From Viridibacillus arenosi (lineage in GTDB: Bacteria > Bacillota > Bacilli > Bacillales_A > Planococcaceae), in the NCBI RefSeq assembly GCF_001955655.1, contig NZ_MSPW01000006.1, positions 1-64,000 of the forward strand: a DNA stretch of 64,000 nucleotides, in the 5' to 3' direction. The first letter of the stretch is position 1; every line of letters starts with the position of its first letter. Of this stretch, positions 1 through 64,000 are shown piece after piece. Made by a program: the position numbers and the translations under genes. Below the pieces are notes generated by a model, which worked only from the letters and a program-made list of their open reading frames with translations, had not been told where the DNA came from and did no database searches.

Positions 1-20
1 AGATATAATAATAATATTAT

Positions 21-95
21 GGCGGTTGTGGCGAAGTGGTTAACGCACCTGATTGTGGTTCAGGCATTCGTGGGTTCGATTCCCATCAGTCGCCC
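21..95 (+). tRNA. tRNA-His (GTG)
   Basis: Cloverleaf with anticodon stem CCTGA/TCAGG around loop TTGTGGT, which gives anticodon GTG. The T arm is TGGGTTCGATTCCCA. The acceptor GGCGGTT pairs with AGTCGCC with G-T wobbles, and the discriminator base is C. The 3' CCA is not encoded. First of five tRNAs that look like the end of a longer tRNA or rRNA-tRNA operon starting outside the window. Confidence 0.95.
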
Positions 96-103
96 CATAT
101 TAT

Positions 104-175
104 TGGGGTATAGCCAAGCGGTAAGGCAACGGATTTTGATTCCGTCATGCCCTGGTTCGAATCCAGGTACCCCAG
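104..175 (+). tRNA. tRNA-Gln (TTG)
   Basis: Anticodon stem ACGGA/TCCGT around loop TTTTGAT gives anticodon TTG. The acceptor TGGGGTA/TACCCCA pairs perfectly and the discriminator is G. CCA is not encoded. It starts 8 bases after the tRNA-His, so the two are probably processed from one transcript. Confidence 0.95.
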
Positions 176-183
176 TTAAATTT

Positions 184-258
184 GCGGAAGTAGTTCAGTG
201 GTAGAACACCACCTTGCCAAGGTGGGGGTCGCGAGTTCGAACCTCGTCTTCCGCTCCA
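184..258 (+). tRNA. tRNA-Gly (GCC)
   Basis: Acceptor GCGGAAG/CTTCCGC, anticodon loop TTGCCAA giving GCC, T arm CGAGTTCGAACCTCG. The 3' TCCA is encoded, unlike in the two preceding tRNAs. Confidence 0.95.
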
Positions 259-270
259 TTTTCTATTTAC

Positions 271-344
271 GGCGGCATAGCCAAGTGGTAAGGCACAGGT
301 CTGCAACACCTCTACCACCGGTTCAAATCCGGTTGCCGCCTCCA
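271..344 (+). tRNA. tRNA-Cys (GCA)
   Basis: Acceptor GGCGGCA/TGCCGCC with encoded TCCA. The anticodon loop CTGCAAC gives GCA. Fourth tRNA of the cluster. Confidence 0.95.
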
Positions 345-386
345 ATTATTTTTAAAATAACTACATATAATCTATAATAATATTAT

Positions 387-468
387 GCCGGTGTGGCGGA
401 ATTGGCAGACGCGCACGACTCAAAATCGTGTTCTTTCGAGAGTGTCGGTTCGACCCCGACCACCGGTA
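387..468 (+). tRNA. tRNA-Leu (CAA)
   Basis: Class II tRNA with a long variable arm (GTTCTTTCGAGAGT). Anticodon stem CACGA/TCGTG around loop CTCAAAA gives CAA. Acceptor GCCGGTG pairs with CACCGGT, with a terminal G-T. Last tRNA before the terminator. Confidence 0.94.
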
Positions 469-490
469 TCCTAAATAAGCAAGTATATCA

Positions 491-520
491 AGGGTTCTCA
501 TCTAATGAGGGCTCTTTTTT
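491..520 (+). terminator. Terminator of the tRNA cluster
   Basis: AGGGTTCTCAT / ATGAGGGCTCT stem (with G-T pairs) around a CTA loop, followed by a T run. Confidence 0.8.
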
Positions 521-557
521 GTTGTCAAAATTTCTTTCATTAAGGGAAGAACCCTGA

Positions 558-732
558 TGGAATTTAAGGTGCAAAATATTCTAGAACCACAGTCGTTCAA
601 TGTTAGCTATGAAGGTGCTGGCTTTCTAAATTAGATATTGCAAACTTGGTAGAGGAATTATCTATAATTGAGATTGATGAGGGGTTTGAGTAGGTATCTG
701 CAAATTTTAAAGAAGAGGGTAAAGTACTAAAA
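558..732 (+). pseudogene. Decayed small ORF remnant
   Basis: An ATG at 558 opens 25 codons and then stops (TAG). A second frame directly after it reads as normal protein (LDIANLVEELSIIEIDEGFE, stop, VSANFKEEGKVLKERR) up to a strong palindromic terminator. This looks like a short gene broken by a frameshift and a stop. I do not recognise the family. The stretch 521-804 holds nothing else I can support. Confidence 0.3.
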
Positions 733-762
733 GAGAGGAGGGAAATTTCCCTCCTCTTTTTT
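733..762 (+). terminator. Palindromic terminator
   Basis: AGAGGAGGG / CCCTCCTCT stem with an AAATTT centre, followed by a T run. It would serve the decayed ORF before it and lies 3' of the convergent regulator gene. Confidence 0.75.
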
Positions 763-804
763 ATTATTAGTAATTATAGAAACAAAATTTGGATTTATTT
801 ATTT

Positions 805-1344
805 TCATTCTGAAGAAACACATAAAAATTTAACAGGTGTACTTGTGAGATTCAACCAATAATGTGGACTACTAGAGTCGATGATAATGGAGTCATGTTC
901 GTTTAAATGATATTCTTCATCATTTATTTGTACAGTCAGTATGCCGTCTAAAACATACAGAAATTCTTTTCCGTGATGAGTAAATTGATTCCCCTTGTTT
1001 TCTCCGGGATTTAGAATTATAAAAAGTGGGTTAAAGCCAAGTCCTGTATGATTGCCGGACAAGTCCTTGTAAATGAATTGGTTGACGGTCAAATCCGCAC
1101 TGCTATTAATTCCACGAATGACAGTTGGCTGCTTTTGTTTTGTTTCTGTGCTGAAAAAGTAACTAGGATTTACTTGAAGTACTTCAGATATTTTCTTAAG
1201 CGATTCTAGTGTTAGAGATGATTTCATACGCTCAACTTGTGATAAAAAACTGATGGATAGATCAGTCTTGTCTGCAATTTCCTTAAGGGTCAATTTTCTT
1301 TCTTTTCGTAGGCTTTTAATTTTATCTCCAATTGTTTTGTCCAT
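805..1344 (-). CDS. XRE-family regulator with C-terminal cupin domain
   Basis: 179 residues. An HTH of the Xre/HTH_3 type fills about residues 5-60 (KSLRKERKLTLKEIADKTDL, then SISFLSQVER). A cupin_2 fold fills about residues 105-178 (HHGKEFLYVLDGILTV and a late PHYW). Proteins of this build usually repress a neighbouring catabolic operon and sense a small ligand through the cupin. It is divergent from the proline racemase gene, with about 230 bases of palindrome-rich DNA between them, so it probably controls that gene and itself. The ligand cannot be read from sequence. Confidence 0.88.
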   Translation of the reverse strand: MDKTIGDKIKSLRKERKLTLKEIADKTDLSISFLSQVERMKSSLTLESLKKISEVLQVNPSYFFSTETKQKQPTVIRGINSSADLTVNQFIYKDLSGNHTGLGFNPLFIILNPGENKGNQFTHHGKEFLYVLDGILTVQINDEEYHLNEHDSIIIDSSSPHYWLNLTSTPVKFLCVSSE

Positions 1345-1404
1345 AACAATACCTCATCTCAATTTATGTAAAGTATACATCATTATATATTTTAAAAAAT
1401 AAAG

Positions 1405-1433
1405 TTGACAGAATATTACCTCTAATCTAATAT
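1405..1433 (+). promoter_or_regulatory. Sigma-A type promoter of the racemase operon
   Basis: TTGACA at 1405-1410, a 17-base spacer and TAATAT at 1428-1433. The -10 lies inside an imperfect palindrome (ACCTCTAATC...ATTAGGT) that could be an operator. Confidence 0.6.
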
Positions 1434-1440
1434 TAGGTTA

Positions 1441-1491
1441 TTATAATTTAAGTAATACTTCAAATATATTGAACTTTCACTTAAATTATAA
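1441..1491. promoter_or_regulatory. 13-bp perfect inverted repeat, putative operator
   Basis: TTATAATTTAAGT at 1441-1453 is repeated as its exact complement at 1479-1491, with 25 bases between. It lies between the divergent XRE-cupin and racemase genes, just downstream of the predicted start of transcription. The role as a repressor site is inferred. Confidence 0.5.
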
Positions 1492-1574
1492 AACATATGT
1501 TAATAAATAACTAGAGTCTCTTTTTATAAGTCATTTTGAAATAGTATTTTAAAAATTGGATTGGAGAGATTTAA

Positions 1575-2585
1575 ATGATCATTAAAAAAGTATATACAAC
1601 AGTTGATGTACATGTTGCAGGCGAACCATTACGAATTATAACGGATGGGCTACCCGAGATAAAAGGTGATACTCAATTGGAAAGACGTGCTTACTGCATG
1701 GAACATCTTGATTACATAAGAGAAGTACTGATGCTTGAACCAAGGGGGCATCACGGTATGTATGGATGTATTATTACGCCCCCTGCGAGCCCTCATGCAG
1801 ATTTTGGAGTACTGTTTATGCACAATGAAGGTTGGAGCACGATGTGTGGACATGGAATTGTTGGTGTAATCACGATGGGGATAGAAACAGGTCGTTTCAT
1901 CGTGACAGAAGAAAATCAGAAATTTATCATCGATAGTCCTGCAGGTGAAATAGTAGCCTATGCAAAATGCAATGGTTCTATTGTAGAAGCGGTTTCTTTT
2001 GAAAATGTTCCGTCATTTGTATTGGAAAAGGATATGCCTGTAAGTATTGATGGTTATGAATTCAATGTTGATATCTCATTTGGAGGTGCTTTCTACGCAG
2101 TTGTTAAAAGCAAAGAGATGAGTTTGAAAGTAAATACCAAAGATTTACCTGCAATTCAAAAATGGGGAACGAAAATCAAACGATATATCGAAGATAAAAT
2201 AGATGTAGTTCATCCACTTGAAAGTGGCCTTCGTGGCATTTATGGTGTTATTTTCTCAGATGATCCAGTAGGAGAGAATGCAAATTTGCGTAATGTTACA
2301 ATTTTTGCTGATGAACAAATCGACCGTTCACCTTGTGGTACAGGTACGTGCGCAAGACTGGCAAGCCTTTATGCACATGGTGAATTGGAAGATAAGGGAA
2401 GCTTTGTTCACGAAAGCATCACAGATGGCCAATTCATTGGTGAGATATTATCGATTAGCAATGTAGCGGGGTATGAAGCGGTTATTCCAAAAGTTACAGG
2501 AGAAGCTTTCCTGACAGGTTTCCACCAATTTTTAGTTGATCCACGCGACACTTTGCCAAGAGGATTCTTATTGGAAGAGATTTGA
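1575..2585 (+). CDS. Proline racemase / hydroxyproline epimerase family protein
   Basis: 336 residues, the usual length of the family. Both catalytic cysteines of the two-base mechanism are present: MCGHG near residue 92 and [13 protein letters not shown] near residue 255. In the related trans-3-hydroxyproline dehydratases the second cysteine is replaced by threonine, so this enzyme is better called a racemase (proline) or 4-hydroxyproline 2-epimerase. Cytosolic and cofactor-independent. The start ATG follows GGAGAG. The next gene is an ornithine cyclodeaminase-like enzyme, a partner often seen in proline/hydroxyproline catabolism. Which proline derivative is used is not decided by sequence. 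Confidence 0.88.
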
Positions 2586-2612
2586 TAGTTTCGTAGCTTT
2601 AAAGAAAGAAGG

Positions 2613-2817
2613 GGTGGTGCAAAAAGAAGAATAATTTTATTCAATTAACTATTTATGTTGCTGTATCATCACTTATTGATACTGGAAACATAGTAAATAA
2701 TATTGAGGATGATTTAACGGGAACCGCAATTGTGCATTCACGTTTTGGTGATGAAATAGAATCTCTTGAAGAAGCTAAGGATGCATCCTTTCCAGAATCA
2801 AATATGGTGGTTCAATA
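2613..2817 (+). pseudogene. Possible gene remnant between racemase and cyclodeaminase
   Basis: One frame is open from about 2613 to the TAA at 2815-2817 with normal-looking composition (for example TGNIVNNIEDDLTGTAIVHS). It has no ATG, GTG or TTG start in a usable place and no ribosome binding site. It is either a 5'-truncated remnant or a chance open frame. I do not recognise it. Confidence 0.25.
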
Positions 2818-2870
2818 ATCTCGCAGAGCAACATGTATTTGTTAGGTAGTTCAGTACTGGAGGAAAAGAT

Positions 2871-3842
2871 ATGTTGATTTTAAGTGCACGTGAACAAAAG
2901 AATTTGATGGATATGAATGAGGTAATGGACTGTGTTGCGCAAGCATTAAATGAGTTTTCCGCCTCGAGAACAGAGACACCAATTCGGTTGTCACTTCCTT
3001 TTGGCCTAGCAAATACAGGGCTTGTCATGCCTTCCGTTGCCAAAGAGTTGCAAACAATGGGTGTTAAATATGTAACGGTGGTTCCCGATAATAAGAAAAC
3101 TGGCAAAACCATTCAGGGTGTTGTTTTATTATCTGATATTGAAACTGGTGAACCGTTAGCTTTGCTTGAAGGCTCTTTTTTAACTCTTATTCGAACAGGT
3201 GCTTTATCAGGTGTTGCGACAAAGTATTTTGCACGTGAGAATGCGAAAGTATTAGGTGTTATTGGAACTGGTGAGCAAGCAAAAGGTTTGTGTGAAGCAG
3301 TTTTAGCTGCAAGAGATATTGAAGAAATTCATTTATTTAATCGTAGCGATTCAAAAGCAAAAGAGTTTGCTCAATTCTTAGAAGAAAAGTTTAAAGTGAA
3401 AGCAGTTCTTTGTGATAATCCTAATGAAGTGGTACGAAAAGCAGATATTCTAGTGACTGCAACGAGCTCGACAATCCCGGTCTTCACCGAAGCATTGAAA
3501 CCAGGTACGCACGTAAACGCGGTGGGCTCATTCCGTCCAACGATGCAGGAATTACCGTCAAGTGCAATTGCTTCAGCACATAAAGTTATTGTAGAAGCAA
3601 AAGACGCAGCTCTGGAAGAAACAGGAGATTTACATGTGCCGATTCAAGAAGGAGTATTTTCTGAAACTGGTATTCATGCAGAGCTTGGAAAAGTGGTAAG
3701 TGGGGAGCGGCCAGGTAGAGAAAAGGATGAGGAAATTACCATTTTTAAATCTGTGGGTCTTGCGATTGCGGATATAGTTGTCGCTAAATATTTGTATGAT
3801 AAGGCCATTGCGAATAAAGCAGGGGTACATGTGGAATTATAA
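2871..3842 (+). CDS. Ornithine cyclodeaminase / mu-crystallin family protein
   Basis: 323 residues, typical of the OCD_Mu_crystall family. The NAD(P)-binding Rossmann segment is seen at about 120-165 (VLGVIGTGEQAKGLCEAVLA). The family holds ornithine cyclodeaminase, lysine cyclodeaminase, alanine dehydrogenase and the delta-1-pyrroline-2-carboxylate reductases that act after hydroxyproline enzymes. Beside a proline racemase-like gene, a ketimine reductase or cyclodeaminase feeding proline is most plausible. The start ATG follows GGAGGAAAAGAT. A weak hairpin with a T run follows at 3,917. Confidence 0.85.
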   Translation: MLILSAREQKNLMDMNEVMDCVAQALNEFSASRTETPIRLSLPFGLANTGLVMPSVAKELQTMGVKYVTVVPDNKKTGKTIQGVVLLSDIETGEPLALLEGSFLTLIRTGALSGVATKYFARENAKVLGVIGTGEQAKGLCEAVLAARDIEEIHLFNRSDSKAKEFAQFLEEKFKVKAVLCDNPNEVVRKADILVTATSSTIPVFTEALKPGTHVNAVGSFRPTMQELPSSAIASAHKVIVEAKDAALEETGDLHVPIQEGVFSETGIHAELGKVVSGERPGREKDEEITIFKSVGLAIADIVVAKYLYDKAIANKAGVHVEL

Positions 3843-3916
3843 GCAAATTTATAATCGCGAGTAATGAGGAATTTGAGAAGGTTCCTGTAACATTTTAAGA
3901 AATAGATGTTTAGAAG

Positions 3917-3947
3917 AGAGAGGGGAAAGAGTGCTCCTCTTTTTTTG
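3917..3947 (+). terminator. Terminator after the cyclodeaminase gene
   Basis: GAGAGGGG...TCCTCT hairpin followed by eight T. The remaining stretch 3,948-4,182 holds no gene that I can support. Confidence 0.6.
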
Positions 3948-4182
3948 TGCATTTCTACATATAGACCCCCCTAGCAATTTACTAGATGGTAGAAGTTCTG
4001 AGGTTAACAGTTCTCAATGGAATTAAAGTATTATATTGTAACTTAATTAAAGTGTACTTCCAGCAGACTTATAATACTTCGTGAATAAGTAAATCAAGGA
4101 ATGCTTCTTTATTCGCTTTTCATATATAGAGTTTGATAAAGTAGAGATAAGAAACAGAATATATTATTAGGAGTTTTAAGAA

Positions 4183-5103
4183 ATGAAAATACGTCCAAAG
4201 AGATTGCAGGTTGGAGATACGGTTGGGATTATTGCACCTGCTAGTCCACCAAATTTTGAGAAGTTAACAAAGTCATTCGCTTTTTTAGAGGAGCTTGGCC
4301 TGAAATATGTTATTGGAAAGTCTGTACAACTGCAGAATGGTTATTTGGCAGGAACTGATGAGGAGCGTTTATCTGATTTACACGAAATGATTGAAGATCC
4401 TAATATTGCTGCTATTCTCTGTGCTAGTGGTGGGTATGGTGCTGCACGTATTGCAGAACGCATTGATTATCAATTATTAGAGGAGAATCCTAAAATCTTC
4501 TGGGGATTTTCAGATATTACGTATTTACATACCGCTTTTGGTTTGTATTCTGATATTGTAACTTTCCATGGTCCAACTTTATCAAGTATGGGGCGAGAAG
4601 ATGTAGCAGAACGTTCTAAGCATATGTTTAAGCAGTTGTTTGAACCTGCTGAGATTCACTATGAAGAAGATATCTCTATGCTTACAACAGTATCTGGTGG
4701 GGCTGTAAGAGGGGAACTAACAGGAGGAAATCTAACACTAATTGTCAGCAGTATTGGTACTAAGTATGAAATCGATACTAAAGGAAAAATATTGCTTATT
4801 GAAGATATTGGTTTAGAGCCGGCTCAAATTGATGGTCTTCTCAATCAGTTAAAGCTTTCACGCAAGTTAGATGAAGTAGCAGGTGTTATTATCGGAGAGT
4901 TTACGAACGCAGAGCCTAAAGAATACGTAGATTCACTCACAATAGATGAAGTATTTACTCATTATTTTGGCAAGTTAGGTAAACCAGTTGTGAAAGGCTT
5001 CAAAATTGGACATTGTGAACCAAATGTAGCAATTCCATTAGGTGTGGATGCTATTTTAGATGCAGATCGTAAGCATTTAGCTATTTTACCGGGTGTTCAG
5101 TGA
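4183..5103 (+). CDS. LD-carboxypeptidase (S66 / LdcA-MccF family), first copy
   Basis: 306 residues. S66 serine peptidases cut the L,D bond before the terminal D-alanine of murein tetrapeptides, or related amide bonds. Visible motifs: SGGYGAAR near 87; the nucleophile Ser in GFSDITYLH near 112; the Glu in LLIEDIG near 205; the His in KIGHCEP near 275. No signal peptide, so it acts in the cytosol. It is a close paralogue of the ykfA copy at 10,980, and the two share long identical blocks. It stands alone, separated from dppA by 315 bases and a terminator-like hairpin. Confidence 0.9.
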   Translation: MKIRPKRLQVGDTVGIIAPASPPNFEKLTKSFAFLEELGLKYVIGKSVQLQNGYLAGTDEERLSDLHEMIEDPNIAAILCASGGYGAARIAERIDYQLLEENPKIFWGFSDITYLHTAFGLYSDIVTFHGPTLSSMGREDVAERSKHMFKQLFEPAEIHYEEDISMLTTVSGGAVRGELTGGNLTLIVSSIGTKYEIDTKGKILLIEDIGLEPAQIDGLLNQLKLSRKLDEVAGVIIGEFTNAEPKEYVDSLTIDEVFTHYFGKLGKPVVKGFKIGHCEPNVAIPLGVDAILDADRKHLAILPGVQ

Positions 5104-5244
5104 TACCTTACAATTAAATAATTTCACAGCTTAAATAATAGTTGGAAATTCAATGCTCTTAGGCATAATTCTTTAATCGTTACCTTATAATACAATAACT
5201 TCTTGTTAATAAAATTCGATTTACACAAAAAACATTTACAATAT

Positions 5245-5275
5245 AACTCATCTCTCATAGAGGTGAGTTTTTTTA
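5245..5275 (+). terminator. Terminator between ldcA-like gene and dppA
   Basis: AACTCA-CTC / GAG-TGAGTT stem followed by seven T. It lies about 140 bases after the carboxypeptidase stop. The rest of 5,104-5,340 shows nothing. Confidence 0.65.
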
Positions 5276-5341
5276 TTTGTTTCTATTAGTATATCCAGTT
5301 AATGATTGAATGCAAAAGTAAATACATTATTTTTTAAATAA

Positions 5342-5395
5342 TTGATATTAAAGTAAAAATCTGTTAATGTATTTTTATAATATTATCAGAATATT
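5342..5395 (+). promoter_or_regulatory. Putative dpp promoter with CodY-like box
   Basis: TTGATA at 5342-5347 and TAATGT at 5365-5370 are 17 bases apart. Just downstream, 5381-5395 (TATTATCAGAATATT) matches the CodY consensus AATTTTCWGAAAATT at 12 of 15 positions. The B. subtilis dpp operon is a known CodY target. That it is one here is inferred. Confidence 0.4.
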
Positions 5396-5418
5396 ATAAA
5401 AATGATAGGGGTGATAGA

Positions 5419-6243
5419 GTGAAGTATTTTTTATCAGTAGACATGGAAGGGATTACGGGTTTACCGGATTACACATTTGTATCTCAATCAGAAAATAATT
5501 ATGAACACTCTAGAAAAATTATGACAGATGAGGCCAATGCAATAATTGGTGCTGCTTTTAAAAGTGGAGCGAAAGAAGTGCTAGTAAACGATAGCCATTC
5601 CAAAATGAATAATTTGTTAGTTGAGGAATTGCATGAGGATGCAGATTTGATCACGGGAGATTTAAAGCCGCTCTCAATGGTTCAAAACGTAGATAAAACA
5701 TTTGATGGTGTAATGTTTGCAGGATATCATGCGAGAGCAGGACAACCTGGAGTAATGAGCCATTCAATGACATTTAGTATTCGAACAATTTTCATTGATG
5801 ATGTGGAAATTGGTGAAATTGGCTTTAATTCATATGTGGCTGGTTATTTTGGAGTGCCAGTTATTTTTCTAGCTGGTGATGATTGTGCTTGTCGTGAGAT
5901 TGAGGCACTTATTCCTGGTGTTGTAACTGCAGCAGTAAAAGAATCAATTTCAAGATCGGCTGTGAAGACATTACATCCTAAAAAAGCACGAGCATTGTTA
6001 GCTGAAAAAACGGCTGAAGCGATTGCGAAAAAAGATTCAATTAAACCACTTGTACCACCAGCTACACCAACATTACGCATTGAATTTACAAATTATGGAC
6101 AGGCCGAATGGGCAGCGTTAATGCCAGGAACGAGGATTATTGAAGGAACAACAATGGTGGAGTTTAAGGCAAAAGATATTCTAGAGGCATATAGAGCAAT
6201 GCTAGTAATGGCAGAGTTGGCATACCAAACACGTTATTGCTGA
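5419..6243 (+). CDS. dppA: D-aminopeptidase DppA
   Basis: 274 residues, nearly co-linear with B. subtilis DppA, a self-compartmentalising zinc D-aminopeptidase that cuts D-Ala-D-Ala and D-Ala-Gly type peptides. Family motifs are SVDMEGITGLPD at the N-terminus, VNDSHSKMNNL near 57, GYHARAGQPGVMSHSM near 103 and NYGQAEWAALMPGT near 225. Translation starts at GTG behind AGGGGTGATAGA. First gene of the dpp-ykf operon, with dppB 20 bases downstream. Confidence 0.95.
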   Translation: MKYFLSVDMEGITGLPDYTFVSQSENNYEHSRKIMTDEANAIIGAAFKSGAKEVLVNDSHSKMNNLLVEELHEDADLITGDLKPLSMVQNVDKTFDGVMFAGYHARAGQPGVMSHSMTFSIRTIFIDDVEIGEIGFNSYVAGYFGVPVIFLAGDDCACREIEALIPGVVTAAVKESISRSAVKTLHPKKARALLAEKTAEAIAKKDSIKPLVPPATPTLRIEFTNYGQAEWAALMPGTRIIEGTTMVEFKAKDILEAYRAMLVMAELAYQTRYC

Positions 6244-6263
6244 CAAGGAGGAGGTGGGTTTGA

Positions 6264-7202
6264 ATGATTCAATATATAATAAAGCGCTTCTTCATGATGA
6301 TTTTAACAGTGTTGCTTATTGCGACATTGACGTTTTTTTTAATGCATGCAATTCCAGGGTCACCATTTGATGATGATCGTACTTCAAATCCTACAATTCA
6401 AGAAAATCTAGAAAAATACTATAAGCTAGATCAGCCATTGCCGGTGCAATATGCGAACTATTTAAAGGCTATTGTTACCTTTGATTTTGGTCCTTCGATT
6501 AAGAAACCAAATGACTCAGTTAATAGCTTATTGGCCAGGGGATTCCCTATTTCATTTGAGCTAGGAATCATAACGATACTAGTAGCGGTTATATCAGGGG
6601 TAACGTTAGGCACTTTAGCAGCACTCCGGCATAACGGAATAATTGATTATCTTGCGATGACTTTTGCGGTTATAGGTATTTCTATTCCAAACTTTATTTT
6701 AGCAACTTTACTTATTCAAATTTTTGCAGGTGAACTGAAGTGGTTACCCGCGGCAACTTGGCAAAGCCCGCTTCATATGATATTGCCTACTTTAGCATTA
6801 GCAACAGGACCTATGGCGATTATTGCAAGGCTTACTCGCTCTAGCATGTTAGAGGTACTAACACAGGATTATATAAAGATGGCGAGAGCAAAAGGTTTGA
6901 AACCGTCTAGAATTATTATCCGGCATGCACTACGAAATGCCATGATGCCTGTCGTGACAATTATGGGGACGATGCTAGCAGGAATATTAACAGGTACCTT
7001 CGTTATTGAACGTATTTTCGCAATTCCAGGTATGGGAAAATACTTCGTTGAAAGTATTAATAATCGTGACTATCCCGTAATTATGGGCTCAACTGTTTTT
7101 TATAGTGCATTTTTAGTATTCATGTTATTCCTAGTCGATATTGTATATGGCATATTAGATCCGCGTATTAAATTGCACAAAAAAGAAGGTGAATCATCAT
7201 GA
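6264..7202 (+). CDS. dppB: Dipeptide ABC transporter permease DppB
   Basis: 312 residues with six likely membrane segments. The BPD_transp_1 domain carries the EAA-type loop (RAKGLKPSRIIIRHALRNA) near 208 that docks on the ATPase. The N-terminal signature (YIIKRFFMMILTVLLIATLTF) is that of the OppB/DppB family. It would pair with DppC to form the membrane channel. Its stop overlaps the dppC start by four bases, a sign of translational coupling. Confidence 0.94.
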   Translation: MIQYIIKRFFMMILTVLLIATLTFFLMHAIPGSPFDDDRTSNPTIQENLEKYYKLDQPLPVQYANYLKAIVTFDFGPSIKKPNDSVNSLLARGFPISFELGIITILVAVISGVTLGTLAALRHNGIIDYLAMTFAVIGISIPNFILATLLIQIFAGELKWLPAATWQSPLHMILPTLALATGPMAIIARLTRSSMLEVLTQDYIKMARAKGLKPSRIIIRHALRNAMMPVVTIMGTMLAGILTGTFVIERIFAIPGMGKYFVESINNRDYPVIMGSTVFYSAFLVFMLFLVDIVYGILDPRIKLHKKEGESS

Positions 7203-8134
7203 CCAATGTAAAAGACATTGAAATAAAAGACGAGTGGTTTAAGCCTAAAGCGAAGAACTTGGAAAACGCTGAAATGGTTGTAAGGCCGTCATTATCGTAT
7301 TGGGCAGATGCTTGGCGTAAGCTAAAAAAGAATAAGCTAGCAATGTTAGGGATGTTTTTTTTAATATTTCTTGCCATTATGGCGATATTTGTTCCGATAT
7401 TTTCTCCGTATTTAGTTACAGCAACTGATTACCCTAGTCAAAATAAAGCGCCTTCTATGACGCATTGGTTTGGAACGGATGAAGCAGGGCGAGATGTGTT
7501 TACAAGAACATGGTACGGCGCACGAATTTCTTTGTTTGTAGGTTTGATGGCAGCACTTATAGATTTTTTTATAGGTATTATTTATGGAGGTATTAGTGGT
7601 TACAAGGGCGGCAAAGTGGATTTAATTATGATGCGTATCATTGAAGTTTTATATGGTCTTCCACATTTACTTGTAGTTATTTTGTTAATGGTCGTAATGG
7701 GATCTAGCTTAACGACAATTATTGTTGCCTTAACAATTACAGGATGGGTAGGAATGGCACGTATTGTACGTGGTCAAGTGTTGCAATTAAAGAATTATGA
7801 ATTTGTAACAGCTTCTAAGTCTTTTGGGGCTAAGACTTCACGCATCATACGAAAAAATCTGTTACCAAACACTATGGGACCAATTATTGTACAGATGACA
7901 CTGACAGTGCCGAGTGCAATTTTTGCAGAAGCATTTCTAAGTTTTTTAGGCTTAGGCATTAGTGCGCCATTTGCTAGCTGGGGTGTAATGGCAAACGATG
8001 CATTGCCTGTTATTTTGTCGGGACATTGGTGGAGATTATTTTTCCCAGCACTATTTATTTCATTAACAATGTTTGCATTTAATGTTCTTGGTGATGGGCT
8101 ACAAGATGCACTTGATCCAAAATTAAGGGGGTGA
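7199..8134 (+). CDS. dppC: Dipeptide ABC transporter permease DppC
   Basis: 311 residues. An OppC_N segment (WRKLKKNKLAMLGMFFLIF) is followed by the transport domain with FGTDEAGRDVFTR near 90 and an EAA loop (ASKSFGAKTSRIIRKNLLPN) near 205. Second channel subunit. It overlaps dppB and dppD by four bases each. Confidence 0.94.
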   Translation: MTNVKDIEIKDEWFKPKAKNLENAEMVVRPSLSYWADAWRKLKKNKLAMLGMFFLIFLAIMAIFVPIFSPYLVTATDYPSQNKAPSMTHWFGTDEAGRDVFTRTWYGARISLFVGLMAALIDFFIGIIYGGISGYKGGKVDLIMMRIIEVLYGLPHLLVVILLMVVMGSSLTTIIVALTITGWVGMARIVRGQVLQLKNYEFVTASKSFGAKTSRIIRKNLLPNTMGPIIVQMTLTVPSAIFAEAFLSFLGLGISAPFASWGVMANDALPVILSGHWWRLFFPALFISLTMFAFNVLGDGLQDALDPKLRG

Positions 8135-9198
8135 GTGGCATGGTACGTGAACAAGCGCTGCACAACAATTCTATGGGGCAGCCAACATTCGAGGGAAAAG
8201 AGAGATTGAAAGAAAAAATCTTACAAGTGGAAGATTTACAAGTGACTTTTACTACATTTGGCGGCGTAGTTCAGGCTGTAAGGGGTGTCACATTTGATTT
8301 GCATAAAGGTGAGACACTTGCCATTGTAGGAGAATCTGGTTGTGGTAAAAGCGTTACATCAAATGCGATTATGGGATTAATTCCACAACCCCCCGGGAAA
8401 ATTACAAACGGCAAAGTAATCTTTAAAGGAAAAGATTTAACTTCTTTTAAAAAATCTGATCTTCGTAAAATCCAAGGGCTAGATGTGTCTATGATTTTTC
8501 AAGATCCAATGACCGCATTAAATCCAACGATGACAATTGGAGAACAATTGACTGAAGGGCTACGTACGCATCATAAGATAAGTAAGGCGGAAGCTAAAAC
8601 TAAGGCTATTGAAATGCTCTTACTTGTAGGAATATCAAACCCTAGTGAACGATTAAATCAGTACCCCCATCAGTTTTCTGGTGGTATGAGGCAGAGAATT
8701 GTTATAGCAATCGCATTAATTTGTGAACCTACCTTATTAATAGCGGATGAACCAACAACAGCTTTAGATGTAACCATTCAAGCACAAATTTTGGAACTGT
8801 TTGAAGAGATTCAAAAGAAAACAGGCGTCTCCATTATCTTAATAACACATGACTTGGGTGTGGTTGCTAAAATAGCCGATCGGATTGCAGTTATGTACGC
8901 AGGCAAGATTATTGAAATAGGTACGAAGCGAGAAATATTTTATGAACCTACACACCCTTATACAAAAGGATTATTAAATTCAGTTCCTAGACTAGATTTA
9001 GTAGAGGAAGAATTAGAGCCGATTGAAGGAACACCACCTGATTTATTTGCACCACCAGCAGGCTGTGCTTTTACAGCGAGATGTCCATATGCGATGGAAG
9101 TATGTAATCATGTATATCCAGTGGCAACATCGCTATCTGAGAAGCATAAGGTAGATTGTTGGTTACAAGATGAACGTGCAAAAGGATTATTTAACTGA
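8131..9198 (+). CDS. dppD: Dipeptide ABC transporter ATPase DppD
   Basis: 355 residues. Walker A GESGCGKS near 70, Q-loop FQDPMTALNP, signature FSGGMRQR near 180, Walker B LLIADEPTTALD and the H-loop ITHDLG. The C-terminal oligo_HPY domain has the Cys pattern CAFTARCPYAMEVC near 310, typical of Dpp/Opp ATPases. It would energise DppBC together with YkfD, encoded at the operon end. The first in-frame methionine overlaps dppC. A later one is possible. Confidence 0.94.
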   Translation: MSGMVREQALHNNSMGQPTFEGKERLKEKILQVEDLQVTFTTFGGVVQAVRGVTFDLHKGETLAIVGESGCGKSVTSNAIMGLIPQPPGKITNGKVIFKGKDLTSFKKSDLRKIQGLDVSMIFQDPMTALNPTMTIGEQLTEGLRTHHKISKAEAKTKAIEMLLLVGISNPSERLNQYPHQFSGGMRQRIVIAIALICEPTLLIADEPTTALDVTIQAQILELFEEIQKKTGVSIILITHDLGVVAKIADRIAVMYAGKIIEIGTKREIFYEPTHPYTKGLLNSVPRLDLVEEELEPIEGTPPDLFAPPAGCAFTARCPYAMEVCNHVYPVATSLSEKHKVDCWLQDERAKGLFN

Positions 9199-9259
9199 AA
9201 ATGGTGAGGGGCACATTGTGCTTAATATATTTCACAAAAGAGTTAAAGGGGGATTATTT

Positions 9260-10885
9260 ATGAAAAAGTGGTTAACAGTTTTATTCGTAGCAGTATTTGC
9301 AATTGTTTTATCAGCTTGTACGGCAAATAAAGAAGCAGGCAAAGAACCGTCATCCACTGAGGGTGGGGGAGATGCCAAGGAAAAAGTACTTTACTTAAAT
9401 AACGGTAGTGAACCAACTTCTTTCGATCCGTCTGTCGGTTTTAATGCAGTATCTTGGAATGCATTAAATAACTTGATGGAAGGTTTAGTTCGCTTTAATG
9501 ACAAAGATCAACCTGTAGAAGCGACAGCTGAAAAGATTGCTGTTTCTGATGATGGATTAACTTATACTTTTACAATCCGAGATGGAGCAAAATGGTCAAA
9601 TGGCGATGCAGTAACAGCGGGAGATTTTGTTTTTGGATGGCTACATATGCTTGATCCAGAAACAGCTTCACCAGCCGCATTCTTAGCTTATCCAATTGAT
9701 GGCGCTGAAGCTTATAACACTGGAAAGGGTAAAGCGGAGGAAGTAGCTATTAAAGCGACTGATGATAAGACATTTGAAGTGAAGCTGAATGCACCAACTG
9801 ATGCGTTCTTGAGCATAATTACTAATCCAAGTTTCTTCCCGGTAAATGAGAAAGTTGCAAAGGAAAATCCAAAATGGTTTGCAGAAGCAGATTCATTTGT
9901 CGGTAATGGACCATTCAATTTATCAGAATGGGAGCATGATGTGAAATTTGTATTTAAAAAGAATGATCATTATTGGGATAAAGACACTGTAAAGCTTGAT
10001 AAAGTTGATTGGGCAATGGTGAATGATACGAATACTGAATATCAAATGTACAAATCAGATGAGCTAGATGTATCGAGTGTACCTGCTGAGCTAGCAGAAC
10101 AGTTAAAAAACGATAAAGAGTTACATGTAGAAGACCAAGCAGGCATATACTTCTACCGATTTAATGTAGAGAAAAAGCCATTTACTAACAAAAAAATTCG
10201 CCAAGCTTTTGCTAAGGCAGTAGACCAAGAAAATATCGTGCAATATGTAACGAAAAATGGTGAGAAAGCAGCGCATGGTTTTGTAACATATGGCTTCACA
10301 GGTCCAGACGGTAAAGAATTCCGAGAATCAGTTGGAGACCTAGTCTCTTTAGATAAAGAAGAGGCAAAGAAATTATTACAAGAAGGTATGAAAGAAGAAG
10401 GCTGGTCTAAGCTTCCAAAAGTGACATTAACGTATTCAACAAGCCCAGAACATCAAAATATTGCGGTAGCTTTACAAAGTCAAATTAAAGATGCACTAGG
10501 TGTAGATGCAAAACTACAAAACGTAGAAGCTAGTGTATTCTTAGCTGAACAAAAAGAGCTGAAGCATCAAACATCTCGTTCATCATTCTTATATGACTAT
10601 GCAGATCCAATCAATGCAATTGAAAGTTTTATTACAGATTCCCCTATGAACCGTACAGCATGGTCAAACAAAAAATTTGATAGCTTGATTAAATCTGCTA
10701 AACAAGAAACAGATGCAACAAAACGATGGGAAACTCTACAAGAAGCAGAGCGTGTGTTAATCGACGAAGCGCCAATTGTACCATTATATTTCTATAATCA
10801 AGTGTCATTAGAGAAATCTAATGTATCAGGTATTGTTCGCCATCCAGTTGGATATACGGAACTGAAATGGGCAGACAAAAACTAA
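9260..10885 (+). CDS. dppE: Dipeptide/oligopeptide-binding lipoprotein DppE
   Basis: 541 residues in the SBP_bac_5 family. The start is the ATG at 9260 behind AAAGGGGG; the frame is open further upstream, overlapping dppD, but without a ribosome binding site. Lipoprotein signal MKKWLTVLFVAVFAIVLSAC with lipobox LSAC, so it is tethered outside the membrane. It captures murein-type di/tripeptides and passes them to DppBC. A hairpin just after the stop may raise the amount of this subunit over later genes. Confidence 0.94.
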   Translation: MKKWLTVLFVAVFAIVLSACTANKEAGKEPSSTEGGGDAKEKVLYLNNGSEPTSFDPSVGFNAVSWNALNNLMEGLVRFNDKDQPVEATAEKIAVSDDGLTYTFTIRDGAKWSNGDAVTAGDFVFGWLHMLDPETASPAAFLAYPIDGAEAYNTGKGKAEEVAIKATDDKTFEVKLNAPTDAFLSIITNPSFFPVNEKVAKENPKWFAEADSFVGNGPFNLSEWEHDVKFVFKKNDHYWDKDTVKLDKVDWAMVNDTNTEYQMYKSDELDVSSVPAELAEQLKNDKELHVEDQAGIYFYRFNVEKKPFTNKKIRQAFAKAVDQENIVQYVTKNGEKAAHGFVTYGFTGPDGKEFRESVGDLVSLDKEEAKKLLQEGMKEEGWSKLPKVTLTYSTSPEHQNIAVALQSQIKDALGVDAKLQNVEASVFLAEQKELKHQTSRSSFLYDYADPINAIESFITDSPMNRTAWSNKKFDSLIKSAKQETDATKRWETLQEAERVLIDEAPIVPLYFYNQVSLEKSNVSGIVRHPVGYTELKWADKN

Positions 10886-10890
10886 AGAGT

Positions 10891-10920
10891 AGCGGTGCCT
10901 ATTATAGGCACTGCACTTTC
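10891..10920 (+). terminator. Weak intra-operon hairpin after dppE
   Basis: GCGGTGCCTA / TAGGCACTGC stem followed by only a short T-rich tail. It lies between dppE and ykfA, so it would act as a partial terminator or an mRNA-end stabiliser rather than a full stop. Confidence 0.45.
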
Positions 10921-10979
10921 TTGAATAAGTGAGGGAGTGTATATATTACGTTCCTTGATTTATTTTAGAAAGGGAGGAA

Positions 10980-11909
10980 ATGATGATGAAAAATAGACCT
11001 ATGAGACTTCAAAAGGGTGACACGATCGGAATTATAGCGCCATCAAGTCCACCAAACCTGGAAAGTTTACAACATTCACTCACATTTCTTGAAGGGCTTG
11101 GGTTGCATTATAAATTTGGTCCATCCGTAGAGAATACTCATGGTTATTTAGCAGGTACTGATGAAGAGAGACTAAATGATCTACATGCTATGTTCGCGGA
11201 CCCTACAATTGCTGGCATCATTTGTGCAGGTGGTGGTTACGGCTCAGCACGTTATACGGATAAAATAGACTTTCAGCTCCTTGCAAATAATCCTAAAATC
11301 CTCTGGGGTTATTCGGATATTACATTTCTACATACAGCGATAGGAAAGTACTCTAATTTCATTACCTTTCATGGCCCAATGCTAGCTTCGGATGTTGGAA
11401 GACATACATTCCAAGAAAAGTCAGGTCAAATGTTCAAACAACTTTTCCAACCAATGGAGTTACAGTATACAGAGGATTACTCACCATTAGAGACAATGGT
11501 TGCAGGAGTGGCAAAAGGAGAAATTACAGGTGGTAACTTAAGTCTTTTATCAAACGGACTTGGAACAGAATTTGAAGTCGATACGAAAGGAAAACTTCTA
11601 TTAATTGAGGATGTAGATGAAGAACCTTATAGAATAGATTGTATGCTAAATCAATTACGACAAGCGGGTAAATTGCAAGATGCAGCAGGCATTATTGTAG
11701 GTGATTTTAGCAATACTGAGCCGAAAAAGAGAAAAGTCTCATTGAATCTGGAGGAAGTGTTAACTCACTATTTAGGCGCTTTAAATGTACCAGTAGTAAA
11801 GGGCTTTAAAATTGGGCATTGTGAACCTCATTTTGCAATACCACTAGGCGCAGAAGCTATTTTGAATGCGAATGATAAAACACTGACCATTTTACCAGGG
11901 GTCCAATAA
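10980..11909 (+). CDS. ykfA: LD-carboxypeptidase YkfA (S66 family), second copy
   Basis: 309 residues and the same motifs as the gene at 4,183: GGGYGSAR, nucleophile Ser in GYSDITFLH, Glu in LLIEDVDEEP, His in KIGHCEPHFAIPLG. The position after dppE matches B. subtilis ykfA. It acts on imported murein tetrapeptides in the cytosol. Three consecutive ATG codons follow GGGAGGAA; the second or third gives the best spacing. Having two near-copies around one operon is unusual. Confidence 0.93.
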   Translation: MMMKNRPMRLQKGDTIGIIAPSSPPNLESLQHSLTFLEGLGLHYKFGPSVENTHGYLAGTDEERLNDLHAMFADPTIAGIICAGGGYGSARYTDKIDFQLLANNPKILWGYSDITFLHTAIGKYSNFITFHGPMLASDVGRHTFQEKSGQMFKQLFQPMELQYTEDYSPLETMVAGVAKGEITGGNLSLLSNGLGTEFEVDTKGKLLLIEDVDEEPYRIDCMLNQLRQAGKLQDAAGIIVGDFSNTEPKKRKVSLNLEEVLTHYLGALNVPVVKGFKIGHCEPHFAIPLGAEAILNANDKTLTILPGVQ

Positions 11910-11927
11910 GTGAAGGGGTGACACGTC

Positions 11928-13019
11928 ATGATTATCCAAGCTATTGATGTATTTCAAGTTGCGGTACCATTAAAAAAACCATTTAAAACTGCGTTACGCA
12001 CAGTAACGGTCGCAGAATCCATTTATGTACGTGTAACAGTAGAAGATGGGCGGGTAGGTTGGGGAGAGGCACCACCAACATTTGTCATCACAGGTGAAAC
12101 TTTAGCTAGTATTCAATATGCAATTGAAGAGGTGTTTGCACCATTATTAAACGGGCAGGATCTCCGATTTTATGAGCAGGTTTTTAAAAAGCTTCATACT
12201 GCTTTGGTTGGAAATACAAGTGCTAAGGCGGCAATTGATATGGCATTGTATGATCTAATTGCACAACGATCAGATCTACCCCTATATCAATTCTTGGGTG
12301 GAAATAAAAAGGAGATAGAAACCGATTATACAGTAAGCGTAAATGCTCCCGAGGAAATGTCAGCTGATGCAGCAAAATATATCGCTAATGGATTTCAAGT
12401 ATTGAAAGTAAAAGTGGGTATCGGTGAAATAACTGATGATATTGCTAGGATAAAAGCAATTCGAGATGAAATTGGCTATACAACGAAACTTCGACTAGAT
12501 GCCAATCAAGGTTGGAATGCAAAGGAAGCTGTGTACGCCATTTCTAAAATGGAAGACTTAGGTCTAGATATAGAATTGATTGAACAACCCGTAATAGCAC
12601 ATGATGTGCATGGGTTAAAATTTGTAACGGATCATACATTAACACCGATTATGGCTGATGAAAGTGTCTTTTCAGTTCATGATGCAAAAACTATTTTAGA
12701 AATGCGTGCAGCAGATTTAATTAATATTAAATTGATGAAAGCAGGAGGGATTTATCAAGCCCTGAAAATCAATGCATTAGCAGAAAGCTATGGGGTGCAA
12801 TGTATGACAGGGAGTATGATAGAAACCAAAATTGGTATTACCGCCGCAGCACATTTTGCTGCTAGTCAACCAAATATACAATATTACGATTTTGATGCCC
12901 CTCTAATGTTGAAATTTGAAACAATCAAGGGCGGCGTAACATATAAAGAAAGAAATATTAGCTTCTCAGAACGTAGTGGATTAGGCATTGAAGAAGTATA
13001 TACAGGGGGGACTAAATGA
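11928..13019 (+). CDS. ykfB: L-Ala-D/L-Glu epimerase YkfB
   Basis: 363 residues, enolase superfamily (muconate lactonising subgroup). The catalytic and metal residues are all visible: Lys in LKVKVG near 160, Asp in RLDANQGW near 192, Glu in IEQPV near 221, Asp in MADESV near 244, Lys in INIKLMKAGG near 268. It epimerises L-Ala-D-Glu from murein so that it can be split into usable amino acids. Its stop overlaps the start of ykfC by four bases. Confidence 0.94.
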   Translation: MIIQAIDVFQVAVPLKKPFKTALRTVTVAESIYVRVTVEDGRVGWGEAPPTFVITGETLASIQYAIEEVFAPLLNGQDLRFYEQVFKKLHTALVGNTSAKAAIDMALYDLIAQRSDLPLYQFLGGNKKEIETDYTVSVNAPEEMSADAAKYIANGFQVLKVKVGIGEITDDIARIKAIRDEIGYTTKLRLDANQGWNAKEAVYAISKMEDLGLDIELIEQPVIAHDVHGLKFVTDHTLTPIMADESVFSVHDAKTILEMRAADLINIKLMKAGGIYQALKINALAESYGVQCMTGSMIETKIGITAAAHFAASQPNIQYYDFDAPLMLKFETIKGGVTYKERNISFSERSGLGIEEVYTGGTK

Positions 13020-13945
13020 CCACATTACATAATATTTGGCATTGCTCAGTTGCAGTAGCATCTATTTGGACGAAACCAGAATCAGCTCGAGATATTGATC
13101 AACCAGCTATTACAAACCCCGTACATCTGGTTAAATGGTTAGAAGCGCTTCCTTATAAAGAACGTTTAGACTTATGTGACAGTAATAGAGTTCAAACGCA
13201 GCTATTGTTTGGAGAACCTGTAATAGTAGAGGAAATTCAAGGAGAATGGGCAAAAGTGATTGCCATCTTACAACCTACTCATAAGGATGAAAGAGGCTAT
13301 CCAGGTTGGGTACCTTTGGCGCAATTATCTAAACAAAAACTTTTGGATTCAACGGAAAGTATTATTGTGAATGTGGACAAAACACAATTATGGTCTGAAG
13401 ATGGTACACCACAAATTGTCTTAACTTTTAATACAATATTGCCTGTATTAGACGAGAAAGCACAATATTTTATCGTTGATACACCAATAGGAAGAGGAAA
13501 AGTATTAAAATCGAGTGCAGTAAAATATACAGGAGACATTGTACAGTCGATGAATAAGGCTGTACAGTTTGGTCTTTACTATTTGGACTTACCGTATATT
13601 TGGAGTGGTATGTCATCGTATGGATATGATTGCTCTGGCTTTACTTATAATATGGCAAAAGCTTGCGGTCTACGAATTCCGAGGGATGCAGGTGACCAAG
13701 CTACATATGGTATGGCTATATCAAAGGACAATGAAGAGGAATGGCGAGTTGGAGATTTATTATTCTTTGCAGATGAAAAGGGTACCAAGCCGGTGAGGCA
13801 TGTTGGTTTTTACTACGGTGAAGGACAAATGCTTCATTCTCCACAAACCGGTAAATCGGTTGAACTAATAAAACTTGCAGGCACAATATTCGAGGAAGAA
13901 ATCTGTGCTGTTAGACGCTATGGACCGGGAGTGAAAACAACATGA
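13016..13945 (+). CDS. ykfC: Gamma-D-glutamyl-L-amino acid peptidase YkfC (NlpC/P60)
   Basis: 309 residues. An SH3-like N-terminal half (about 20-165) is followed by an NlpC/P60 domain (about 180-300). The nucleophile is Cys in GYDCSGFTY near 204 and the His is in RHVGFYYG near 263. It splits L-Ala-gamma-D-Glu from imported murein peptides. There is no signal peptide, in keeping with a cytosolic recycling role. It overlaps both neighbours in the operon. Confidence 0.93.
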   Translation: MTTLHNIWHCSVAVASIWTKPESARDIDQPAITNPVHLVKWLEALPYKERLDLCDSNRVQTQLLFGEPVIVEEIQGEWAKVIAILQPTHKDERGYPGWVPLAQLSKQKLLDSTESIIVNVDKTQLWSEDGTPQIVLTFNTILPVLDEKAQYFIVDTPIGRGKVLKSSAVKYTGDIVQSMNKAVQFGLYYLDLPYIWSGMSSYGYDCSGFTYNMAKACGLRIPRDAGDQATYGMAISKDNEEEWRVGDLLFFADEKGTKPVRHVGFYYGEGQMLHSPQTGKSVELIKLAGTIFEEEICAVRRYGPGVKTT

Positions 13946-14946
13946 CAGAAAAAGTGATTTTATCGGTGCAAAATTTGAAAAAACATTTTGATTTAGGCAA
14001 AGGTACCACATTAAAGGCGGTAAATGGTATAAGCTTTGACGTGATGGAAGGTGAGACATTTGGGTTAGTTGGCGAGTCTGGGTGTGGCAAATCTACAGCA
14101 GGAAGAACAATTTTAGGGCTGTATAATCGTACAGATGGGAAAGTCTTATTCGAAGATCAAGATGTCCATTCAATGACAGAGAAGGAGCGCAACAACTTCT
14201 TGAAAAAGATGCAAATGATTTTCCAAGATCCATATGCATCATTAAATCCGCGTTCTACTGTCTTTGAAATAATTGCAGAACCAATAGAAATTCATCATTT
14301 AAATAAATCGAAAGAAGAACTAAAAGAGAGAGTATATGAGTTACTAGAGGATGTTGGTCTGAATCGTGATCATGCCAATCGTTATCCTCATGAATTCTCA
14401 GGTGGTCAACGTCAAAGAATCGGAATTGCCAGGGCATTAGCACTTGAACCTCAGTTTATAATTGCCGATGAACCGATTTCAGCTTTGGACGTATCTGTCC
14501 AAGCCTCAGTAGTAAAACTATTGCAGAAGCTCCAAAAGGAAAAAGGTTTGACGTATTTATTTATTGCACATGATTTATCGATGGTAAAATATATTTCAAA
14601 ACGAATTGGTGTTATGTATTTAGGGCAAATGGTAGAATTGACGACAAGTAAACAATTGTACAATGAACCTCTACATCCATACACACAAGCTTTATTATCA
14701 GCTATCCCTATACCTGATCCGGATATAGAGGAGAAAAGGGAACGTATTATTCTTGAAGGGGAATTGCCAAGCCCTATCAATCCACCAACAGGCTGTGTTT
14801 TCCATACCCGCTGTCCAATGGCAAAAGCAGTTTGTTCACAACTACAACCAAAATGGTTAGAAAAAAGTGAAGGGCATTATGTAGCTTGCCATTTATATGA
14901 TGAAGAAGTGCTTGCGATGGAGCAATTTGAGAAGATTGCCCACTAA
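13942..14946 (+). CDS. ykfD: Oligopeptide ABC transporter ATPase YkfD
   Basis: 334 residues. Walker A GESGCGKST near 49, Q-loop FQDPYASLNP, signature FSGGQRQR near 155, Walker B FIIADEPISALD, and an oligo_HPY tail with CVFHTRCPMAKAVC. It has the OppF/DppF build and would be the second ATPase of the DppBCDE importer. Last gene of the operon, followed at once by a strong terminator. Confidence 0.93.
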   Translation: MTEKVILSVQNLKKHFDLGKGTTLKAVNGISFDVMEGETFGLVGESGCGKSTAGRTILGLYNRTDGKVLFEDQDVHSMTEKERNNFLKKMQMIFQDPYASLNPRSTVFEIIAEPIEIHHLNKSKEELKERVYELLEDVGLNRDHANRYPHEFSGGQRQRIGIARALALEPQFIIADEPISALDVSVQASVVKLLQKLQKEKGLTYLFIAHDLSMVKYISKRIGVMYLGQMVELTTSKQLYNEPLHPYTQALLSAIPIPDPDIEEKRERIILEGELPSPINPPTGCVFHTRCPMAKAVCSQLQPKWLEKSEGHYVACHLYDEEVLAMEQFEKIAH

Positions 14947-14961
14947 ATAACATATAAAAAA

Positions 14962-14993
14962 CGCGCTCTCCATGAAGGAGAAGCGCATTTTTT
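14962..14993 (+). terminator. Terminator of the dpp-ykf operon
   Basis: GCGCTTCTCC-type stem (GCGCTCTCC / GGAGAAGCGC) around ATGAA, followed by a T run. Confidence 0.85.
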
Positions 14994-15164
14994 CGTAACG
15001 GCAGATCGGGTGATACTTAACTAATAATTTGTGGGCCTTTGCATTGGTTGGTCATTGGTCACAGTTAATATGTTAAATGGTCATCGGTCATCGGTTTGAA
15101 TTCAACTAATGAATGAGGTGATCATGCCAGTTACGCCTCGAGGAAGAGTCTCACTGCCTCAAGG

Positions 15165-15680
15165 TTAGAAATACTTGCTATCATCAAAATCGATTTCGAT
15201 TGTATAGTTTTTTGCATTAATTAAATTAGATAACTTATGCGCGTCCTTCTCAAGTTCTACTGCCTTCAAACGGTATTCCTCAGGGTCAAATAAGGCAACA
15301 CGGTAAACAGTTGTACCGTCAGAATAGCCATATTGAATTTCTTCTTTTTCTGATTGAGCAAACTCTTTATAGGTAGCTGCTCTAGCACGAAGTTGTGTTG
15401 CAAATTCTATTGCTTCAACAATTGTATAATCTTCACCTTTAAATGGAAGAGTATGATCAATATTCGCACGGTATACTAATTTATCTAGTAAGCGAATATC
15501 TTTGCGAACATCTTCAAGTTCAGTATCTACTTCTGTAAGTAAACGCTTAGAAGGTTTTGGTTCTTCACCTTTTTCCACTTGAACAAAAGCTACACGTTGT
15601 AATTCAGAGGATAGCTCATGTACTTTTTTCGTTAATATGCTTTTCAGTTTTACTGCTTCTGCTAATGTAATAGTACCCAC
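15165..15680 (-). CDS. DIP1984-like helical protein
   Basis: 171 residues, mostly charged helix, no signal peptide and no membrane segment. The N-terminal pattern (TLAEAVKLKSILTKKVHELS, then VEKGEEPKPS) and overall shape resemble the DIP1984/septicolysin family of unknown function. The start ATG follows AGGAGG. It lies 12 bases after the B3/B4 gene on the same strand, so the two are likely co-transcribed. No function can be claimed. Confidence 0.65.
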   Translation of the reverse strand: MGTITLAEAVKLKSILTKKVHELSSELQRVAFVQVEKGEEPKPSKRLLTEVDTELEDVRKDIRLLDKLVYRANIDHTLPFKGEDYTIVEAIEFATQLRARAATYKEFAQSEKEEIQYGYSDGTTVYRVALFDPEEYRLKAVELEKDAHKLSNLINAKNYTIEIDFDDSKYF

Positions 15681-15692
15681 TATAGAACCTCC

Positions 15693-16385
15693 TTAAATTT
15701 CAAGTGATTGTTGAGTATTGAATAATAGACCCGTTGTGAAGTCGCCACCATGCACTTGTGAGAACATTTTGCCTGCAGCCGCTAATAATGCATTGCTATT
15801 TTCAATAGACAAAGATGGACGTAAATAGAACACTTGAAGTGCTTTGGTCGTGTTCTCTGTCACAGCTGTTCGTTTCGAATCAACAAAGGGGCTACCAAAA
15901 GGTCCTTTTGCATCTGACGTAACAATAATATTATGTAACGAATTAAAGCGGCCATTTAATCCTTCATAGCCCGTTTCCTCATCACCAAGAGATACGGTCA
16001 CATTACCATCTAAATTTTCAATATCATATATTCCAACTGGCATTTCGTATTGTAATGAAAAGAAATTATTTAAATCTACCGCTGAGTGAAATGGGGCTAT
16101 ATAGTTCTGCTTGGCAATACGACGCATCAAACTTTCAGCGGAGTGACGGTAGCGATTTGGATCAGCACCAAGCGATTTCCAAAGCTTACGCCATTCAGAA
16201 ATGCCAGCACGCTCAGTTACAGGGCTGACCTGTAATTCTAGAAATAAGTTTTCTTGATATAACTGTGTACGTCCTTTAATCATTTGAGGAGATTCAGACA
16301 CAACAATTTTGGTATAATGGATAATGCCGATTTTAAAGTCTGGTACTTTGTTAAGTAAAGTAGAATCTAATGCAACTTTTATCAT
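15693..16385 (-). CDS. B3/B4 tRNA-binding domain protein
   Basis: 230 residues from the ATG at 16385, chosen because AGGTGAT stands just before it. Most of the protein is a B3_4 domain as found in the beta subunit of phenylalanyl-tRNA synthetase (ISEWRKLWKSLGADPNRYRH, SAVDLNNFFSLQYEMPVGIYD). Stand-alone copies are common and thought to check or deacylate mischarged tRNAs, though few have been tested. Divergent from queG, another tRNA-linked gene. Confidence 0.85.
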   Translation of the reverse strand: MIKVALDSTLLNKVPDFKIGIIHYTKIVVSESPQMIKGRTQLYQENLFLELQVSPVTERAGISEWRKLWKSLGADPNRYRHSAESLMRRIAKQNYIAPFHSAVDLNNFFSLQYEMPVGIYDIENLDGNVTVSLGDEETGYEGLNGRFNSLHNIIVTSDAKGPFGSPFVDSKRTAVTENTTKALQVFYLRPSLSIENSNALLAAAGKMFSQVHGGDFTTGLLFNTQQSLEI

Positions 16386-16444
16386 GAACATCACCTATAT
16401 CTTGTATTTTCACAAGTGTAACATATAGAAAGGAGTAGAACCAA

Positions 16445-17581
16445 GTGATTGTCAACGTCTTGCAAGAAGAGCTGATTGAGTACGCAAAAACCATTGGCAT
16501 AGATAAAATTGGTTTTACATCCGCTGCACCATTTATTGAGTTAAAGAACTTGTTACGTCGCCAGCAGGAGCTCAATTTTCAATCGGGCTTTGAAGAATCT
16601 GATATTGAAAAACGTACTGAACCAACCCTTTTACTAGAAGAGGCACAGAGTATTATTGCTATCGCAATTGCTTATCCATCACGAATGAAAAATGCACCTA
16701 AAGGTAAGCGAGGTGAGCGCAGAGGTATTTTCTGCCGAGCATCATGGGGAATGGATTATCATACAGTGCTTCGCGAAAAATTAGCGTTACTTGAAGCATT
16801 TCTACAGGAAAAAGTTCCGCACGCTAAAATGCGTTCAATGGTTGATACGGGAGAGTTATCTGATCGTGCTGTAGCCGAACGAGCTGGCATTGGATGGAGT
16901 GCAAAAAACTGCTCAATCATAACTCCAGAATTCGGTTCTTACGTTTATCTAGGAGAAATGATTACGAATATCCCATTCGCTCCAGATGAACCAATCACTG
17001 ACCAATGTGGGGATTGTACGCTGTGTATTGATGTATGCCCAACAGGTGCCATAGTACAAGCAGGTCAATTGAACTCGAACCGCTGTGTAGCATTTTTGAC
17101 GCAAACAAAAGGGTTTTTACCTGACGAGTTTCGTACAAAAATCGGTAATCGAATTTATGGCTGTGATACTTGCCAAACGGTTTGTCCAAAAAACAAAGGT
17201 AAACTAAATTGGCTACACGATTCCTTTAAGCCAGATCCTGAAATTGCGAAACCTCTACTGGAACCGTTATTGACTATTTCAAATAAGGATTTCAAAGCGA
17301 AATTCGGCTATATTTCTGGTTCTTGGAGAGGGAAGAAGCCAATTCAGCGTAATGCTATTATTGCCCTCGCTCATTTCAAAGAAGAGTCAGCCCTACCAAA
17401 ACTGATTGAGGTTTTACAGAATGACGAACGTCCAGTAATTCGAGGAACAGCTGCATGGGCTATTGGTAAAATGGGTGTAGTAGATGCAAAAGAAATTTTA
17501 CAAGTAGCATTACAAAAAGAACAGGATCCTGAGGTTATAATAGAAATAGAAAAAGGATTAGCCTTTTTAGCACAAAAATAA
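16445..17581 (+). CDS. queG: Epoxyqueuosine reductase QueG
   Basis: 378 residues. Two 4Fe-4S clusters are shown by CGDCTLCIDVCPTGAI near 184 and CDTCQTVCPKNKG near 240, and DUF1730 fills the N-terminal half. HEAT-like repeats close the protein (about 300-375), as in the Bacillus enzymes. It performs the last step of queuosine synthesis at tRNA wobble position 34, using cobalamin. The GTG start follows AAAGGAG. It is probably co-transcribed with trmL, another position-34 modifier. Confidence 0.93.
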   Translation: MIVNVLQEELIEYAKTIGIDKIGFTSAAPFIELKNLLRRQQELNFQSGFEESDIEKRTEPTLLLEEAQSIIAIAIAYPSRMKNAPKGKRGERRGIFCRASWGMDYHTVLREKLALLEAFLQEKVPHAKMRSMVDTGELSDRAVAERAGIGWSAKNCSIITPEFGSYVYLGEMITNIPFAPDEPITDQCGDCTLCIDVCPTGAIVQAGQLNSNRCVAFLTQTKGFLPDEFRTKIGNRIYGCDTCQTVCPKNKGKLNWLHDSFKPDPEIAKPLLEPLLTISNKDFKAKFGYISGSWRGKKPIQRNAIIALAHFKEESALPKLIEVLQNDERPVIRGTAAWAIGKMGVVDAKEILQVALQKEQDPEVIIEIEKGLAFLAQK

Positions 17582-17595
17582 AGGAAGTGTCAAAG

Positions 17596-18069
17596 TTGTC
17601 TTTGCATATCGTTTTATATCAACCAGAAATCCCTGCCAACACTGGTAATATCGCCAGAACTTGCGCAGGTACAAATACAAGCTTACATTTAATTCGACCA
17701 TTAGGGTTTTCAACGGACGACAAAATGTTGAAAAGAGCTGGATTAGATTATTGGCATAGCGTAAATATTACGTATTATGATTCAGCAGATGAATTTTTTG
17801 AAAAGAATGATGGTGGATCATTTTATTATATTGAAACATATGGTGATAAAGCCTATTCAGATTTTAATTTTAGTAACCAAGATGAAGAGATTTTCTTTAT
17901 TTTTGGAAAGGAAACGACAGGAATTCCGATGGAGTTAATAGAAGGAAACCAAGATCGTTGCTTGCGTATTCCACAAAGTGATAATATACGCTCATTAAAT
18001 CTTTCAAATACTGCAGCTATTTTAATCTATGAAGCAATGCGCCAACAAAATTTCCCTGGATTAAAATAA
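17596..18069 (+). CDS. trmL: tRNA (cytidine/uridine-34 2'-O)-methyltransferase TrmL
   Basis: 157 residues from the TTG at 17596. The upstream GTG at 17587 sits directly on the AAGGAAG ribosome binding site and is too close. SPOUT fold: LYQPEIPANTGNIARTCAG at the N-terminus, IFGKETTGIP near 100 and IPQSDNIRSLNLSNTAAI near 125 (the knot that binds S-adenosylmethionine). It methylates wobble bases of tRNA-Leu isoacceptors. Confidence 0.93.
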   Translation: MSLHIVLYQPEIPANTGNIARTCAGTNTSLHLIRPLGFSTDDKMLKRAGLDYWHSVNITYYDSADEFFEKNDGGSFYYIETYGDKAYSDFNFSNQDEEIFFIFGKETTGIPMELIEGNQDRCLRIPQSDNIRSLNLSNTAAILIYEAMRQQNFPGLK

Positions 18070-18070
18070 A

Positions 18071-18104
18071 AAAAGGACAGCCTGTAAGTAGGTTGTCCTT
18101 TTTT
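18071..18104 (+). terminator. Terminator after trmL, usable from both strands
   Basis: AAGGACA-CCT / AGG-TGTCCTT stem flanked by A and T runs. It also ends the small minus-strand ORF that follows. Confidence 0.85.
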
Positions 18105-18114
18105 ATACGATGGA

Positions 18115-18210
18115 TTACTTTTCAGAAGTGCCTTGTTTGTCTTCATATCCACCAGTGAAGATTGCAGTTAAAAATGCTACACAAACACCAAGAATTAAAA
18201 TTAATTTCAT
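18115..18210 (-). CDS. Small membrane peptide, 31 residues
   Basis: ATG at 18210 behind a strong site (GAGGAGGG, 7 bases spacing) encodes MKLILILGVCVAFLTAIFTG, then GYEDKQGTSEK. There is one hydrophobic helix of about 19 residues with a short polar tail, ending just before a bidirectional terminator. The clean start, the helix and the terminator argue for a real small gene. No function known. Confidence 0.6.
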   Translation of the reverse strand: MKLILILGVCVAFLTAIFTGGYEDKQGTSEK

Positions 18211-18407
18211 GGAAGTACCCTCCTCATGGTTATAAAAAGTTCTTTATCAAGTATAGCCTACTTTATATAAAAATGAAATATTAGCAGTTATAAAATTATG
18301 GCAGAAATCGTTCTTTATTATTTGCAATGTACATATTAATCGAATAGGATGAAAGAAAGGTGCTAATAATTCCTAAGTAATGCATTTTTGTTAAAGGAGC
18401 GGATAAT

Positions 18408-18584
18408 ATGGATAACAATGAAAAGCAACCAGAAAACGGCTCAATGGCAACTTCTATGGAGGAGCTAAAACAATTAGGCAAGCAGATGGATAAAATGCGT
18501 GATGGTGAGGAGCTTGAGCGTGATGGTCGCGTACAAGATCCTGTACAATCAGATAAAGCACCATCAATTCATCCACGTGATTAA
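18408..18584 (+). CDS. Small acidic/basic helical protein, 58 residues
   Basis: ATG at 18408 behind AAAGGAGCGGATAAT. The 58 residues are highly charged (SMEELKQLGKQMDKMRDGEE in the middle) and have no hydrophobic stretch. A strong hairpin terminator follows four bases after the stop. Its size and composition resemble small cytosolic or spore proteins of Bacillales, but I do not recognise the family. Confidence 0.65.
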   Translation: MDNNEKQPENGSMATSMEELKQLGKQMDKMRDGEELERDGRVQDPVQSDKAPSIHPRD

Positions 18585-18587
18585 AAA

Positions 18588-18627
18588 AATGCCCATTGCA
18601 TCTAAATATGCAGTGGGCATTTTTTTG
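18588..18627 (+). terminator. Terminator between small ORF and purine permease gene
   Basis: AAAAATGCCCA...TGGGCATTTTTTT stem-loop, usable from both converging genes. Confidence 0.85.
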
Positions 18628-18632
18628 TATGA

Positions 18633-19931
18633 TTAAGATAAGAAAGTTAATTGGAATGCAAACAAAATAGCAAATACATAAAGTAAAGGATGTACTTTTT
18701 TTGCCTCGCCTTTCGCTATTTTTAGAATAGGGTAAGAGATAAATCCGAAGGCAATTCCTGTCGCAATACTTGAAGTAAGCGGCATGATTAAAATAATTAA
18801 AAATGCAGGGAAAGCCTCTTCGAATTTCTCCCATTCGATTTCTTTAATAGAACCAATCATCAACGTACCAACGATGATTAATATTGGTGAAGTAATCGCA
18901 GAAACCCCTGATATAGCACTAACTAAAGGTCCAAAGAATGAAGCAGCGACAAATAGAATAGCGACAGTTAAACTCGTTAAACCTGTACGGCCACCAGCAG
19001 CAACCCCGGCAGAAGATTCAATAAATGCCGTAGTTGGACTTGTCCCAAACATAGCACCAAAAGTTGTAGCAACTGAGTCGGCTAACAATGCTTTGCGAGC
19101 GCGTGGTAATTTACCATCTTTCATTAAACCCGCTTGTTTCGCAACCCCAATCATAGTACCAGTCGTATCAAATAGTGTAACTAAAATGAACGAAAATACA
19201 ACGCCGTATAATCCATAAGAAATAACCTGGCCGATTGCTTCAATCGGGTTCCAGACTAATATGCCTTCAGGAAGATGAGGAACTGCAACTACCTTTTCAA
19301 TATGCAATTGATTTGTTAAAGTTGCAACAATACCTGTAATAAACATACCAATAAATAGGGCGCCACTAACATTTCGTACCATTAATATTACTGTAACAAA
19401 TAAACCGAATAATGTTAGTAGCACGCCTGGAGAAGTTAAATCACCTAGCATCACTAAGTTACTTTCACTATCGACAATAATATTCCCCATACGCAAGCCT
19501 AGGAAAGCAATAAATAAACCAATACCAGCAGCAATTGCACGTTTTAAATTCTCAGGAATTGCTAAAATTAGTTTTTCACGTAGTGGTGTTAGTGATAACA
19601 GAACGAAAATAATACCAGATACAAACACAGCAGCAAACCCGGTTAAATAATCAATGTTGCCTTCTGATGATACGACGATTGAATAAGTAAAATATGCATT
19701 TAACCCAATACTTGGCCCGATAACGAGTGGATAATTCGCAAATAGTGACATCCATAAAGTACCTATAACGATGGCAATTATTGTCGCTATGAAAACTTGG
19801 TCAAGTGGAACCCCAGATGCAGATAACATACTTGGATTCACAACAACAATGTATATCATAGTAAAGAATGTGGTTATTCCTGCTATAAGTTCCGTCTTAA
19901 CATTCGTTCCATTTTCCTTTAAACGAAACAT
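18633..19931 (-). CDS. NCS2-family purine permease (PbuG/PbuO type)
   Basis: 432 residues from the ATG at 19931 (GAGGG eight bases before it; a TTG ten codons earlier lacks a site). There are 12-14 hydrophobic segments. The AzgA/PbuG subgroup signature GPSIGLNAYFTYSIV is near 70, and FGTSPTTAFIESSAGVAAGG near 303 is the substrate-binding helix. Imports hypoxanthine/guanine or adenine by proton symport. No purine riboswitch is visible in its leader. Confidence 0.9.
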   Translation of the reverse strand: MFRLKENGTNVKTELIAGITTFFTMIYIVVVNPSMLSASGVPLDQVFIATIIAIVIGTLWMSLFANYPLVIGPSIGLNAYFTYSIVVSSEGNIDYLTGFAAVFVSGIIFVLLSLTPLREKLILAIPENLKRAIAAGIGLFIAFLGLRMGNIIVDSESNLVMLGDLTSPGVLLTLFGLFVTVILMVRNVSGALFIGMFITGIVATLTNQLHIEKVVAVPHLPEGILVWNPIEAIGQVISYGLYGVVFSFILVTLFDTTGTMIGVAKQAGLMKDGKLPRARKALLADSVATTFGAMFGTSPTTAFIESSAGVAAGGRTGLTSLTVAILFVAASFFGPLVSAISGVSAITSPILIIVGTLMIGSIKEIEWEKFEEAFPAFLIILIMPLTSSIATGIAFGFISYPILKIAKGEAKKVHPLLYVFAILFAFQLTFLS

Positions 19932-20125
19932 TTTAATACCCTCTTCCTTGGAAAAAAACAATTTTTATGACATTAAATATGATATTTATGCATTTTAGAG
20001 AAATAACAAGAATATATTAATGATTTCTATATGAGAAATCAACTGTTTTCCCAAAGTCTTTATTCTCGAAATAATTTGATTACATTTGTATAATGAAATT
20101 AATCAATTAGAAGGAGTTGTGCGAT

Positions 20126-20959
20126 GTGTTGAATATTACATCTACAAAAACACTACATAATGGCGTGGAAATGCCACGTTTTGGACTTGGTGTGTACAAA
20201 ATGACTGATCGCGAAGAAGCGATTCAAGCGATGACCACTGCAATTGATACAGGGTATATTGCAATTGACACAGCTTCACTATATAACAATGAAGTAGAAG
20301 TAGGGGAAGCAGTCAAAGCTTCTAATGTGAAACGTGAAGATTTATTCATTACATCAAAAGTTTGGAACGCTGATCAGGGATATGATGAAACTTTACGCGC
20401 TTTCGAGACTTCATTAAAGAAATTAGATATGGATTACTTAGATTTATATTTAACTCACTGGGCAGTACCTGATAAATTCAAAGACACATATCGTGCAATT
20501 GAACGCTTATATGATGAAAAACTACTTCGCGCAACGGGTGTTTCTAACCATCAGATTCACCATCTAGAAGAAATATTTGCTACAGCTAATGTTAAACCAA
20601 TGGTCAACCAAATTGAAGTGCACCCATACTTAACACAAGTAGAAGTACGTAACTTCTGTACATCAAATGACATCGCCGTTACAGCATGGTCTCCATTAGC
20701 TAGAGGTAAAATTATAGATGATACAACTATCACTAGTATTGGCCAAAAATACGGAAAATCTTCAGCACAAGTAGTAATTCGTTGGCATTTACAACTGGGT
20801 AATATTGTTATTCCGAAATCAGTAACACCAAGTCGTATAAAAGCAAATGCTCAAGTATTCGATTTCGAACTTACAAACGAAGACATGCAATTAATCAGCG
20901 CACTAAACAAAGACGAAAGAACAGGAGCAGATCCAGATAACTTTAGTTTTAAATTTTAA
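20126..20959 (+). CDS. Aldo/keto reductase (YtbE-like)
   Basis: 277 residues from the GTG at 20126, about 9 bases after AGAAGGAG. The TTG at 20117 touches the site and is unlikely. A TIM barrel with catalytic Asp (IAIDTASLY), Tyr (the same segment), Lys (TSKVWNAD near 72) and His (LTHWAVP near 106). The NADPH-binding end is IPKSVTPSRIKANAQVFDF. Cytosolic reductase of aldehydes such as methylglyoxal in the related B. subtilis enzymes. Followed by a terminator. Confidence 0.9.
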   Translation: MLNITSTKTLHNGVEMPRFGLGVYKMTDREEAIQAMTTAIDTGYIAIDTASLYNNEVEVGEAVKASNVKREDLFITSKVWNADQGYDETLRAFETSLKKLDMDYLDLYLTHWAVPDKFKDTYRAIERLYDEKLLRATGVSNHQIHHLEEIFATANVKPMVNQIEVHPYLTQVEVRNFCTSNDIAVTAWSPLARGKIIDDTTITSIGQKYGKSSAQVVIRWHLQLGNIVIPKSVTPSRIKANAQVFDFELTNEDMQLISALNKDERTGADPDNFSFKF

Positions 20960-21051
20960 TGTTGAAGGCGTTCGCCAAGTTGAAACATGGGAAAACGTAT
21001 ATTTAGCATGAATTCTAAAGAGGTATGTTTTAGGAAATGTGCTAGAAGAAT

Positions 21052-21098
21052 AAAAAACGCGAGAAGAAAATGTTGTGTTTTCTTCTCGCGTTTTTTTA
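21052..21098 (+). terminator. Terminator after the aldo/keto reductase gene
   Basis: AACGCGAGAAGAAAA / TTTTCTTCTCGCGTT, a 15-bp stem followed by T. It immediately precedes the minisatellite. Confidence 0.88.
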
Positions 21099-21110
21099 TT
21101 TTATTGCTTG

Positions 21111-21489
21111 AGAAGCGCCAAAGCTAGAGTGAGAAGCGCCAAAGCTAGAGTGAGTAGAGCTAAAGCCAGAGTGAGAAGCGCCAAAGCTAGAGTGAGTAGA
21201 GCTAAAGCCAGTGAGTAGCGCCAAAGCTAGAGTGAGTAGAGCTAAAGAAAGAGCGAGTAGCGCCAAAGCTAGAGTGAGTAGAGCTAAAGCCAGTGAGTAG
21301 CGCCAAAGCTAGGGTGAGTAGAGCTAAAGCATGAGTGAGAAGCGCCAAAGCCGGTGAGAAGCGCCAAAGCTAGGGTGAGAAGCGCTAAACCAGAGTGAGA
21401 AGCGCCAAAGCGGGAGCGAGTAGAGCTAAAGCCAAAGTGAGTAGAGCTAAAGCCAGAACGAGAAGCGCCAAAGCTAAAGCAAGTAACAC
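21111..21489. repeat. 21-bp tandem repeat array (about 18 units)
   Basis: About 18 head-to-tail units of 21 bases (a few of 19-20). Two variants dominate: type A, AGAAGCGCCAAAGCTAGAGTG, written as 20 bases plus G, and type B, AGTAGAGCTAAAGCCAGAGT plus G. In the first half A and B tend to alternate, giving a 42-base higher-order period. Because 21 is divisible by three, both strands show long repetitive open frames (Ser/Ala/Lys-rich), but these have no start signals. The array lies between two converging genes. Confidence 0.9.
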
Positions 21490-21562
21490 CAATCCCTACC
21501 GAAATCTCCAAATAAAAAAGCATCTCCGAGCAATAAACTGCTCAGAGATACTATGTAAATAT

Positions 21563-22408
21563 TTATTGATCAATAATCTCCATTTTCTTATCTGTGAATG
21601 GATGAGTAAATTGGAGTTTTCTTGCGTGTAAAGAATAATCGCCAGAAGCAGTTTCTCTTGCATCATATAAAGTATCTCCTACAATTGGATGACCGATATG
21701 TGAAAGGTGTACACGAATTTGATGAGTACGTCCAGTTTCTAATACAAGGTTGACGATTGTTGAGTATTGCAGATGACGTACGACTTCAAAATTAGTTATA
21801 GCCATTTGACCTTCGGGAGCTACGCGTCGGCGGGTACCGTGGTGACGATCTTTGGCAATTGCTTCACGAATTGTCCCTTTGCGTTCTTTCATATGACCTT
21901 GAACTTCTGCTTCATATACGCGAAGGATTTTCTTCTCTTCTAGTAAGCGATCGAAAATAGATTTTGCGATTGGGTGTTTTGCAACAAGTAAAAGTCCAGC
22001 TGTACCTTGGTCTAGTCGATGCACATGCTCTGCGTATACTCCGCCTTGTTCTTGTATATATTTCATAACATGATTCATGCAAGTAAAACGATCCCAAACG
22101 TCATTTGGATGTGTAGCCATACCTTTTGGTTTAGAAACGATTAAGCAATGTGGATCTTCATATACTACTTTAACTTCGCATTCACGAGTTGCTTCATATG
22201 AAGATTCTGGTACATCCATAGTTATGACAATTTCCATACCTTTTGGACGAGGGTCTTTCCATTGTAGAAGTTCGCCGTTTGTGTCTGAAATGGCTTTTGT
22301 CATGCGTAATTCATGTACAGTTTTTTTGCCTAGCTTCCATTGTTCACGTAGTAGTTCTTCGATAGTTTGGTTATCTTGTAGAATAGTGAATGTCCAAGAT
22401 TGTTTCAT
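21563..22408 (-). CDS. RluA-family pseudouridine synthase
   Basis: 281 residues. The catalytic Asp is in HRLDQGTAGLLLVAKH near 135, and the second RluA motif RTHQIRVHLSHIGHPIVGD lies near 230. The N-terminal domain is short and S4-like. It isomerises uridine in rRNA or tRNA; the target cannot be told from sequence. A terminator for the preceding minus-strand operon lies just upstream of its start, so it probably has its own promoter. Confidence 0.9.
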   Translation of the reverse strand: MKQSWTFTILQDNQTIEELLREQWKLGKKTVHELRMTKAISDTNGELLQWKDPRPKGMEIVITMDVPESSYEATRECEVKVVYEDPHCLIVSKPKGMATHPNDVWDRFTCMNHVMKYIQEQGGVYAEHVHRLDQGTAGLLLVAKHPIAKSIFDRLLEEKKILRVYEAEVQGHMKERKGTIREAIAKDRHHGTRRRVAPEGQMAITNFEVVRHLQYSTIVNLVLETGRTHQIRVHLSHIGHPIVGDTLYDARETASGDYSLHARKLQFTHPFTDKKMEIIDQ

Positions 22409-22427
22409 TATTATTCCTCCATTAAAA

Positions 22428-22464
22428 AGAAGGATTATGTTGTTTGTACAACATAATCCTTTCT
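22428..22464 (-). terminator. Terminator of the disulfide-bond operon
   Basis: AGGATTATGTTGT / ACAACATAATCCT stem of 13 bp with a TTGT loop. On the minus strand it is followed by TTCTTTTT. Confidence 0.85.
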
Positions 22465-22471
22465 AGTTGTA

Positions 22472-22945
22472 TTATTTCACGAGATCAGTTTGTTTTAGGA
22501 ATGCTTCGAAAGTAGCCTCGTCTGCATCGCCTGCCATACGTTGAATCTCCTTACCATCTTTAAAATAAGAAAGTGTAGGTGTGCCTTCGATACCGTACTT
22601 GTCAAATAAGTTTTCATACTCCAGTAAATTCAATTGATCGATGTGTACACCTAATTTTTTTGCTAATGGCATTAATTTAGGTGTTGCAGCTCTACAATGT
22701 GTACACTCTGGACTGAAGAAGTATACCACTGTTGGGTCGCCTTTAGATAGCTTTTTCTCAAGTTCTGTCGGTGTAATGATGTTTTGATAGTTTTTATCGC
22801 TAAGTAAATCAATTGTTGATTGTTTTAAATCATTAGTACCGTAAGGATTATCTTTTAATTTTGCTTCGTTTCCTTGGTTGTTTAAGACAATGATTAGTCC
22901 AAATAAGACAACAATTACGCCGGCAATGATTAGTAGCTTTTTCAA
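22472..22945 (-). CDS. Membrane-anchored thioredoxin-like protein (BdbA/BdbD role)
   Basis: 157 residues. An N-terminal membrane helix (about 3-22) is followed by a thioredoxin fold with active site FFSPECTHCRAATP near 76, a CTHC redox pair. The fold ends with GTPTLSYFKDGKE. It faces outward and would make or move disulfides in exported proteins. It follows directly after the DsbB-like gene, which would reoxidise it, so the two form an operon. Confidence 0.88.
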   Translation of the reverse strand: MKKLLIIAGVIVVLFGLIIVLNNQGNEAKLKDNPYGTNDLKQSTIDLLSDKNYQNIITPTELEKKLSKGDPTVVYFFSPECTHCRAATPKLMPLAKKLGVHIDQLNLLEYENLFDKYGIEGTPTLSYFKDGKEIQRMAGDADEATFEAFLKQTDLVK

Positions 22946-23371
22946 TTATTTTTCCTCCTTAGATGCTTTTAACATGTAAAAGCTTGCTCCTGCGATTAAG
23001 ACGAATGCTGTTAAAGCAAGGAATGGTATGGTGATGAAGCCAAACCAATTGATGTATTCCCCTGTGCAAGGTACACGGCCACATGTTATTGCAGAGCTAG
23101 TTAAAAATTCGAATTTTTGAATAGCGTAATGGTAGATGGAAATACAGCCACCGATTATAGAAAAAACAGCTAAAGTTACAGCAATACGTGCATTTTTTTG
23201 AATATAAGCTACTGTTGTGATGAGGACAATTGGGTACATTAAAATACGTTGATACCAACAAAGCTTACAAGGTTCGTACTGTTGAATTTCTGAAAAAAAT
23301 AGGGAGCCAAGCATTGCGACCAATGAGACGATCCATATGAATAGTAAACTATTCTCAACTTTTTTTGTCAT
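22946..23371 (-). CDS. bdbC: DsbB-family disulfide oxidoreductase BdbC
   Basis: 141 residues from the ATG at 23371, eight bases after AGGAG. The frame is open for 42 more codons upstream but without a site. Four membrane segments. The first redox pair is CKLC in PCKLCWYQRI near 38; the second is CGRVPC near 98, the pattern of Bacillus BdbC. It takes electrons from the thioredoxin-like partner and passes them to quinone. Gene symbol by similarity of motif and size. Confidence 0.88.
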   Translation of the reverse strand: MTKKVENSLLFIWIVSLVAMLGSLFFSEIQQYEPCKLCWYQRILMYPIVLITTVAYIQKNARIAVTLAVFSIIGGCISIYHYAIQKFEFLTSSAITCGRVPCTGEYINWFGFITIPFLALTAFVLIAGASFYMLKASKEEK

Positions 23372-23407
23372 AAAAAAATCTCCTAGTATTAGAGTATTTC
23401 CCTTTGA

Positions 23408-23436
23408 ATTATAGAGGGAATGAATATACATGTAAA
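23408..23436 (-). promoter_or_regulatory. Promoter of the bdbC operon
   Basis: On the minus strand TTTACA (23436-23431) is followed after 17 bases by TATAAT (23413-23408). The start of translation is 37 bases further on. Confidence 0.6.
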
Positions 23437-23559
23437 ATATTTTATCCTTGACAAAAACTTCTCTTTTATAAAAAAGGCAATCTTGTGAAAGAGGCATTTC
23501 AACTTCTGAACAACTAGATCGGTTGTTACAATTTTAAAAAAGTGTGATTATTCGTCCAA

Positions 23560-24035
23560 TGACACAGTATGACTACATTTCAAGAGAAATTAAACAAAGA
23601 TCATTTCTCGGAATGGAACCATGGGGCATGAACAATTAAATAGGAACTTATGCATTTTTCCTAAAAGCGCTCCGGAATTAGAAGTTAACATAATTGGTTC
23701 TTGCTCAAGTCTCATAATTAACCTTGATGAATATGATGACCGTCATACAAGGATTATTATTATATTACCAATGATAATCCATTTGGCTATAATTTATACG
23801 GAATAGAAGTTATAGTAGACGATCCCGATTATTACCGCTTAAAGGTAGTACAACGTCTTTATGATGCACGAAAAGATTCGGCTCGTCAATTTAATTTGAC
23901 ATCCATCATTATTGGTACTAATTATTATAAGCATGAGGCTGAGTGTTCATCGATGATGTCGATTTCGAAGTTTTGCGTCGTCAAAACCAAGATAGTATTG
24001 TTGCTCATATGTAAGACCTTCCTCATGATGTATAT
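23560..24035 (+). pseudogene. Decayed gene of about 150 codons, family unknown
   Basis: An ATG at 23560 opens 26 codons (TQYDYISREIKQRSFLGMEP) and stops. The reading then continues in other frames with normal protein character: EQLNRNLCIFPKSAPELEVN, DNPFGYNLYGIEVIVDDPDY, LKVVQRLYDARKDSARQFNL and finally FIDDVDFEVLRRQNQDSIVA before a stop. At least three frame changes are needed to join them. The pieces follow in order on one strand, which is what a recently broken gene looks like. I do not recognise the protein. Nothing else is visible between 23,500 and 24,214. Confidence 0.6.
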
Positions 24036-24214
24036 CGTTAACAATATTCAAAAGAATAATAATTTTATACCACTTTATTTCATGAACAGAAAAGGTGCTT
24101 TTTTTATTTTCTCGGTCAAAAGAATGAGAGCTATTTCATGCGAATGTATGACAGGCAGTGGTATCATAGTAGGTACAATATATTTATAGATGAAAAAAGG
24201 AAGGCGGCAATTAC

Positions 24215-25330
24215 ATGCAGCAAAATGATCATTCGAACATTAGTTTACTCAAGGAAATTGCCGAACTTCTAAATGAAGAAACTGAAATTCAAGCAATGTT
24301 ACAAGGTGCTCTGAGAAAGTTTTTAGCAGGTACGAATTTTGAAACAGGTTGGGTATTTTTTATCAATAAAAAAGGAAGACATGAGCTCATAGCGCATGAA
24401 AATTTGCCACAAGCTTTAAAGCATAATAACTGTCACTTTTTAGAAAAAGGCGGTTGTTGGTGCGTATCACGTTATCGAAATAATGAATTAAAAAAAGCTT
24501 CGAATATTATTGAATGTCAGCGCATTGAAAGCGCCAATGCTGCTGAACTAGAGGGTGATGGGGGCATTACCCATCATGCCACAGTACCCTTGCAATCTGG
24601 ACAAGAGCGTTTTGGGCTATTAAATGTAGCTACGCCAAATACTGTCAGTTTTTCTGATGACGAGCTAGCTCTTTTAGAATCAGTTGCCTTCCAAATGGGA
24701 TCCGCAATAAAACGAATTTTACTAACAAAACAAGAACAGCAGATGGCACTAGTTGAAGAGAGAAATCGATTGGCGAGAGATTTACATGATTCAGTGAATC
24801 AATTATTATTCTCTGTTACGTTAACATCTCGTGCCGGAATTGAAATGGCTGAGCAACCAGAAATGAAGGAAACGTTTAAGGAAATTCAGAATTTAACACA
24901 AGAAGCCTTAACAGAAATGCGTGCTTTAATTTGGCAGTTACGCCCTAAAGGTTTAGAGAGTGGTCTAATGGAGGCGATTAAAGGTTATGCTGAAATGTTA
25001 GGTATAAACCTTTCTGTGAATGTATCGGGTGTTTTACAATTACCTTCCCGGGTGGAAGAAACGTTATTTCGTATTACACAGGAAGCACTAAATAACGTGC
25101 GTAAGCATTCGGGTGTTAAGGACGCAGAGATTTTTGTCATTATTACACAGTCAGATGTGCTATTAGTTATTAAAGATGAAGGTAGAGGATTCCAAGTTGA
25201 CTCTCTTGTGAAATTGCCATCAATCGGTTTGCAAAGCATGCGAGATCGTGCAAAGGCACTTGGCGGTAAAGTTGATTGGGTGAGTAATATTGGAAGAGGA
25301 ACGGAAATTTTAATCCGTCTACCATATTAA
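24215..25330 (+). CDS. GAF-domain sensor histidine kinase (YhcY-like)
   Basis: 371 residues. A GAF domain fills about 20-170, a HisKA_3 dimerisation domain follows with the phosphate-accepting His in RNRLARDLHDSVNQLLF near 193, and a HATPase_c domain closes the protein (ITQEALNNVRKHS near 285; DEGRGF near 322). No membrane segment, so it senses inside the cell. The GAF domain carries four cysteines spaced C-x7-C-x-C-x17-C (about residues 74-102), which could hold a metal, an iron-sulfur cluster or a redox switch. Start behind AAGGAAGGCGG. The response regulator follows after 11 bases. Confidence 0.9.
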   Translation: MQQNDHSNISLLKEIAELLNEETEIQAMLQGALRKFLAGTNFETGWVFFINKKGRHELIAHENLPQALKHNNCHFLEKGGCWCVSRYRNNELKKASNIIECQRIESANAAELEGDGGITHHATVPLQSGQERFGLLNVATPNTVSFSDDELALLESVAFQMGSAIKRILLTKQEQQMALVEERNRLARDLHDSVNQLLFSVTLTSRAGIEMAEQPEMKETFKEIQNLTQEALTEMRALIWQLRPKGLESGLMEAIKGYAEMLGINLSVNVSGVLQLPSRVEETLFRITQEALNNVRKHSGVKDAEIFVIITQSDVLLVIKDEGRGFQVDSLVKLPSIGLQSMRDRAKALGGKVDWVSNIGRGTEILIRLPY

Positions 25331-25341
25331 GGGGGATTTCG

Positions 25342-25992
25342 ATGATTAGAGTATTAATCGCAGACGATCACCATGTTGTAAGAAGAGGATTATTATTTTT
25401 TCTGAAAACGCAAAAGGACATCGAGGTTATTGGTGAAGCACAAAATGGTAAAGAAGCAGTAGCATTAACGTCGGAATTAAAGCCAGATATCGTTTTAATG
25501 GATTTAGTTATGCCTGAATTAGATGGTATCCAAGCTACAAAACGTATTAAGGCAAAATTTCCTGACACACAGGTACTAATGCTGACGAGTTTTTCGGATA
25601 GTGACCATGTCATTCCTGCAATTGAAGCAGGGGCTGCAGGTTACCAGTTAAAAGATATTGAACCAGATGAACTGGTGACATCAATCCGTAGAATAATGGC
25701 AGGAGAAAATACATTGCATCCACAAGCGACAACTCAACTTATTAAAAGTCGAGAGATGCAAGAAGATTTGCCACATATGAAGCATACTTTGACACCTCGA
25801 GAACGTGATGTTCTAGCTGAATTAACAAAAGGAAAGAGTAATAGAGAAATTGCATCCTCACTTTTTGTTACAGAAAAAACTGTGAAGACACATATTTCGA
25901 ATATTTTTTCAAAATTGGAAGTACAAGATCGTACTCAAGCTGCACTTTATGCAGTCAAACATGGGTTAACTGAATCGAGTGAGCAACAATAA
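25342..25992 (+). CDS. NarL/FixJ-family response regulator (YhcZ-like)
   Basis: 216 residues. A receiver domain has the phosphorylated Asp in DIVLMDLVMP near 54, acidic residues ADDHH at 8-10, and a Lys in YQLKDIEPDEL near 104. A LuxR-type HTH closes it (LTPRERDVLAELTKGKSNRE, then VKTHISNIFSKL). Partner of the kinase gene just upstream. A terminator shared with the convergent GTPase gene follows. Confidence 0.92.
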   Translation: MIRVLIADDHHVVRRGLLFFLKTQKDIEVIGEAQNGKEAVALTSELKPDIVLMDLVMPELDGIQATKRIKAKFPDTQVLMLTSFSDSDHVIPAIEAGAAGYQLKDIEPDELVTSIRRIMAGENTLHPQATTQLIKSREMQEDLPHMKHTLTPRERDVLAELTKGKSNREIASSLFVTEKTVKTHISNIFSKLEVQDRTQAALYAVKHGLTESSEQQ

Positions 25993-25995
25993 GAG

Positions 25996-26044
25996 AAAAA
26001 GCTGTCCCTTAGTCATTGAAATGACTGATAGGACAGCTTTTTTT
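25996..26044. terminator. Bidirectional terminator between yhcZ-like gene and rsgA
   Basis: AAAAAGCTGTCC / GGACAGCTTTTT outer stem with an inner AGTCATT/AATGACT stem. It is flanked by A and T runs, so it works on both strands. Confidence 0.88.
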
Positions 26045-27125
26045 AACGTTTTTTCTGTGGTTTTTGGCGTAAGGTTTTTGAAACCTGTTTCCATTTATTA
26101 CGTTCAGCAATTTGTGCTTGAGCGTTAGTCTTTCTTTCGATATAAGCTAATTCTCGCTTTAACTTTATATAGCTATTGTATCGTTCGTTAGTTAGTGTAC
26201 CCTCATGAATTGCATTTTGTACTGCGCATCCAGGTTCACGCTTGTGTTCACAATCTCTAAAGCGGCACTGAGATGAAAGTTCTTCTATATCTTTAAAACT
26301 GCTATCTAAGCTTTCACTTTGATCCCATAATTGGAATTCACGCATTCCCGGGGTATCAATTAATAAGCCGCCACCTGGAATTTTGAATAGTTCTCGGTGT
26401 GTTGTCGTATGGCGACCTTTATCATCATCCTCACGAACTTCTTGGACAAACATTACTTCAGTGCCACATAGTGCATTGGTTAAAGATGATTTACCAACAC
26501 CAGATGAACCTAAAAGTGCAGCTGTCTTACCATCAACTAATAATTGTTGAAGCTCATTAATGCCTTCACCAGTAAAACTACTTACTGTATAGATGGGTAC
26601 GCCAAAAGCAACAGATTCTGCTTCTTGAATAAAGGGTGTGACATCTTCACATAAATCTTTTTTCGTTAATACGATGATTGGTGTGGCACCTGAGTCCCAA
26701 GCAGCGATTAAATAGCGCTCTAAACGTCGAAGATTAAAATCTAAGTTCAAACTCATGATTAAAAAAACGATGTCAACATTGACCGCTATTAATTGTTCCG
26801 CAGTAGTTAATCCTGCAGCTTTGCGGGAGAACAAAGAGGTACGCGGTAATACGGCATGAATAATCGCTTTTTCTTCACCGGGCATTTGCTCAACTAAAAC
26901 CCAATCACCAACTGCAGGGAAGTCACGACGTTCAAAAGCAGTATGTTGGAAGCTGCCAGATGGAGTAGAAAGCCATTCACCTTGTTCTGTGATAACACGG
27001 TAGGAGTGCTTATGCTCTAGCAATACACGTCCGGGAATTGTTTTTGCTAATTTATTTGAAGCTTGGGCAATTTTATATTTTTCTTCCCAAGTTGTATTCC
27101 AACCGAAATCTTGTAATTTTGTCAT
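26043..27125 (-). CDS. rsgA: Ribosome small-subunit GTPase RsgA paralogue
   Basis: 360 residues. OB fold at about 30-110, then a circularly permuted GTPase: G4 VLTKKDL near 157, G1 GSSGVGKSSLTNAL near 205, G3 DTPGMREF near 252. A zinc-binding end has CRFRDCEHKREPGCAV near 284. It helps late 30S maturation. Bacillales often carry a main copy near prkC and a longer second copy such as this one, so it may be the accessory paralogue. The start follows TAGGAGG. Confidence 0.9.
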   Translation of the reverse strand: MTKLQDFGWNTTWEEKYKIAQASNKLAKTIPGRVLLEHKHSYRVITEQGEWLSTPSGSFQHTAFERRDFPAVGDWVLVEQMPGEEKAIIHAVLPRTSLFSRKAAGLTTAEQLIAVNVDIVFLIMSLNLDFNLRRLERYLIAAWDSGATPIIVLTKKDLCEDVTPFIQEAESVAFGVPIYTVSSFTGEGINELQQLLVDGKTAALLGSSGVGKSSLTNALCGTEVMFVQEVREDDDKGRHTTTHRELFKIPGGGLLIDTPGMREFQLWDQSESLDSSFKDIEELSSQCRFRDCEHKREPGCAVQNAIHEGTLTNERYNSYIKLKRELAYIERKTNAQAQIAERNKWKQVSKTLRQKPQKKR

Positions 27126-27212
27126 TTGTAAATCCTCCTATTGTGTGTGTAGAGATATTGAGCTGAGGCGATTAATTTTCTTGAAAGGGTCCTCAGCATT
27201 TAATCTAGTTAT

Positions 27213-27324
27213 CCAGCTTCAGGCGCTAACTGCTCGGGTCGTTTCAGTCGGGTACTCAAAGTCAAAGAGCGACTTTGGTTTCCGCCTTCCAACGACCTCG
27301 CCGCTAAACGAGCGCCTTCAGCAT
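27213..27324. repeat. Dispersed palindromic element, copy A
   Basis: A left arm (GCTTCAGGCGCTAAC...CTCGGGTCGTT) and a right arm (AACGACCTCG...GAGCGCCTTCAGC) are inverted copies. Between them lies an inner hairpin, CAAAGTC / GACTTTG around a 7-base loop. The same element occurs at 41,385 and 60,888. Here it lies 5' of rsgA and directly next to the terminator of a small minus-strand ORF. Confidence 0.85.
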
Positions 27325-27331
27325 TAAAAAT

Positions 27332-27367
27332 AAAAAAACTGTAGCTGCAAATCGGCAGCTACAGTTT
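27332..27367 (-). terminator. Terminator of the 24-residue ORF
   Basis: AAACTGTAGCTGC / GCAGCTACAGTTT, a 13-bp perfect stem with an AAATCG loop. On the minus strand it is followed by TTTTTTT. Confidence 0.85.
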
Positions 27368-27394
27368 ATACACGCACAATAAAAGAAAGTATCC

Positions 27395-27469
27395 TTAAAA
27401 AGCATACGGATGGCGAGTATTTTGTAACAAACCGATTTGCGTTGATGCAATGCTCATTAAATTTGTCAT
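27395..27469 (-). CDS. Putative 24-residue peptide gene
   Basis: ATG at 27469 follows GGTGAGG, encodes MTNLMSIASTQIGLLQNTRH plus PYAF, and is followed within 30 bases by a perfect terminator on the same strand. Site, short ORF and terminator together suggest an expressed mini-gene, but a leader peptide or chance ORF cannot be ruled out. Confidence 0.4.
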   Translation of the reverse strand: MTNLMSIASTQIGLLQNTRHPYAF

Positions 27470-27558
27470 AAAACCTCACCTGCTTTCCTTAAAGTTGTTA
27501 TTAGATTAACAAAATGGAAAAATAAAGTCAACATAAATATTCAATTATTATCAAAAAA

Positions 27559-28455
27559 TTACATTAAACCAGTATTATGCTCATGTACTAAACCATCTGG
27601 TTCAATATGAACAAGTACTACTGTCAATGGTTTTACTAGACGTATCGTATTTTCAATATCTTCGGTAATTTGATGGCTTTTCCAAACATTTAGCTCAGGA
27701 TTAACAGTGACCGTTAAATCTACAAACACCATATTCCCATGATTACGTCCTTTTAAATCTATGAGATGAATAACACCATCAACATTACGGACAAGAGTGG
27801 ATAACGTTTCAACCTCTTCTTCGTCAAAGCCGTCAGTTAATGTATGAACAGCTTCAAAAAATATTTCATAGGCTGTTTTAATTATGATAATACCAACGAT
27901 AATGGCGGTAATGGAATCAATTATCGGAAACCCAACGATAGCACCTAAAATACCAATTGCAGTACCAAAACTGACAAGCGCATCTGAACGGTTATCAAGA
28001 GCAGCTGCTTTTACAGCTGAACTTTTAGTGCGTTCAGATAACTTTAAATTATATCGATAAACAATGTACATAATAATACCACTAATAATAGCGACAACTG
28101 CTGTTAGCAGGGAAGGGGAAGAGTGGTTGTTTTCGATAAAGCTTTTGCCTGAATTGAATAACACTTGTAGTCCAACGACTGCCATGATGAATGATGCTAC
28201 AAGGGAAGCTACCGTTTCGGCTCTTAAATGACCGTAGTGGTGATCCCCATCTGGTGGCTTTTGTGAAATACGTAATCCAATCAGAACGGCAACAGAAGCG
28301 ATTATATCTGTAGTATTATTTAGTCCATCAGCTTTTAATGCAGTGGATGCACCGATAAAACCAATGGTAAGCTTCGCGGTGCTGAGTATGAGATAAGTGG
28401 CAATACTTAGCCAAGCGCCTCTTTCCCCTTGTCTTAAATTTGTGTATAACTCCAC
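27559..28455 (-). CDS. Cation diffusion facilitator (zinc/iron/manganese efflux)
   Basis: 298 residues from the GTG at 28455, which stands behind a run of G. The frame is open upstream to 28503 without a site. Six membrane segments. The metal site is seen as ALKADGLNNTTDIIAS near 32 and again as ALDNRSDALVS near 145 (D-x3-D pairs). The cytosolic tail carries the ZT_dimer domain ending in HIEPDG. Exports divalent cations by proton antiport. The metal is not decided by sequence. Confidence 0.9.
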   Translation of the reverse strand: MELYTNLRQGERGAWLSIATYLILSTAKLTIGFIGASTALKADGLNNTTDIIASVAVLIGLRISQKPPDGDHHYGHLRAETVASLVASFIMAVVGLQVLFNSGKSFIENNHSSPSLLTAVVAIISGIIMYIVYRYNLKLSERTKSSAVKAAALDNRSDALVSFGTAIGILGAIVGFPIIDSITAIIVGIIIIKTAYEIFFEAVHTLTDGFDEEEVETLSTLVRNVDGVIHLIDLKGRNHGNMVFVDLTVTVNPELNVWKSHQITEDIENTIRLVKPLTVVLVHIEPDGLVHEHNTGLM

Positions 28456-28545
28456 AATGTTTCCCCCCTGCAAAATTTCTAGGCAATACAAAACGACGCA
28501 CACTTATAGTAGTGTGCGTCGTTTCTTGTTAAATTTTCATAAATA

Positions 28546-29892
28546 TTATTCAGAAGATGAATTTTCATCTTCTAGTGATTCGTTGTTGGATTCATCTGGT
28601 AACTTAATAACTTCTAAGTATAAGATATGATGACCATCTACTTCTTTTACGATAAATTCATAACCTTGTTCAGTAATTGCTTCGCCTTTAACGGCATCGA
28701 AGTTTTTGGTCATAAACCAACCGCCGATAGTATCGATATCATCTTCATTGATGTCAATTTTAAGGAAATCATTTACGTTTTCAATTAACATTTTGGCATC
28801 AAAGATAAAATGGTTCTCATCTACTTTACGAACTTCAGGAATCTCGTCTGCATCAAACTCGTCTCGAATATCACCGACAATTTCTTCGATAATATCTTCG
28901 ATTGTTACAAGACCAGATGTACCACCGTATTCATCCATTAAAATGGCCATATGAATACGTTCTCGTTGAATTTTCAACAATAAGTCACTAACTGGGATTG
29001 TTTCGATGACGCGAATGATAGGTTGCATATATTCCGTTACTAATTTTGAACCATTAGTTGGGTCTTTAATGTAAGCAGTTAAAAGGTGCTTCATATTGAC
29101 GAGACCTATAATATGGTCTTTGTCTCCATCAATAATAGGGTAGCGTGTATACTGCTCAACACCCATCACTTCGAAGACTTCTCTAAGAGTCATTTCTTTT
29201 TCAATACCAATGATTTCAGTACGAGGTACCATAATTTCTTTGGCAATACGATCGTCGAATTCAAAAATGCTATTCACATATTTATATTCAGACTGATTTA
29301 TTTCACCGCTTTTCAAACTATCCGATAAAATCATACGTAATTCTTCTTCTGTCATTGCCACTTCTGATTCAGATACATCCTTTAAACCGAAAAGTGAAGA
29401 CAATGAACGAGCAGAGAAGTTTAATGCTTTAATAAATGGATACATGATGTTGTGGAATGTAATTAAAGGACCAGCTGTTGCTAATGCTACAGATTCTGCC
29501 TTCTGAATGGCTAGTGTTTTTGGTGCTAATTCACCAACTACAACGTGAACAAATGTCACGATAGAGAATGACAACACGAAGGATAGAACGGATGTCACAC
29601 TTCCTTCAAGTGCGAACAAATCAAATATCGGTCTCAATAAAATCGAGACTGTTTCTTCACCGAGCCAACCAAGCCCTAAAGAAGTAATCGTAATTCCCAA
29701 CTGACAAGCGGATAAATATTCATCCAAATTAGATACTACTTTTTTTGCTTTTAATGCTTTTTTGTTACCCTCAGCTATAAGCTGATCAATTCGAGTTGTT
29801 CTGACTTTAACGATAGAAAATTCAGTTGCTACGAAAAAAGCCGAACATGCGATCAAGACAGCAAATGCTGTCAACCGTATGGCTATGTCCAA
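28546..29892 (-). CDS. CorC/HlyC-family membrane protein (CNNM-CBS-CorC_HlyC)
   Basis: 448 residues from the TTG at 29892, preceded by AAAGGAAG. The frame runs on upstream to 30009 through a non-conserved stretch. A CNNM/DUF21 membrane domain (about 1-190, three to four helices), a CBS pair (about 205-325; VPRTEIIGIEKE, MDEYGGTSGLVTIEDIIEE) and a C-terminal CorC_HlyC domain (about 345-430). Relatives move magnesium or sodium/magnesium. The gene has a long leader containing a terminator-like hairpin. Confidence 0.88.
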   Translation of the reverse strand: MDIAIRLTAFAVLIACSAFFVATEFSIVKVRTTRIDQLIAEGNKKALKAKKVVSNLDEYLSACQLGITITSLGLGWLGEETVSILLRPIFDLFALEGSVTSVLSFVLSFSIVTFVHVVVGELAPKTLAIQKAESVALATAGPLITFHNIMYPFIKALNFSARSLSSLFGLKDVSESEVAMTEEELRMILSDSLKSGEINQSEYKYVNSIFEFDDRIAKEIMVPRTEIIGIEKEMTLREVFEVMGVEQYTRYPIIDGDKDHIIGLVNMKHLLTAYIKDPTNGSKLVTEYMQPIIRVIETIPVSDLLLKIQRERIHMAILMDEYGGTSGLVTIEDIIEEIVGDIRDEFDADEIPEVRKVDENHFIFDAKMLIENVNDFLKIDINEDDIDTIGGWFMTKNFDAVKGEAITEQGYEFIVKEVDGHHILYLEVIKLPDESNNESLEDENSSSE

Positions 29893-29995
29893 AGACTTCC
29901 TTTGTTCCAGACCCAAATGAGGGGAGAGAACAAAGTGTACACCTCCTGTAATATAAAAAATAGTTAAGTAATACAATGATATGACAACTAAGTTG

Positions 29996-30025
29996 AAAAA
30001 ACAAATCATCTACATGATTTGTTTT
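29996..30025 (-). terminator. Terminator-like hairpin in the corC leader
   Basis: AAACAAATCA / TGATTTGTTT, a 10-bp stem around TCTACA. On the minus strand it is followed by TTTTTTC and lies about 105 bases before the TTG start. It either ends a transcript coming from upstream or acts as an attenuator of the CorC-type gene. Confidence 0.5.
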
Positions 30026-30111
30026 GACTATTAATAATAATTGTTTATTGAAGTAAGAAATATCGTCAAAAGTAAGAATATAATTAAATTACTCAATTTA
30101 TTCTAAAAGTA

Positions 30112-30141
30112 TTGACAATTCAAAATTCGGAGTGCTAATAT
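30112..30141 (+). promoter_or_regulatory. Promoter of the bmr leader
   Basis: TTGACA at 30112-30117, an 18-base spacer and TAATAT at 30136-30141. Confidence 0.65.
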
Positions 30142-30182
30142 TGAGAGGCACTAAATAATTTATGGAAAAGGAGGTATGGATT

Positions 30183-30263
30183 ATGAAAAAGTTAAGAAGT
30201 TTATTTAAACAATTAAATAATGAATCCACACCTACCTATTCAGCAATTAAGTCTGTAATTTAA
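30183..30263 (+). CDS. Leader peptide upstream of bmrCD (BmrB-like role)
   Basis: 26 codons from ATG 30183 behind AAAAGGAGGTATGGATT, a very strong site. The product begins MKKLRSLFKQLNNESTPTYS. Between its stop and the transporter lie a short hairpin and a strong intrinsic terminator. In B. subtilis the homologous exporter genes bmrCD follow a leader peptide gene, bmrB, and are switched by ribosome stalling. The same role here is inferred from layout, not from sequence similarity. Confidence 0.65.
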   Translation: MKKLRSLFKQLNNESTPTYSAIKSVI

Positions 30264-30278
30264 CTTTTATAACTAATT

Positions 30279-30303
30279 GGTATGGGTGTAGATACCTGTA
30301 TCT
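30279..30303 (+). promoter_or_regulatory. Alternative hairpins in the bmr leader
   Basis: GGTATGGGTGTAGATACC can fold on itself (30279-30296). The overlapping AGATAC/GTATCT (30290-30303, followed by T) can fold instead. TGGGTGT (30283-30289) can also pair with ACACCTA inside the leader ORF (about 30228-30234). Mutually exclusive pairings of this kind are what an attenuator needs. Confidence 0.5.
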
Positions 30304-30309
30304 TTTTTA

Positions 30310-30344
30310 AAGCGTATGCTCTGAAAGGGGTGTGCGCTTTTTTT
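30310..30344 (+). terminator. Attenuator terminator before bmrCD
   Basis: GCGTATGCTC / GGGTGTGCGC, a 10-bp stem with G-T pairs and a TGAAAG loop, followed by seven T. It stands between the leader ORF and the transporter genes on the same strand, so it must be read through for exporter expression. Confidence 0.8.
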
Positions 30345-30396
30345 GTTGCCTTTTTAAGTGAATTACGAGTGCCAAATTATAAAAGGAGAGCTGAAT

Positions 30397-30453
30397 ATGT
30401 TTATTCAAAAGCGGAAAAAGAAATTTAATAAGGATTCGATTGAAGACGGTTAG
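30397..30453 (+). CDS. Second tiny ORF between attenuator and bmrC
   Basis: ATG at 30397 behind AAAAGGAGAG opens 18 codons (MFIQKRKKKFNKDSIEDG), very basic then acidic. It ends 33 bases before bmrC. The strong binding site suggests it is translated. It may be a second leader or help load ribosomes for bmrC. Confidence 0.45.
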   Translation: MFIQKRKKKFNKDSIEDG

Positions 30454-30486
30454 TGTAAAAACAGAATAAGAAAGTAGGAATAATAA

Positions 30487-32226
30487 ATGTTTGAGGTCTT
30501 ATTTAAATTAAAATGGTTTTTTAAAGAAAATCGAAAGCGTTACGCAATAGCCATCGCATTGTTACTAGTGGCTAATGTAATTGAAGTGACGCCACCGTGG
30601 ATTATTGGTCAATCGATTGATGCTATCCACTCAGAAACATTAACAAGTCATTCCCTTATGTTTTATATTGCTGCTATGCTAGTCATTTTGGTATTGTCAT
30701 ATGTCGTCAACTTTATATGGCAATATCAATTGTTTGGTGGAGCGAATGTAATTGAACGTAAGCTGAGATCAAAGCTCATGACAAAGTTTTTGAAAATGTC
30801 TCCACCTTTTTATGAACGAAATCGTACAGGAGATTTGATGGCGAGAGCGACAAATGATTTACGTGCTGTCTCAGAAACAGCTGGTTTTGGTATTATGACG
30901 TTAATTGATTCGACTTTATACTTATTAACAATTTTACTAACAATGGGATTCCTTGTTTCATGGAAGCTAACAATAGCAGCTATATTGCCATTACCGATAT
31001 TAGCAGTCGTTATGCAAATTCTTGGTAAGAGAATTCATGAGCGTTATATGAAAGCCCAAGACGTGTTTGGTGAAATGAATGATAGCGTACTTGAAGCTGT
31101 AGAGGGTGTCCGTGTTGTTCGTGCATACGTTCAAGAACGTGCTACAGAGCAACAATTTAGTGAAATGACAGAAGACGTTTACAAAAAAAATATGCATGTT
31201 GAGAAAATTGATGCATTATTTAATCCAATTACAAAAATTTTAACTGGACTTAGCTATATGATTGGTCTTGGTTTTGGTGCTTATTTAGTGTCTAAGCAAG
31301 AAATGACTTTAGGTGAGCTAGTTACATTTAATGTATATCTAGGTATGATCGTATGGCCAATGTTTGCGATTGGAGAACTCATCAATGTTATGCAACGTGG
31401 GAATGCATCACTTGATCGTGTACAAGAAACATTAGACGAGAAAGAAGATGTTGTTGATCCAAAAACGCCAACAATCATTCAAAATCCGGAGTCTATTGTA
31501 TTCAAAGATGTGACATTCCAATATCCACAATCATCTTCTATTAACCTGGCAAACCTTGAAGTTTCTTTGAAAAAGGGGCAAACGCTAGGAATTGTTGGGA
31601 AAACAGGTAGTGGAAAGACGACTGTCGTTAAACAGCTATTACGTGAATATCCAAATGGTGAAGGAGATCTATTTGTCTCAAATAGTCCTATTCATGATCA
31701 AACAAAGGAACAGGTTCGTAACTGGATAGGCTATGTACCTCAAGACCACGTACTATTTTCTAGAACAGTGAAAGAGAATATTTTGTTTGGTAAATCAGAT
31801 GCGACAGAGGACGAATTACATGAAGCAATCCGTTTAGCAAACTTCGAGCGTGATTTAGAAATGCTACCACTCGGTTTGCAAACATTAGTTGGAGAAAAAG
31901 GGGTTTCGTTATCGGGAGGGCAAAAGCAACGTATTTCAATTGCTCGCGCATTAATTCGTGATCCAGAAATATTAATTTTAGATGATTCCTTGTCAGCAGT
32001 GGATGCTAAAACAGAAGCAACAATTATTCAAAATATCCAAACAGCTAGAAGTGACAAAACGACCATAATTGTGACACACCGCTTATCGGCAATTCAACAT
32101 GCGGATTGGGTCATTGTATTAGAGGATGGTCGCATCGTTGAAGAAGGTACACATCAAACATTGCTTGAAGAAGAGGGCTGGTACAAAGAACAGCATGACC
32201 GTCAGCAAGTTGAGGGGGTGAAATAA
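30487..32226 (+). CDS. bmrC: Heterodimeric ABC multidrug exporter subunit BmrC (YheI-like)
   Basis: 579 residues. An ABC_membrane domain with six helices (about 18-300) is followed by an ATPase domain: Walker A GKTGSGKTT near 374, Q-loop YVPQD, signature LSGGQKQR near 478, Walker B ILILDDSLSAVD. In this subunit the residue after Walker B is Asp instead of Glu, the mark of a degenerate ATP site in heterodimeric exporters. Its TAA overlaps the ATG of bmrD by one base. Confidence 0.9.
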   Translation: MFEVLFKLKWFFKENRKRYAIAIALLLVANVIEVTPPWIIGQSIDAIHSETLTSHSLMFYIAAMLVILVLSYVVNFIWQYQLFGGANVIERKLRSKLMTKFLKMSPPFYERNRTGDLMARATNDLRAVSETAGFGIMTLIDSTLYLLTILLTMGFLVSWKLTIAAILPLPILAVVMQILGKRIHERYMKAQDVFGEMNDSVLEAVEGVRVVRAYVQERATEQQFSEMTEDVYKKNMHVEKIDALFNPITKILTGLSYMIGLGFGAYLVSKQEMTLGELVTFNVYLGMIVWPMFAIGELINVMQRGNASLDRVQETLDEKEDVVDPKTPTIIQNPESIVFKDVTFQYPQSSSINLANLEVSLKKGQTLGIVGKTGSGKTTVVKQLLREYPNGEGDLFVSNSPIHDQTKEQVRNWIGYVPQDHVLFSRTVKENILFGKSDATEDELHEAIRLANFERDLEMLPLGLQTLVGEKGVSLSGGQKQRISIARALIRDPEILILDDSLSAVDAKTEATIIQNIQTARSDKTTIIVTHRLSAIQHADWVIVLEDGRIVEEGTHQTLLEEEGWYKEQHDRQQVEGVK

Positions 32227-33974
32227 TGGGTACTGGTAAACGATTATTTCAATATGCTTTAATGTACAAAAAGCTACTTATTTCAGGCCTGTTATTATTA
32301 GCTATTGCAGTTGCCGCAGATTTAGCGGGACCATTAGTAGCAAAGAAAATTATTGATGATCATATTGCAAAAGCAGAAGTCGCAGGTATTGATTTTCAGC
32401 CGATTGCAATTTTATTGGCTGTATTCTTCGGATTAGCAGTTGTTGCCGCTATTTTTAGATACGGTCAGTATCTTTTACTTCAAATGGGTGCAAATCGTAT
32501 AATTCAAAAAATGCGCAATGAAGTCTATGAGCATATCCAAACATTGCCGATTCGTTATTTTGATAATTTGCCTGCCGGAAAAGTGGTTGCGCGTGTTACA
32601 AATGATACGGAAGCTATTCGTGATTTGTTTGTAACGGTAGTCTCACAGTTTGCAGCGAGCTTTATGACGATCTTCGGGATTTATATCGCGTTATTCTTCC
32701 TTGATTGGAAGATGGCATTAATCGCATTATTTGTTATTCCAATTTTAATTGTTTGGACGATTGTGTATCGTAAGTATGCTTCTAAGTACAATCATATTGT
32801 ACGAGGAAAAGTATCTGATATGAACGGTATGATCAACGAATCGATTAATGGGATGACTATTATTCAAGCTTTTAGTCGCGAAAAACAAATTGAAGATGAA
32901 TTTGCGGCACTAAATGAAGAGCATTATCGTTATCAAAATAAGCTGCTTATATTAGATGCAGCTACATCTCACAATTTAGTAGGCGTTATTCGTTCGCTTA
33001 CATTTGTACTTTTTATCTGGTATTTTGGCAGTGCTGAAATGAATGGTGCAGCTGCTATTTCAGTCGGTATGCTATACGCTTTTGTTGATTATATTACACG
33101 ATTATTTAATCCTGTAACTGGTATCGTCAATCAGTTGGCTCGCTTAGAAAGAGCAAACGTTGCAGCAGAGCGTGTCTTTGAACTATTAGATCAACCAGGG
33201 GAGCCTGTAGTCGATAAACGTATACCACGATATAAAGGAAATGTTCGCTTCGAGCATGTGTGGTTTGCTTATAAGGAGCAAGAATATGTGCTGAAGGATA
33301 TTGATTTTGAAGCGAAGCAAGGAGAGACAGTCGCGCTTGTTGGTCATACGGGCTCTGGGAAAAGTTCTATCATGAATTTACTTTTCAGTTTTTATGACGT
33401 TTCAAAAGGTGCGATTACAATTGACGGTATCAATATTAAAGAGCATTCTCGTCAAACCATTCGAGAGCATATGGGAATTGTATTGCAAGATCCTTATTTA
33501 TTTACAGGTACGATTGAATCGAATGTTAGTTTAGGAGATCCTAGAATTACGCGTGATACAGTACAGAAAGCATTGGATGCAGTTGGTGGTGAACGCGTTT
33601 TGAAAAATTTACCGAAGGGTTTAGATGAACCTGTGATTGAGAAAGGTAGTACATTATCTTCGGGACAACGTCAGTTAATTTCATTTGCCAGAGCGCTTGC
33701 CTTTGACCCTGCGATATTAATCCTTGATGAAGCAACTTCCAATATAGATACGGAAACTGAAGAAATCATTCAGCACGCAATGGATGTATTGAAAAAAGGA
33801 CGTACGACATTTATCATCGCACATAGACTTTCTACTATTAAAAATGCAGATCGCATTTTAGTATTAGACCGTGGTGAAATTGTAGAACAGGGTACTCATG
33901 ATGAGCTACTGAAACAAGGTGGACGTTATGAACAAATGTATAAACTACAATCAGGTGAAAAAAATATTAGTTAA
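32226..33974 (+). CDS. bmrD: Heterodimeric ABC multidrug exporter subunit BmrD (YheH-like)
   Basis: 582 residues, shorter than the roughly 670 of B. subtilis YheH. Six helices, then an ATPase with Walker A GHTGSGKSS near 374, Q-loop VLQDPYLF, signature LSSGQRQL near 477, and Walker B ILILDEATSNID with the catalytic Glu present. It therefore supplies the working ATP site of the pair. The unusual signature SSGQ rather than SGGQ belongs to this subunit type. Exports drugs as a dimer with BmrC. Confidence 0.9.
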   Translation: MGTGKRLFQYALMYKKLLISGLLLLAIAVAADLAGPLVAKKIIDDHIAKAEVAGIDFQPIAILLAVFFGLAVVAAIFRYGQYLLLQMGANRIIQKMRNEVYEHIQTLPIRYFDNLPAGKVVARVTNDTEAIRDLFVTVVSQFAASFMTIFGIYIALFFLDWKMALIALFVIPILIVWTIVYRKYASKYNHIVRGKVSDMNGMINESINGMTIIQAFSREKQIEDEFAALNEEHYRYQNKLLILDAATSHNLVGVIRSLTFVLFIWYFGSAEMNGAAAISVGMLYAFVDYITRLFNPVTGIVNQLARLERANVAAERVFELLDQPGEPVVDKRIPRYKGNVRFEHVWFAYKEQEYVLKDIDFEAKQGETVALVGHTGSGKSSIMNLLFSFYDVSKGAITIDGINIKEHSRQTIREHMGIVLQDPYLFTGTIESNVSLGDPRITRDTVQKALDAVGGERVLKNLPKGLDEPVIEKGSTLSSGQRQLISFARALAFDPAILILDEATSNIDTETEEIIQHAMDVLKKGRTTFIIAHRLSTIKNADRILVLDRGEIVEQGTHDELLKQGGRYEQMYKLQSGEKNIS

Positions 33975-33980
33975 TATGAA

Positions 33981-34018
33981 GACCCTTCAAATGCTCAAGC
34001 AATTGAAGGGTCTCTTTT
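33981..34018 (+). terminator. Terminator of the bmr operon
   Basis: GACCCTTCAA / TTGAAGGGTC stem followed by CTCTTTT. It also lies just after the convergent small membrane-protein gene. Confidence 0.85.
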
Positions 34019-34028
34019 AATGGAAAAA

Positions 34029-34190
34029 TCAGTGCATTATAGTGGCGATGAAAATAGAAAGAACGGCGCAAAAGGTAATAGAGGTAAGCCAGTTCAATTT
34101 TGAAGTGGTTTCCAAAAATACATTTAATATGCCACTAATAAGTAGTGACACGAAAAAGGAGAAGAATAAATAATAAACTACTTCTGGCAT
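34029..34190 (-). CDS. Small membrane protein, 53 residues
   Basis: ATG at 34190 follows TCGGAGGAAACG with 8-base spacing. The product has two clear membrane helices (VVYYLFFSFFVSLLISGIL and a second one near 34-52) with a short polar link, and ends in H. A good site, two helices and normal codon use support a real gene. It lies between two plus-strand transporters on the opposite strand. No family recognised. Confidence 0.65.
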   Translation of the reverse strand: MPEVVYYLFFSFFVSLLISGILNVFLETTSKLNWLTSITFCAVLSIFIATIMH

Positions 34191-34327
34191 ACAAACGTTT
34201 CCTCCGATTCAAGAACTGTAATAAGTACTTTTATTAAGATTAGTGTATTTGAAGCATGTAGCTATTGCAAATGTTTGCCGATACTCGTATATTTAGGGAG
34301 ACGAATTAATTGGCTATGTGAAAGTAG

Positions 34328-35602
34328 GTGTCAATCCTGAGCTGGTGGCAAGATTGGTTACATAGTATCAAATCTTTTAATCGAAATATTAAGTTGTTCA
34401 TGGTTGGGAATATACTAATCCAAATAGGAATGGGCATATTCAGTGTAATGTACAATTTATATATTAAGGAATTAGGTATGAAGGAAGCTGTTAATGGAAA
34501 TGTTATTGCGATGACAGCGTTAGCAACAGCTATTATGCTAATTCCAGCTGGTCTCCTAAGTGATCGATTTGGACGTAAGTGGGCGCTTATTATCGGAACA
34601 GGATTAACAGCAATTACATTTTTCTATAGAAGCATTGTCACTGTTGAACAACCGATGCTTTGGTCAGCATTCGCTACAGGCATTGTGTGGGCTGTAGCTC
34701 AAGTTTCAGGGGTACCATTTTTAGCTGAAAACTCCAAGGCTTCAGAAAGAATGAAATTATTTAGTATTCACTTTTCAATCATGACAATTGCAGGTTTTAT
34801 TGGGAATTTACTTGGTGGAGTTGTAGCTGACTGCGCAAGTTTTCTTATGGAATTGTCTGCTGTTGAAGGAATTCGGGTATCGCTTTATAGTGGTGTCGCA
34901 TTCTTCGTCATTGGATTATTTCCATTGTTCCGCTTGAAGATGGAAAGTAAAGTTGTTATAGAATCAACATCTATTAATAAAAATATAGTAAAAGTATCAG
35001 AAAAAAGCGCGAGCTTCAAAGAAAATATAAGAATCATTGTACTATTTGGGATAGCTCAATTGATTATTGGTATAGGATCAGGGCTGGTCATTCCATATTT
35101 AAATTTGTATTTCGCTAATCGTTTTAATGCATCCAATACATACATAGGACTTATTTTAGCATTAGGATCAGCAATGACAGCTGTTGCAATGTTGATAGGA
35201 CCTGCATTAGTTAAACGTGTAGGTGAAGTTAGAGCTATTATCATATTTCAGTTTTTATCCATTCCATTTTTATTTTTAACTGCGTTTACAAATTCTTTAT
35301 TTGTAGCATCGATTGGTTTTTTATTCCGCCAAGCATTGATGAATGCAGCGAACCCGATCCAATCAGCCATTGCTATGGAAATTGTGCATGATAAATATAA
35401 AGGGTTAGGGAATTCAGTCAATCAGATGGTATTCCAAGTTGGCTGGGCATCAATGGGTCTGCCAGCTGCATTTTTTGTTACGAAGTTTGGGCATTATTGG
35501 GGATATGCTTATACCTTTACGATTACAGGCATATTGTATCTGATTGCTTCTACCTATTTTTATTTGGTGTTTGGACGCAAAAAAAAACTCTCAGTGGAAT
35601 GA
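34328..35602 (+). CDS. Major facilitator superfamily transporter
   Basis: 424 residues with 12 hydrophobic segments. The MFS loop 2-3 motif is seen as GLLSDRFGRKW near 79. A long cytosolic loop between halves (about 215-240) is polar. The GTG at 34328 is the only start before the first helix in this frame, and its binding site is weak, so a later start is possible. It probably exports a drug or metabolite, but the substrate is unknown. A strong terminator follows. Confidence 0.85.
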   Translation: MSILSWWQDWLHSIKSFNRNIKLFMVGNILIQIGMGIFSVMYNLYIKELGMKEAVNGNVIAMTALATAIMLIPAGLLSDRFGRKWALIIGTGLTAITFFYRSIVTVEQPMLWSAFATGIVWAVAQVSGVPFLAENSKASERMKLFSIHFSIMTIAGFIGNLLGGVVADCASFLMELSAVEGIRVSLYSGVAFFVIGLFPLFRLKMESKVVIESTSINKNIVKVSEKSASFKENIRIIVLFGIAQLIIGIGSGLVIPYLNLYFANRFNASNTYIGLILALGSAMTAVAMLIGPALVKRVGEVRAIIIFQFLSIPFLFLTAFTNSLFVASIGFLFRQALMNAANPIQSAIAMEIVHDKYKGLGNSVNQMVFQVGWASMGLPAAFFVTKFGHYWGYAYTFTITGILYLIASTYFYLVFGRKKKLSVE

Positions 35603-35620
35603 GGAAAACATAAGAATAAG

Positions 35621-35669
35621 AACATCTACTTGTTGTGCTTGATATAAAAACAACATGTAGGTGTTTTTT
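35621..35669 (+). terminator. Terminator after the MFS gene
   Basis: AACATCTACTTGTTGT / ACAACATGTAGGTGTT stem of 16 bp with two mismatches, followed by T. Confidence 0.85.
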
Positions 35670-35808
35670 ATAGTTCTTTCATTAATTTTTCTTTAATACA
35701 TCAATTACCATCGCCTTTCTAACATTCGAAAATTCAAATACGATGGCAAAACTGCTATTATAGAAATTAGTGTTTTTAAAAAGGGACCAATTTCGAAGAG
35801 AGGAAGAT

Positions 35809-38800
35809 ATGTTCATGGGACAAGTAGTAGCTAAAATTGAAACGGTGCGCACAAACCTAATCATGACAAACAAAGCACGTGAAGGAATTTTAGCATGGTC
35901 AAAAGATGAGCATGCTTTTTTTCATATTCAAAAATCGTTTTTAGTACATATTGAAAGAATGAGTAATTCTGCACAAGGAGAGACAGCGATTACAATCTAT
36001 TTTGACAATGTAGCCAACACGAACCTTGCCGAAAAGCTAGATAGTCAAGTTGTAGTGATGAATTGTATTGTGAAATATGAAGGACTACTGGCAACTAATT
36101 TCCGTGTTATCAGTTCAAGAGTCCCTGTTCGTACAAATAGAAGATTTGCAACACAGTTAGAGTTCGTGACAGCCCCTAAGAATACCGTAGGATTACCAAT
36201 TGAACTCCATTCTAAAATTCGCCAGTTGCCAATAGCAGAAGAACGTTCAGAATATGTTAGAAAACGTATTTCTAGCTGGGAAGGTTATTTGAAAATACAA
36301 GAGCGTGATGCCACGATTGAGGATATGACAGCATCATTCTCAAAGCTTTCGGTCAATGAAGACTTCAGTCGAATGACATTAAATTGTAGTGGTTTAAAGG
36401 ATAATGAATGGAATAAAGCTAAAGGATTAAGTGCGAAATTTAAAGGCTCTCGAGATGAACTTGGTGAAGTATTGAAAGTGAATCGCGCGAATAGAACAGT
36501 AGAAATTGAGCTACGTCCATATATAAGGGAGCAACTGCGCAAAAATCAGCTAAAACCAAAAACAAAGGAAGTCATCTTTAGTAATTTTGCTACTTTAAGT
36601 CAGATTCGTAGACTACGTAGAGGGTTTGCAGATTTAGAAAAAGGATTAGCTGCAAATGCCAATCTAGAAAAGATTTTATTTGAAGATCGACCTCGTATTC
36701 AAGCACCGAAGAAGCGAGCTAAACTAGAGTTTCATAACCGGTTAAATGAATTTCAACAAGAAGCTGTGATTGGAGCAATGTCAGCTGAAGATTTATTTGT
36801 TATTCAAGGTCCACCAGGAACTGGTAAAACAACGGTTATCTCAGAAATATGCCAGCAAAATGCGAAGGCAGGTTTGCGTACATTAGTAGCTTCTCAGTCT
36901 AACTTAGCTGTTGATAATGCATTAAGTCGACTGCTTTCAAATAAAGACATTCGCATTTTACGCTTTGGTCGAACAGAAAGTATTGAAGAAGAAGGCAAAA
37001 AATTTATTGAAGAAAATGTGGCTGAGTATTGGAGAGAGCAAACGTTACAAGATATCGAGCAGGAGCTAACGTTGCATGCTAGTCAAGAATCGGAGCTTAC
37101 TGCAACATTAGAGAAATGTGAGGAAGAACTTCAAAAATTCAAAGCCCAGCTAATATTTATAAAGGAAAAAATAGTAGAACAACAACAGGCAAAACTCGAT
37201 TATGAAGTAATAACTAACGAAATTCAAAAACTAAAAAAAATGTTGGGTATTTATAGAAGAGAACTTCGGGACCTTGAAGAACATTTTGGAGAAGTAGCAA
37301 ATAAATATGAGCATGTTTTATTGAAGGTAGAGGAGTTAGAGCGTTTCATTGAAGCAAATGAATCCAGTGAAAAATTACTTGAGCGAACTAATCGATTAGC
37401 GGATGAAATAGGGCTTACTAGAAATCAATTGCTTTATCGTCAAGCTGAAGAAGAATTGAATGCAGTTAACGAAGAGTTAAACAATTCTCGTAAAGAATAC
37501 ATGACTTGGCAAAAAAACATTTTAGAACTACATCAATTGCAACATGAGTTGAAAGACTTTACTAAAGTTGATGAACTCACTGATTTTATGCAACAGTACG
37601 ACATTCCAATGGGTTTTATCATTGAACGCCAGATTAATGCATTAGAGAAAATTAAAAATCAAATGGTAAGTTATCATGATTGGATGGCTGTAAATAATAA
37701 GTTGAAAGCAGCGATTGACTATGTAGAGAAGCAAATGGGGCAAGCTTCTCAAATTATTTTGCAACAAGTTAACGCACGTCCAGAAGATAGCTATTCATCC
37801 TATTCGATTCGAGAAGTGCATGAAGCGATAGATTATATGAAGCAATTTTTAATAACACAAAAAGTTGTTAACCCTGTACAGTTAAAACCGCATTTAGAAA
37901 GACTTTATTTAAGAAGAAAGTTTGTATGGGAACAAGGTACAATTCTACAACAACTAAAACAAGAAGCAGTCAGATTATTTGAGATGATCAAGCGAGAAGT
38001 GATTAAACAAACAACTGAAGTATTAGCTAACGCACAGCAAAAGAAAAGTACTTTAACGAATAAAGGGATGCTACTAAAAGATAAGCAAACTCAGCTCCAA
38101 AAAAGATATGAACAATTAAAGTTAAGTTTGTCTGATGTACCTATCTCTAGCCATTCAGAGCAACTAACAGCAATATTACACAAGTTAGAAATAGAGGAGC
38201 AGCATGTTAAATCAACCTACCAAGCAGTTTTACAAACCATCCCTCAATTAGAGCAAATGCAGCAACAGCACCAAAAGTTAATGGAAGAAAGAACTTCTTT
38301 AGCTAGTGACATTGAAGAAAAGAAACTAGCAATTCAAGAGATTAATTCACAAGGCTTACAGCAGGAAAAGGATTTAAAAGCTTTGGAAGAAATCCTGGAT
38401 CAAGATTATGAAGACCAACAATTACAAGCAGACTATGCTATTAAAAAGCTTACAGAGAAAAAAACAAAACTCCAGCATAACAAAGCACAGCTACCTATTA
38501 AACAAGCGCTACAAAAACAATGGTATACATTACTACAAGAAGCCAATGAACATGATTTAGATGAAATTCGAAAAATGTATGTACGACATGCCAATGTTAT
38601 TGGGACAACATGTGTAGCTTCAGCTCGAAAAGAATTCATGGATAATTATCCAACATTTGATGTCGTTATTATCGATGAGGTGTCTAAAGCAACACCACCA
38701 GAATTGTTGCTGCCAATGTTAAAAGGGAAAAAAATTATTCTCGTAGGAGATCATCATCAGCTACCGCCATTAGTTGGAGACGATACATTAGAGGAAACGT

Positions 38801-39624
38801 TAAAAGCGATTATCGAAGAAAGTGACGCACTAGAAGAAAGTGCTGAACTAAAAAAATTATTAAAAGAGTCTTTATTCGAACGCCTTTTCAAAAACCTCCC
38901 TAGAGATAATAAACAAATGCTAGCGATACAATATCGTATGCACGAGGATATAATGAAGACAATCACCCCTTTTTATGAAAATGAAGATGACCAACTGCAA
39001 TGTGGTCTAATCAATTCAGATACCGTTCGAGATCATTTCCTAGAGGGGCATTATGTAAAACGGTCTGATCACTTATTATGGCTAGATATGCCAAATGAAA
39101 AGCCTTATTTTGAAGAACAAATGAAAAATGGTAAAAGTCGTTTCAATCAAGGTGAATTAGATACAATTCGCCATATGCTATTAGATTTAGACCATGCAAC
39201 TGAAATGGCTAAAGCGGCAGGGAAAATAAAACAAGATGAACGCAAAAGCATAGGTGTTATAAGTTTTTACGGGGAGCAAGTTAAGAAAATTGACCGCCTT
39301 ATTCAGCAAGAGCTAAATCTACAACATTTACATCTACGCACCGGTACTGTTGATAAGTTCCAAGGGATGGAAATGGACGTTATTATCGTAAGTATGGTTC
39401 GTAATACGCAACATAAAGGTGGAGATATCGGTTTCGCCAATGATTATCGTCGATTAAATGTAGCGCTATCGCGTGCGAGGGAGCTACTTATTCTTGTAGG
39501 TAGTACAGAAATGTTTACACAAAGAGCGAAGCAGAAAAATGCGCGAGAAATGTATAGTCAATTATTAATAACAGTGAGAGAACAAAATGGCCTCCGTGAC
39601 CAAGACGGCAATGTAAAACAGTAA
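35809..39624 (+). CDS. Large SF1 (DNA2/NAM7-type) helicase with 500-residue coiled coil
   Basis: 1,271 residues from the ATG at 35809 behind GAGGAAG. The N-terminal third (1-325) is unassigned. The helicase core is split: motif I GPPGTGKTT near 334, then about 500 residues of Glu/Gln/Lys-rich coiled coil (about 415-915), then motif II VVIIDEVSKATPPE near 952, motif III GDHHQLPPL near 980, QYRMHED near 1041, VDKFQGMEMDVIIVS near 1181 and NVALSRARE near 1218. The core is of the Upf1-like SF1B kind (AAA_11/AAA_12). It is followed after 20 bases by a winged-helix gene. Target (DNA or RNA) and role are unknown. Confidence 0.85.
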   Translation: MFMGQVVAKIETVRTNLIMTNKAREGILAWSKDEHAFFHIQKSFLVHIERMSNSAQGETAITIYFDNVANTNLAEKLDSQVVVMNCIVKYEGLLATNFRVISSRVPVRTNRRFATQLEFVTAPKNTVGLPIELHSKIRQLPIAEERSEYVRKRISSWEGYLKIQERDATIEDMTASFSKLSVNEDFSRMTLNCSGLKDNEWNKAKGLSAKFKGSRDELGEVLKVNRANRTVEIELRPYIREQLRKNQLKPKTKEVIFSNFATLSQIRRLRRGFADLEKGLAANANLEKILFEDRPRIQAPKKRAKLEFHNRLNEFQQEAVIGAMSAEDLFVIQGPPGTGKTTVISEICQQNAKAGLRTLVASQSNLAVDNALSRLLSNKDIRILRFGRTESIEEEGKKFIEENVAEYWREQTLQDIEQELTLHASQESELTATLEKCEEELQKFKAQLIFIKEKIVEQQQAKLDYEVITNEIQKLKKMLGIYRRELRDLEEHFGEVANKYEHVLLKVEELERFIEANESSEKLLERTNRLADEIGLTRNQLLYRQAEEELNAVNEELNNSRKEYMTWQKNILELHQLQHELKDFTKVDELTDFMQQYDIPMGFIIERQINALEKIKNQMVSYHDWMAVNNKLKAAIDYVEKQMGQASQIILQQVNARPEDSYSSYSIREVHEAIDYMKQFLITQKVVNPVQLKPHLERLYLRRKFVWEQGTILQQLKQEAVRLFEMIKREVIKQTTEVLANAQQKKSTLTNKGMLLKDKQTQLQKRYEQLKLSLSDVPISSHSEQLTAILHKLEIEEQHVKSTYQAVLQTIPQLEQMQQQHQKLMEERTSLASDIEEKKLAIQEINSQGLQQEKDLKALEEILDQDYEDQQLQADYAIKKLTEKKTKLQHNKAQLPIKQALQKQWYTLLQEANEHDLDEIRKMYVRHANVIGTTCVASARKEFMDNYPTFDVVIIDEVSKATPPELLLPMLKGKKIILVGDHHQLPPLVGDDTLEETLKAIIEESDALEESAELKKLLKESLFERLFKNLPRDNKQMLAIQYRMHEDIMKTITPFYENEDDQLQCGLINSDTVRDHFLEGHYVKRSDHLLWLDMPNEKPYFEEQMKNGKSRFNQGELDTIRHMLLDLDHATEMAKAAGKIKQDERKSIGVISFYGEQVKKIDRLIQQELNLQHLHLRTGTVDKFQGMEMDVIIVSMVRNTQHKGGDIGFANDYRRLNVALSRARELLILVGSTEMFTQRAKQKNAREMYSQLLITVREQNGLRDQDGNVKQ

Positions 39625-39644
39625 AGTGGAAAGGAGAGCCAAGT

Positions 39645-40406
39645 ATGAAAGCGTTAGAAAAACGATTGAAAAGAGAAGTTTTACAAAATGGCAAAGTAGA
39701 GATTTTAAAAACCTCAATCTGGTGCGTGCCAGTGCAATCAATTGATGTCACTTATCAACCAGTAAAGCGATTGAAGATGGATATATTGATGAAAATGATG
39801 CTACTCACTTTCCAACAAGCTGAAATTTCAAATGCTAGCGAATTGGGTGAATTACTATTAGTAGAGGATCTCTTCATTCAAGACCTTCTCATAAATTTAA
39901 CGAAAACAGGGCTAATTGAAAGAGGAGAGAAATACTATCATTTAACATCTAAAGGTAAAATCCAACTTGAAAATGGCGTGTTTGAAGAAGAGCAAGAAAT
40001 AGAAACACAGCAGTTGCTTTACAGTGCTTGCCACGAAGCATTCTTGCCTGCGGAAATTGATCAGATGGATGAGTATGACGAGTTACCAGATCTGTTTCGT
40101 TATGCTTTAGAGGAACCAGAGGAGACATTAAAGTTTGTAGAGGAAGAGTTAATAGAAGTTCTGCAAAATAGCCGTACATCTGAAGACGAAGGTGAAGAAC
40201 AAACAGTCATTACTGATATCTTATCAAAAGAAGCACGCCAGATTAATGATGTGCCTTGTCTTGAATATATCTTATACAACCGTGAACAGGACCTTCTTTT
40301 TGTTCGAGTATGGAATACATTATTATCTCAATGGGATGATAAGTTGGAGAAGCTACTAGTTGAAAAAGAAGTTGTTATGTGGCGAGAAGAGTATTTGAAA
40401 GTTTAG
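39645..40406 (+). CDS. Winged-helix protein paired with the large helicase
   Basis: 253 residues. A likely winged helix lies at about 45-110 (ILMKMMLLTFQQAEISNASE, then LTKTGLIERGEKYYHLTSKG), a shape common in MarR/PadR-type DNA-binding proteins. The rest is very acidic (EEPEETLKFVEEELIEVL) without known motifs. No membrane segment. It starts behind AAAGGAGAG 20 bases after the helicase, and one terminator follows, so the two are an operon. It could bind nucleic acid for the helicase or regulate the pair. Confidence 0.7.
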   Translation: MKALEKRLKREVLQNGKVEILKTSIWCVPVQSIDVTYQPVKRLKMDILMKMMLLTFQQAEISNASELGELLLVEDLFIQDLLINLTKTGLIERGEKYYHLTSKGKIQLENGVFEEEQEIETQQLLYSACHEAFLPAEIDQMDEYDELPDLFRYALEEPEETLKFVEEELIEVLQNSRTSEDEGEEQTVITDILSKEARQINDVPCLEYILYNREQDLLFVRVWNTLLSQWDDKLEKLLVEKEVVMWREEYLKV

Positions 40407-40424
40407 TTACAAGTTAGCCTTATT

Positions 40425-40482
40425 AAAGGCATTATTATTTGGGGCTCCTTGGAGGAGTTCTCTATTAATAATGCTTTTTTTT
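40425..40482 (+). terminator. Terminator of the helicase/winged-helix operon
   Basis: AAAGGCATTATTA...TAATAATGC outer stem with an inner GGCTCC/GGAG hairpin, followed by eight T. Confidence 0.85.
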
Positions 40483-40626
40483 GTGGCATAAATATTTAAT
40501 TGTAGTTAAGTAATCGATGATTTTATTAGCCTATTTAAATATCAATAAATTAAATGAAATATTTACCTTTTATGTACTTTGGTGGAGAATTAAGGAAGGC
40601 TATTCAATGAACTGGGGGTTATATTT

Positions 40627-41253
40627 ATGAAACAGATACTATTAGTATTAGCTGCTTGTTTGTCTGTTTTTGTATTAACGGGGTGTAGTGAGAAAGTAGA
40701 TAAAGAATTAAGCGAGAACTATATTCAACATTTAGAGCTCTCAAAACGTGAAAAAAGTTTAATTCAAGCCGTCACTGGTGATGGTGATAATCCAACATTT
40801 ATACATGAATTTAAAGTTGATGAGAAGTGGAAGTCAGTAAAATTATGGGTAGAGAAATATGAATATGGTCAACTAAAAGAAAAGGATGCAGTAGCTATTA
40901 GCGTGGGAATTGAAGAAAAAGGGAAGTTTGTCGTAAGTTTCAGGAGACTTCCAAATGGAAAACCTAACGCCATTGTTAGAGTCTCTCTAATAGATGATAA
41001 AGCGATTTATTCTAGTGAAGGTAATATCAAACTGCCAAAAACAGGCTCTTCTGGTTCAGCAAATATTGTTTCAGAAAAAGTAAAGGTAGGGCAAGATATG
41101 GTGTTAGCACAAGTGATTTATTCTAAGCAAGATCAAAATATTTCTATTGGTGATTGGAATTTATATAATAATCCTAATGAATTAGCAGAAAAAACGTCAA
41201 AGTATCCTGCTGTCTATTTTGTACTCTGCTCATTTTCTGAAAAAAATATGTAG
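40627..41253 (+). CDS. Lipoprotein of unknown function
   Basis: 208 residues. Signal MKQILLVLAACLSVFVLTGC with lipobox LTGC and lipidated Cys20. The mature part is mixed alpha/beta with many Lys and Glu and no motif I recognise. The start ATG follows CTGGGGGTTATATTT. It stands alone, with a palindromic repeat cluster directly after it. Confidence 0.75.
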   Translation: MKQILLVLAACLSVFVLTGCSEKVDKELSENYIQHLELSKREKSLIQAVTGDGDNPTFIHEFKVDEKWKSVKLWVEKYEYGQLKEKDAVAISVGIEEKGKFVVSFRRLPNGKPNAIVRVSLIDDKAIYSSEGNIKLPKTGSSGSANIVSEKVKVGQDMVLAQVIYSKQDQNISIGDWNLYNNPNELAEKTSKYPAVYFVLCSFSEKNM

Positions 41254-41338
41254 GAGAAATTAGTCTGAGGTCAGTTTGGATTTTGTCATTTTGCTCTGCG
41301 TAGTATCGATTTTTCTTATTTAAATAGATATGAGAAGT

Positions 41339-41384
41339 AACGACCTCGCAGCTGAACGAGCGCCTGAAGCATTTAGTTAGATAT
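41339..41384. repeat. Partial copy of the palindromic element (right arm)
   Basis: Right arm AACGACCTCGCAGCTGAACG and following bases, identical for about 55 bases to 41,463 onward (period 124). It looks like the leftover of a tandem duplication of copy B. Confidence 0.85.
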
Positions 41385-41497
41385 CCAGCTTCAGGCGCTA
41401 GCGGCTCGGGTCGTTTCAGTCGGGCGATCAAAGTCAAAGAGCGACTTTGGCTTCCGCCTTCCAACGACCTCGCAGCTGAACGAGCGCCTGAAGCATT
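41385..41497. repeat. Dispersed palindromic element, copy B
   Basis: Left arm 41388-41415 (GCTTCAGGCGCTAGCGGCTC, then GGGTCGTT) and right arm 41463-41494 (AACGACCTCG...CGCCTGAAGC) are imperfect inverted copies. The inner hairpin is CAAAGTC (41429-41435) / GACTTTG (41443-41449). Same family as copies A (27,213) and D (60,888). Confidence 0.88.
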
Positions 41498-41501
41498 TAG
41501 T

Positions 41502-41690
41502 TAGATATCCAGCTTCAGCGGCCAGCCCTTCGAGGTCACTTCAGTCTCTCGGTCAAAAGTTAAAGTGATGCTTTTGATTCGAGCCTTCCAGTGCTTGTCA
41601 GGGGCCAACAGGAAGTTGGTTATGTAGCCGTTGCCACAGGACGTGGCGAACTTAGGCTATCTTCCATTAAACGGGCCGCTTCAGCATTTA
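41502..41690. repeat. Longer variant of the palindromic element, copy C
   Basis: Same ends as the others (ATCCAGCTTCAGCGGCC at the left, GGGCCGCTTCAGCATTTA at the right), but a different body. It has an inner palindrome around AAGTGATGCTTTTGATTCG and an extra module of about 60 bases (AACAGGAAGTTGGTTATGTA, CCGTTGCCACAGGACGTGGC). Its right end abuts the stop codon of yheE. Confidence 0.75.
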
Positions 41691-41691
41691 A

Positions 41692-41895
41692 TTAGTCATA
41701 TACATGATAAAGCATTAGTTCATGGATCATTTTTTTTACGGTTTCTTCATTTGGTGGTATTGACCCGGACCAGATGATGGAGCCGTCTTTTTTATATTCG
41801 CCTTCGTATCGTTGATGCTTGTAGAAGAAGGCGATTTGCCAGCCTGGTAATTTTGTATTTTCGAACAAAGGTTTGAAACTGAAATGTTGAATCAT
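41692..41895 (-). CDS. yheE: YheE-family protein
   Basis: 67 residues from the ATG at 41895, seven bases after AAGGGGT. A methionine six codons upstream has no site. It matches the compact YheE family (PLFENTKLPGWQIAFFYKHQ, then RYEGEYKKDGSIIWSG). Function unknown. Conserved in Bacillales next to yheB/yheA, as here. Confidence 0.85.
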   Translation of the reverse strand: MIQHFSFKPLFENTKLPGWQIAFFYKHQRYEGEYKKDGSIIWSGSIPPNEETVKKMIHELMLYHVYD

Positions 41896-41965
41896 ATGTA
41901 TACCCCTTTTCATAGTGCCGGTCCCGTTCGCATATAGTGTGAAAAAGCGTATAGGAGATGGCGGT

Positions 41966-42355
41966 ATGTTTGAAGAACAGCTAAAGAAAGCGATTCAAGA
42001 TAAATATCAGATGTATTTTTGGTACAAATCGATGCTTGGGCTGACGAAGGATCCTACATGGAAATCTTATATCGAGCATGCAATAACAGACGAGAAATGT
42101 CATTATGAGATGTTCCAACAACTTTATTATATGATGACTGGAGAATATGTACAAAATTTAACGAAAAGACCACCATGCAAAAATCTTAAGGCTTGTGCGA
42201 AAGAGGCTATCGGTGAAGAACTTGAGGCGACGGATTTATATAAAGAAATGTTCTTAAATACTCCACTTCAACAAGGGCAATACCCATTCTTTATTGCTAT
42301 GCAAGATGATATGGAACATGCAATACGCTTTTCAACAATTTACAATTCCCTATAA
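41966..42355 (+). CDS. Ferritin-like (rubrerythrin-type) domain protein
   Basis: 129 residues from the ATG at 41966 behind ATAGGAGATGG. Four-helix protein with metal-ligand style spacing: ITDEKCHYEMFQQ near 39 and AIGEELEATDLYKEMF near 78, then MQDDMEHAIRF near 112. It is a ferritin-like fold that may bind a di-iron centre. In B. subtilis the corresponding position holds the spore coat-associated yheC/yheD genes, so a spore or oxidative-stress role is possible but unproved. Confidence 0.75.
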   Translation: MFEEQLKKAIQDKYQMYFWYKSMLGLTKDPTWKSYIEHAITDEKCHYEMFQQLYYMMTGEYVQNLTKRPPCKNLKACAKEAIGEELEATDLYKEMFLNTPLQQGQYPFFIAMQDDMEHAIRFSTIYNSL

Positions 42356-42451
42356 ATTGAATGAAATCCCTAACTTCAATAGCTATTAATTCTCACCTAC
42401 TTGACTGTCTGTTATAATGTAGGAGAGTTTTTGAAGAAATGGGTGAAGAAT

Positions 42452-43594
42452 ATGGGTGTGTTCGTAACAATACTATTCATGGCTGTCATTGGAGCAGTTA
42501 TTGGTGGATTTACGAATCATTTAGCGATTAAAATGCTCTTTAGACCTTATAAAGCAATTTATATTGGTTCTTGGCGTGTACCATTTACACCAGGTTTAAT
42601 TCCAAAACGCCGAGATGATTTAGCAAAACAACTAGGAAAAACAGTAGTGAATTATTTACTCACACCTGAGACATTCCGTAAAAAGTTCTTTTCAAATGAT
42701 ATTCGATTGAAAATTGAACAATGGTTAAATGAAAAAATAGAAACAACTTTGTTTACAGACGATAAAACAATCAATGACTGGCTGAAGCAAGCGGGTGTTG
42801 AAAACATCCACTTAGCGATTGAAGAAAAAGTTGATGCTTTAATCATTGATCAAGTAGATAAAGTACAAAATGTCCTATCTACAAAAACGGTTCGCGAGCT
42901 TTTACCTGAAAGATGGCAAGATAAGGCGAATACGAAAATTCCAGATATCGCTCGCTATATTTTAAATAAAGGCGATGTTTATTTTGAATCAGAAGAAGGC
43001 AATCAAACGATTAAACGATTAATTGATGATTTCCTTGATACAAAAGGAACGCTTGGTGGTATGATTCAAATGTTCTTAGGCGATTCTTCATCAATAGTTA
43101 ACAAAGCTCAAAAAGAAATTAAAAAATTTCTTAATGCAGATGGCACATTTGTGCTCGTTTCGAATATGTTAACGAATGAATGGGTTAAATTACAAGATCA
43201 AACGGTTACTCAACTAGTTGGCGATTTAGATTTTAATTCGACAACAAAAGCGGTTCAAAACTATGTGAAGAATGAATTGAGAATTGAAAATCGTTTAGAC
43301 CAGCCAATTGTACATTATTGGGCACATGGTGCTGAGTGGATGCAACAAAATGTTGTACCACAGGTAGTTGACAATGCTTTTGTACAAGCAGAAGCGAAAC
43401 TGGAAGATGTCTTAAAACGATTAAATTTAGAAGAAGTAGTACGTGAACAAGTAGATACATTCCCTGTTGAAGTACTTGAAGATTTAGTACTGGGCATTTC
43501 AAAAAAAGAATTTAAAATGATTACAGTATTAGGTTTCGTTCTTGGTGGTATTATTGGTGTTATTCAAGGGATTATTATGACGCTGATTAATTAA
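42452..43594 (+). CDS. yheB: DUF445 membrane protein YheB
   Basis: 380 residues from the ATG at 42452. A membrane helix at each end (VTILFMAVIGAVIGGFTNHL and VLGFVLGGIIGVIQGII) encloses a long cytosolic or external helical body. The N-terminal AIKMLFRPYKAIYIG and FTPGLIPKRRDDLAKQLG are the DUF445 signature. Function unknown. It is 21 bases upstream of yheA. An extended -10 (TGTTATAAT at 42,410-42,418) precedes it. Confidence 0.9.
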   Translation: MGVFVTILFMAVIGAVIGGFTNHLAIKMLFRPYKAIYIGSWRVPFTPGLIPKRRDDLAKQLGKTVVNYLLTPETFRKKFFSNDIRLKIEQWLNEKIETTLFTDDKTINDWLKQAGVENIHLAIEEKVDALIIDQVDKVQNVLSTKTVRELLPERWQDKANTKIPDIARYILNKGDVYFESEEGNQTIKRLIDDFLDTKGTLGGMIQMFLGDSSSIVNKAQKEIKKFLNADGTFVLVSNMLTNEWVKLQDQTVTQLVGDLDFNSTTKAVQNYVKNELRIENRLDQPIVHYWAHGAEWMQQNVVPQVVDNAFVQAEAKLEDVLKRLNLEEVVREQVDTFPVEVLEDLVLGISKKEFKMITVLGFVLGGIIGVIQGIIMTLIN

Positions 43595-43615
43595 AATTGA
43601 AAGTAGGGTATCAAA

Positions 43616-43960
43616 ATGATTAATATTTATAATGACATTAACAAATTAGAAGCAACATTCCGCCAAACGGCAGAATTTGACACATTAAAAGCTGCTGTTG
43701 AAGAAGTGAAAAACGATTCAGAGGCACTGACGTTGTTTCAAAACTTCCGTAAAGTCCAATTGAATTTACAAGAAAAACAAGCAAAAGGTGAACAAATCCA
43801 AGAAGATGAATTAACTTATGCTGGAAAAACTGCTCAACTTGCTCAACAAAATAGTAAGATAGAAAAAATGCTTCAAGCCGAAATGGCTCTAAGTGGTTTA
43901 ATTGAAGAAGTAAATCGTATTCTAATTAAACCAGTTCAAGAACTATACGCTGAAATCTAA
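43616..43960 (+). CDS. yheA: YheA (YlbF/YmcA family) protein
   Basis: 114 residues, almost entirely helical. The Com_YlbF family includes YmcA/YlbF of the RNase Y-associated Y-complex; YheA is the less studied paralogue. Recognisable core: FDTLKAAVEEVKNDSEALTL and the C-terminal EVNRILIKPVQELY. Co-transcribed with yheB and ended by a terminator. Confidence 0.9.
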   Translation: MINIYNDINKLEATFRQTAEFDTLKAAVEEVKNDSEALTLFQNFRKVQLNLQEKQAKGEQIQEDELTYAGKTAQLAQQNSKIEKMLQAEMALSGLIEEVNRILIKPVQELYAEI

Positions 43961-44028
43961 TCACAAATATAATTTGTGAAGAATACATCAATACATTAGA
44001 TCATGCAAAATAATAAAGAAAATTGAGA

Positions 44029-44066
44029 AGGAGATACTACAAGAATTGTAGTATCTCCTTTTTTTA
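44029..44066 (+). terminator. Terminator of yheBA
   Basis: GGAGATACTAC / GTAGTATCTCC, an 11-bp perfect stem around AAGAATT, followed by T. The following AT-rich stretch, 44,067-44,490, holds no gene that I can support. Confidence 0.9.
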
Positions 44067-44499
44067 TTTTTAAGTAAATTTAATTGACTTAGTAATTTCA
44101 ATTTATTAAGAAAGCTACAAACAACAAGATATTAATAGGTTTCTCTTTTTAGATGTGACAATGAATGTACTTAAATATTTAGTTTCAGGCTGAAGGAATT
44201 ACATATGTATAGTGTCCAAAAAATATATAATTGCAATTTTAAAAAGACTTAGTTATTAGGTGCAATGATTATAATTAGCATGATTTTTTAATCAATTAAT
44301 ATAGTGAGAGTATTCAAATGTATTATATTATGTATTATTTGTAAAATAAATAGCCGTGTTGGATGGGTTTTGTAAAATATGTAAATGTTGCCGAGGTAAT
44401 ATAGAATCTATGAGAGGCATACCATATAATCGAAGTGGTTGAACTTAATAGATTTTCTATTAGGCAAATACAACCCTAAAAATAGAGAGGTGTGGGATA

Positions 44500-45612
44500 G
44501 TGAGGAATTACAGTTATAAATTTGTAAAACCTTTAACATCATTAGTGTTAGGAGCAACTTTATTAACAAGCGCCGTCATTGCTCCGATAACCAGTGCGGA
44601 GGCAGCAGTGTCTTCTAGCTACAAAATTATCAAAGGGAAGCTAGTTTCAAAATCAACTAGCAAAATAGTAAAAGGGATTAAGACTTACAAAGGTAAGGTT
44701 TACAAAGATGGCAAGTTACTAACAGGTTTAAAATCAGGGGTTTATTACAAAAAAGGTGTTAAATGGACTGGTTGGTATAAAGGCAAATGGTACGAAAAAG
44801 GTAAAGCATTAACGGGGTTTGGTAAAAACACTAGTAAATTATATATTAATGGAAAGCTCGCAATGGGTAATTGGTATAAAGGTAAATGGTATGAGAACGG
44901 AAAAGCTTTAACTGGACTAGGGAAAAATACAGGAAATTTATACGTTAATGGTGTTATAAACACTGGAAAGTATTTATACAAAAATAAATTATACGATGGT
45001 GCAGTTTTAAACAAAGGTCTAAAGCTATATGGAGACAAACTATATAGTGGTGCAGCCTTAAATCAAGGTCTAATATTTTTTGAAGGTAAACTATACAATG
45101 GCACGGCATTAAATCAAGGTTTAGCACTATTTGAAAGTAAACTATATAACAGTGCAGCGTTAAATGTAGGCATCGTACAGTATGGAGGTAAATGGTACAA
45201 CGGCTCTGGCTTAGCGTCTGGAACTATTACAACCCCAGACGGAAAAACAATACAGGTTGAGAATGGTGTTGAAAGTTCACCAGGTAACGGATCGTCATCA
45301 GGGAATAATGGCGGAACAAGTGATCATGCCCCAACTGCATCAAGTGTCAAGATTGTTGGAGCTGCAAAAGTAGGTGTAACATTAGAAGTTACTTATACTT
45401 ATACAGATATAGATAAAGATGTAGAAAAGGGTACAACATTCCAGTGGTATGCAGATGGAAAAGCAATTACTGGCGCAACAACTTCGACATTTAAACTGAC
45501 AACAGATCAAGTAGGTAAAGTAATCTCTGTACAAGTGACACCCAAAAATGATAAAGCGATAGGAAATGCCGTAACAGCAACTTTACCAAATGTAGTAGTA
45601 ACTCCTCAATAA
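44500..45612 (+). CDS. Secreted repeat protein with C-terminal Ig-like domain
   Basis: 370 residues from GTG 44500. A signal peptide ends near residue 36 (VIAPITSAEAA). Then follow about ten short Tyr/Gly/Lys repeats of the type WYKGKWYEKGKALTG or LYGDKLYSGAALNQG (about 75-245), a Gly/Ser linker (about 265-280) and an Ig-like domain (APTASSVKIVGAAKVGVTLE onward). The repeats resemble choline- or wall-binding style repeats found in Planococcaceae surface proteins. No LPXTG or SLH domain is seen, so the repeats may hold it on the wall. It lies just upstream of the split 5'-nucleotidase. Confidence 0.75.
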   Translation: MRNYSYKFVKPLTSLVLGATLLTSAVIAPITSAEAAVSSSYKIIKGKLVSKSTSKIVKGIKTYKGKVYKDGKLLTGLKSGVYYKKGVKWTGWYKGKWYEKGKALTGFGKNTSKLYINGKLAMGNWYKGKWYENGKALTGLGKNTGNLYVNGVINTGKYLYKNKLYDGAVLNKGLKLYGDKLYSGAALNQGLIFFEGKLYNGTALNQGLALFESKLYNSAALNVGIVQYGGKWYNGSGLASGTITTPDGKTIQVENGVESSPGNGSSSGNNGGTSDHAPTASSVKIVGAAKVGVTLEVTYTYTDIDKDVEKGTTFQWYADGKAITGATTSTFKLTTDQVGKVISVQVTPKNDKAIGNAVTATLPNVVVTPQ

Positions 45613-45717
45613 AATTAAACGAAACGTTACTTTATAAGCTAGAGAAATATCTAGTGAAATAAGTAGAAATAATCATTCATGAATAGAATATTTAATAAGA
45701 AAAAACCTTCATAATGA

Positions 45718-45787
45718 ATGTTTCTAACTGTTATTTTCCAATTGGTAGGTGTAATTCCTACTCTTGCACAACAGTCTTTTGAAGCAA
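45718..45787 (+). CDS. Signal-peptide exon of the split 5'-nucleotidase (partial)
   Basis: ATG 45718 opens a hydrophobic stretch (MFLTVIFQLVGVIPTLAQQS, then FEA) that ends abruptly where group II intron-like sequence begins. A start further up (ATG 45679, NRIFNKKKPS) is in the same frame but cut off by TAA TGA. Joined to about 46,426 it gives a leader running into EENFTLSLMHTNDTH, the classic start of a secreted 5'-nucleotidase. No good ribosome binding site is visible, so the gene may be damaged as well as interrupted. Confidence 0.55.
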
Positions 45788-46425
45788 GTGCCTAATCCTC
45801 CTGGACCCAGTGATGCGCTGATCAGCAGAAGGGGTTAAGTCAGGTGAAGTCGTACTCGAAAAAAACGAGGCGGGGCTCTTTAAAAGACAGCTATGGTTAG
45901 GCAGACGAATCCATGTAGGCAGTGTGAGGTAGTGAATGTTGCGAAACGCTAGGAGTTCAACATTCATCCTTATAGATGAAATGATGTAATGGGGGTTAGT
46001 AAAATTGACTGTTAAACTAACCATTCTCACAACTGAATAGTGGAGACCTAAGGCTGTCAAAATAAGGGATGGATATAACGGAACGTTTGAAGTTCTTCTT
46101 GACGAGGTGAATCAGCACTGAAGAAGCAAGAAGAACGGCAGCGGGTTCGTAGTAGTGATGATTGCTGGCCGTTTGGATTTGTATGGTAACATACGAAAAG
46201 GATAAAACCAGCTGGAGCGAAGGAACCCAGTCAGCAGAGTATTCTCTAAATTGCTAATCTCCTCAATAAATAATTCAGAATGTTCAGTTTTCATGAGTAT
46301 TTAATGAGGTAGAAAAAAAGTGAAAAGACAATCATTCTACTGATAGCACGCCGTATGCGATGAAAGTCGCCTGTACGGTGTAGGCCCGAAACGAAATCCA
46401 CAAGATGTGGTATAAGACGGGAATA
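45788..46425 (+). mobile_element. ORF-less group II intron
   Basis: About 640 bases with the ordered parts of a group II ribozyme. Domain I resembles known introns (GGGGTTAAGTCAGG...GTACTCG). A 10-bp stem GTTCTTCTTG / CAAGAAGAAC could be domain III. A textbook domain V lies at about 46,347-46,381 (CGCCGTATGCGATGAAAGTC, then GCCTGTACGGTG). Domain VI has CCCG...CGGG closing and an unpaired A near the end. AAAAGA in domain I could be EBS2 for TCTTTT in the 5' exon. There is no reverse transcriptase ORF, so mobility and perhaps splicing would need a maturase from elsewhere. Exact ends are uncertain by a few bases. Confidence 0.75.
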
Positions 46426-48266
46426 GCGAAGAAAACTTTACTTTATCATTAATGCATACCAACGACACACATGCACATTTAGATAATATAGCGAAAAGAA
46501 CAACTGCCATCAAAAATGTTAGAGCTAAAAAGCCAAATTCATTATTACTAGATGCAGGTGATGTTTTTAGTGGCACGCTATATTTCAATGAATTCCAAGG
46601 AAAAGCAGATTTGGAATTCATGAATTTATTACGTTATGATGCAATGACCTTTGGTAATCATGAATTCGACTTAGGCTCAAGTAAAGAAGGGCATCAGGCT
46701 TTAGCTGATTTCATCAAAGGTGCAAATTTCCCATTCATTAGTGCCAATGTAGACTTTTCTGCAGATGATCGCTTTAAAGGTCTGTTTACAGATCTAATCT
46801 CGAGTAAGCCTGAAAAAGGTAAAATTTATAATGGAATTATTAAAGAAATCAATGGCGAAAAAGTAGGGATTTTTGGTTTAACAACGGAAGAAACTAAGGA
46901 TATTTCAAGCCCTGGCAGTATAGTATTTGAAAATTATATTAAAGAGGCTGAAAAAGCAGTTAAAGCGTTTGAAGGGCAAGGCGTCGATAAAATTATTGCT
47001 TTGACACATATCGGTTATGATGACAATGCGAAAATCGATAATGATTTAACATTAGCTTCAACAGTTAAGGGCATTGACGTGATTGTTGGTGGGCATAGTC
47101 ATACACAGTTAGATGAGCCAGTCGTTATAGATCAAGATAATAACAATAAAACAAAAGATCCAACTGTTATTGTTCAGGCGTATCAATATAGTGATTATTT
47201 AGGCAATGTTGATGTTGAGTTTGATAGTAAAGGTAAAGTTATTACAACAAATGGAGAATTGATTAAACTTAGCAGCCTTGCAGACGACGTAGAAGCGGCT
47301 AACATACTTAAGAAATATTCTGATCAGATTAAAGAAGTATCTAATAAACCAATCGGAGCAGAAGCGTTAAGTGAACTGAGTAACCCAAGAACATCAGACA
47401 CGGGTCCAAGTGTCCGTAATAGTGAAACAGCACTTGGAAATATCATTACAGATGGTATGTTAGCAAAGGCAAGAGCACAAACCAAAAATAATAATATCAT
47501 TATGGCACTACAAAATGGTGGAGGTATTCGATCAGGCATTAATGCAGGTGAGATCACTGTTGGAGAAGTTATAACAGTACTACCATTTGGAAACACATTA
47601 GCAACAATGAAGCTTACAGGAGCTGAATTAAAGCAAGCATTTGAAATAAGCTTTAAGGAATCTCCAAAAGAAAGTGGAGGCTTCCTTCACGTATCTGGTG
47701 CAAAAGTTGAATTTGATTCATTAAAACCAGTGGGCGAACGAGTTGTATCGATCAAGTACAAAGATACAAATGAAACTTACGTGGATATAAAAGACCAAGA
47801 GAGTTATACAGTAGCAACAAATGCCTTCACTGCAAAGGGTGGAGATAAGTATGATGTCTTTAAAAAAGCCTATGAAGAAGGTCGTGTAACAGACTTGGGA
47901 CTTTCGGATTGGGAAAATTTAGCGGAACATTTAGCGTCTCTTAAAAAAATCAAACCTACACTAGAAGGACGTATTGTAGACGTGAAAAAGGGTGAAGATC
48001 CAGATATTAGAATACCAGGTGCGGAATTCTCTGGTACTACTGAATCTCCAAAAGTTTACAATGGGAATGTGATCGTTGATATTACAGATGTTGCTTCTAT
48101 ATCCAATGCGATAATTAAAGGAAACTTAATCATCACTGGCACAGTATCTGAAGATATTATCATTTCTAATATTAAAGTGGAAGGTAACTTAGATTTATCC
48201 GCTGTTAAAGGGGATAGTGATAATAGTTTTGAAAATATCGAAGTAACTGGTGAAACAAACATATGA
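46426..48266 (+). CDS. 5'-nucleotidase / metallophosphatase body (3' exon)
   Basis: About 613 residues downstream of the intron. The metallophosphatase domain has MHTNDTHAHLD at its start, LLDAGDVFSG, TFGNHEFDLG and VDVIVGGHSHTQLDE (as IDVIVGGHSHTQLD). The 5_nucleotid_C domain has LQNGGGIRSGI and ATNAFTAKGGDKYDVF. A C-terminal tail of about 100 residues is rich in beta-strand repeats (VASISNAIIKGNLIITGTVS). It would release phosphate from nucleotides outside the cell. The ATG at 46452 could start translation alone but would lose the signal peptide and has no clear site. Confidence 0.88.
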
Positions 48267-48368
48267 TTTTTTAACGAAATCGTCAGTAAGTGAACGATTT
48301 GGCTTCCCCCATTTAATACATGTTAGCGCTACAAATAAACTCTATAAGTGTAGAAGGAGACTGACTCT

Positions 48369-51300
48369 ATGAGTAAAGGGAACTGGAAAAAGACATTTAA
48401 TGCTTTGTTGTCGGTAAGTTTAGTGACAAGTTTCATATTGCCTTCACTGTCAACACCTGTAAAAGCTGCAACTACTTCGACGGATTTAATTATTTCTGAG
48501 TATATTGAAGGAAGTGGTTTTAACAAAGCAGTTGAAATTTACAATGGTACCGGTGCTACAGTTAATTTAAATGACTATACGTTAGAGCTTCATATTAATG
48601 GAGCTGCGGCGGCAGCTCAAAAAGTGGAATTGGTAGGAACTTTGGAAAATAACGATACGTATGTTGTATATCATAAAGATGCAAATACGGCTATAAAGAG
48701 TAATGGGGATCTTGAAAACTCTTCTGTTGTTAATTTTAATGGTGATGATCCAATTGTTTTAAAAAAATCTAGTGAAATCGTTGATTCGATCGGACAAGTT
48801 GGTTCACAAATTAAATTTGGAGAGAACATGACACTTGTACGGAAGAGCTCCGTAACGACTGGGGACAAGATTATCAATGATACCTTTAATAGAGATGCAG
48901 AGTGGTCAACTTATCCAATTGATACAACTGAGTATTTAGGCTCTCATACAATGGGGGATACTCCAGTAGAGCCTGGAGAACCAGGAAATCCAGGGGAAAA
49001 TACAGTCATTTCAATTGCTGATGCACATGCTAAAGCAATGGGAGAAACTGTAATGATTAAAGGTATCGTCGCTGCAAAGTTAAAGAATACTATTTCAGTT
49101 CAAGATGCGACTGGTGGTATTGCAGTTCGTCCGGTAAGTTTAAATGCAGTGGTTGGAGATGAAGTTACATTAACAGGTAAATTAGCAGATTATCGTGGAT
49201 TGCTTCAATTAGATGGAGCAACCATTGTAGAAAATAAGGAAAATGTAGGAGAACCTCAACCAAAAGTAATTACAGGTGCAGATGTTAAGGAAGAAAACGA
49301 ATCACAACTTGTGACAGTGAAGAACGTTTCACTTACCACAGTACAAGATGGAGGTAGTTGGGCAAACTTTACTGGGAATGATGGAACAGAATTCATCGTA
49401 CGGGACGAAACGAATGCTCTAGGTTTAACAGCCAATACGAAATATGAGTCTATTACAGGGATTGTTCAACAATTCGATAATGACTACCAAATTATCCCGC
49501 GTTCTACAACAGATATCGTTGTTGATAGTACAACATTAGCGCCTGCTGTCGCTACTCCAGGAAGTGGGACATATGTTAAAGATACAGCTGTCACTTTATC
49601 TACAACTAGTGCAAATGCAGAGATGTATTACACGCTAGATGGTACTGATCCAACTATTACTAGTACCAAATATGAAAAGCCAATCCAAATTACTAAAACT
49701 ACAACACTTAAAGCCATTGTGAAAGATCAAGATGGTAAATTAAGTGAAGTGTCGACTTTCAATTATACAATCGCAGATCGGTTTGAAATTCATGATATTC
49801 AAGGAGATAAACATGTTACTCCATTTAATAATCAAATTGTGGAGGGTATTGAAGGTGTTGTAACTTATTCATTTAAGCTAGGCACTGCAAATTATTATTC
49901 GATCCAAACGCCAGATGATATGGCGGATAACAATCCGAATACATCAGAAGCTATTTTACTTTATAGCGGTAACAAAGCTTGGCCGATCAAAGTGGGTGAT
50001 TTAGTATCTGTTACAGGAAAAGTAAGTGAATATGCATACGATGGATATAGTGATCGTCAAGATACAGACTTGAAAACAACTCAAATAAATGTTCGTGATG
50101 ATCAGGGTGGAAAGGTTACAGTCATTAAAAGCGGTATTAAGCTGCCAGCGCCAATCACTATTGATGAGGATAAGATGTCATTAAAAGCAATCGATAGTGA
50201 TAATTTATCCGTTTTTAATCCAACAGTAGATGCAATTGACTTCTGGGAAAGTATTGAGGGTATGCGTGTACAAATCGGAAACGTGAAAGCTGTAGCTCCA
50301 CAAGATAATGGTGACTTGGTGACGGTTCTTGAAAGTGCAAAAACAAATTCACTTCACGGCGGAGTTTTATTTGAGGAAAAGAACCAAAATCCAAATCGTA
50401 TCCAATTCCGTTTAGAGCCAAATGGAACTGCACGTGATTTTGAAGTAGCGACAGGAGATCGATTTAATGGTCCGATTACGGGTATAGTTGGTTATTCATA
50501 TCAAAACTTTAAAATTTATGCTTCTTTAGAGGAAATGAAAGCAGCACATAAAAAAGGAAATGCAACACCTGAAAAAACAACGATTGTCAAAGCAGATGAC
50601 AAGTTAACGGTTGCTTCCTATAACTTGGAAAACTTCTCTAATAATAAGACATCAACTTCTGATAGCAAAGCTAGTAAATTAGCTAGAGCAATTGGTATTG
50701 ATATGCAGAGCCCTGATATCGTTGGTGTGACTGAAGTACAAGATAATAATGGTGAAACTGCAGGAGATAGCAAGGCAGATCAAAGTTATGCAAGATTGAT
50801 TACAGCTATAAAAGCTGCAAGTGGTGTGGAATATAAATATGTAAACATTGACCCAGTAAACAATCAAGATGGTGGAGCGCCAAATGCTAATATACGTGTC
50901 GGATTCTTATATAATCCAAGTCGTGTGACATTAACTCAGGGGAATCCACAAGGGGATGCAGCGACTGCAGTAGGTTATGAAAATGGAAAGCTTACGTTGA
51001 ATCCAGGTCGAATTGATCCAACAAATGAGGCATTTAATAGTAGTCGTAAACCATTAGCAGCACAATTTAATTTCCAAGGTGAGAATGTAGTGGTCATTGC
51101 AAACCATTGGAATTCTAAATCAGGTGACACACCATTATTTGGTTCTATTCAACCACCTGTTTATAAAAGTGAAATTCAACGTAAAAAAATTGCACAAATT
51201 GTTTCAAATTTTATAAATGATATTAAGGCAAAAAATCCAAAAGAAAATATTATTTCTCTTGGGGATTTCAATGATTACCAATTTACTGAATCTCTAAAAA

Positions 51301-52913
51301 TTCATGAAGGTAAGAATATGACCAATATGATTAATAAAGTAGAAGAATCCGATCGTTACACATATCTTTACCAAGGGAATTCCCAAGTGTTAGATCATAT
51401 TCTAGTTTCTAACAACTTAGCAAGCAAAACCGCAATTGATATCCTTCATATCAATGCTGATTTTACAGATATGGCTGGTCGGGCAAGTGATCATGACCCT
51501 GTTTTGGTACAAGTAGATTTCGATGAAGAATCAGAAGTTGAACCAGTGAAACCAGAAAAAACGTATGATTTGGTTAATTTTAAAACAAAGAAATTGACTA
51601 TTACGAAACCAAGTGTTGCCGTAAATTTAGATGGGGCATCTATCATCACAGAAGGTGTCTTATTAAAAAGTAATTATGCAGAACTGAATGGTGCTGGATT
51701 CAAAACAACAAAAGTCATAATAGCCCCTAACAAAGAAGGGACTATAATAGATTTAAAAGGTACAGAAATGAAAGAGATAATTATTGATGGACAAAACGTT
51801 AGCGAAATAAGAGGTGCAGAAAATATTCAAAGCATTGAGTTTATTAACGGTGCCAAAGCAGAACAAATTAAATTTACAAATACAAAAGGGGAACCCATTG
51901 AGGTTCCTTCTTTCCCTTCTGAAAATAAAGCACCAGTTGTAACGAGTAAAATTCCAAACAAAACGTTAAAGACTGGGGAAATTGTGTCGGTGTTACTTAC
52001 AGACCACTTCTCTGATCCTGATGGTGACAAACTAACATTCACTGCAACAAAAGGTACTGTCAATCAAGCGACTGCCACGTTGACACTTTCACTTGAAGAA
52101 GGAAGCTATATTATTGGTGTTACAGCTACTGATGGTAAAAAAGAAGTAACAACCAATTTCTCAGTAACAGTTACTGCAGCCGATGTTCCAACTGACGATT
52201 ATTATAAAGACGCAATGGGGAAAACTGGTCAAGCTTTAAAAACAGCATTACATGACATTATAGATGAGCATAAACAATTGACTTACGACCAAGCATGGGA
52301 AGCGTTAAGAGAAACAGATGAAGATCCAAATAACTCAAATAATGTGATTTTGTTTTATTCAGGAGAATCACGCTCTAAAACCCGTAACGGAGGAAATGTT
52401 GGTGACTGGAACCGAGAACATACATGGGCAAAATCACATGGAAACTTTGGTACAACTAAAGGTCCCGGTACAGATATCCACCATTTACGTCCAACTGACG
52501 TTAAAGTTAACAGTAGCCGAGGTAATCTAGATTTTGATAACGGCGGTAGTCCAGTTGCAGGGTGTAATGGTTGTTTTAAGACTTCTAATTCATTCGAACC
52601 ACCTAATAGAGTAAAAGGTGACGTTGCCAGAATACTATTATATATGGCAACACGCTATGAACAAGGTGATAAAGTAGATCTCGAATTAAATGAAAAATTG
52701 AATAATGGAACTGCCCCATATCATGGCAAGCTTTCTGTATTGTTACAATGGCATTTACAAGATCCAGTTGATGAGTTTGAAATGAACCGAAATAATGTCA
52801 TTCAAGAATGGCAAGGCAACCGTAATCCATTCATTGATCATCCTGAATGGGTAAAGCTCATTTGGGGAACACAAAGCAACAGCAAAATAAGCACAGTCAA
52901 CTTAGCATCTTAA
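48369..52913 (+). CDS. Secreted multidomain nuclease: LTD, OB folds, EEP nuclease and endonuclease I
   Basis: 1,514 residues, start behind AAGGAG. Signal peptide to about 35 (STPVKAA). Then a lamin-tail domain (about 37-150), an OB-fold domain (about 215-345), a chitobiase-like Fn3 (about 395-465) and an ExeM-like OB fold (about 470-600). The exo/endonuclease/phosphatase domain (about 745-1055) has KLTVASYNLENFS, VGVTEVQD, ANHWNSKSGD, LGDFNDY and ASDHDPVLV. A beta-rich stretch and cadherin-like domain (about 1190-1270) lead into an endonuclease I domain (about 1275-1500; WNREHTWAKSHG, DIHHLRPTD). Two different catalytic nuclease domains sit in one chain. Likely degrades extracellular DNA. Confidence 0.88.
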   Translation: MSKGNWKKTFNALLSVSLVTSFILPSLSTPVKAATTSTDLIISEYIEGSGFNKAVEIYNGTGATVNLNDYTLELHINGAAAAAQKVELVGTLENNDTYVVYHKDANTAIKSNGDLENSSVVNFNGDDPIVLKKSSEIVDSIGQVGSQIKFGENMTLVRKSSVTTGDKIINDTFNRDAEWSTYPIDTTEYLGSHTMGDTPVEPGEPGNPGENTVISIADAHAKAMGETVMIKGIVAAKLKNTISVQDATGGIAVRPVSLNAVVGDEVTLTGKLADYRGLLQLDGATIVENKENVGEPQPKVITGADVKEENESQLVTVKNVSLTTVQDGGSWANFTGNDGTEFIVRDETNALGLTANTKYESITGIVQQFDNDYQIIPRSTTDIVVDSTTLAPAVATPGSGTYVKDTAVTLSTTSANAEMYYTLDGTDPTITSTKYEKPIQITKTTTLKAIVKDQDGKLSEVSTFNYTIADRFEIHDIQGDKHVTPFNNQIVEGIEGVVTYSFKLGTANYYSIQTPDDMADNNPNTSEAILLYSGNKAWPIKVGDLVSVTGKVSEYAYDGYSDRQDTDLKTTQINVRDDQGGKVTVIKSGIKLPAPITIDEDKMSLKAIDSDNLSVFNPTVDAIDFWESIEGMRVQIGNVKAVAPQDNGDLVTVLESAKTNSLHGGVLFEEKNQNPNRIQFRLEPNGTARDFEVATGDRFNGPITGIVGYSYQNFKIYASLEEMKAAHKKGNATPEKTTIVKADDKLTVASYNLENFSNNKTSTSDSKASKLARAIGIDMQSPDIVGVTEVQDNNGETAGDSKADQSYARLITAIKAASGVEYKYVNIDPVNNQDGGAPNANIRVGFLYNPSRVTLTQGNPQGDAATAVGYENGKLTLNPGRIDPTNEAFNSSRKPLAAQFNFQGENVVVIANHWNSKSGDTPLFGSIQPPVYKSEIQRKKIAQIVSNFINDIKAKNPKENIISLGDFNDYQFTESLKIHEGKNMTNMINKVEESDRYTYLYQGNSQVLDHILVSNNLASKTAIDILHINADFTDMAGRASDHDPVLVQVDFDEESEVEPVKPEKTYDLVNFKTKKLTITKPSVAVNLDGASIITEGVLLKSNYAELNGAGFKTTKVIIAPNKEGTIIDLKGTEMKEIIIDGQNVSEIRGAENIQSIEFINGAKAEQIKFTNTKGEPIEVPSFPSENKAPVVTSKIPNKTLKTGEIVSVLLTDHFSDPDGDKLTFTATKGTVNQATATLTLSLEEGSYIIGVTATDGKKEVTTNFSVTVTAADVPTDDYYKDAMGKTGQALKTALHDIIDEHKQLTYDQAWEALRETDEDPNNSNNVILFYSGESRSKTRNGGNVGDWNREHTWAKSHGNFGTTKGPGTDIHHLRPTDVKVNSSRGNLDFDNGGSPVAGCNGCFKTSNSFEPPNRVKGDVARILLYMATRYEQGDKVDLELNEKLNNGTAPYHGKLSVLLQWHLQDPVDEFEMNRNNVIQEWQGNRNPFIDHPEWVKLIWGTQSNSKISTVNLAS

Positions 52914-53085
52914 GTACTACAGGTCAGTAAAATAACCGTTATATAGACATTTGTGTATATTTCTTTATGGATATTAATAAAACATAAATTATCTTGTGGA
53001 AGTTGATTTCTGCATTATTCAGAAATAATTTTTCTTCGATTTGCAGTTTTAGATGTATCTCTTAAAGGGGAAAATATATATAACT

Positions 53086-53120
53086 AAAACCATGTACTGA
53101 CAATTGTCAGTACATGGTTT
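53086..53120. terminator. Perfect palindromic terminator
   Basis: AAACCATGTACTGAC / GTCAGTACATGGTTT around AATT. It lies 3' of the nuclease gene and of the decayed minus-strand hemAT, and could serve both. Confidence 0.8.
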
Positions 53121-53125
53121 CAATT

Positions 53126-53919
53126 TTACATAGCAGTTAAATTTTTAGTCGCGTTATGGATGCGTTCAGAATTCTTCTGAATAGAATTTAGGTTTCCGTT
53201 TATATCTCGCACGCCTATAAATAATTCGTTATTCAGAAATTTTATAGTATTCATAAGTCCAACAATTTTCTCGAAGGATGAATCTGTTGCTAAAACTTGA
53301 GTACAAGATTCATCAACAAGATGCTGTAATTTTTGTGAAGTCATTTTTTTAGTGCTTCTTGATGGTGCTTTTCATAGGCTTCTAATACAATTTGTTGTTC
53401 AAAGTTAATAATTTTGCCTATAGCATTAATAATTTTGAGTTGTTCCTCATGATTAAAATGAGTCTGTTGTACAATTGAGAAAAAGCCATTGAGTAAATCT
53501 TGGAAAGCACTCTTATACCACTTAGGTTCGAGCCCAACTTTTGCATGGACAAAAGCAATTATTAACGTTTTATCAAAAATCTTCATCAATGTGTCCATTG
53601 AACATTGATGAAATATGTCCCTTCAAAGCAGTTCTTAAACTGCTAATGGAACTGTTTTGATTATTTTTGATTAATATTTTTACCTAATGAATTTTCTTTT
53701 TCGAGATTTTCATAAAACTTTGCTACAATGGATTCAATGTTTTTGACTAGAGTAGGTTTCATAATGCGTAAAGTAGCTATTAGTTAGCTGAATCATATCC
53801 ATCTGTATATAAATGGATCGGTTGAGCGAATTAGATATAACGATGTTATAAAGTTCTTGAAAAACTAATATTTCTAGAGATGTATTTATAGGCTTTGACT
53901 TTCTTGTGAGAAAAGACAA
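53126..53919 (-). pseudogene. hemAT: Decayed globin-coupled sensor HemAT
   Basis: On the minus strand the pieces of a HemAT protoglobin domain follow in order but in different frames: TLRIMKPTLVKNIESIVAKF YENLEKE split by stops near 53,680-53,770; then IIAFVHAKVGLEPKWYKSAF and QDLLNGFFSIVQQ in the 85-codon frame 53341-53598, which ends EAYEKHHQEALKK; then a 72-codon frame resembling the start of the signalling domain. The methyl-accepting domain that should follow is missing, cut off at the terminator. Oxygen-sensing chemoreceptor gene lost by frameshifts and truncation. Confidence 0.75.
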
Positions 53920-54008
53920 TTTACTCGCTCCTTTAACATTGTAATAAGAATGGTATAAAGTTTTTCCATTGTATATGAAAGTAAAAACGAAAGAAGTGAA
54001 TAGTTGAT

Positions 54009-55523
54009 ATGAAAGTCCTTGGAATTAATGGAAATTACCCTCAGGATTGGGTGCGAGTCTTCAATCATATTACAAATTTGTTTTTTGAGGATTCGAAAGT
54101 TTCGAAAACGGATAAAGACACTGATTTAAATGTTTATTTTGAATGGCATATAGACGCCAATCATACAGTAACAACAACCGCTGAATTACATTCAGATGGT
54201 GAAACGTATATAAGTAAATTTGTTCAAGAGTACGCTGATGAAGCTAATGAAAAGGAACAAAACATTCGACTGAAGAGAGCATTATCTCATGTACTTTTAG
54301 ACACACTTGAAAAACTGACGGGTATTCACCAGAAATGGGGTATCTTAACGGGTATACGTCCTACAAAGCTGTATCATAAATTTAGAAAAAGTGGATTAAC
54401 TGATTTAGAAATTCATACTAAGTTAAAAGAAGAATTTAGACTATCAGATGAAAAAATAACTCTAATGAAAAAAATAGTAGATCGTCAGCTCACGACTATT
54501 CCAGATTTAGATACAATAGGTAATGAAGTGAGTATTTATATTGGTATTCCATTTTGTCCTACAAAATGTGCTTACTGTACATTCCCTGCGTATGCTATCC
54601 ATCGTAAAAATGGCCGAGTAGAGTCGTTCTTAGATGGGCTTCATATTGAGATTCGTGAAATGGGGAAATGGTTAAAGGAACGTGATATGAAAATTACATC
54701 TATTTATTGGGGTGGAGGAACACCAACATCTATAGAAGCTGATGAGATGGATGCATTATATCAAACGATGTATGATTCATTTCCACACGCTGAATCAATT
54801 CGTGAAGTGACCGTGGAGGCAGGACGGCCAGATACAATTACGCCTGCAAAATTAGAAGTCTTGAAAAAATGGGGAATTGACCGTATTAGTGTCAATCCAC
54901 AATCCTACACAGATGAAACGTTAAAGGCGATTGGACGTCACCATACAGTTCAGGAGACTATTGATAAGTTCTGGCTTTCTCGTAATATGGGAATGAATAA
55001 TATTAATATGGATTTAATTATAGGCTTACCAAATGAAGGTCTAGAAGAATTTGAGAATTCACTAGTTGAAACAGAAAAAATGCAACCGGAATCACTAACT
55101 GTTCATACATTATCATTTAAACGTGCTTCAGAAATGACACATAACAAACAGAAATATAAAGTTGCGGACCGTGAAACAGCTGAGAAAATGATGCATCGTG
55201 CTCATGAATGGACTACAGATAATAACTACGAGCCGTATTACTTATATCGTCAAAAAAATATTTTAGGGAATCTTGAAAACGTTGGATATTCTAAAAAAGG
55301 TGAAGAAAGTATATATAATATCGTGATTATGGAAGAAGTTCAAACGATTATAGGACTTGGTTGTGGAGCTTCAAGTAAATTCGTTAATGCAGAAACAGGG
55401 AAGATTACACAATTCCATAATCCTAAAGATCCTGCAGCTTATATTATGACATTTGAAGATGCTATTGATAAAAAGCTAGAAATTCTTGATGAACTATATA
55501 AAGAAGAACCTAAATTAATATAA
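54009..55523 (+). CDS. hemZ: Oxygen-independent coproporphyrinogen III dehydrogenase HemZ
   Basis: 504 residues, the length of B. subtilis HemZ. The radical-SAM cluster motif C-x3-C-x2-C is in PFCPTKCAYCTFPAYA near 180, followed by IYWGGGTPTS near 235 and GGPD-like VEAGRPDTI. The N-terminal 160 residues are the HemZ-specific part (HQKWGILTGIRPTKLYHK). Acts in heme synthesis without oxygen. Ended by a strong terminator. Confidence 0.92.
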   Translation: MKVLGINGNYPQDWVRVFNHITNLFFEDSKVSKTDKDTDLNVYFEWHIDANHTVTTTAELHSDGETYISKFVQEYADEANEKEQNIRLKRALSHVLLDTLEKLTGIHQKWGILTGIRPTKLYHKFRKSGLTDLEIHTKLKEEFRLSDEKITLMKKIVDRQLTTIPDLDTIGNEVSIYIGIPFCPTKCAYCTFPAYAIHRKNGRVESFLDGLHIEIREMGKWLKERDMKITSIYWGGGTPTSIEADEMDALYQTMYDSFPHAESIREVTVEAGRPDTITPAKLEVLKKWGIDRISVNPQSYTDETLKAIGRHHTVQETIDKFWLSRNMGMNNINMDLIIGLPNEGLEEFENSLVETEKMQPESLTVHTLSFKRASEMTHNKQKYKVADRETAEKMMHRAHEWTTDNNYEPYYLYRQKNILGNLENVGYSKKGEESIYNIVIMEEVQTIIGLGCGASSKFVNAETGKITQFHNPKDPAAYIMTFEDAIDKKLEILDELYKEEPKLI

Positions 55524-55569
55524 AAAAATAGGTGAACATCTCTAATCAAGTGATGTTCACCTATTTTTA
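55523..55569. terminator. Bidirectional terminator between hemZ and cdaR
   Basis: AAATAGGTGAACATC / GATGTTCACCTATTT, a 15-bp perfect stem with flanking A and T runs. Confidence 0.9.
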
Positions 55570-56646
55570 TTTATTTCTTAACCAAAGGGCGATTTGAAGA
55601 ATGATTGCCTCTTGGAATATGGCAGGATTATAACCGGTTATTTCATGGATTTGATTTAAGCGATATGTCAGTGTATGTCGGTGAATACCTAATTCTTCAG
55701 AACAAACTGTGAGTTGTTGATTATGTGAAAAATAGACAACCAACGTATGTATAAGTTTATTATTTAAATCTTTTAATGTACGATTCGTGAAGAGGAAAGC
55801 TTCCTGAGAATCACTTTTTTTTAGCAAAGAAAAAACTTCAACTTCTTCAAAAAAGTTGATCGTTTTTGTTTTGTCACCGTACTCAATGGCGTTTCTTGCT
55901 GTTTCATAAGAGTTAAATACTTTTTCTAATGTTTGAACTGGTTGACCGATGCCCATTTTAACAATGAAATATTTTTTTACTTGAGTTAACAACAGCGTTA
56001 GTTTGTCTACAATCGCTTTAGCATCCATACCAGATAATAAAATGAAATGCTCATTTAATTGATATCTACCAAAGATGACAGATTCATGGATGAAAAAATC
56101 CTCCATATGTTCGACAAAAGATTGGTATGCTGTTAGTTTTGGTTCGATGTCCAATGTAATTCCATAAAAGGGCGGTGCATGAAAGAAGCCAATTTTAGAT
56201 AAACGTTCTTTCATTACTTTTTGCAAAGGCTGTTGAGTCATCAAATCTTCGAAAATAGTTTCACGCAATTTACGTTTCCATTCGCTTTGTGAGGCTATAA
56301 GTGCTTGGTGCACCATCATTTCAGTTGTTAACTGAACAAGCGGGGCCCATTCTGCAATATCATCTGGATTACCAGTAATACCAATTACACCTACAAGCTC
56401 ATTTTGAAAGAAGATGGGTAAGTTAATACCAGGCTTTGCATTTTGAAAAAGATGAGCGTTTTCCTCTGTAATAATGAGCGTTTTTTCTGTTTCCGCAACA
56501 ATTCTAGCCCCTCCATGTATACTTTCTACACGTAACCGATCTCCTGAAGCCAAAATTCTACCATTTGTATGTACAACGTTTATATTACGGTGCAAACGTA
56601 GCATGGTCTGTTCTACTATTTGGTTTGCTAATTGTTTTGAGATCAT
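55567..56646 (-). CDS. cdaR: CdaR-type sugar diacid regulator
   Basis: 359 residues. A diacid_rec sensor domain fills about 1-135 (AKPGINLPIFFQNELVGVIG). A middle GGDEF-like segment follows, and a PucR-type HTH_30 closes the protein (LGIHRHTLTYRLNQIHEITG). Divergent from a glycerate kinase gene, its usual partner: the regulator senses glucarate/galactarate or glycerate and switches on the kinase. Operator probably within 56,647-56,772. Confidence 0.9.
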   Translation of the reverse strand: MISKQLANQIVEQTMLRLHRNINVVHTNGRILASGDRLRVESIHGGARIVAETEKTLIITEENAHLFQNAKPGINLPIFFQNELVGVIGITGNPDDIAEWAPLVQLTTEMMVHQALIASQSEWKRKLRETIFEDLMTQQPLQKVMKERLSKIGFFHAPPFYGITLDIEPKLTAYQSFVEHMEDFFIHESVIFGRYQLNEHFILLSGMDAKAIVDKLTLLLTQVKKYFIVKMGIGQPVQTLEKVFNSYETARNAIEYGDKTKTINFFEEVEVFSLLKKSDSQEAFLFTNRTLKDLNNKLIHTLVVYFSHNQQLTVCSEELGIHRHTLTYRLNQIHEITGYNPAIFQEAIILQIALWLRNK

Positions 56647-56772
56647 AATTTTCCTCCGAAGTGTATAAAAACTAGTTGTTATAATACAGGGAATTTATAC
56701 GTTAAGTATAATGTAAAATACTAAATTTATCACTATAATTATTGTAAGCGTTTTATTTTAGGGGGGATTGTT

Positions 56773-57906
56773 GTGAAAATCGTTGTTAGTCCTGACTCTT
56801 TTAAGGGTTCACTTACAGCTATCGATGCCGCAAAAGCAATGGTAGCTGCTATTCATGAAATAGATCCAGAAATTGAAACTGTACTATTACCTGTAGCAGA
56901 TGGGGGGGAGGGAACACTAGAGCCACTAGTGGAAGCTACAAATGGCCAAATTATTAGTGTAAAGGTACAAGATCCAATAGGTCGACTTGTTGAAGCTGAA
57001 TACGGCATTTTAGGGGATGGAGTGACTTGTGTCATTGAAATGGCAAAGGCGTCTGGTTTAACACTTTTGACGAATGACGAAAGAAATCCACTTATCGCTT
57101 CAACTTATGGAACTGGACAGTTAATCCGTCATGCATTAAATGCTGGGTTCCGTAAATTCATTATTGGTATTGGGGGAAGTGCTACTAACGATGGCGGTAC
57201 TGGTATGCTTAATGCACTTGGTATGAGGTTTTTAGATGTTGAAGGAAAGGAATTAGAACTTGGTCCAGAAGCACTTAGTACGCTACATAAAATTGATAAT
57301 TCCTCTTTCGATGAACGCATAAAAGTATCTGAGTTTGTTATCGCATGTGACGTTGATAATCCATTTGTTGGGACAAATGGGGCGACTACTATTTTTGGAC
57401 CACAAAAAGGGGTAACACCAGAAATGGTGCAACGAATTGATCATAATTTAACGATATTAGCAAATAAAATCGAAGCTATGACAGGTGTTGCACTGCATGA
57501 TGAACCCGGTGCAGGCGCTGCAGGCGGACTAGGTGGAGCGTTTTTAGCATTTTTTTCAGTAGTATTAAAACCAGGGATTGAAGTCGTTATGAAAGCAATT
57601 GATTTTCATGGTGAAACTTTAGGAGCATCATTGATTATAACTGGAGAGGGAAAATCAGATTCTCAAACACTTTCGGGGAAAGCACCCATCGGCATCGCAA
57701 ATGCAGCAAAAAAATTGCAAATACCAGTTGCCTTAATTTCGGGTTATGTTGATGAGGATAGTCGCGCACAGCTATCTGAACATTTCTTAGCAATCGGAAG
57801 CGTAGCAAATGAAACAGTTACACAGCAAGAATCAATTCAAAATGCAGCGATTCATTTAAGAAGGAGGACGTTTGAAACGGTGCAACAAATCATAAAAGAA
57901 ATATAG
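56773..57906 (+). CDS. glxK: Glycerate kinase (GlxK/GarK family)
   Basis: 377 residues from GTG 56773 behind GGGGGGA. Family motifs: MKIVVSPDSFKGSLTA at the start, LPVADGGEGT near 42, IGIGGSATNDGGTGM near 135, PGAGAAGGLGGAF near 250 and ITGEGKSDSQT near 290. Phosphorylates glycerate, bringing diacid or glyoxylate products into glycolysis. The regulator gene is divergent. Confidence 0.92.
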   Translation: MKIVVSPDSFKGSLTAIDAAKAMVAAIHEIDPEIETVLLPVADGGEGTLEPLVEATNGQIISVKVQDPIGRLVEAEYGILGDGVTCVIEMAKASGLTLLTNDERNPLIASTYGTGQLIRHALNAGFRKFIIGIGGSATNDGGTGMLNALGMRFLDVEGKELELGPEALSTLHKIDNSSFDERIKVSEFVIACDVDNPFVGTNGATTIFGPQKGVTPEMVQRIDHNLTILANKIEAMTGVALHDEPGAGAAGGLGGAFLAFFSVVLKPGIEVVMKAIDFHGETLGASLIITGEGKSDSQTLSGKAPIGIANAAKKLQIPVALISGYVDEDSRAQLSEHFLAIGSVANETVTQQESIQNAAIHLRRRTFETVQQIIKEI

Positions 57907-58086
57907 GGTGTAATACAGATTATTTCTAGTAATTTTTTTAGGTATTCTCTTTATCTTACTTAAGATTATTTTCTGGCTTATAAAATTTAATGGTATATAG
58001 ATATTGGAATAAAAAAGATTAATCATGAATAGCGCCGCCAGTGAATATGTTAATGAAAGAGAATTATCACTAAAGGTGGTGTAGCT

Positions 58087-58914
58087 ATGAATGAGGAAGA
58101 AGTAAAGAGTCTACTATTAGAGTTGCAAAGTGGTCAGAAGAGTTGGGCAGAAGTGGCTGAGCATCGTTATGTGTTTTCGATGATGGAGCATATTGGGTCA
58201 ATAGATGTAGAACTTCGTGATGACTTAATTTATCAAGTATTTTGGAGACTAATTCATAACAGGCATTTATCAAACGAGCTAATGATAGATATGCTTAATA
58301 CTGCTCTAAGTGACATTTATTTATTTGATGAAATTGGTGGAAATGGTGTGGATAGTGTATTTAAACGCTCCTACACAGCATTATTAATTGCTTTACTATT
58401 AAATCAAGATTTACAGCATCCATTTTTGACAGAAGAAATGATTGGAAAAGTGAAGGACAAGTTAGTTACATATTTAGATTTGGAAGAAGATATAAGGGGC
58501 TATGTTACAGATAAGGGGTGGGCTCATAGTGTTGTAAATACTGCATATGCAGTTGATGAATTAGTAAAGAACCCAAAATTAAAAGTAGCAGATTATGATG
58601 AAATCTTTCAGTCATTAGTGAATAAAATTTTTACTTCAAAAGCAGTGTATCTTTCGAGTGAGGATGAGCGAGTAATCATGCCCATACTTACGATGCTTGA
58701 AAATGGATTATCTATTGATATAGCAAAAGGATTTTTTGAGAGGATTCCTCCTTTTTTAGCCAAACAAAAAGAGAAAGCATCTACTAAAAAGTTTGTTATT
58801 CTACAAGCCAATTGCAAGATGTTTTTAAAAAGCTTCTATTATATAGCGTCTACAGATAAAAAGTATGCTTTTATCGAAAGAAAGATTGAACGCTGTTTGA
58901 CAGAAATTAGTTGA
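58087..58914 (+). CDS. DUF2785-type protein
   Basis: 275 residues, all-helical, HEAT-like in feel. The segment DLIYQVFWRLIHN near 50, FKRSYTALLIALLLNQDLQH near 100 and DKGWAHSVVNTAYAVDELVK near 142 recall the DUF2785 family. Start ATG behind AAAGGTGGTGTAGCT. Function unknown. No membrane segment. Confidence 0.7.
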   Translation: MNEEEVKSLLLELQSGQKSWAEVAEHRYVFSMMEHIGSIDVELRDDLIYQVFWRLIHNRHLSNELMIDMLNTALSDIYLFDEIGGNGVDSVFKRSYTALLIALLLNQDLQHPFLTEEMIGKVKDKLVTYLDLEEDIRGYVTDKGWAHSVVNTAYAVDELVKNPKLKVADYDEIFQSLVNKIFTSKAVYLSSEDERVIMPILTMLENGLSIDIAKGFFERIPPFLAKQKEKASTKKFVILQANCKMFLKSFYYIASTDKKYAFIERKIERCLTEIS

Positions 58915-59134
58915 GTAATTTTTCATGTAGTAGTTTGTATTGTATTTTAAGTAGAATAATAACTGCATAAATGGTTTGAACAGAAAGCTACTACCTTACA
59001 TGAACATTTTTCTTATGTGAGATAAAATGCCCATAAGTAAGCGAATACTATCAAAATTAATATAATTAACCTAAAATGCCTACCTGTAATATGGTACAAT
59101 TATTGAGAAATATATGTTCGGAAGGTAGGGAGTT

Positions 59135-59743
59135 ATGGATTTCAAAGTTTTACTAGCAGGCGGAATAATCGCTAGTACATTAGTGATTTCAGGCTGCTCA
59201 TCTGGTGAGATAGCAGAGAATAAACAGCAAGATAAAAGTGACGTTGCAGTAAATCGAGACTTAATGAATATCGAAATAAAAGTCCCAGCTTCATTTTATG
59301 AAGGTGAAGATATAGATGCAATTATTGCAGATGCAAAGGAAAAAAACAAATATATAAAAGTTGAAAAGAACGGTGATGGTTCTGTGACCTACATTATGTC
59401 ACATGAGCAGCACGATACTTTGATGAAGGAAATGAAGGAGAATACAGCTTCAAATGTAAAAGAAATTGAAGAAGATTCGGAAATACCTTCAGTTCTTAAA
59501 ATTAGCTATAACAGTAATTTCTCTGAGTATATAGTAACAGTAGATAAAAAAGAGTTTGAAAATAGCTTCGATGGTTTTGCGGTATTCTCTTTAGGGATTG
59601 CGAGTATGTTCTATCAAGTCTTTGACGGAACAGCCGAGGAAGATTTGAAGGTTACTGTCAAAATGAAAGATGCTAAAAATGGTAAAATATTTAATGAAAC
59701 AATTTATCCAGATGCATTAGATGATATCGGTGAAGAAAATTGA
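59135..59743 (+). CDS. Lipoprotein of unknown function
   Basis: 202 residues. Signal MDFKVLLAGGIIASTLVISG with Cys21 of lipobox ISGC. The mature protein is acidic, with a repeated pattern of charged helix and strand. I do not recognise the family. Start behind GGAAGGTAGGGAG. Ended by a hairpin terminator. Confidence 0.75.
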   Translation: MDFKVLLAGGIIASTLVISGCSSGEIAENKQQDKSDVAVNRDLMNIEIKVPASFYEGEDIDAIIADAKEKNKYIKVEKNGDGSVTYIMSHEQHDTLMKEMKENTASNVKEIEEDSEIPSVLKISYNSNFSEYIVTVDKKEFENSFDGFAVFSLGIASMFYQVFDGTAEEDLKVTVKMKDAKNGKIFNETIYPDALDDIGEEN

Positions 59744-59756
59744 AACCCTTTATAAT

Positions 59757-59796
59757 AGGTCATTAGCAAAGAATTTCAAGCTAATGATCTTTTTGT
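59757..59796 (+). terminator. Terminator after the lipoprotein gene
   Basis: GGTCATTAGC / GCTAATGATC stem followed by five T. Confidence 0.8.
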
Positions 59797-59914
59797 ATTA
59801 TTGAGATGGAAATGTCGACTTATTTTGAAGAATTCTCATTGGATGTAGTTTGAAATATGCTAGGATAGTAATAATACATAAACTTTTTTTGTGAAAAGGG
59901 AGACGATTATTTTG

Positions 59915-60700
59915 ACGATTCGAACGGTAATATTTGATTTAGATGATACTTTACTTTGGGATAAGAAAAGTATTGCGACTGCATTTGAACTTACTTGTAA
60001 AAAGGCAGCAGATCAAGTGACAGTAAATCCTTTTGAGCTTGAAGAAACAGTGAGAGAAGCCGCACGTAATTTCTATGCATCTTATCCTACATATGAATAT
60101 ACACAAATGATTGGCATTAACCCATTTGAAGGTCTTTGGGGGACATTTGATGATCCAACAGATGAATTTCAACAATTAAAAAGAGTAGTTCCAACTTATC
60201 GTAAAGATTCTTGGACAATAGGTTTAGCTAAATTAGGTATAGATAATGAGGAACTTGGTGCAGAATTAGGGGATTATTTTATCGATGCGCGTAAGCAAAG
60301 TCCTTATGTTTATGAAGAAACATTTGAAGTACTGGATACATTAAAAGGGAACTTTAAATTAATTTTATTAACAAACGGTTCACCTAGTTTACAGCACACA
60401 AAATTGGAAATCACACCTGAAATCGCTCCTTACTTTGATCATATTGTTATTTCTGGTGATTTTGGTCGTGGCAAACCGGATGCTTCTATTTTTGAACATG
60501 TCTTAAAAGTTGCTAACATTCAAGCGGATGAAGCTATTATGGTTGGTGATAATTTGATGACCGACATTTTAGGCTCATCGCGTGTTAATATGCGTTCAGC
60601 TTGGATTAATCGTGAAGAAAAAACACCAATCGAAGGCGTTACACCAAACTATGAGATTAAATCATTACGTGAATTAATACCTCTAATTAAAACAATCTAA
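59915..60700 (+). CDS. HAD-family hydrolase (YsaA-like)
   Basis: 261 residues from the TTG at 59915, nine bases after AAAAGGGAG. HAD motifs: I FDLDDTLLW at 8-16; II LLTNGSP near 149; III GRGKPD near 188; IV MVGDNLMTDILGS near 212. A helical cap lies between motif I and II. Likely a small-molecule phosphatase. Substrate unknown. Confidence 0.88.
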   Translation, partial: TIRTVIFDLDDTLLWDKKSIATAFELTCKKAADQVTVNPFELEETVREAARNFYASYPTYEYTQMIGINPFEGLWGTFDDPTDEFQQLKRVVPTYRKDSWTIGLAKLGIDNEELGAELGDYFIDARKQSPYVYEETFEVLDTLKGNFKLILLTNGSPSLQHTKLEITPEIAPYFDHIVISGDFGRGKPDASIFEHVLKVANIQADEAIMVGDNLMTDILGSSRVNMRSAWINREEKTPIEGVTPNYEIKSLRELIPLIKTI

Positions 60701-60705
60701 TACTT

Positions 60706-60746
60706 CAAAAAAGCTGTCTATATTTTATATTAGACAGCTTTTTTGA
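60706..60746 (+). terminator. First terminator after the HAD gene
   Basis: AAAAAAGCTGTCTA / TAGACAGCTTTTTT stem around TATTTTATAT. Confidence 0.88.
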
Positions 60747-60770
60747 AGTTCTTTTTAAATAAACAAGTAA

Positions 60771-60809
60771 AAAAACAACCTGATCCTTTAAAGGGTCGGG
60801 TTGTTTTTG
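60771..60809 (+). terminator. Second terminator-like hairpin
   Basis: AACAACCTGATCC / GGGTCGGGTTGTT stem around TTTAAA, followed by five T. It stands 25 bases after the first. Confidence 0.75.
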
Positions 60810-60887
60810 AGTTACATGTGAAGTGATTAAATAAGATATAGGAACAAGTGTATCTATGTTTTAAATGTGGATTTCTTTAAAGTAAGA

Positions 60888-61005
60888 AGTTCAGTTGCAG
60901 CCGCTAGACTCTCGGATCGTTTCAGTTGGGCGCACAAAGTCAAAGAGCGACTTTGGCTTCCGTCTTCCAACGACCTCGCAGCTAGACGAGCGTCTTCAGC
61001 ATTTA
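60888..61005. repeat. Dispersed palindromic element, copy D
   Basis: The same family as copies A and B: inner hairpin CAAAGTC / GACTTTG, arms CTCGGATCGTT and AACGACCTCGCAGCTAGACG, end CGTCTTCAGCATTTA. Its right end directly touches the serA stop codon (61,006-61,008). Confidence 0.85.
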
Positions 61006-62592
61006 TTATAAATCAATAGTTTTTGCGTCAAAGATGTTTTCTTGTGCTTTTAGGAAGTCTACGTTTTCGATGTGATTATCTACTGATAACATCATGATGG
61101 CATCTCCACCTTGGTTTGAACGACCAACTTGCATTGTTGCGATGTTGATATTTTTTTCTGCTAACAGTGTTCCAACACGGCCAATGGCACCTGGTTTATC
61201 AGTATGTTTGATAAATAGTAAGTGGCCTTCTGGTACTACATCGATTACATAATCATCTACTTTTACTATACGAGCACCAAGGCCGTTTAATAGAGTTCCT
61301 GTTACTTTATGCGTTTCAGTAGCAGTAACTAATTCCACAGCGATTGAGTTTAAGAAGCCCTTTGCTGTAGTAGTTTTATGTTCGTTAATTTTAATTGTGT
61401 TACGTTCCGCTAAGTAACGAGCATTTACGTTATTTACGTGGTTACCTAAATTACGTTTTAATAATCCTTTAATAGTATTATTTGTTAATGGACGAACGTC
61501 GAAGTTAGCTAACTCACCAGCGTAGTATAGATTGATCTCTTCAACTGCCGCATCTGATAGGCGAGACACGAAAGCACCTAATTTTTCACCAAGATCGAAG
61601 AAAGGCTCGATTTTTGCAATAATGTCTTTAGGAATAGAAGGCATGTTTACTGGATTACGAACTGTACCAATGTTGAAGTAGCTTAAGATATCATGACTTA
61701 CGTCAACTGCAACTGATTCTTGTGCTTCAATAGTCGATGCGCCTAAGTGTGGTGTTGCAATGACTTGTGGTAATTTTAACAGGCGGTTTCCTACAAATGG
61801 TTCTTCCTCCATTACGTCAAGAGCAGAACCAGCTACTTTACCTTCAACGATTGCATCATAGAGGGCTATTTCATCAATGATTCCACCACGAGCACAGTTG
61901 ATGATACGAACGCCGTCTTTCATTAATGAAAAGATTTCTTTGTTGATCATATGTTTTGTTTCTTTTAATAGGGGTGTATGGACTGTGATAAAGTCAGCTA
62001 CTTTAACTACATCTTCAACTGAACCGAAGTCTACTCCTAGTTTTTCAGCTTTTTCAGCAGTTAAGAATGGGTCGTAAGCAATAACATCCATGCGATTACC
62101 TTTTGCACGGTGCGCCACTTCTTGCCCGATACGTCCGAAACCGATAACACCTAATGTTTTATTTTTTAATTCAACGCCTACGAATTTTTTTCGATCCCAG
62201 CGACCCTCTTGTAATGACATATGTGCATGTGGGATATGACGAGCAAGAGCCATAATCATTGCAGTTGTATGTTCAGCAGCAGAGTTAGTATTACCATCTG
62301 GTGCATTTACTACGATTATTCCCTTTTCTGTAGCAGCATCAAGGTCGATGTTATCTACGCCAACACCAGCACGGCCGATTAATTTTAAATTATCAGCAGC
62401 TTCTATGATGTCACGAGTAACCTTTGTTTGGCTACGAACTAATAATACATCGAAGTCTTTAATTTTAACTTTTAACTCGTCTGGAGTTAAGCCAGTATCA
62501 ATAACGATATTTAAATCTAATTTTCTTTCTTGGCGAAGAGGGTAAATACCATCTTCGCTTAGTGAATCACTGATTAAAATGTTAATAGCCAT
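61006..62592 (-). CDS. serA: D-3-phosphoglycerate dehydrogenase SerA
   Basis: 528 residues, the long form with intervening and ACT domains. NAD-binding [18 protein letters not shown] near 147; catalytic Arg in [10 protein letters not shown] near 234, Glu in the 260s and His in [12 protein letters not shown] near 284. The ACT domain starts at about 455 ([20 protein letters not shown]). First step of serine synthesis. It lies two bases after the aminotransferase gene, so one transcript runs from the T-box. Confidence 0.94.
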
Positions 62593-62594
62593 AA

Positions 62595-63752
62595 TTAGTT
62601 GTTCGCTCCTTCAAGATAAACTTTTTGTGCTGCTGCTATACCTTTTCCAAGCTCAATCTCTTTACCAACTTTAACAAGTGCAATTTCGATTGCTGCCAAT
62701 GTTTGTAGAACATCTGTTGGTGCACAGTAGCCCATATGACCAACACGGAAGATTTGCCCTTTTAAGTGTTGTTGACCGCCTGCTACAGATAGATTGAAAT
62801 CAGTTTTTAGTACTTTACGGAATGCTTCAGCATCAAAATCAACTGGTTTCACTGCTGTTACTGTTGGAGAAGCATCAGCATCTGTTGTAAATAATGGAAT
62901 ATCGAGTGCTTTAAATGCTGCACGTGTCATATCACGCATTAATGCATGGCGTTTATATACTTCTTCAAATCCTTCAGCTTCAAGGTTTTTAAGTACTTGT
63001 TCAAGACCAAATAGTAAAGATAAAGCAGGTGTGAACGGCGTTGTATCTTTTTCTAAGTTGTCGCGGTATTTTGTTAAGTCTAAGTAGAAGCCCTTTTTAG
63101 GGTTAGCTTCGATGACTTTCCAAGCGCGATCACTCACACCGATAAAGTTTAAGCCTGCAGGAAGCATAAATGCTTTTTGTGAACCGGTTACTAGAACATC
63201 AATACCCCATTCGTCCATTTTTGTTTCAATGCCGCCCATGCAAGATACACCATCAACGATTACTAGCGCTTCAGATACTTCATGAACTGCTTTTGCTAAT
63301 TCGTCAACTGGGTTGATAACACCTGTTGATGTTTCACAATAAGTAGAGAATACAGCAGTAATATCTTGGTGTTCTTTTAAGTAATCTTTTACTGCAGTTG
63401 GATTTAACGATGTGCCCCATTCAACTGCAAATTCTTCAACATCAATTTGATATGCTTGGCAAATTTTTGTGAAACGTTGACCGAATACACCAGTTGCTAC
63501 GACTAACACTTTATCACCAGGTTTTACAACATTAACGATTGCAGCTTCTAAACCAGATGTACCGCTACCTGTAATCATAAGAACATCTTGTTCTGTACCG
63601 AATACTTTTTTCAAACCCGGTTTAATGTTTTGGATCATTTTAGATGTTTCTGAACCTCGGTGACCAATCATAGGCTGTGCCATAGCGCGCTCTACGCTTG
63701 GTGGAATTGGAGTTGGACCTGGAATTCTTAATAATTGATAATCTTGTAACAT
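62595..63752 (-). CDS. Class V aminotransferase (serine-pyruvate / alanine-glyoxylate type)
   Basis: 385 residues. PLP lysine in VTGSQKAFMLPAG near 194; N-terminal RIPGPTPIPPSVERAM; GSGTSGLEAAI near 63. The family holds serine-glyoxylate and phosphoserine aminotransferase-like enzymes. Placed directly before serA under a T-box, it probably provides the transamination step of serine or glycine metabolism in this strain. The exact substrate is unproved. Starts behind GAGAGGAG. Confidence 0.88.
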   Translation of the reverse strand: MLQDYQLLRIPGPTPIPPSVERAMAQPMIGHRGSETSKMIQNIKPGLKKVFGTEQDVLMITGSGTSGLEAAIVNVVKPGDKVLVVATGVFGQRFTKICQAYQIDVEEFAVEWGTSLNPTAVKDYLKEHQDITAVFSTYCETSTGVINPVDELAKAVHEVSEALVIVDGVSCMGGIETKMDEWGIDVLVTGSQKAFMLPAGLNFIGVSDRAWKVIEANPKKGFYLDLTKYRDNLEKDTTPFTPALSLLFGLEQVLKNLEAEGFEEVYKRHALMRDMTRAAFKALDIPLFTTDADASPTVTAVKPVDFDAEAFRKVLKTDFNLSVAGGQQHLKGQIFRVGHMGYCAPTDVLQTLAAIEIALVKVGKEIELGKGIAAAQKVYLEGANN

Positions 63753-63803
63753 GTTAAATCTCCTCTCTTATTTGAAAAACAATTAAAGTATTTGAAAATA
63801 TAA

Positions 63804-64000
63804 AAAGCCTTCCGTCCCTTACATAAGATTATGTAAGGGGCGAAAGGCTAAATTAACAGACGCGGTACCACCCTTGGGTTACTGTCCACTCTAAAAGGAC
63901 AGTCTTTGCTATATGCGTAACGTGCATGATTCGTATAGGCATACTTTGGAATGTTCAACCTATCTATTCGGGAGTGGAACCTGCCGCTGAAACCGCTAAT
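63804..64000 (-). promoter_or_regulatory. T-box leader of the aminotransferase-serA operon (5' part outside window)
   Basis: On the minus strand the conserved T-box core GGTGGTACCGCG lies at about 63,861-63,872. A terminator follows (CCTTTCGCCCCTTACATAAT onward, with a perfect CCCTTACATAA/TTATGTAAGGG stem) and then a T run at about 63,803. Upstream stem III-like sequence reaches the window edge. The specifier loop is not in the window, so the tRNA cannot be read; serine is expected from the genes. Confidence 0.9.

What the first reader, a model, noticed from the sequence alone, without database searches (positions are those of the whole stretch)
45679..48266. Surface 5'-nucleotidase interrupted by an ORF-less group II intron right after its signal peptide
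A signal-peptide-like exon ends at 45,787. About 640 bases follow with a domain V and VI of a group II ribozyme and no reverse transcriptase. Then the frame EENFTLSLMHTNDTH opens the enzyme. Joining 45,787 to 46,426 keeps one reading frame. The sequence alone suggests that export of this enzyme depends on RNA splicing, which is rare in bacterial protein genes. A caveat is that this join gives an intron ending in ATA rather than the usual A-pyrimidine, and the end at 46,424 would shift the frame.
Basis: partly seen in the sequence, partly recalled or inferred. Interest (0 to 1): 0.75.

Follow-up and report, generated by a model that had tools for sequence, protein, structure and literature searches.

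The report
S-layer-type intron with buried 5' end
A self-splicing type of intron without any helper gene sits between a cell-surface protein gene and a nucleotide-degrading enzyme, and splicing would replace the first gene's stop codon so that the enzyme is made as part of the surface protein; the same arrangement, often with several alternative enzyme or binding segments, recurs in dozens of related bacteria whose copies were earlier taken for dead intron remnants.

Summary
The "signal-peptide exon" (45,679-45,787) is intron RNA: it has two in-frame stops, its length is not kept modulo 3 in relatives, and it folds into covarying hairpins. The true first exon is the upstream surface-protein gene (44,500-45,606), with its own signal peptide. 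The predicted intron is 45,607-46,424. Splicing gives ...NVVVTP|SEENFTLSLMHTNDTH in phase 0 and removes the UAA stop at 45,610. The 5' splice site is set by IBS1 ACUCCU (45,601-45,606) pairing with EBS1 AGGAGU (45,951-45,956). This pair covaries across 60 relatives (26 distinct combinations, 148 of 156 positions paired; permuted 114.8 +/- 3.6). It lies 181 nt upstream of the GUGCC motif; known shifts are 1-33 nt. All 76 related 3' exons are open in the matching phase; 19 of 60 loci carry 2-5 D5/D6-plus-exon cassettes. The host genome has no maturase. An intron-less paralogue in the same genome encodes the same fusion as one ORF. The closest known system is C. tetani C.te.I1; its authors called related S-layer-gene sequences remnants. 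These loci look maintained and widespread in Bacilli. No RNA evidence exists yet.

The parts
44484..44492 (+). Shine-Dalgarno-like AGAGAGGTG, 7 nt before the GTG start of exon 1
   Evidence: sequence
44500..45606 (+). exon 1: surface protein (signal peptide, cell-wall-type repeats, Ig/AIR9-like domain), 369 aa to the splice site
   Evidence: homologous to the N-terminal part of intron-less fusion proteins
45601..45606 (+). IBS1 (ACUCCU), last six bases of exon 1
   Evidence: covariation with EBS1 over 60 loci
45607..46424 (+). group II intron, ORF-less, 818 nt (predicted boundaries)
45610..45612 (+). UAA stop used by unspliced mRNA; removed by splicing
45607..45787 (+). 181-nt 5' extension between the 5' splice site and the GUGCC motif (122-237 nt, median 167, in 60 relatives)
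45627..45666 (+). conserved two-part helix of the extension
45744..45762 (+). conserved hairpin of the extension; 5 of 6 pairs with compensatory changes
45763..45788 (+). helix that pairs the G of GUGCC, so the canonical 5' junction is buried
45788..46234 (+). domains I to III (starts GUGCC)
   Evidence: 73 of 123 predicted pairs have compensatory changes
45932..45967 (+). EBS1 hairpin with enlarged loop
45951..45956 (+). EBS1 (AGGAGU)
46235..46347 (+). domain IV region: short, variable, no ORF
46348..46381 (+). domain V
46385..46421 (+). domain VI; holds UAA (46413-46415) in the frame of exon 2, three codons before the 3' splice site
46425..48266 (+). exon 2: 5'-nucleotidase (Metallophos + 5_nucleotid_C), 613 aa, no signal peptide and no plausible start of its own

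Best explanation
It is a maturase-less group II intron of the kind found in the Clostridium tetani C.te.I1 locus, in a variant with a long structured 5' extension. Unspliced mRNA is translated from GTG 44,500 to UAA 45,610 and gives a secreted cell-surface protein alone. When the intron folds, its EBS1 (45,951-45,956) pairs with the last six bases of exon 1 (45,601-45,606) and selects 45,606|45,607 as 5' splice site. Domain V/VI places 46,424|46,425 as 3' splice site. The exons are joined in phase 0 into a 982-residue protein in which the surface protein carries a 5'-nucleotidase at its C terminus. Splicing thus acts as a stop-codon bypass that turns a fraction of a wall protein into an exported, wall-bound enzyme. 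Shown by sequence comparison: both boundaries, phase, covariation, absence of a maturase, existence of the same fusion without an intron. Inferred: that splicing takes place, its rate, wall binding, and that no protein helper is needed.
For: (1) The element is sharply bounded in different host genes...CTCCT|YAATAAAAnTAAACGAAACGTTAC at the 5' side and GAAT|AGY at the 3' side. (2) IBS1/EBS1: 26 distinct combinations, 148 of 156 positions paired, 114.8 +/- 3.6 after permutation, 0 of 100,000 permutations as good. 52 of 60 loci are fully paired. Sliding by 1 to 4 bases leaves at most 2 fully paired, and the hexamer before GUGCC is never fully paired. Six loci from other families follow the same rule by inspection. 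(3) Phase: in 76 of 76 three-prime exons and 58 of 60 five-prime exons the long open frame is the one in phase 0 at the predicted sites; in the other two the alignment is off by one base. The 3' exons are otherwise dissimilar (7% mean column identity). (4) 75 of 76 three-prime exons have an in-frame stop exactly three codons upstream, inside domain VI. (5) RNA structure: domains I-III with 73 of 123 pairs compensated; extension with 98.0% of cells paired against 84.1 +/- 0.9 shuffled; domain V/VI with 12 of 22 pairs compensated. (6) Intron-less paralogues in the same genome and in two congeners encode surface part plus nucleotidase as one ORF. (7) No GIIM maturase domain in the host genome.
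Against: No transcript or splicing data. Permutations treat loci as independent although they are related. The branch-point position 8 nt before the 3' splice site is not conserved, so lariat formation is doubtful; C.te.I1 is reported to splice by hydrolysis (PMC3919590). A few loci have an imperfect IBS1/EBS1 pair or lack domain V/VI nearby, so some copies may be dead. A group II intron with its 5' splice site more than 33 nt upstream of GUGYG is not reported in the papers I could read.
Confidence: 0.88

Rival explanations
1. One reading: a mini-exon at 45,679-45,787 with a signal peptide is spliced at 45,787|46,426 to the nucleotidase.
For: Joining these points leaves MFLTVIFQLVGVIPTLAQQSFEASEENFTLS open, and GUGCC stands at 45,788, where a group II intron would normally begin.
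Against: TAA and TGA in frame at 45,712-45,717 and no Shine-Dalgarno near ATG 45,718; frame broken in 41 of 60 relatives; the G of GUGCC is in a conserved helix; the hexamer before GUGCC never pairs fully with EBS1; the proposed intron end GAATA is not the family's GAAT.
Confidence: 0.02
2. Dead intron remnants next to surface-protein genes, as proposed in 2014 for similar sequences in Lysinibacillus, Sporosarcina and others.
For: Published reading (PMC3919590); no maturase in the genome; some copies lack domain V/VI nearby.
Against: Compensatory changes throughout the ribozyme and the extension, covarying IBS1/EBS1 and 76 of 76 in-phase 3' exons cut off from translation by a stop in domain VI point to selection on splicing. 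Remnants would drift.
Confidence: 0.06
3. The intron RNA is maintained for another purpose, such as a transcript-ending or regulatory structure after the surface-protein gene, and the nucleotidase is translated separately from an internal start such as ATG 46,452.
For: A terminator-like hairpin is present in the extension of 37 of 60 loci, against 14.8 in shuffles.
Against: It does not explain the IBS1/EBS1 covariation across exon and intron, nor phase 0 at both sites. An internal start would remove the first strand of the enzyme and leave it in the cytoplasm, while the intron-less relatives are exported fusions.
Confidence: 0.04

Closest known systems
C.te.I1 of Clostridium tetani (McNeil et al. 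2014, PMC3919590)
   Same: Maturase-less group II intron directly after a surface-layer protein gene; the stop codon of exon 1 lies between the real 5' splice site and GUGYG; EBS1 in an enlarged loop; 3' exons each behind their own D5/D6; splicing fuses the reading frames.
   Different: Shift of 8 nt there, 181 nt here (122-237 nt in relatives) with a conserved folded insert. The window locus has one 3' exon, not four. Splicing was shown experimentally there, not here. Its authors regarded similar sequences in other species as remnants.
Fungal mitochondrial rRNA IIB1 introns with 5' insertions (reviewed in PMC4424553)
   Same: Splice upstream of GUGYG through an altered IBS1-EBS1 pairing; branch-site motif lost.
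   Different: Insertions of 1-33 nt, in organellar rRNA, mostly encoding a LAGLIDADG protein.
B.a.I2 of Bacillus anthracis (as described in PMC3919590 and PMC9294222)
   Same: Splicing decides whether one ORF or a fusion of two ORFs is made.
   Different: Choice between two 3' sites 4 nt apart; no displaced 5' site.
Bacillus cereus group introns with domain VII, such as B.c.I4 (PMC4424553)
   Same: An extra structured RNA segment moves a splice site away from its canonical motif.
   Different: Extension at the 3' end, 50-70 nt.

Membership tests
group II intron | domain V with conserved fold | tested here: met
   RF00029 41.1 bits over gathering 40; covarying D5
group II intron | domains I to IV, conserved fold upstream of domain V | tested here: met
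   73 of 123 pairs with compensatory changes; assignment of single helices to named subdomains was not done
group II intron | exon recognition by EBS1-IBS1 | tested here: met
group II intron | 5' end GUGYG at the splice site (has known exceptions) | tested here: not met
   a GUGCC motif exists but 181 nt inside the predicted intron
group II intron | 3' end AY | tested here: met
   76 of 76 end GAAU
group II intron | bulged branch-point A in domain VI | tested here: inconclusive
   the position 8 nt before the end varies
group II intron | splicing activity | not testable with these tools
   needs RNA
C.te.I1-like surface-protein introns | no maturase in the genome | tested here: met
   PF08388 absent in G000 and G001
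C.te.I1-like surface-protein introns | upstream surface or S-layer protein whose stop lies just inside the intron | tested here: met
   56 of 60 loci have a stop within 3 codons after the 5' site; SLH domain in 14 of 58 exon fragments
C.te.I1-like surface-protein introns | several D5/D6-plus-exon cassettes | tested here: not met
   the window locus has one; 19 of 60 related loci have 2-5
C.te.I1-like surface-protein introns | 5' splice site shifted by about 8 nt | tested here: not met
   shift of 181 nt
C.te.I1-like surface-protein introns | direct sequence relation to C.te.I1 | not tested
   C.te.I1 itself was not compared; the 2014 paper reports BLASTN matches to Lysinibacillus and others
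5'-nucleotidase | metallophosphatase plus C-terminal nucleotidase domain | tested here: met
   PF00149 1.8e-13, PF02872 3.2e-41

The most novel reading that the evidence does not exclude
A broadly distributed bacterial alternative-splicing system. In many Bacilli the S-layer or other surface-protein gene ends in a group II intron whose long 5' domain contains the gene's own transcription terminator. Read-through past that terminator makes the ribozyme, which then appends one of several exon cassettes (enzymes, binding domains) to a minority of the surface subunits, without any maturase and in some genomes perhaps in trans from cassettes tens of kilobases away.
Probability: 0.35. Interest if true: 0.92.

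Novelty: new variant of a known kind. Interest (0 to 1): 0.82.

Why it matters
[quoted passage not shown] Here one family of Bacilli alone yields 60 loci with covarying splice-site pairing and in-phase exons, and copies occur in further families. That would make mRNA splicing a regular way to diversify bacterial surface proteins. It also gives dozens of natural systems for asking how a ribozyme can use a splice site some 170 nt away from its canonical end, and whether it needs a protein helper. A 2022 survey counted 281 introns without a maturase gene in 1,790 representative genomes (PMC8919778), so some of these elements may already be in lists, but I found no description of them as functional.

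Tried and rejected
Canonical 5' site at 45,788: rejected on IBS1/EBS1. Trans-acting maturase in the host: none with GIIM; other splicing helpers cannot be excluded. Descent from the maturase-encoding introns of the same family: profile searches of 30 such loci found no similarity to D1-D3 or D5/D6. Plasmid and phage relatives: none. Rfam D1-D4 families: no bacterial D1-D4 match in the region even at relaxed threshold. More D5/D6 cassettes in the host: only the two known loci. The C.te.I1 structure paper (PMC4024640) and the fungal 5'-insertion paper (PMC3138568) are not held. One fetch of 20 regions failed on a length limit and was repeated.

Full report
Where it is. The window lies on a 239-kb contig of a 4.4-Mb Viridibacillus genome; the nearest named relative is V. 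arvi, 97% identical in the nucleotidase and carrying the same intron. The finding sits between a surface-protein gene (44,500-45,612) and a 1,514-residue extracellular nuclease gene (48,369-52,913).

Checking the observation. Rfam sees a group II domain V/VI at 46,346-46,446, just over the curated score. The stretch 45,770-46,440 folds 4.5 standard deviations better than shuffled sequence. There is no reverse transcriptase in the element, and no maturase domain PF08388 anywhere in the genome. So the intron is real. The proposed first exon is not: read from 45,679 it is MNRIFNKKKPS**.

The second copy gave the clue. The genome holds one other element (contig C12). It runs about 180 bases further upstream, to the exact point where two only distantly similar surface-protein genes end in ...TPQ* and ...TPQKN*. 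Downstream, similarity stops after ...GAAT, and both 3' exons continue with AGY in phase 0.

The family. The element was found in 79 of 261 genomes of the bacterial family. I fetched 60 stretches of up to about 20 kb; together with the window and two earlier stretches they gave 65 matches to the 5' part and 93 to D5/D6 in profile searches. Sixty complete 5' parts were aligned. The 5' boundary reads ...[A/G]CTCCT|YAATAAAAnTAAACGAAACGTTAC. The last six exon bases vary between loci and so does a hexamer in the loop of a domain I hairpin, in step: GGTGCT/AGCACC, ATCCCT/AGGGAT, CCTGCT/AGCAGG, ACTACT/AGTAGT, GTTTCT/AGGAAC, GTCGAA/TTCGGC. Over 26 distinct combinations 148 of 156 positions pair, against 114.8 +/- 3.6 when partners are permuted. 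Sliding the exon hexamer by one base in either direction destroys the pairing, and the hexamer before GUGCC never pairs fully. This is the EBS1-IBS1 interaction that defines a group II 5' splice site, and it puts the site at 45,606|45,607, 181 nt upstream of GUGCC.

Frames. At these boundaries the long open frame is in phase 0 in 76 of 76 three-prime exons and in 58 of 60 five-prime exons; the other two are off by one base in the alignment. The 3' exons are mutually dissimilar on the whole (7% mean column identity), apart from eight nucleotidases, so the common phase is not simply inherited. In 75 of 76 cases domain VI holds an in-frame stop three codons before the 3' exon, and in-frame start codons lie a variable distance inside the exon. 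In 56 of 60 loci a stop follows the 5' site within three codons. Unspliced mRNA should therefore yield the surface protein alone and only spliced mRNA the fusion.

An intron-less version exists. In the same genome (contig C11), in its sister genome and in a third Viridibacillus without the intron, one uninterrupted ORF of 763-780 residues joins the same N-terminal surface region (...ITTPDGKEINVVDGVEKNF) to the same nucleotidase (...ALSIMHTNDTHAHLD). This is independent evidence that the two exons make one protein.

The 5' extension. Between the 5' splice site and GUGCC lie 122-237 nt (median 167). Four helices in it keep 98.0% of pairs (84.1 +/- 0.9 shuffled), with 11 pairs changed on both sides; the last helix includes the G of GUGCC itself, so the canonical junction is buried. 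In 37 of 60 loci the extension also contains a hairpin followed by a T-rich run, like an intrinsic terminator (14.8 expected from shuffled segments). It is weak in the window copy and missing in the C12 copy. A role in deciding how often the intron is transcribed is an inference only.

Cassettes. Of 60 complete 5' parts, 54 have a D5/D6 downstream in the fetched stretch and 19 have two to five; the complete D5/D6 copies are followed by in-phase exons. The window locus has one. A covariance-model search of the host genome finds only the two known D5/D6 copies. Pfam names for 3' exons include 5'-nucleotidase (8 of 75), Shr-like haem-protein-interacting domain (5), pectate-lyase-like adhesive domain (5), peptidase M28 and carbohydrate-binding domains. 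5' exons include SLH domains (14 of 58, with many N termini cut by the fetch), bacterial Ig-like domains and SbsC_C.

Spread. A class-wide sample (399 genomes) has domain I-III matches in 29 genomes of 12 genera, in the host family and five others. Six loci from outside the host family that I read show the same boundary, the same kind of extension and a matching IBS1/EBS1 pair (by inspection).

No maturase. By hand count, 35 of 54 genomes with a strong match to the element have no GIIM domain. The maturase-encoding introns of the family show no similarity to it.

Comparison with the known. C. tetani C.te.I1 (PMC3919590) is the clear model: no maturase, S-layer gene upstream, stop codon inside the intron, displaced 5' site, D5/D6-plus-exon cassettes, and splicing shown in vivo and in vitro. 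It differs in the size of the displacement (8 nt). That paper's BLASTN hits in Lysinibacillus, Bacillus sphaericus, Sporosarcina and Brevibacillus were called remnants. I think they belong to the family described here and were missed because the 5' splice site was sought near GUGYG; I did not compare those records or C.te.I1 themselves. The 2015 review (PMC4424553) gives 1-33 nt as the range of such displacements and calls C.te.I1 the sole independent example. A later survey counts maturase-less introns without, in the passages I read, describing these (PMC8919778). Literature coverage is limited to open papers.

Verdict. Corrected, it is a member of a widespread, apparently functional variant of C.te.I1-like introns. 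Splicing itself remains to be shown.

Noticed in passing
L131 (G202:C2:272000-290500), L132 (G162:C1:668327), L137 (G049:C1:133906): D5/D6 units with in-phase 3' exons that lie 19-41 kb from the nearest 5' part, or in a genome where no 5' part was found: candidates for trans-splicing or stranded cassettes.
   Followed up: partly
extension of most related loci, for example L100 and L113; window about 45667-45730: Terminator-like hairpin with T run just after the surface-protein stop codon, inside the predicted intron.
   Followed up: partly
window 48369-52913: 1,514-residue secreted protein with LTD, ExeM/NucH-type nuclease and endonuclease I domains right after the nucleotidase exon; together they suggest extracellular DNA and nucleotide scavenging.
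   Followed up: no
G000:C12:12618-13346: Second intron of the host, between a paralogous surface protein and a 461-residue exon without Pfam match; extension only 135 nt and without terminator-like hairpin.
   Followed up: partly
L069 (G001:C15:632476-632534) and G002:C62:29188-29247: Isolated D5-like elements with a short domain VI, probably from other group II introns.
   Followed up: no
window 41605-41671 (-): Bacillaceae-1 RNA (RF01690), 71 bits.
   Followed up: no
window 22-468: Cluster of five tRNA genes.
   Followed up: no
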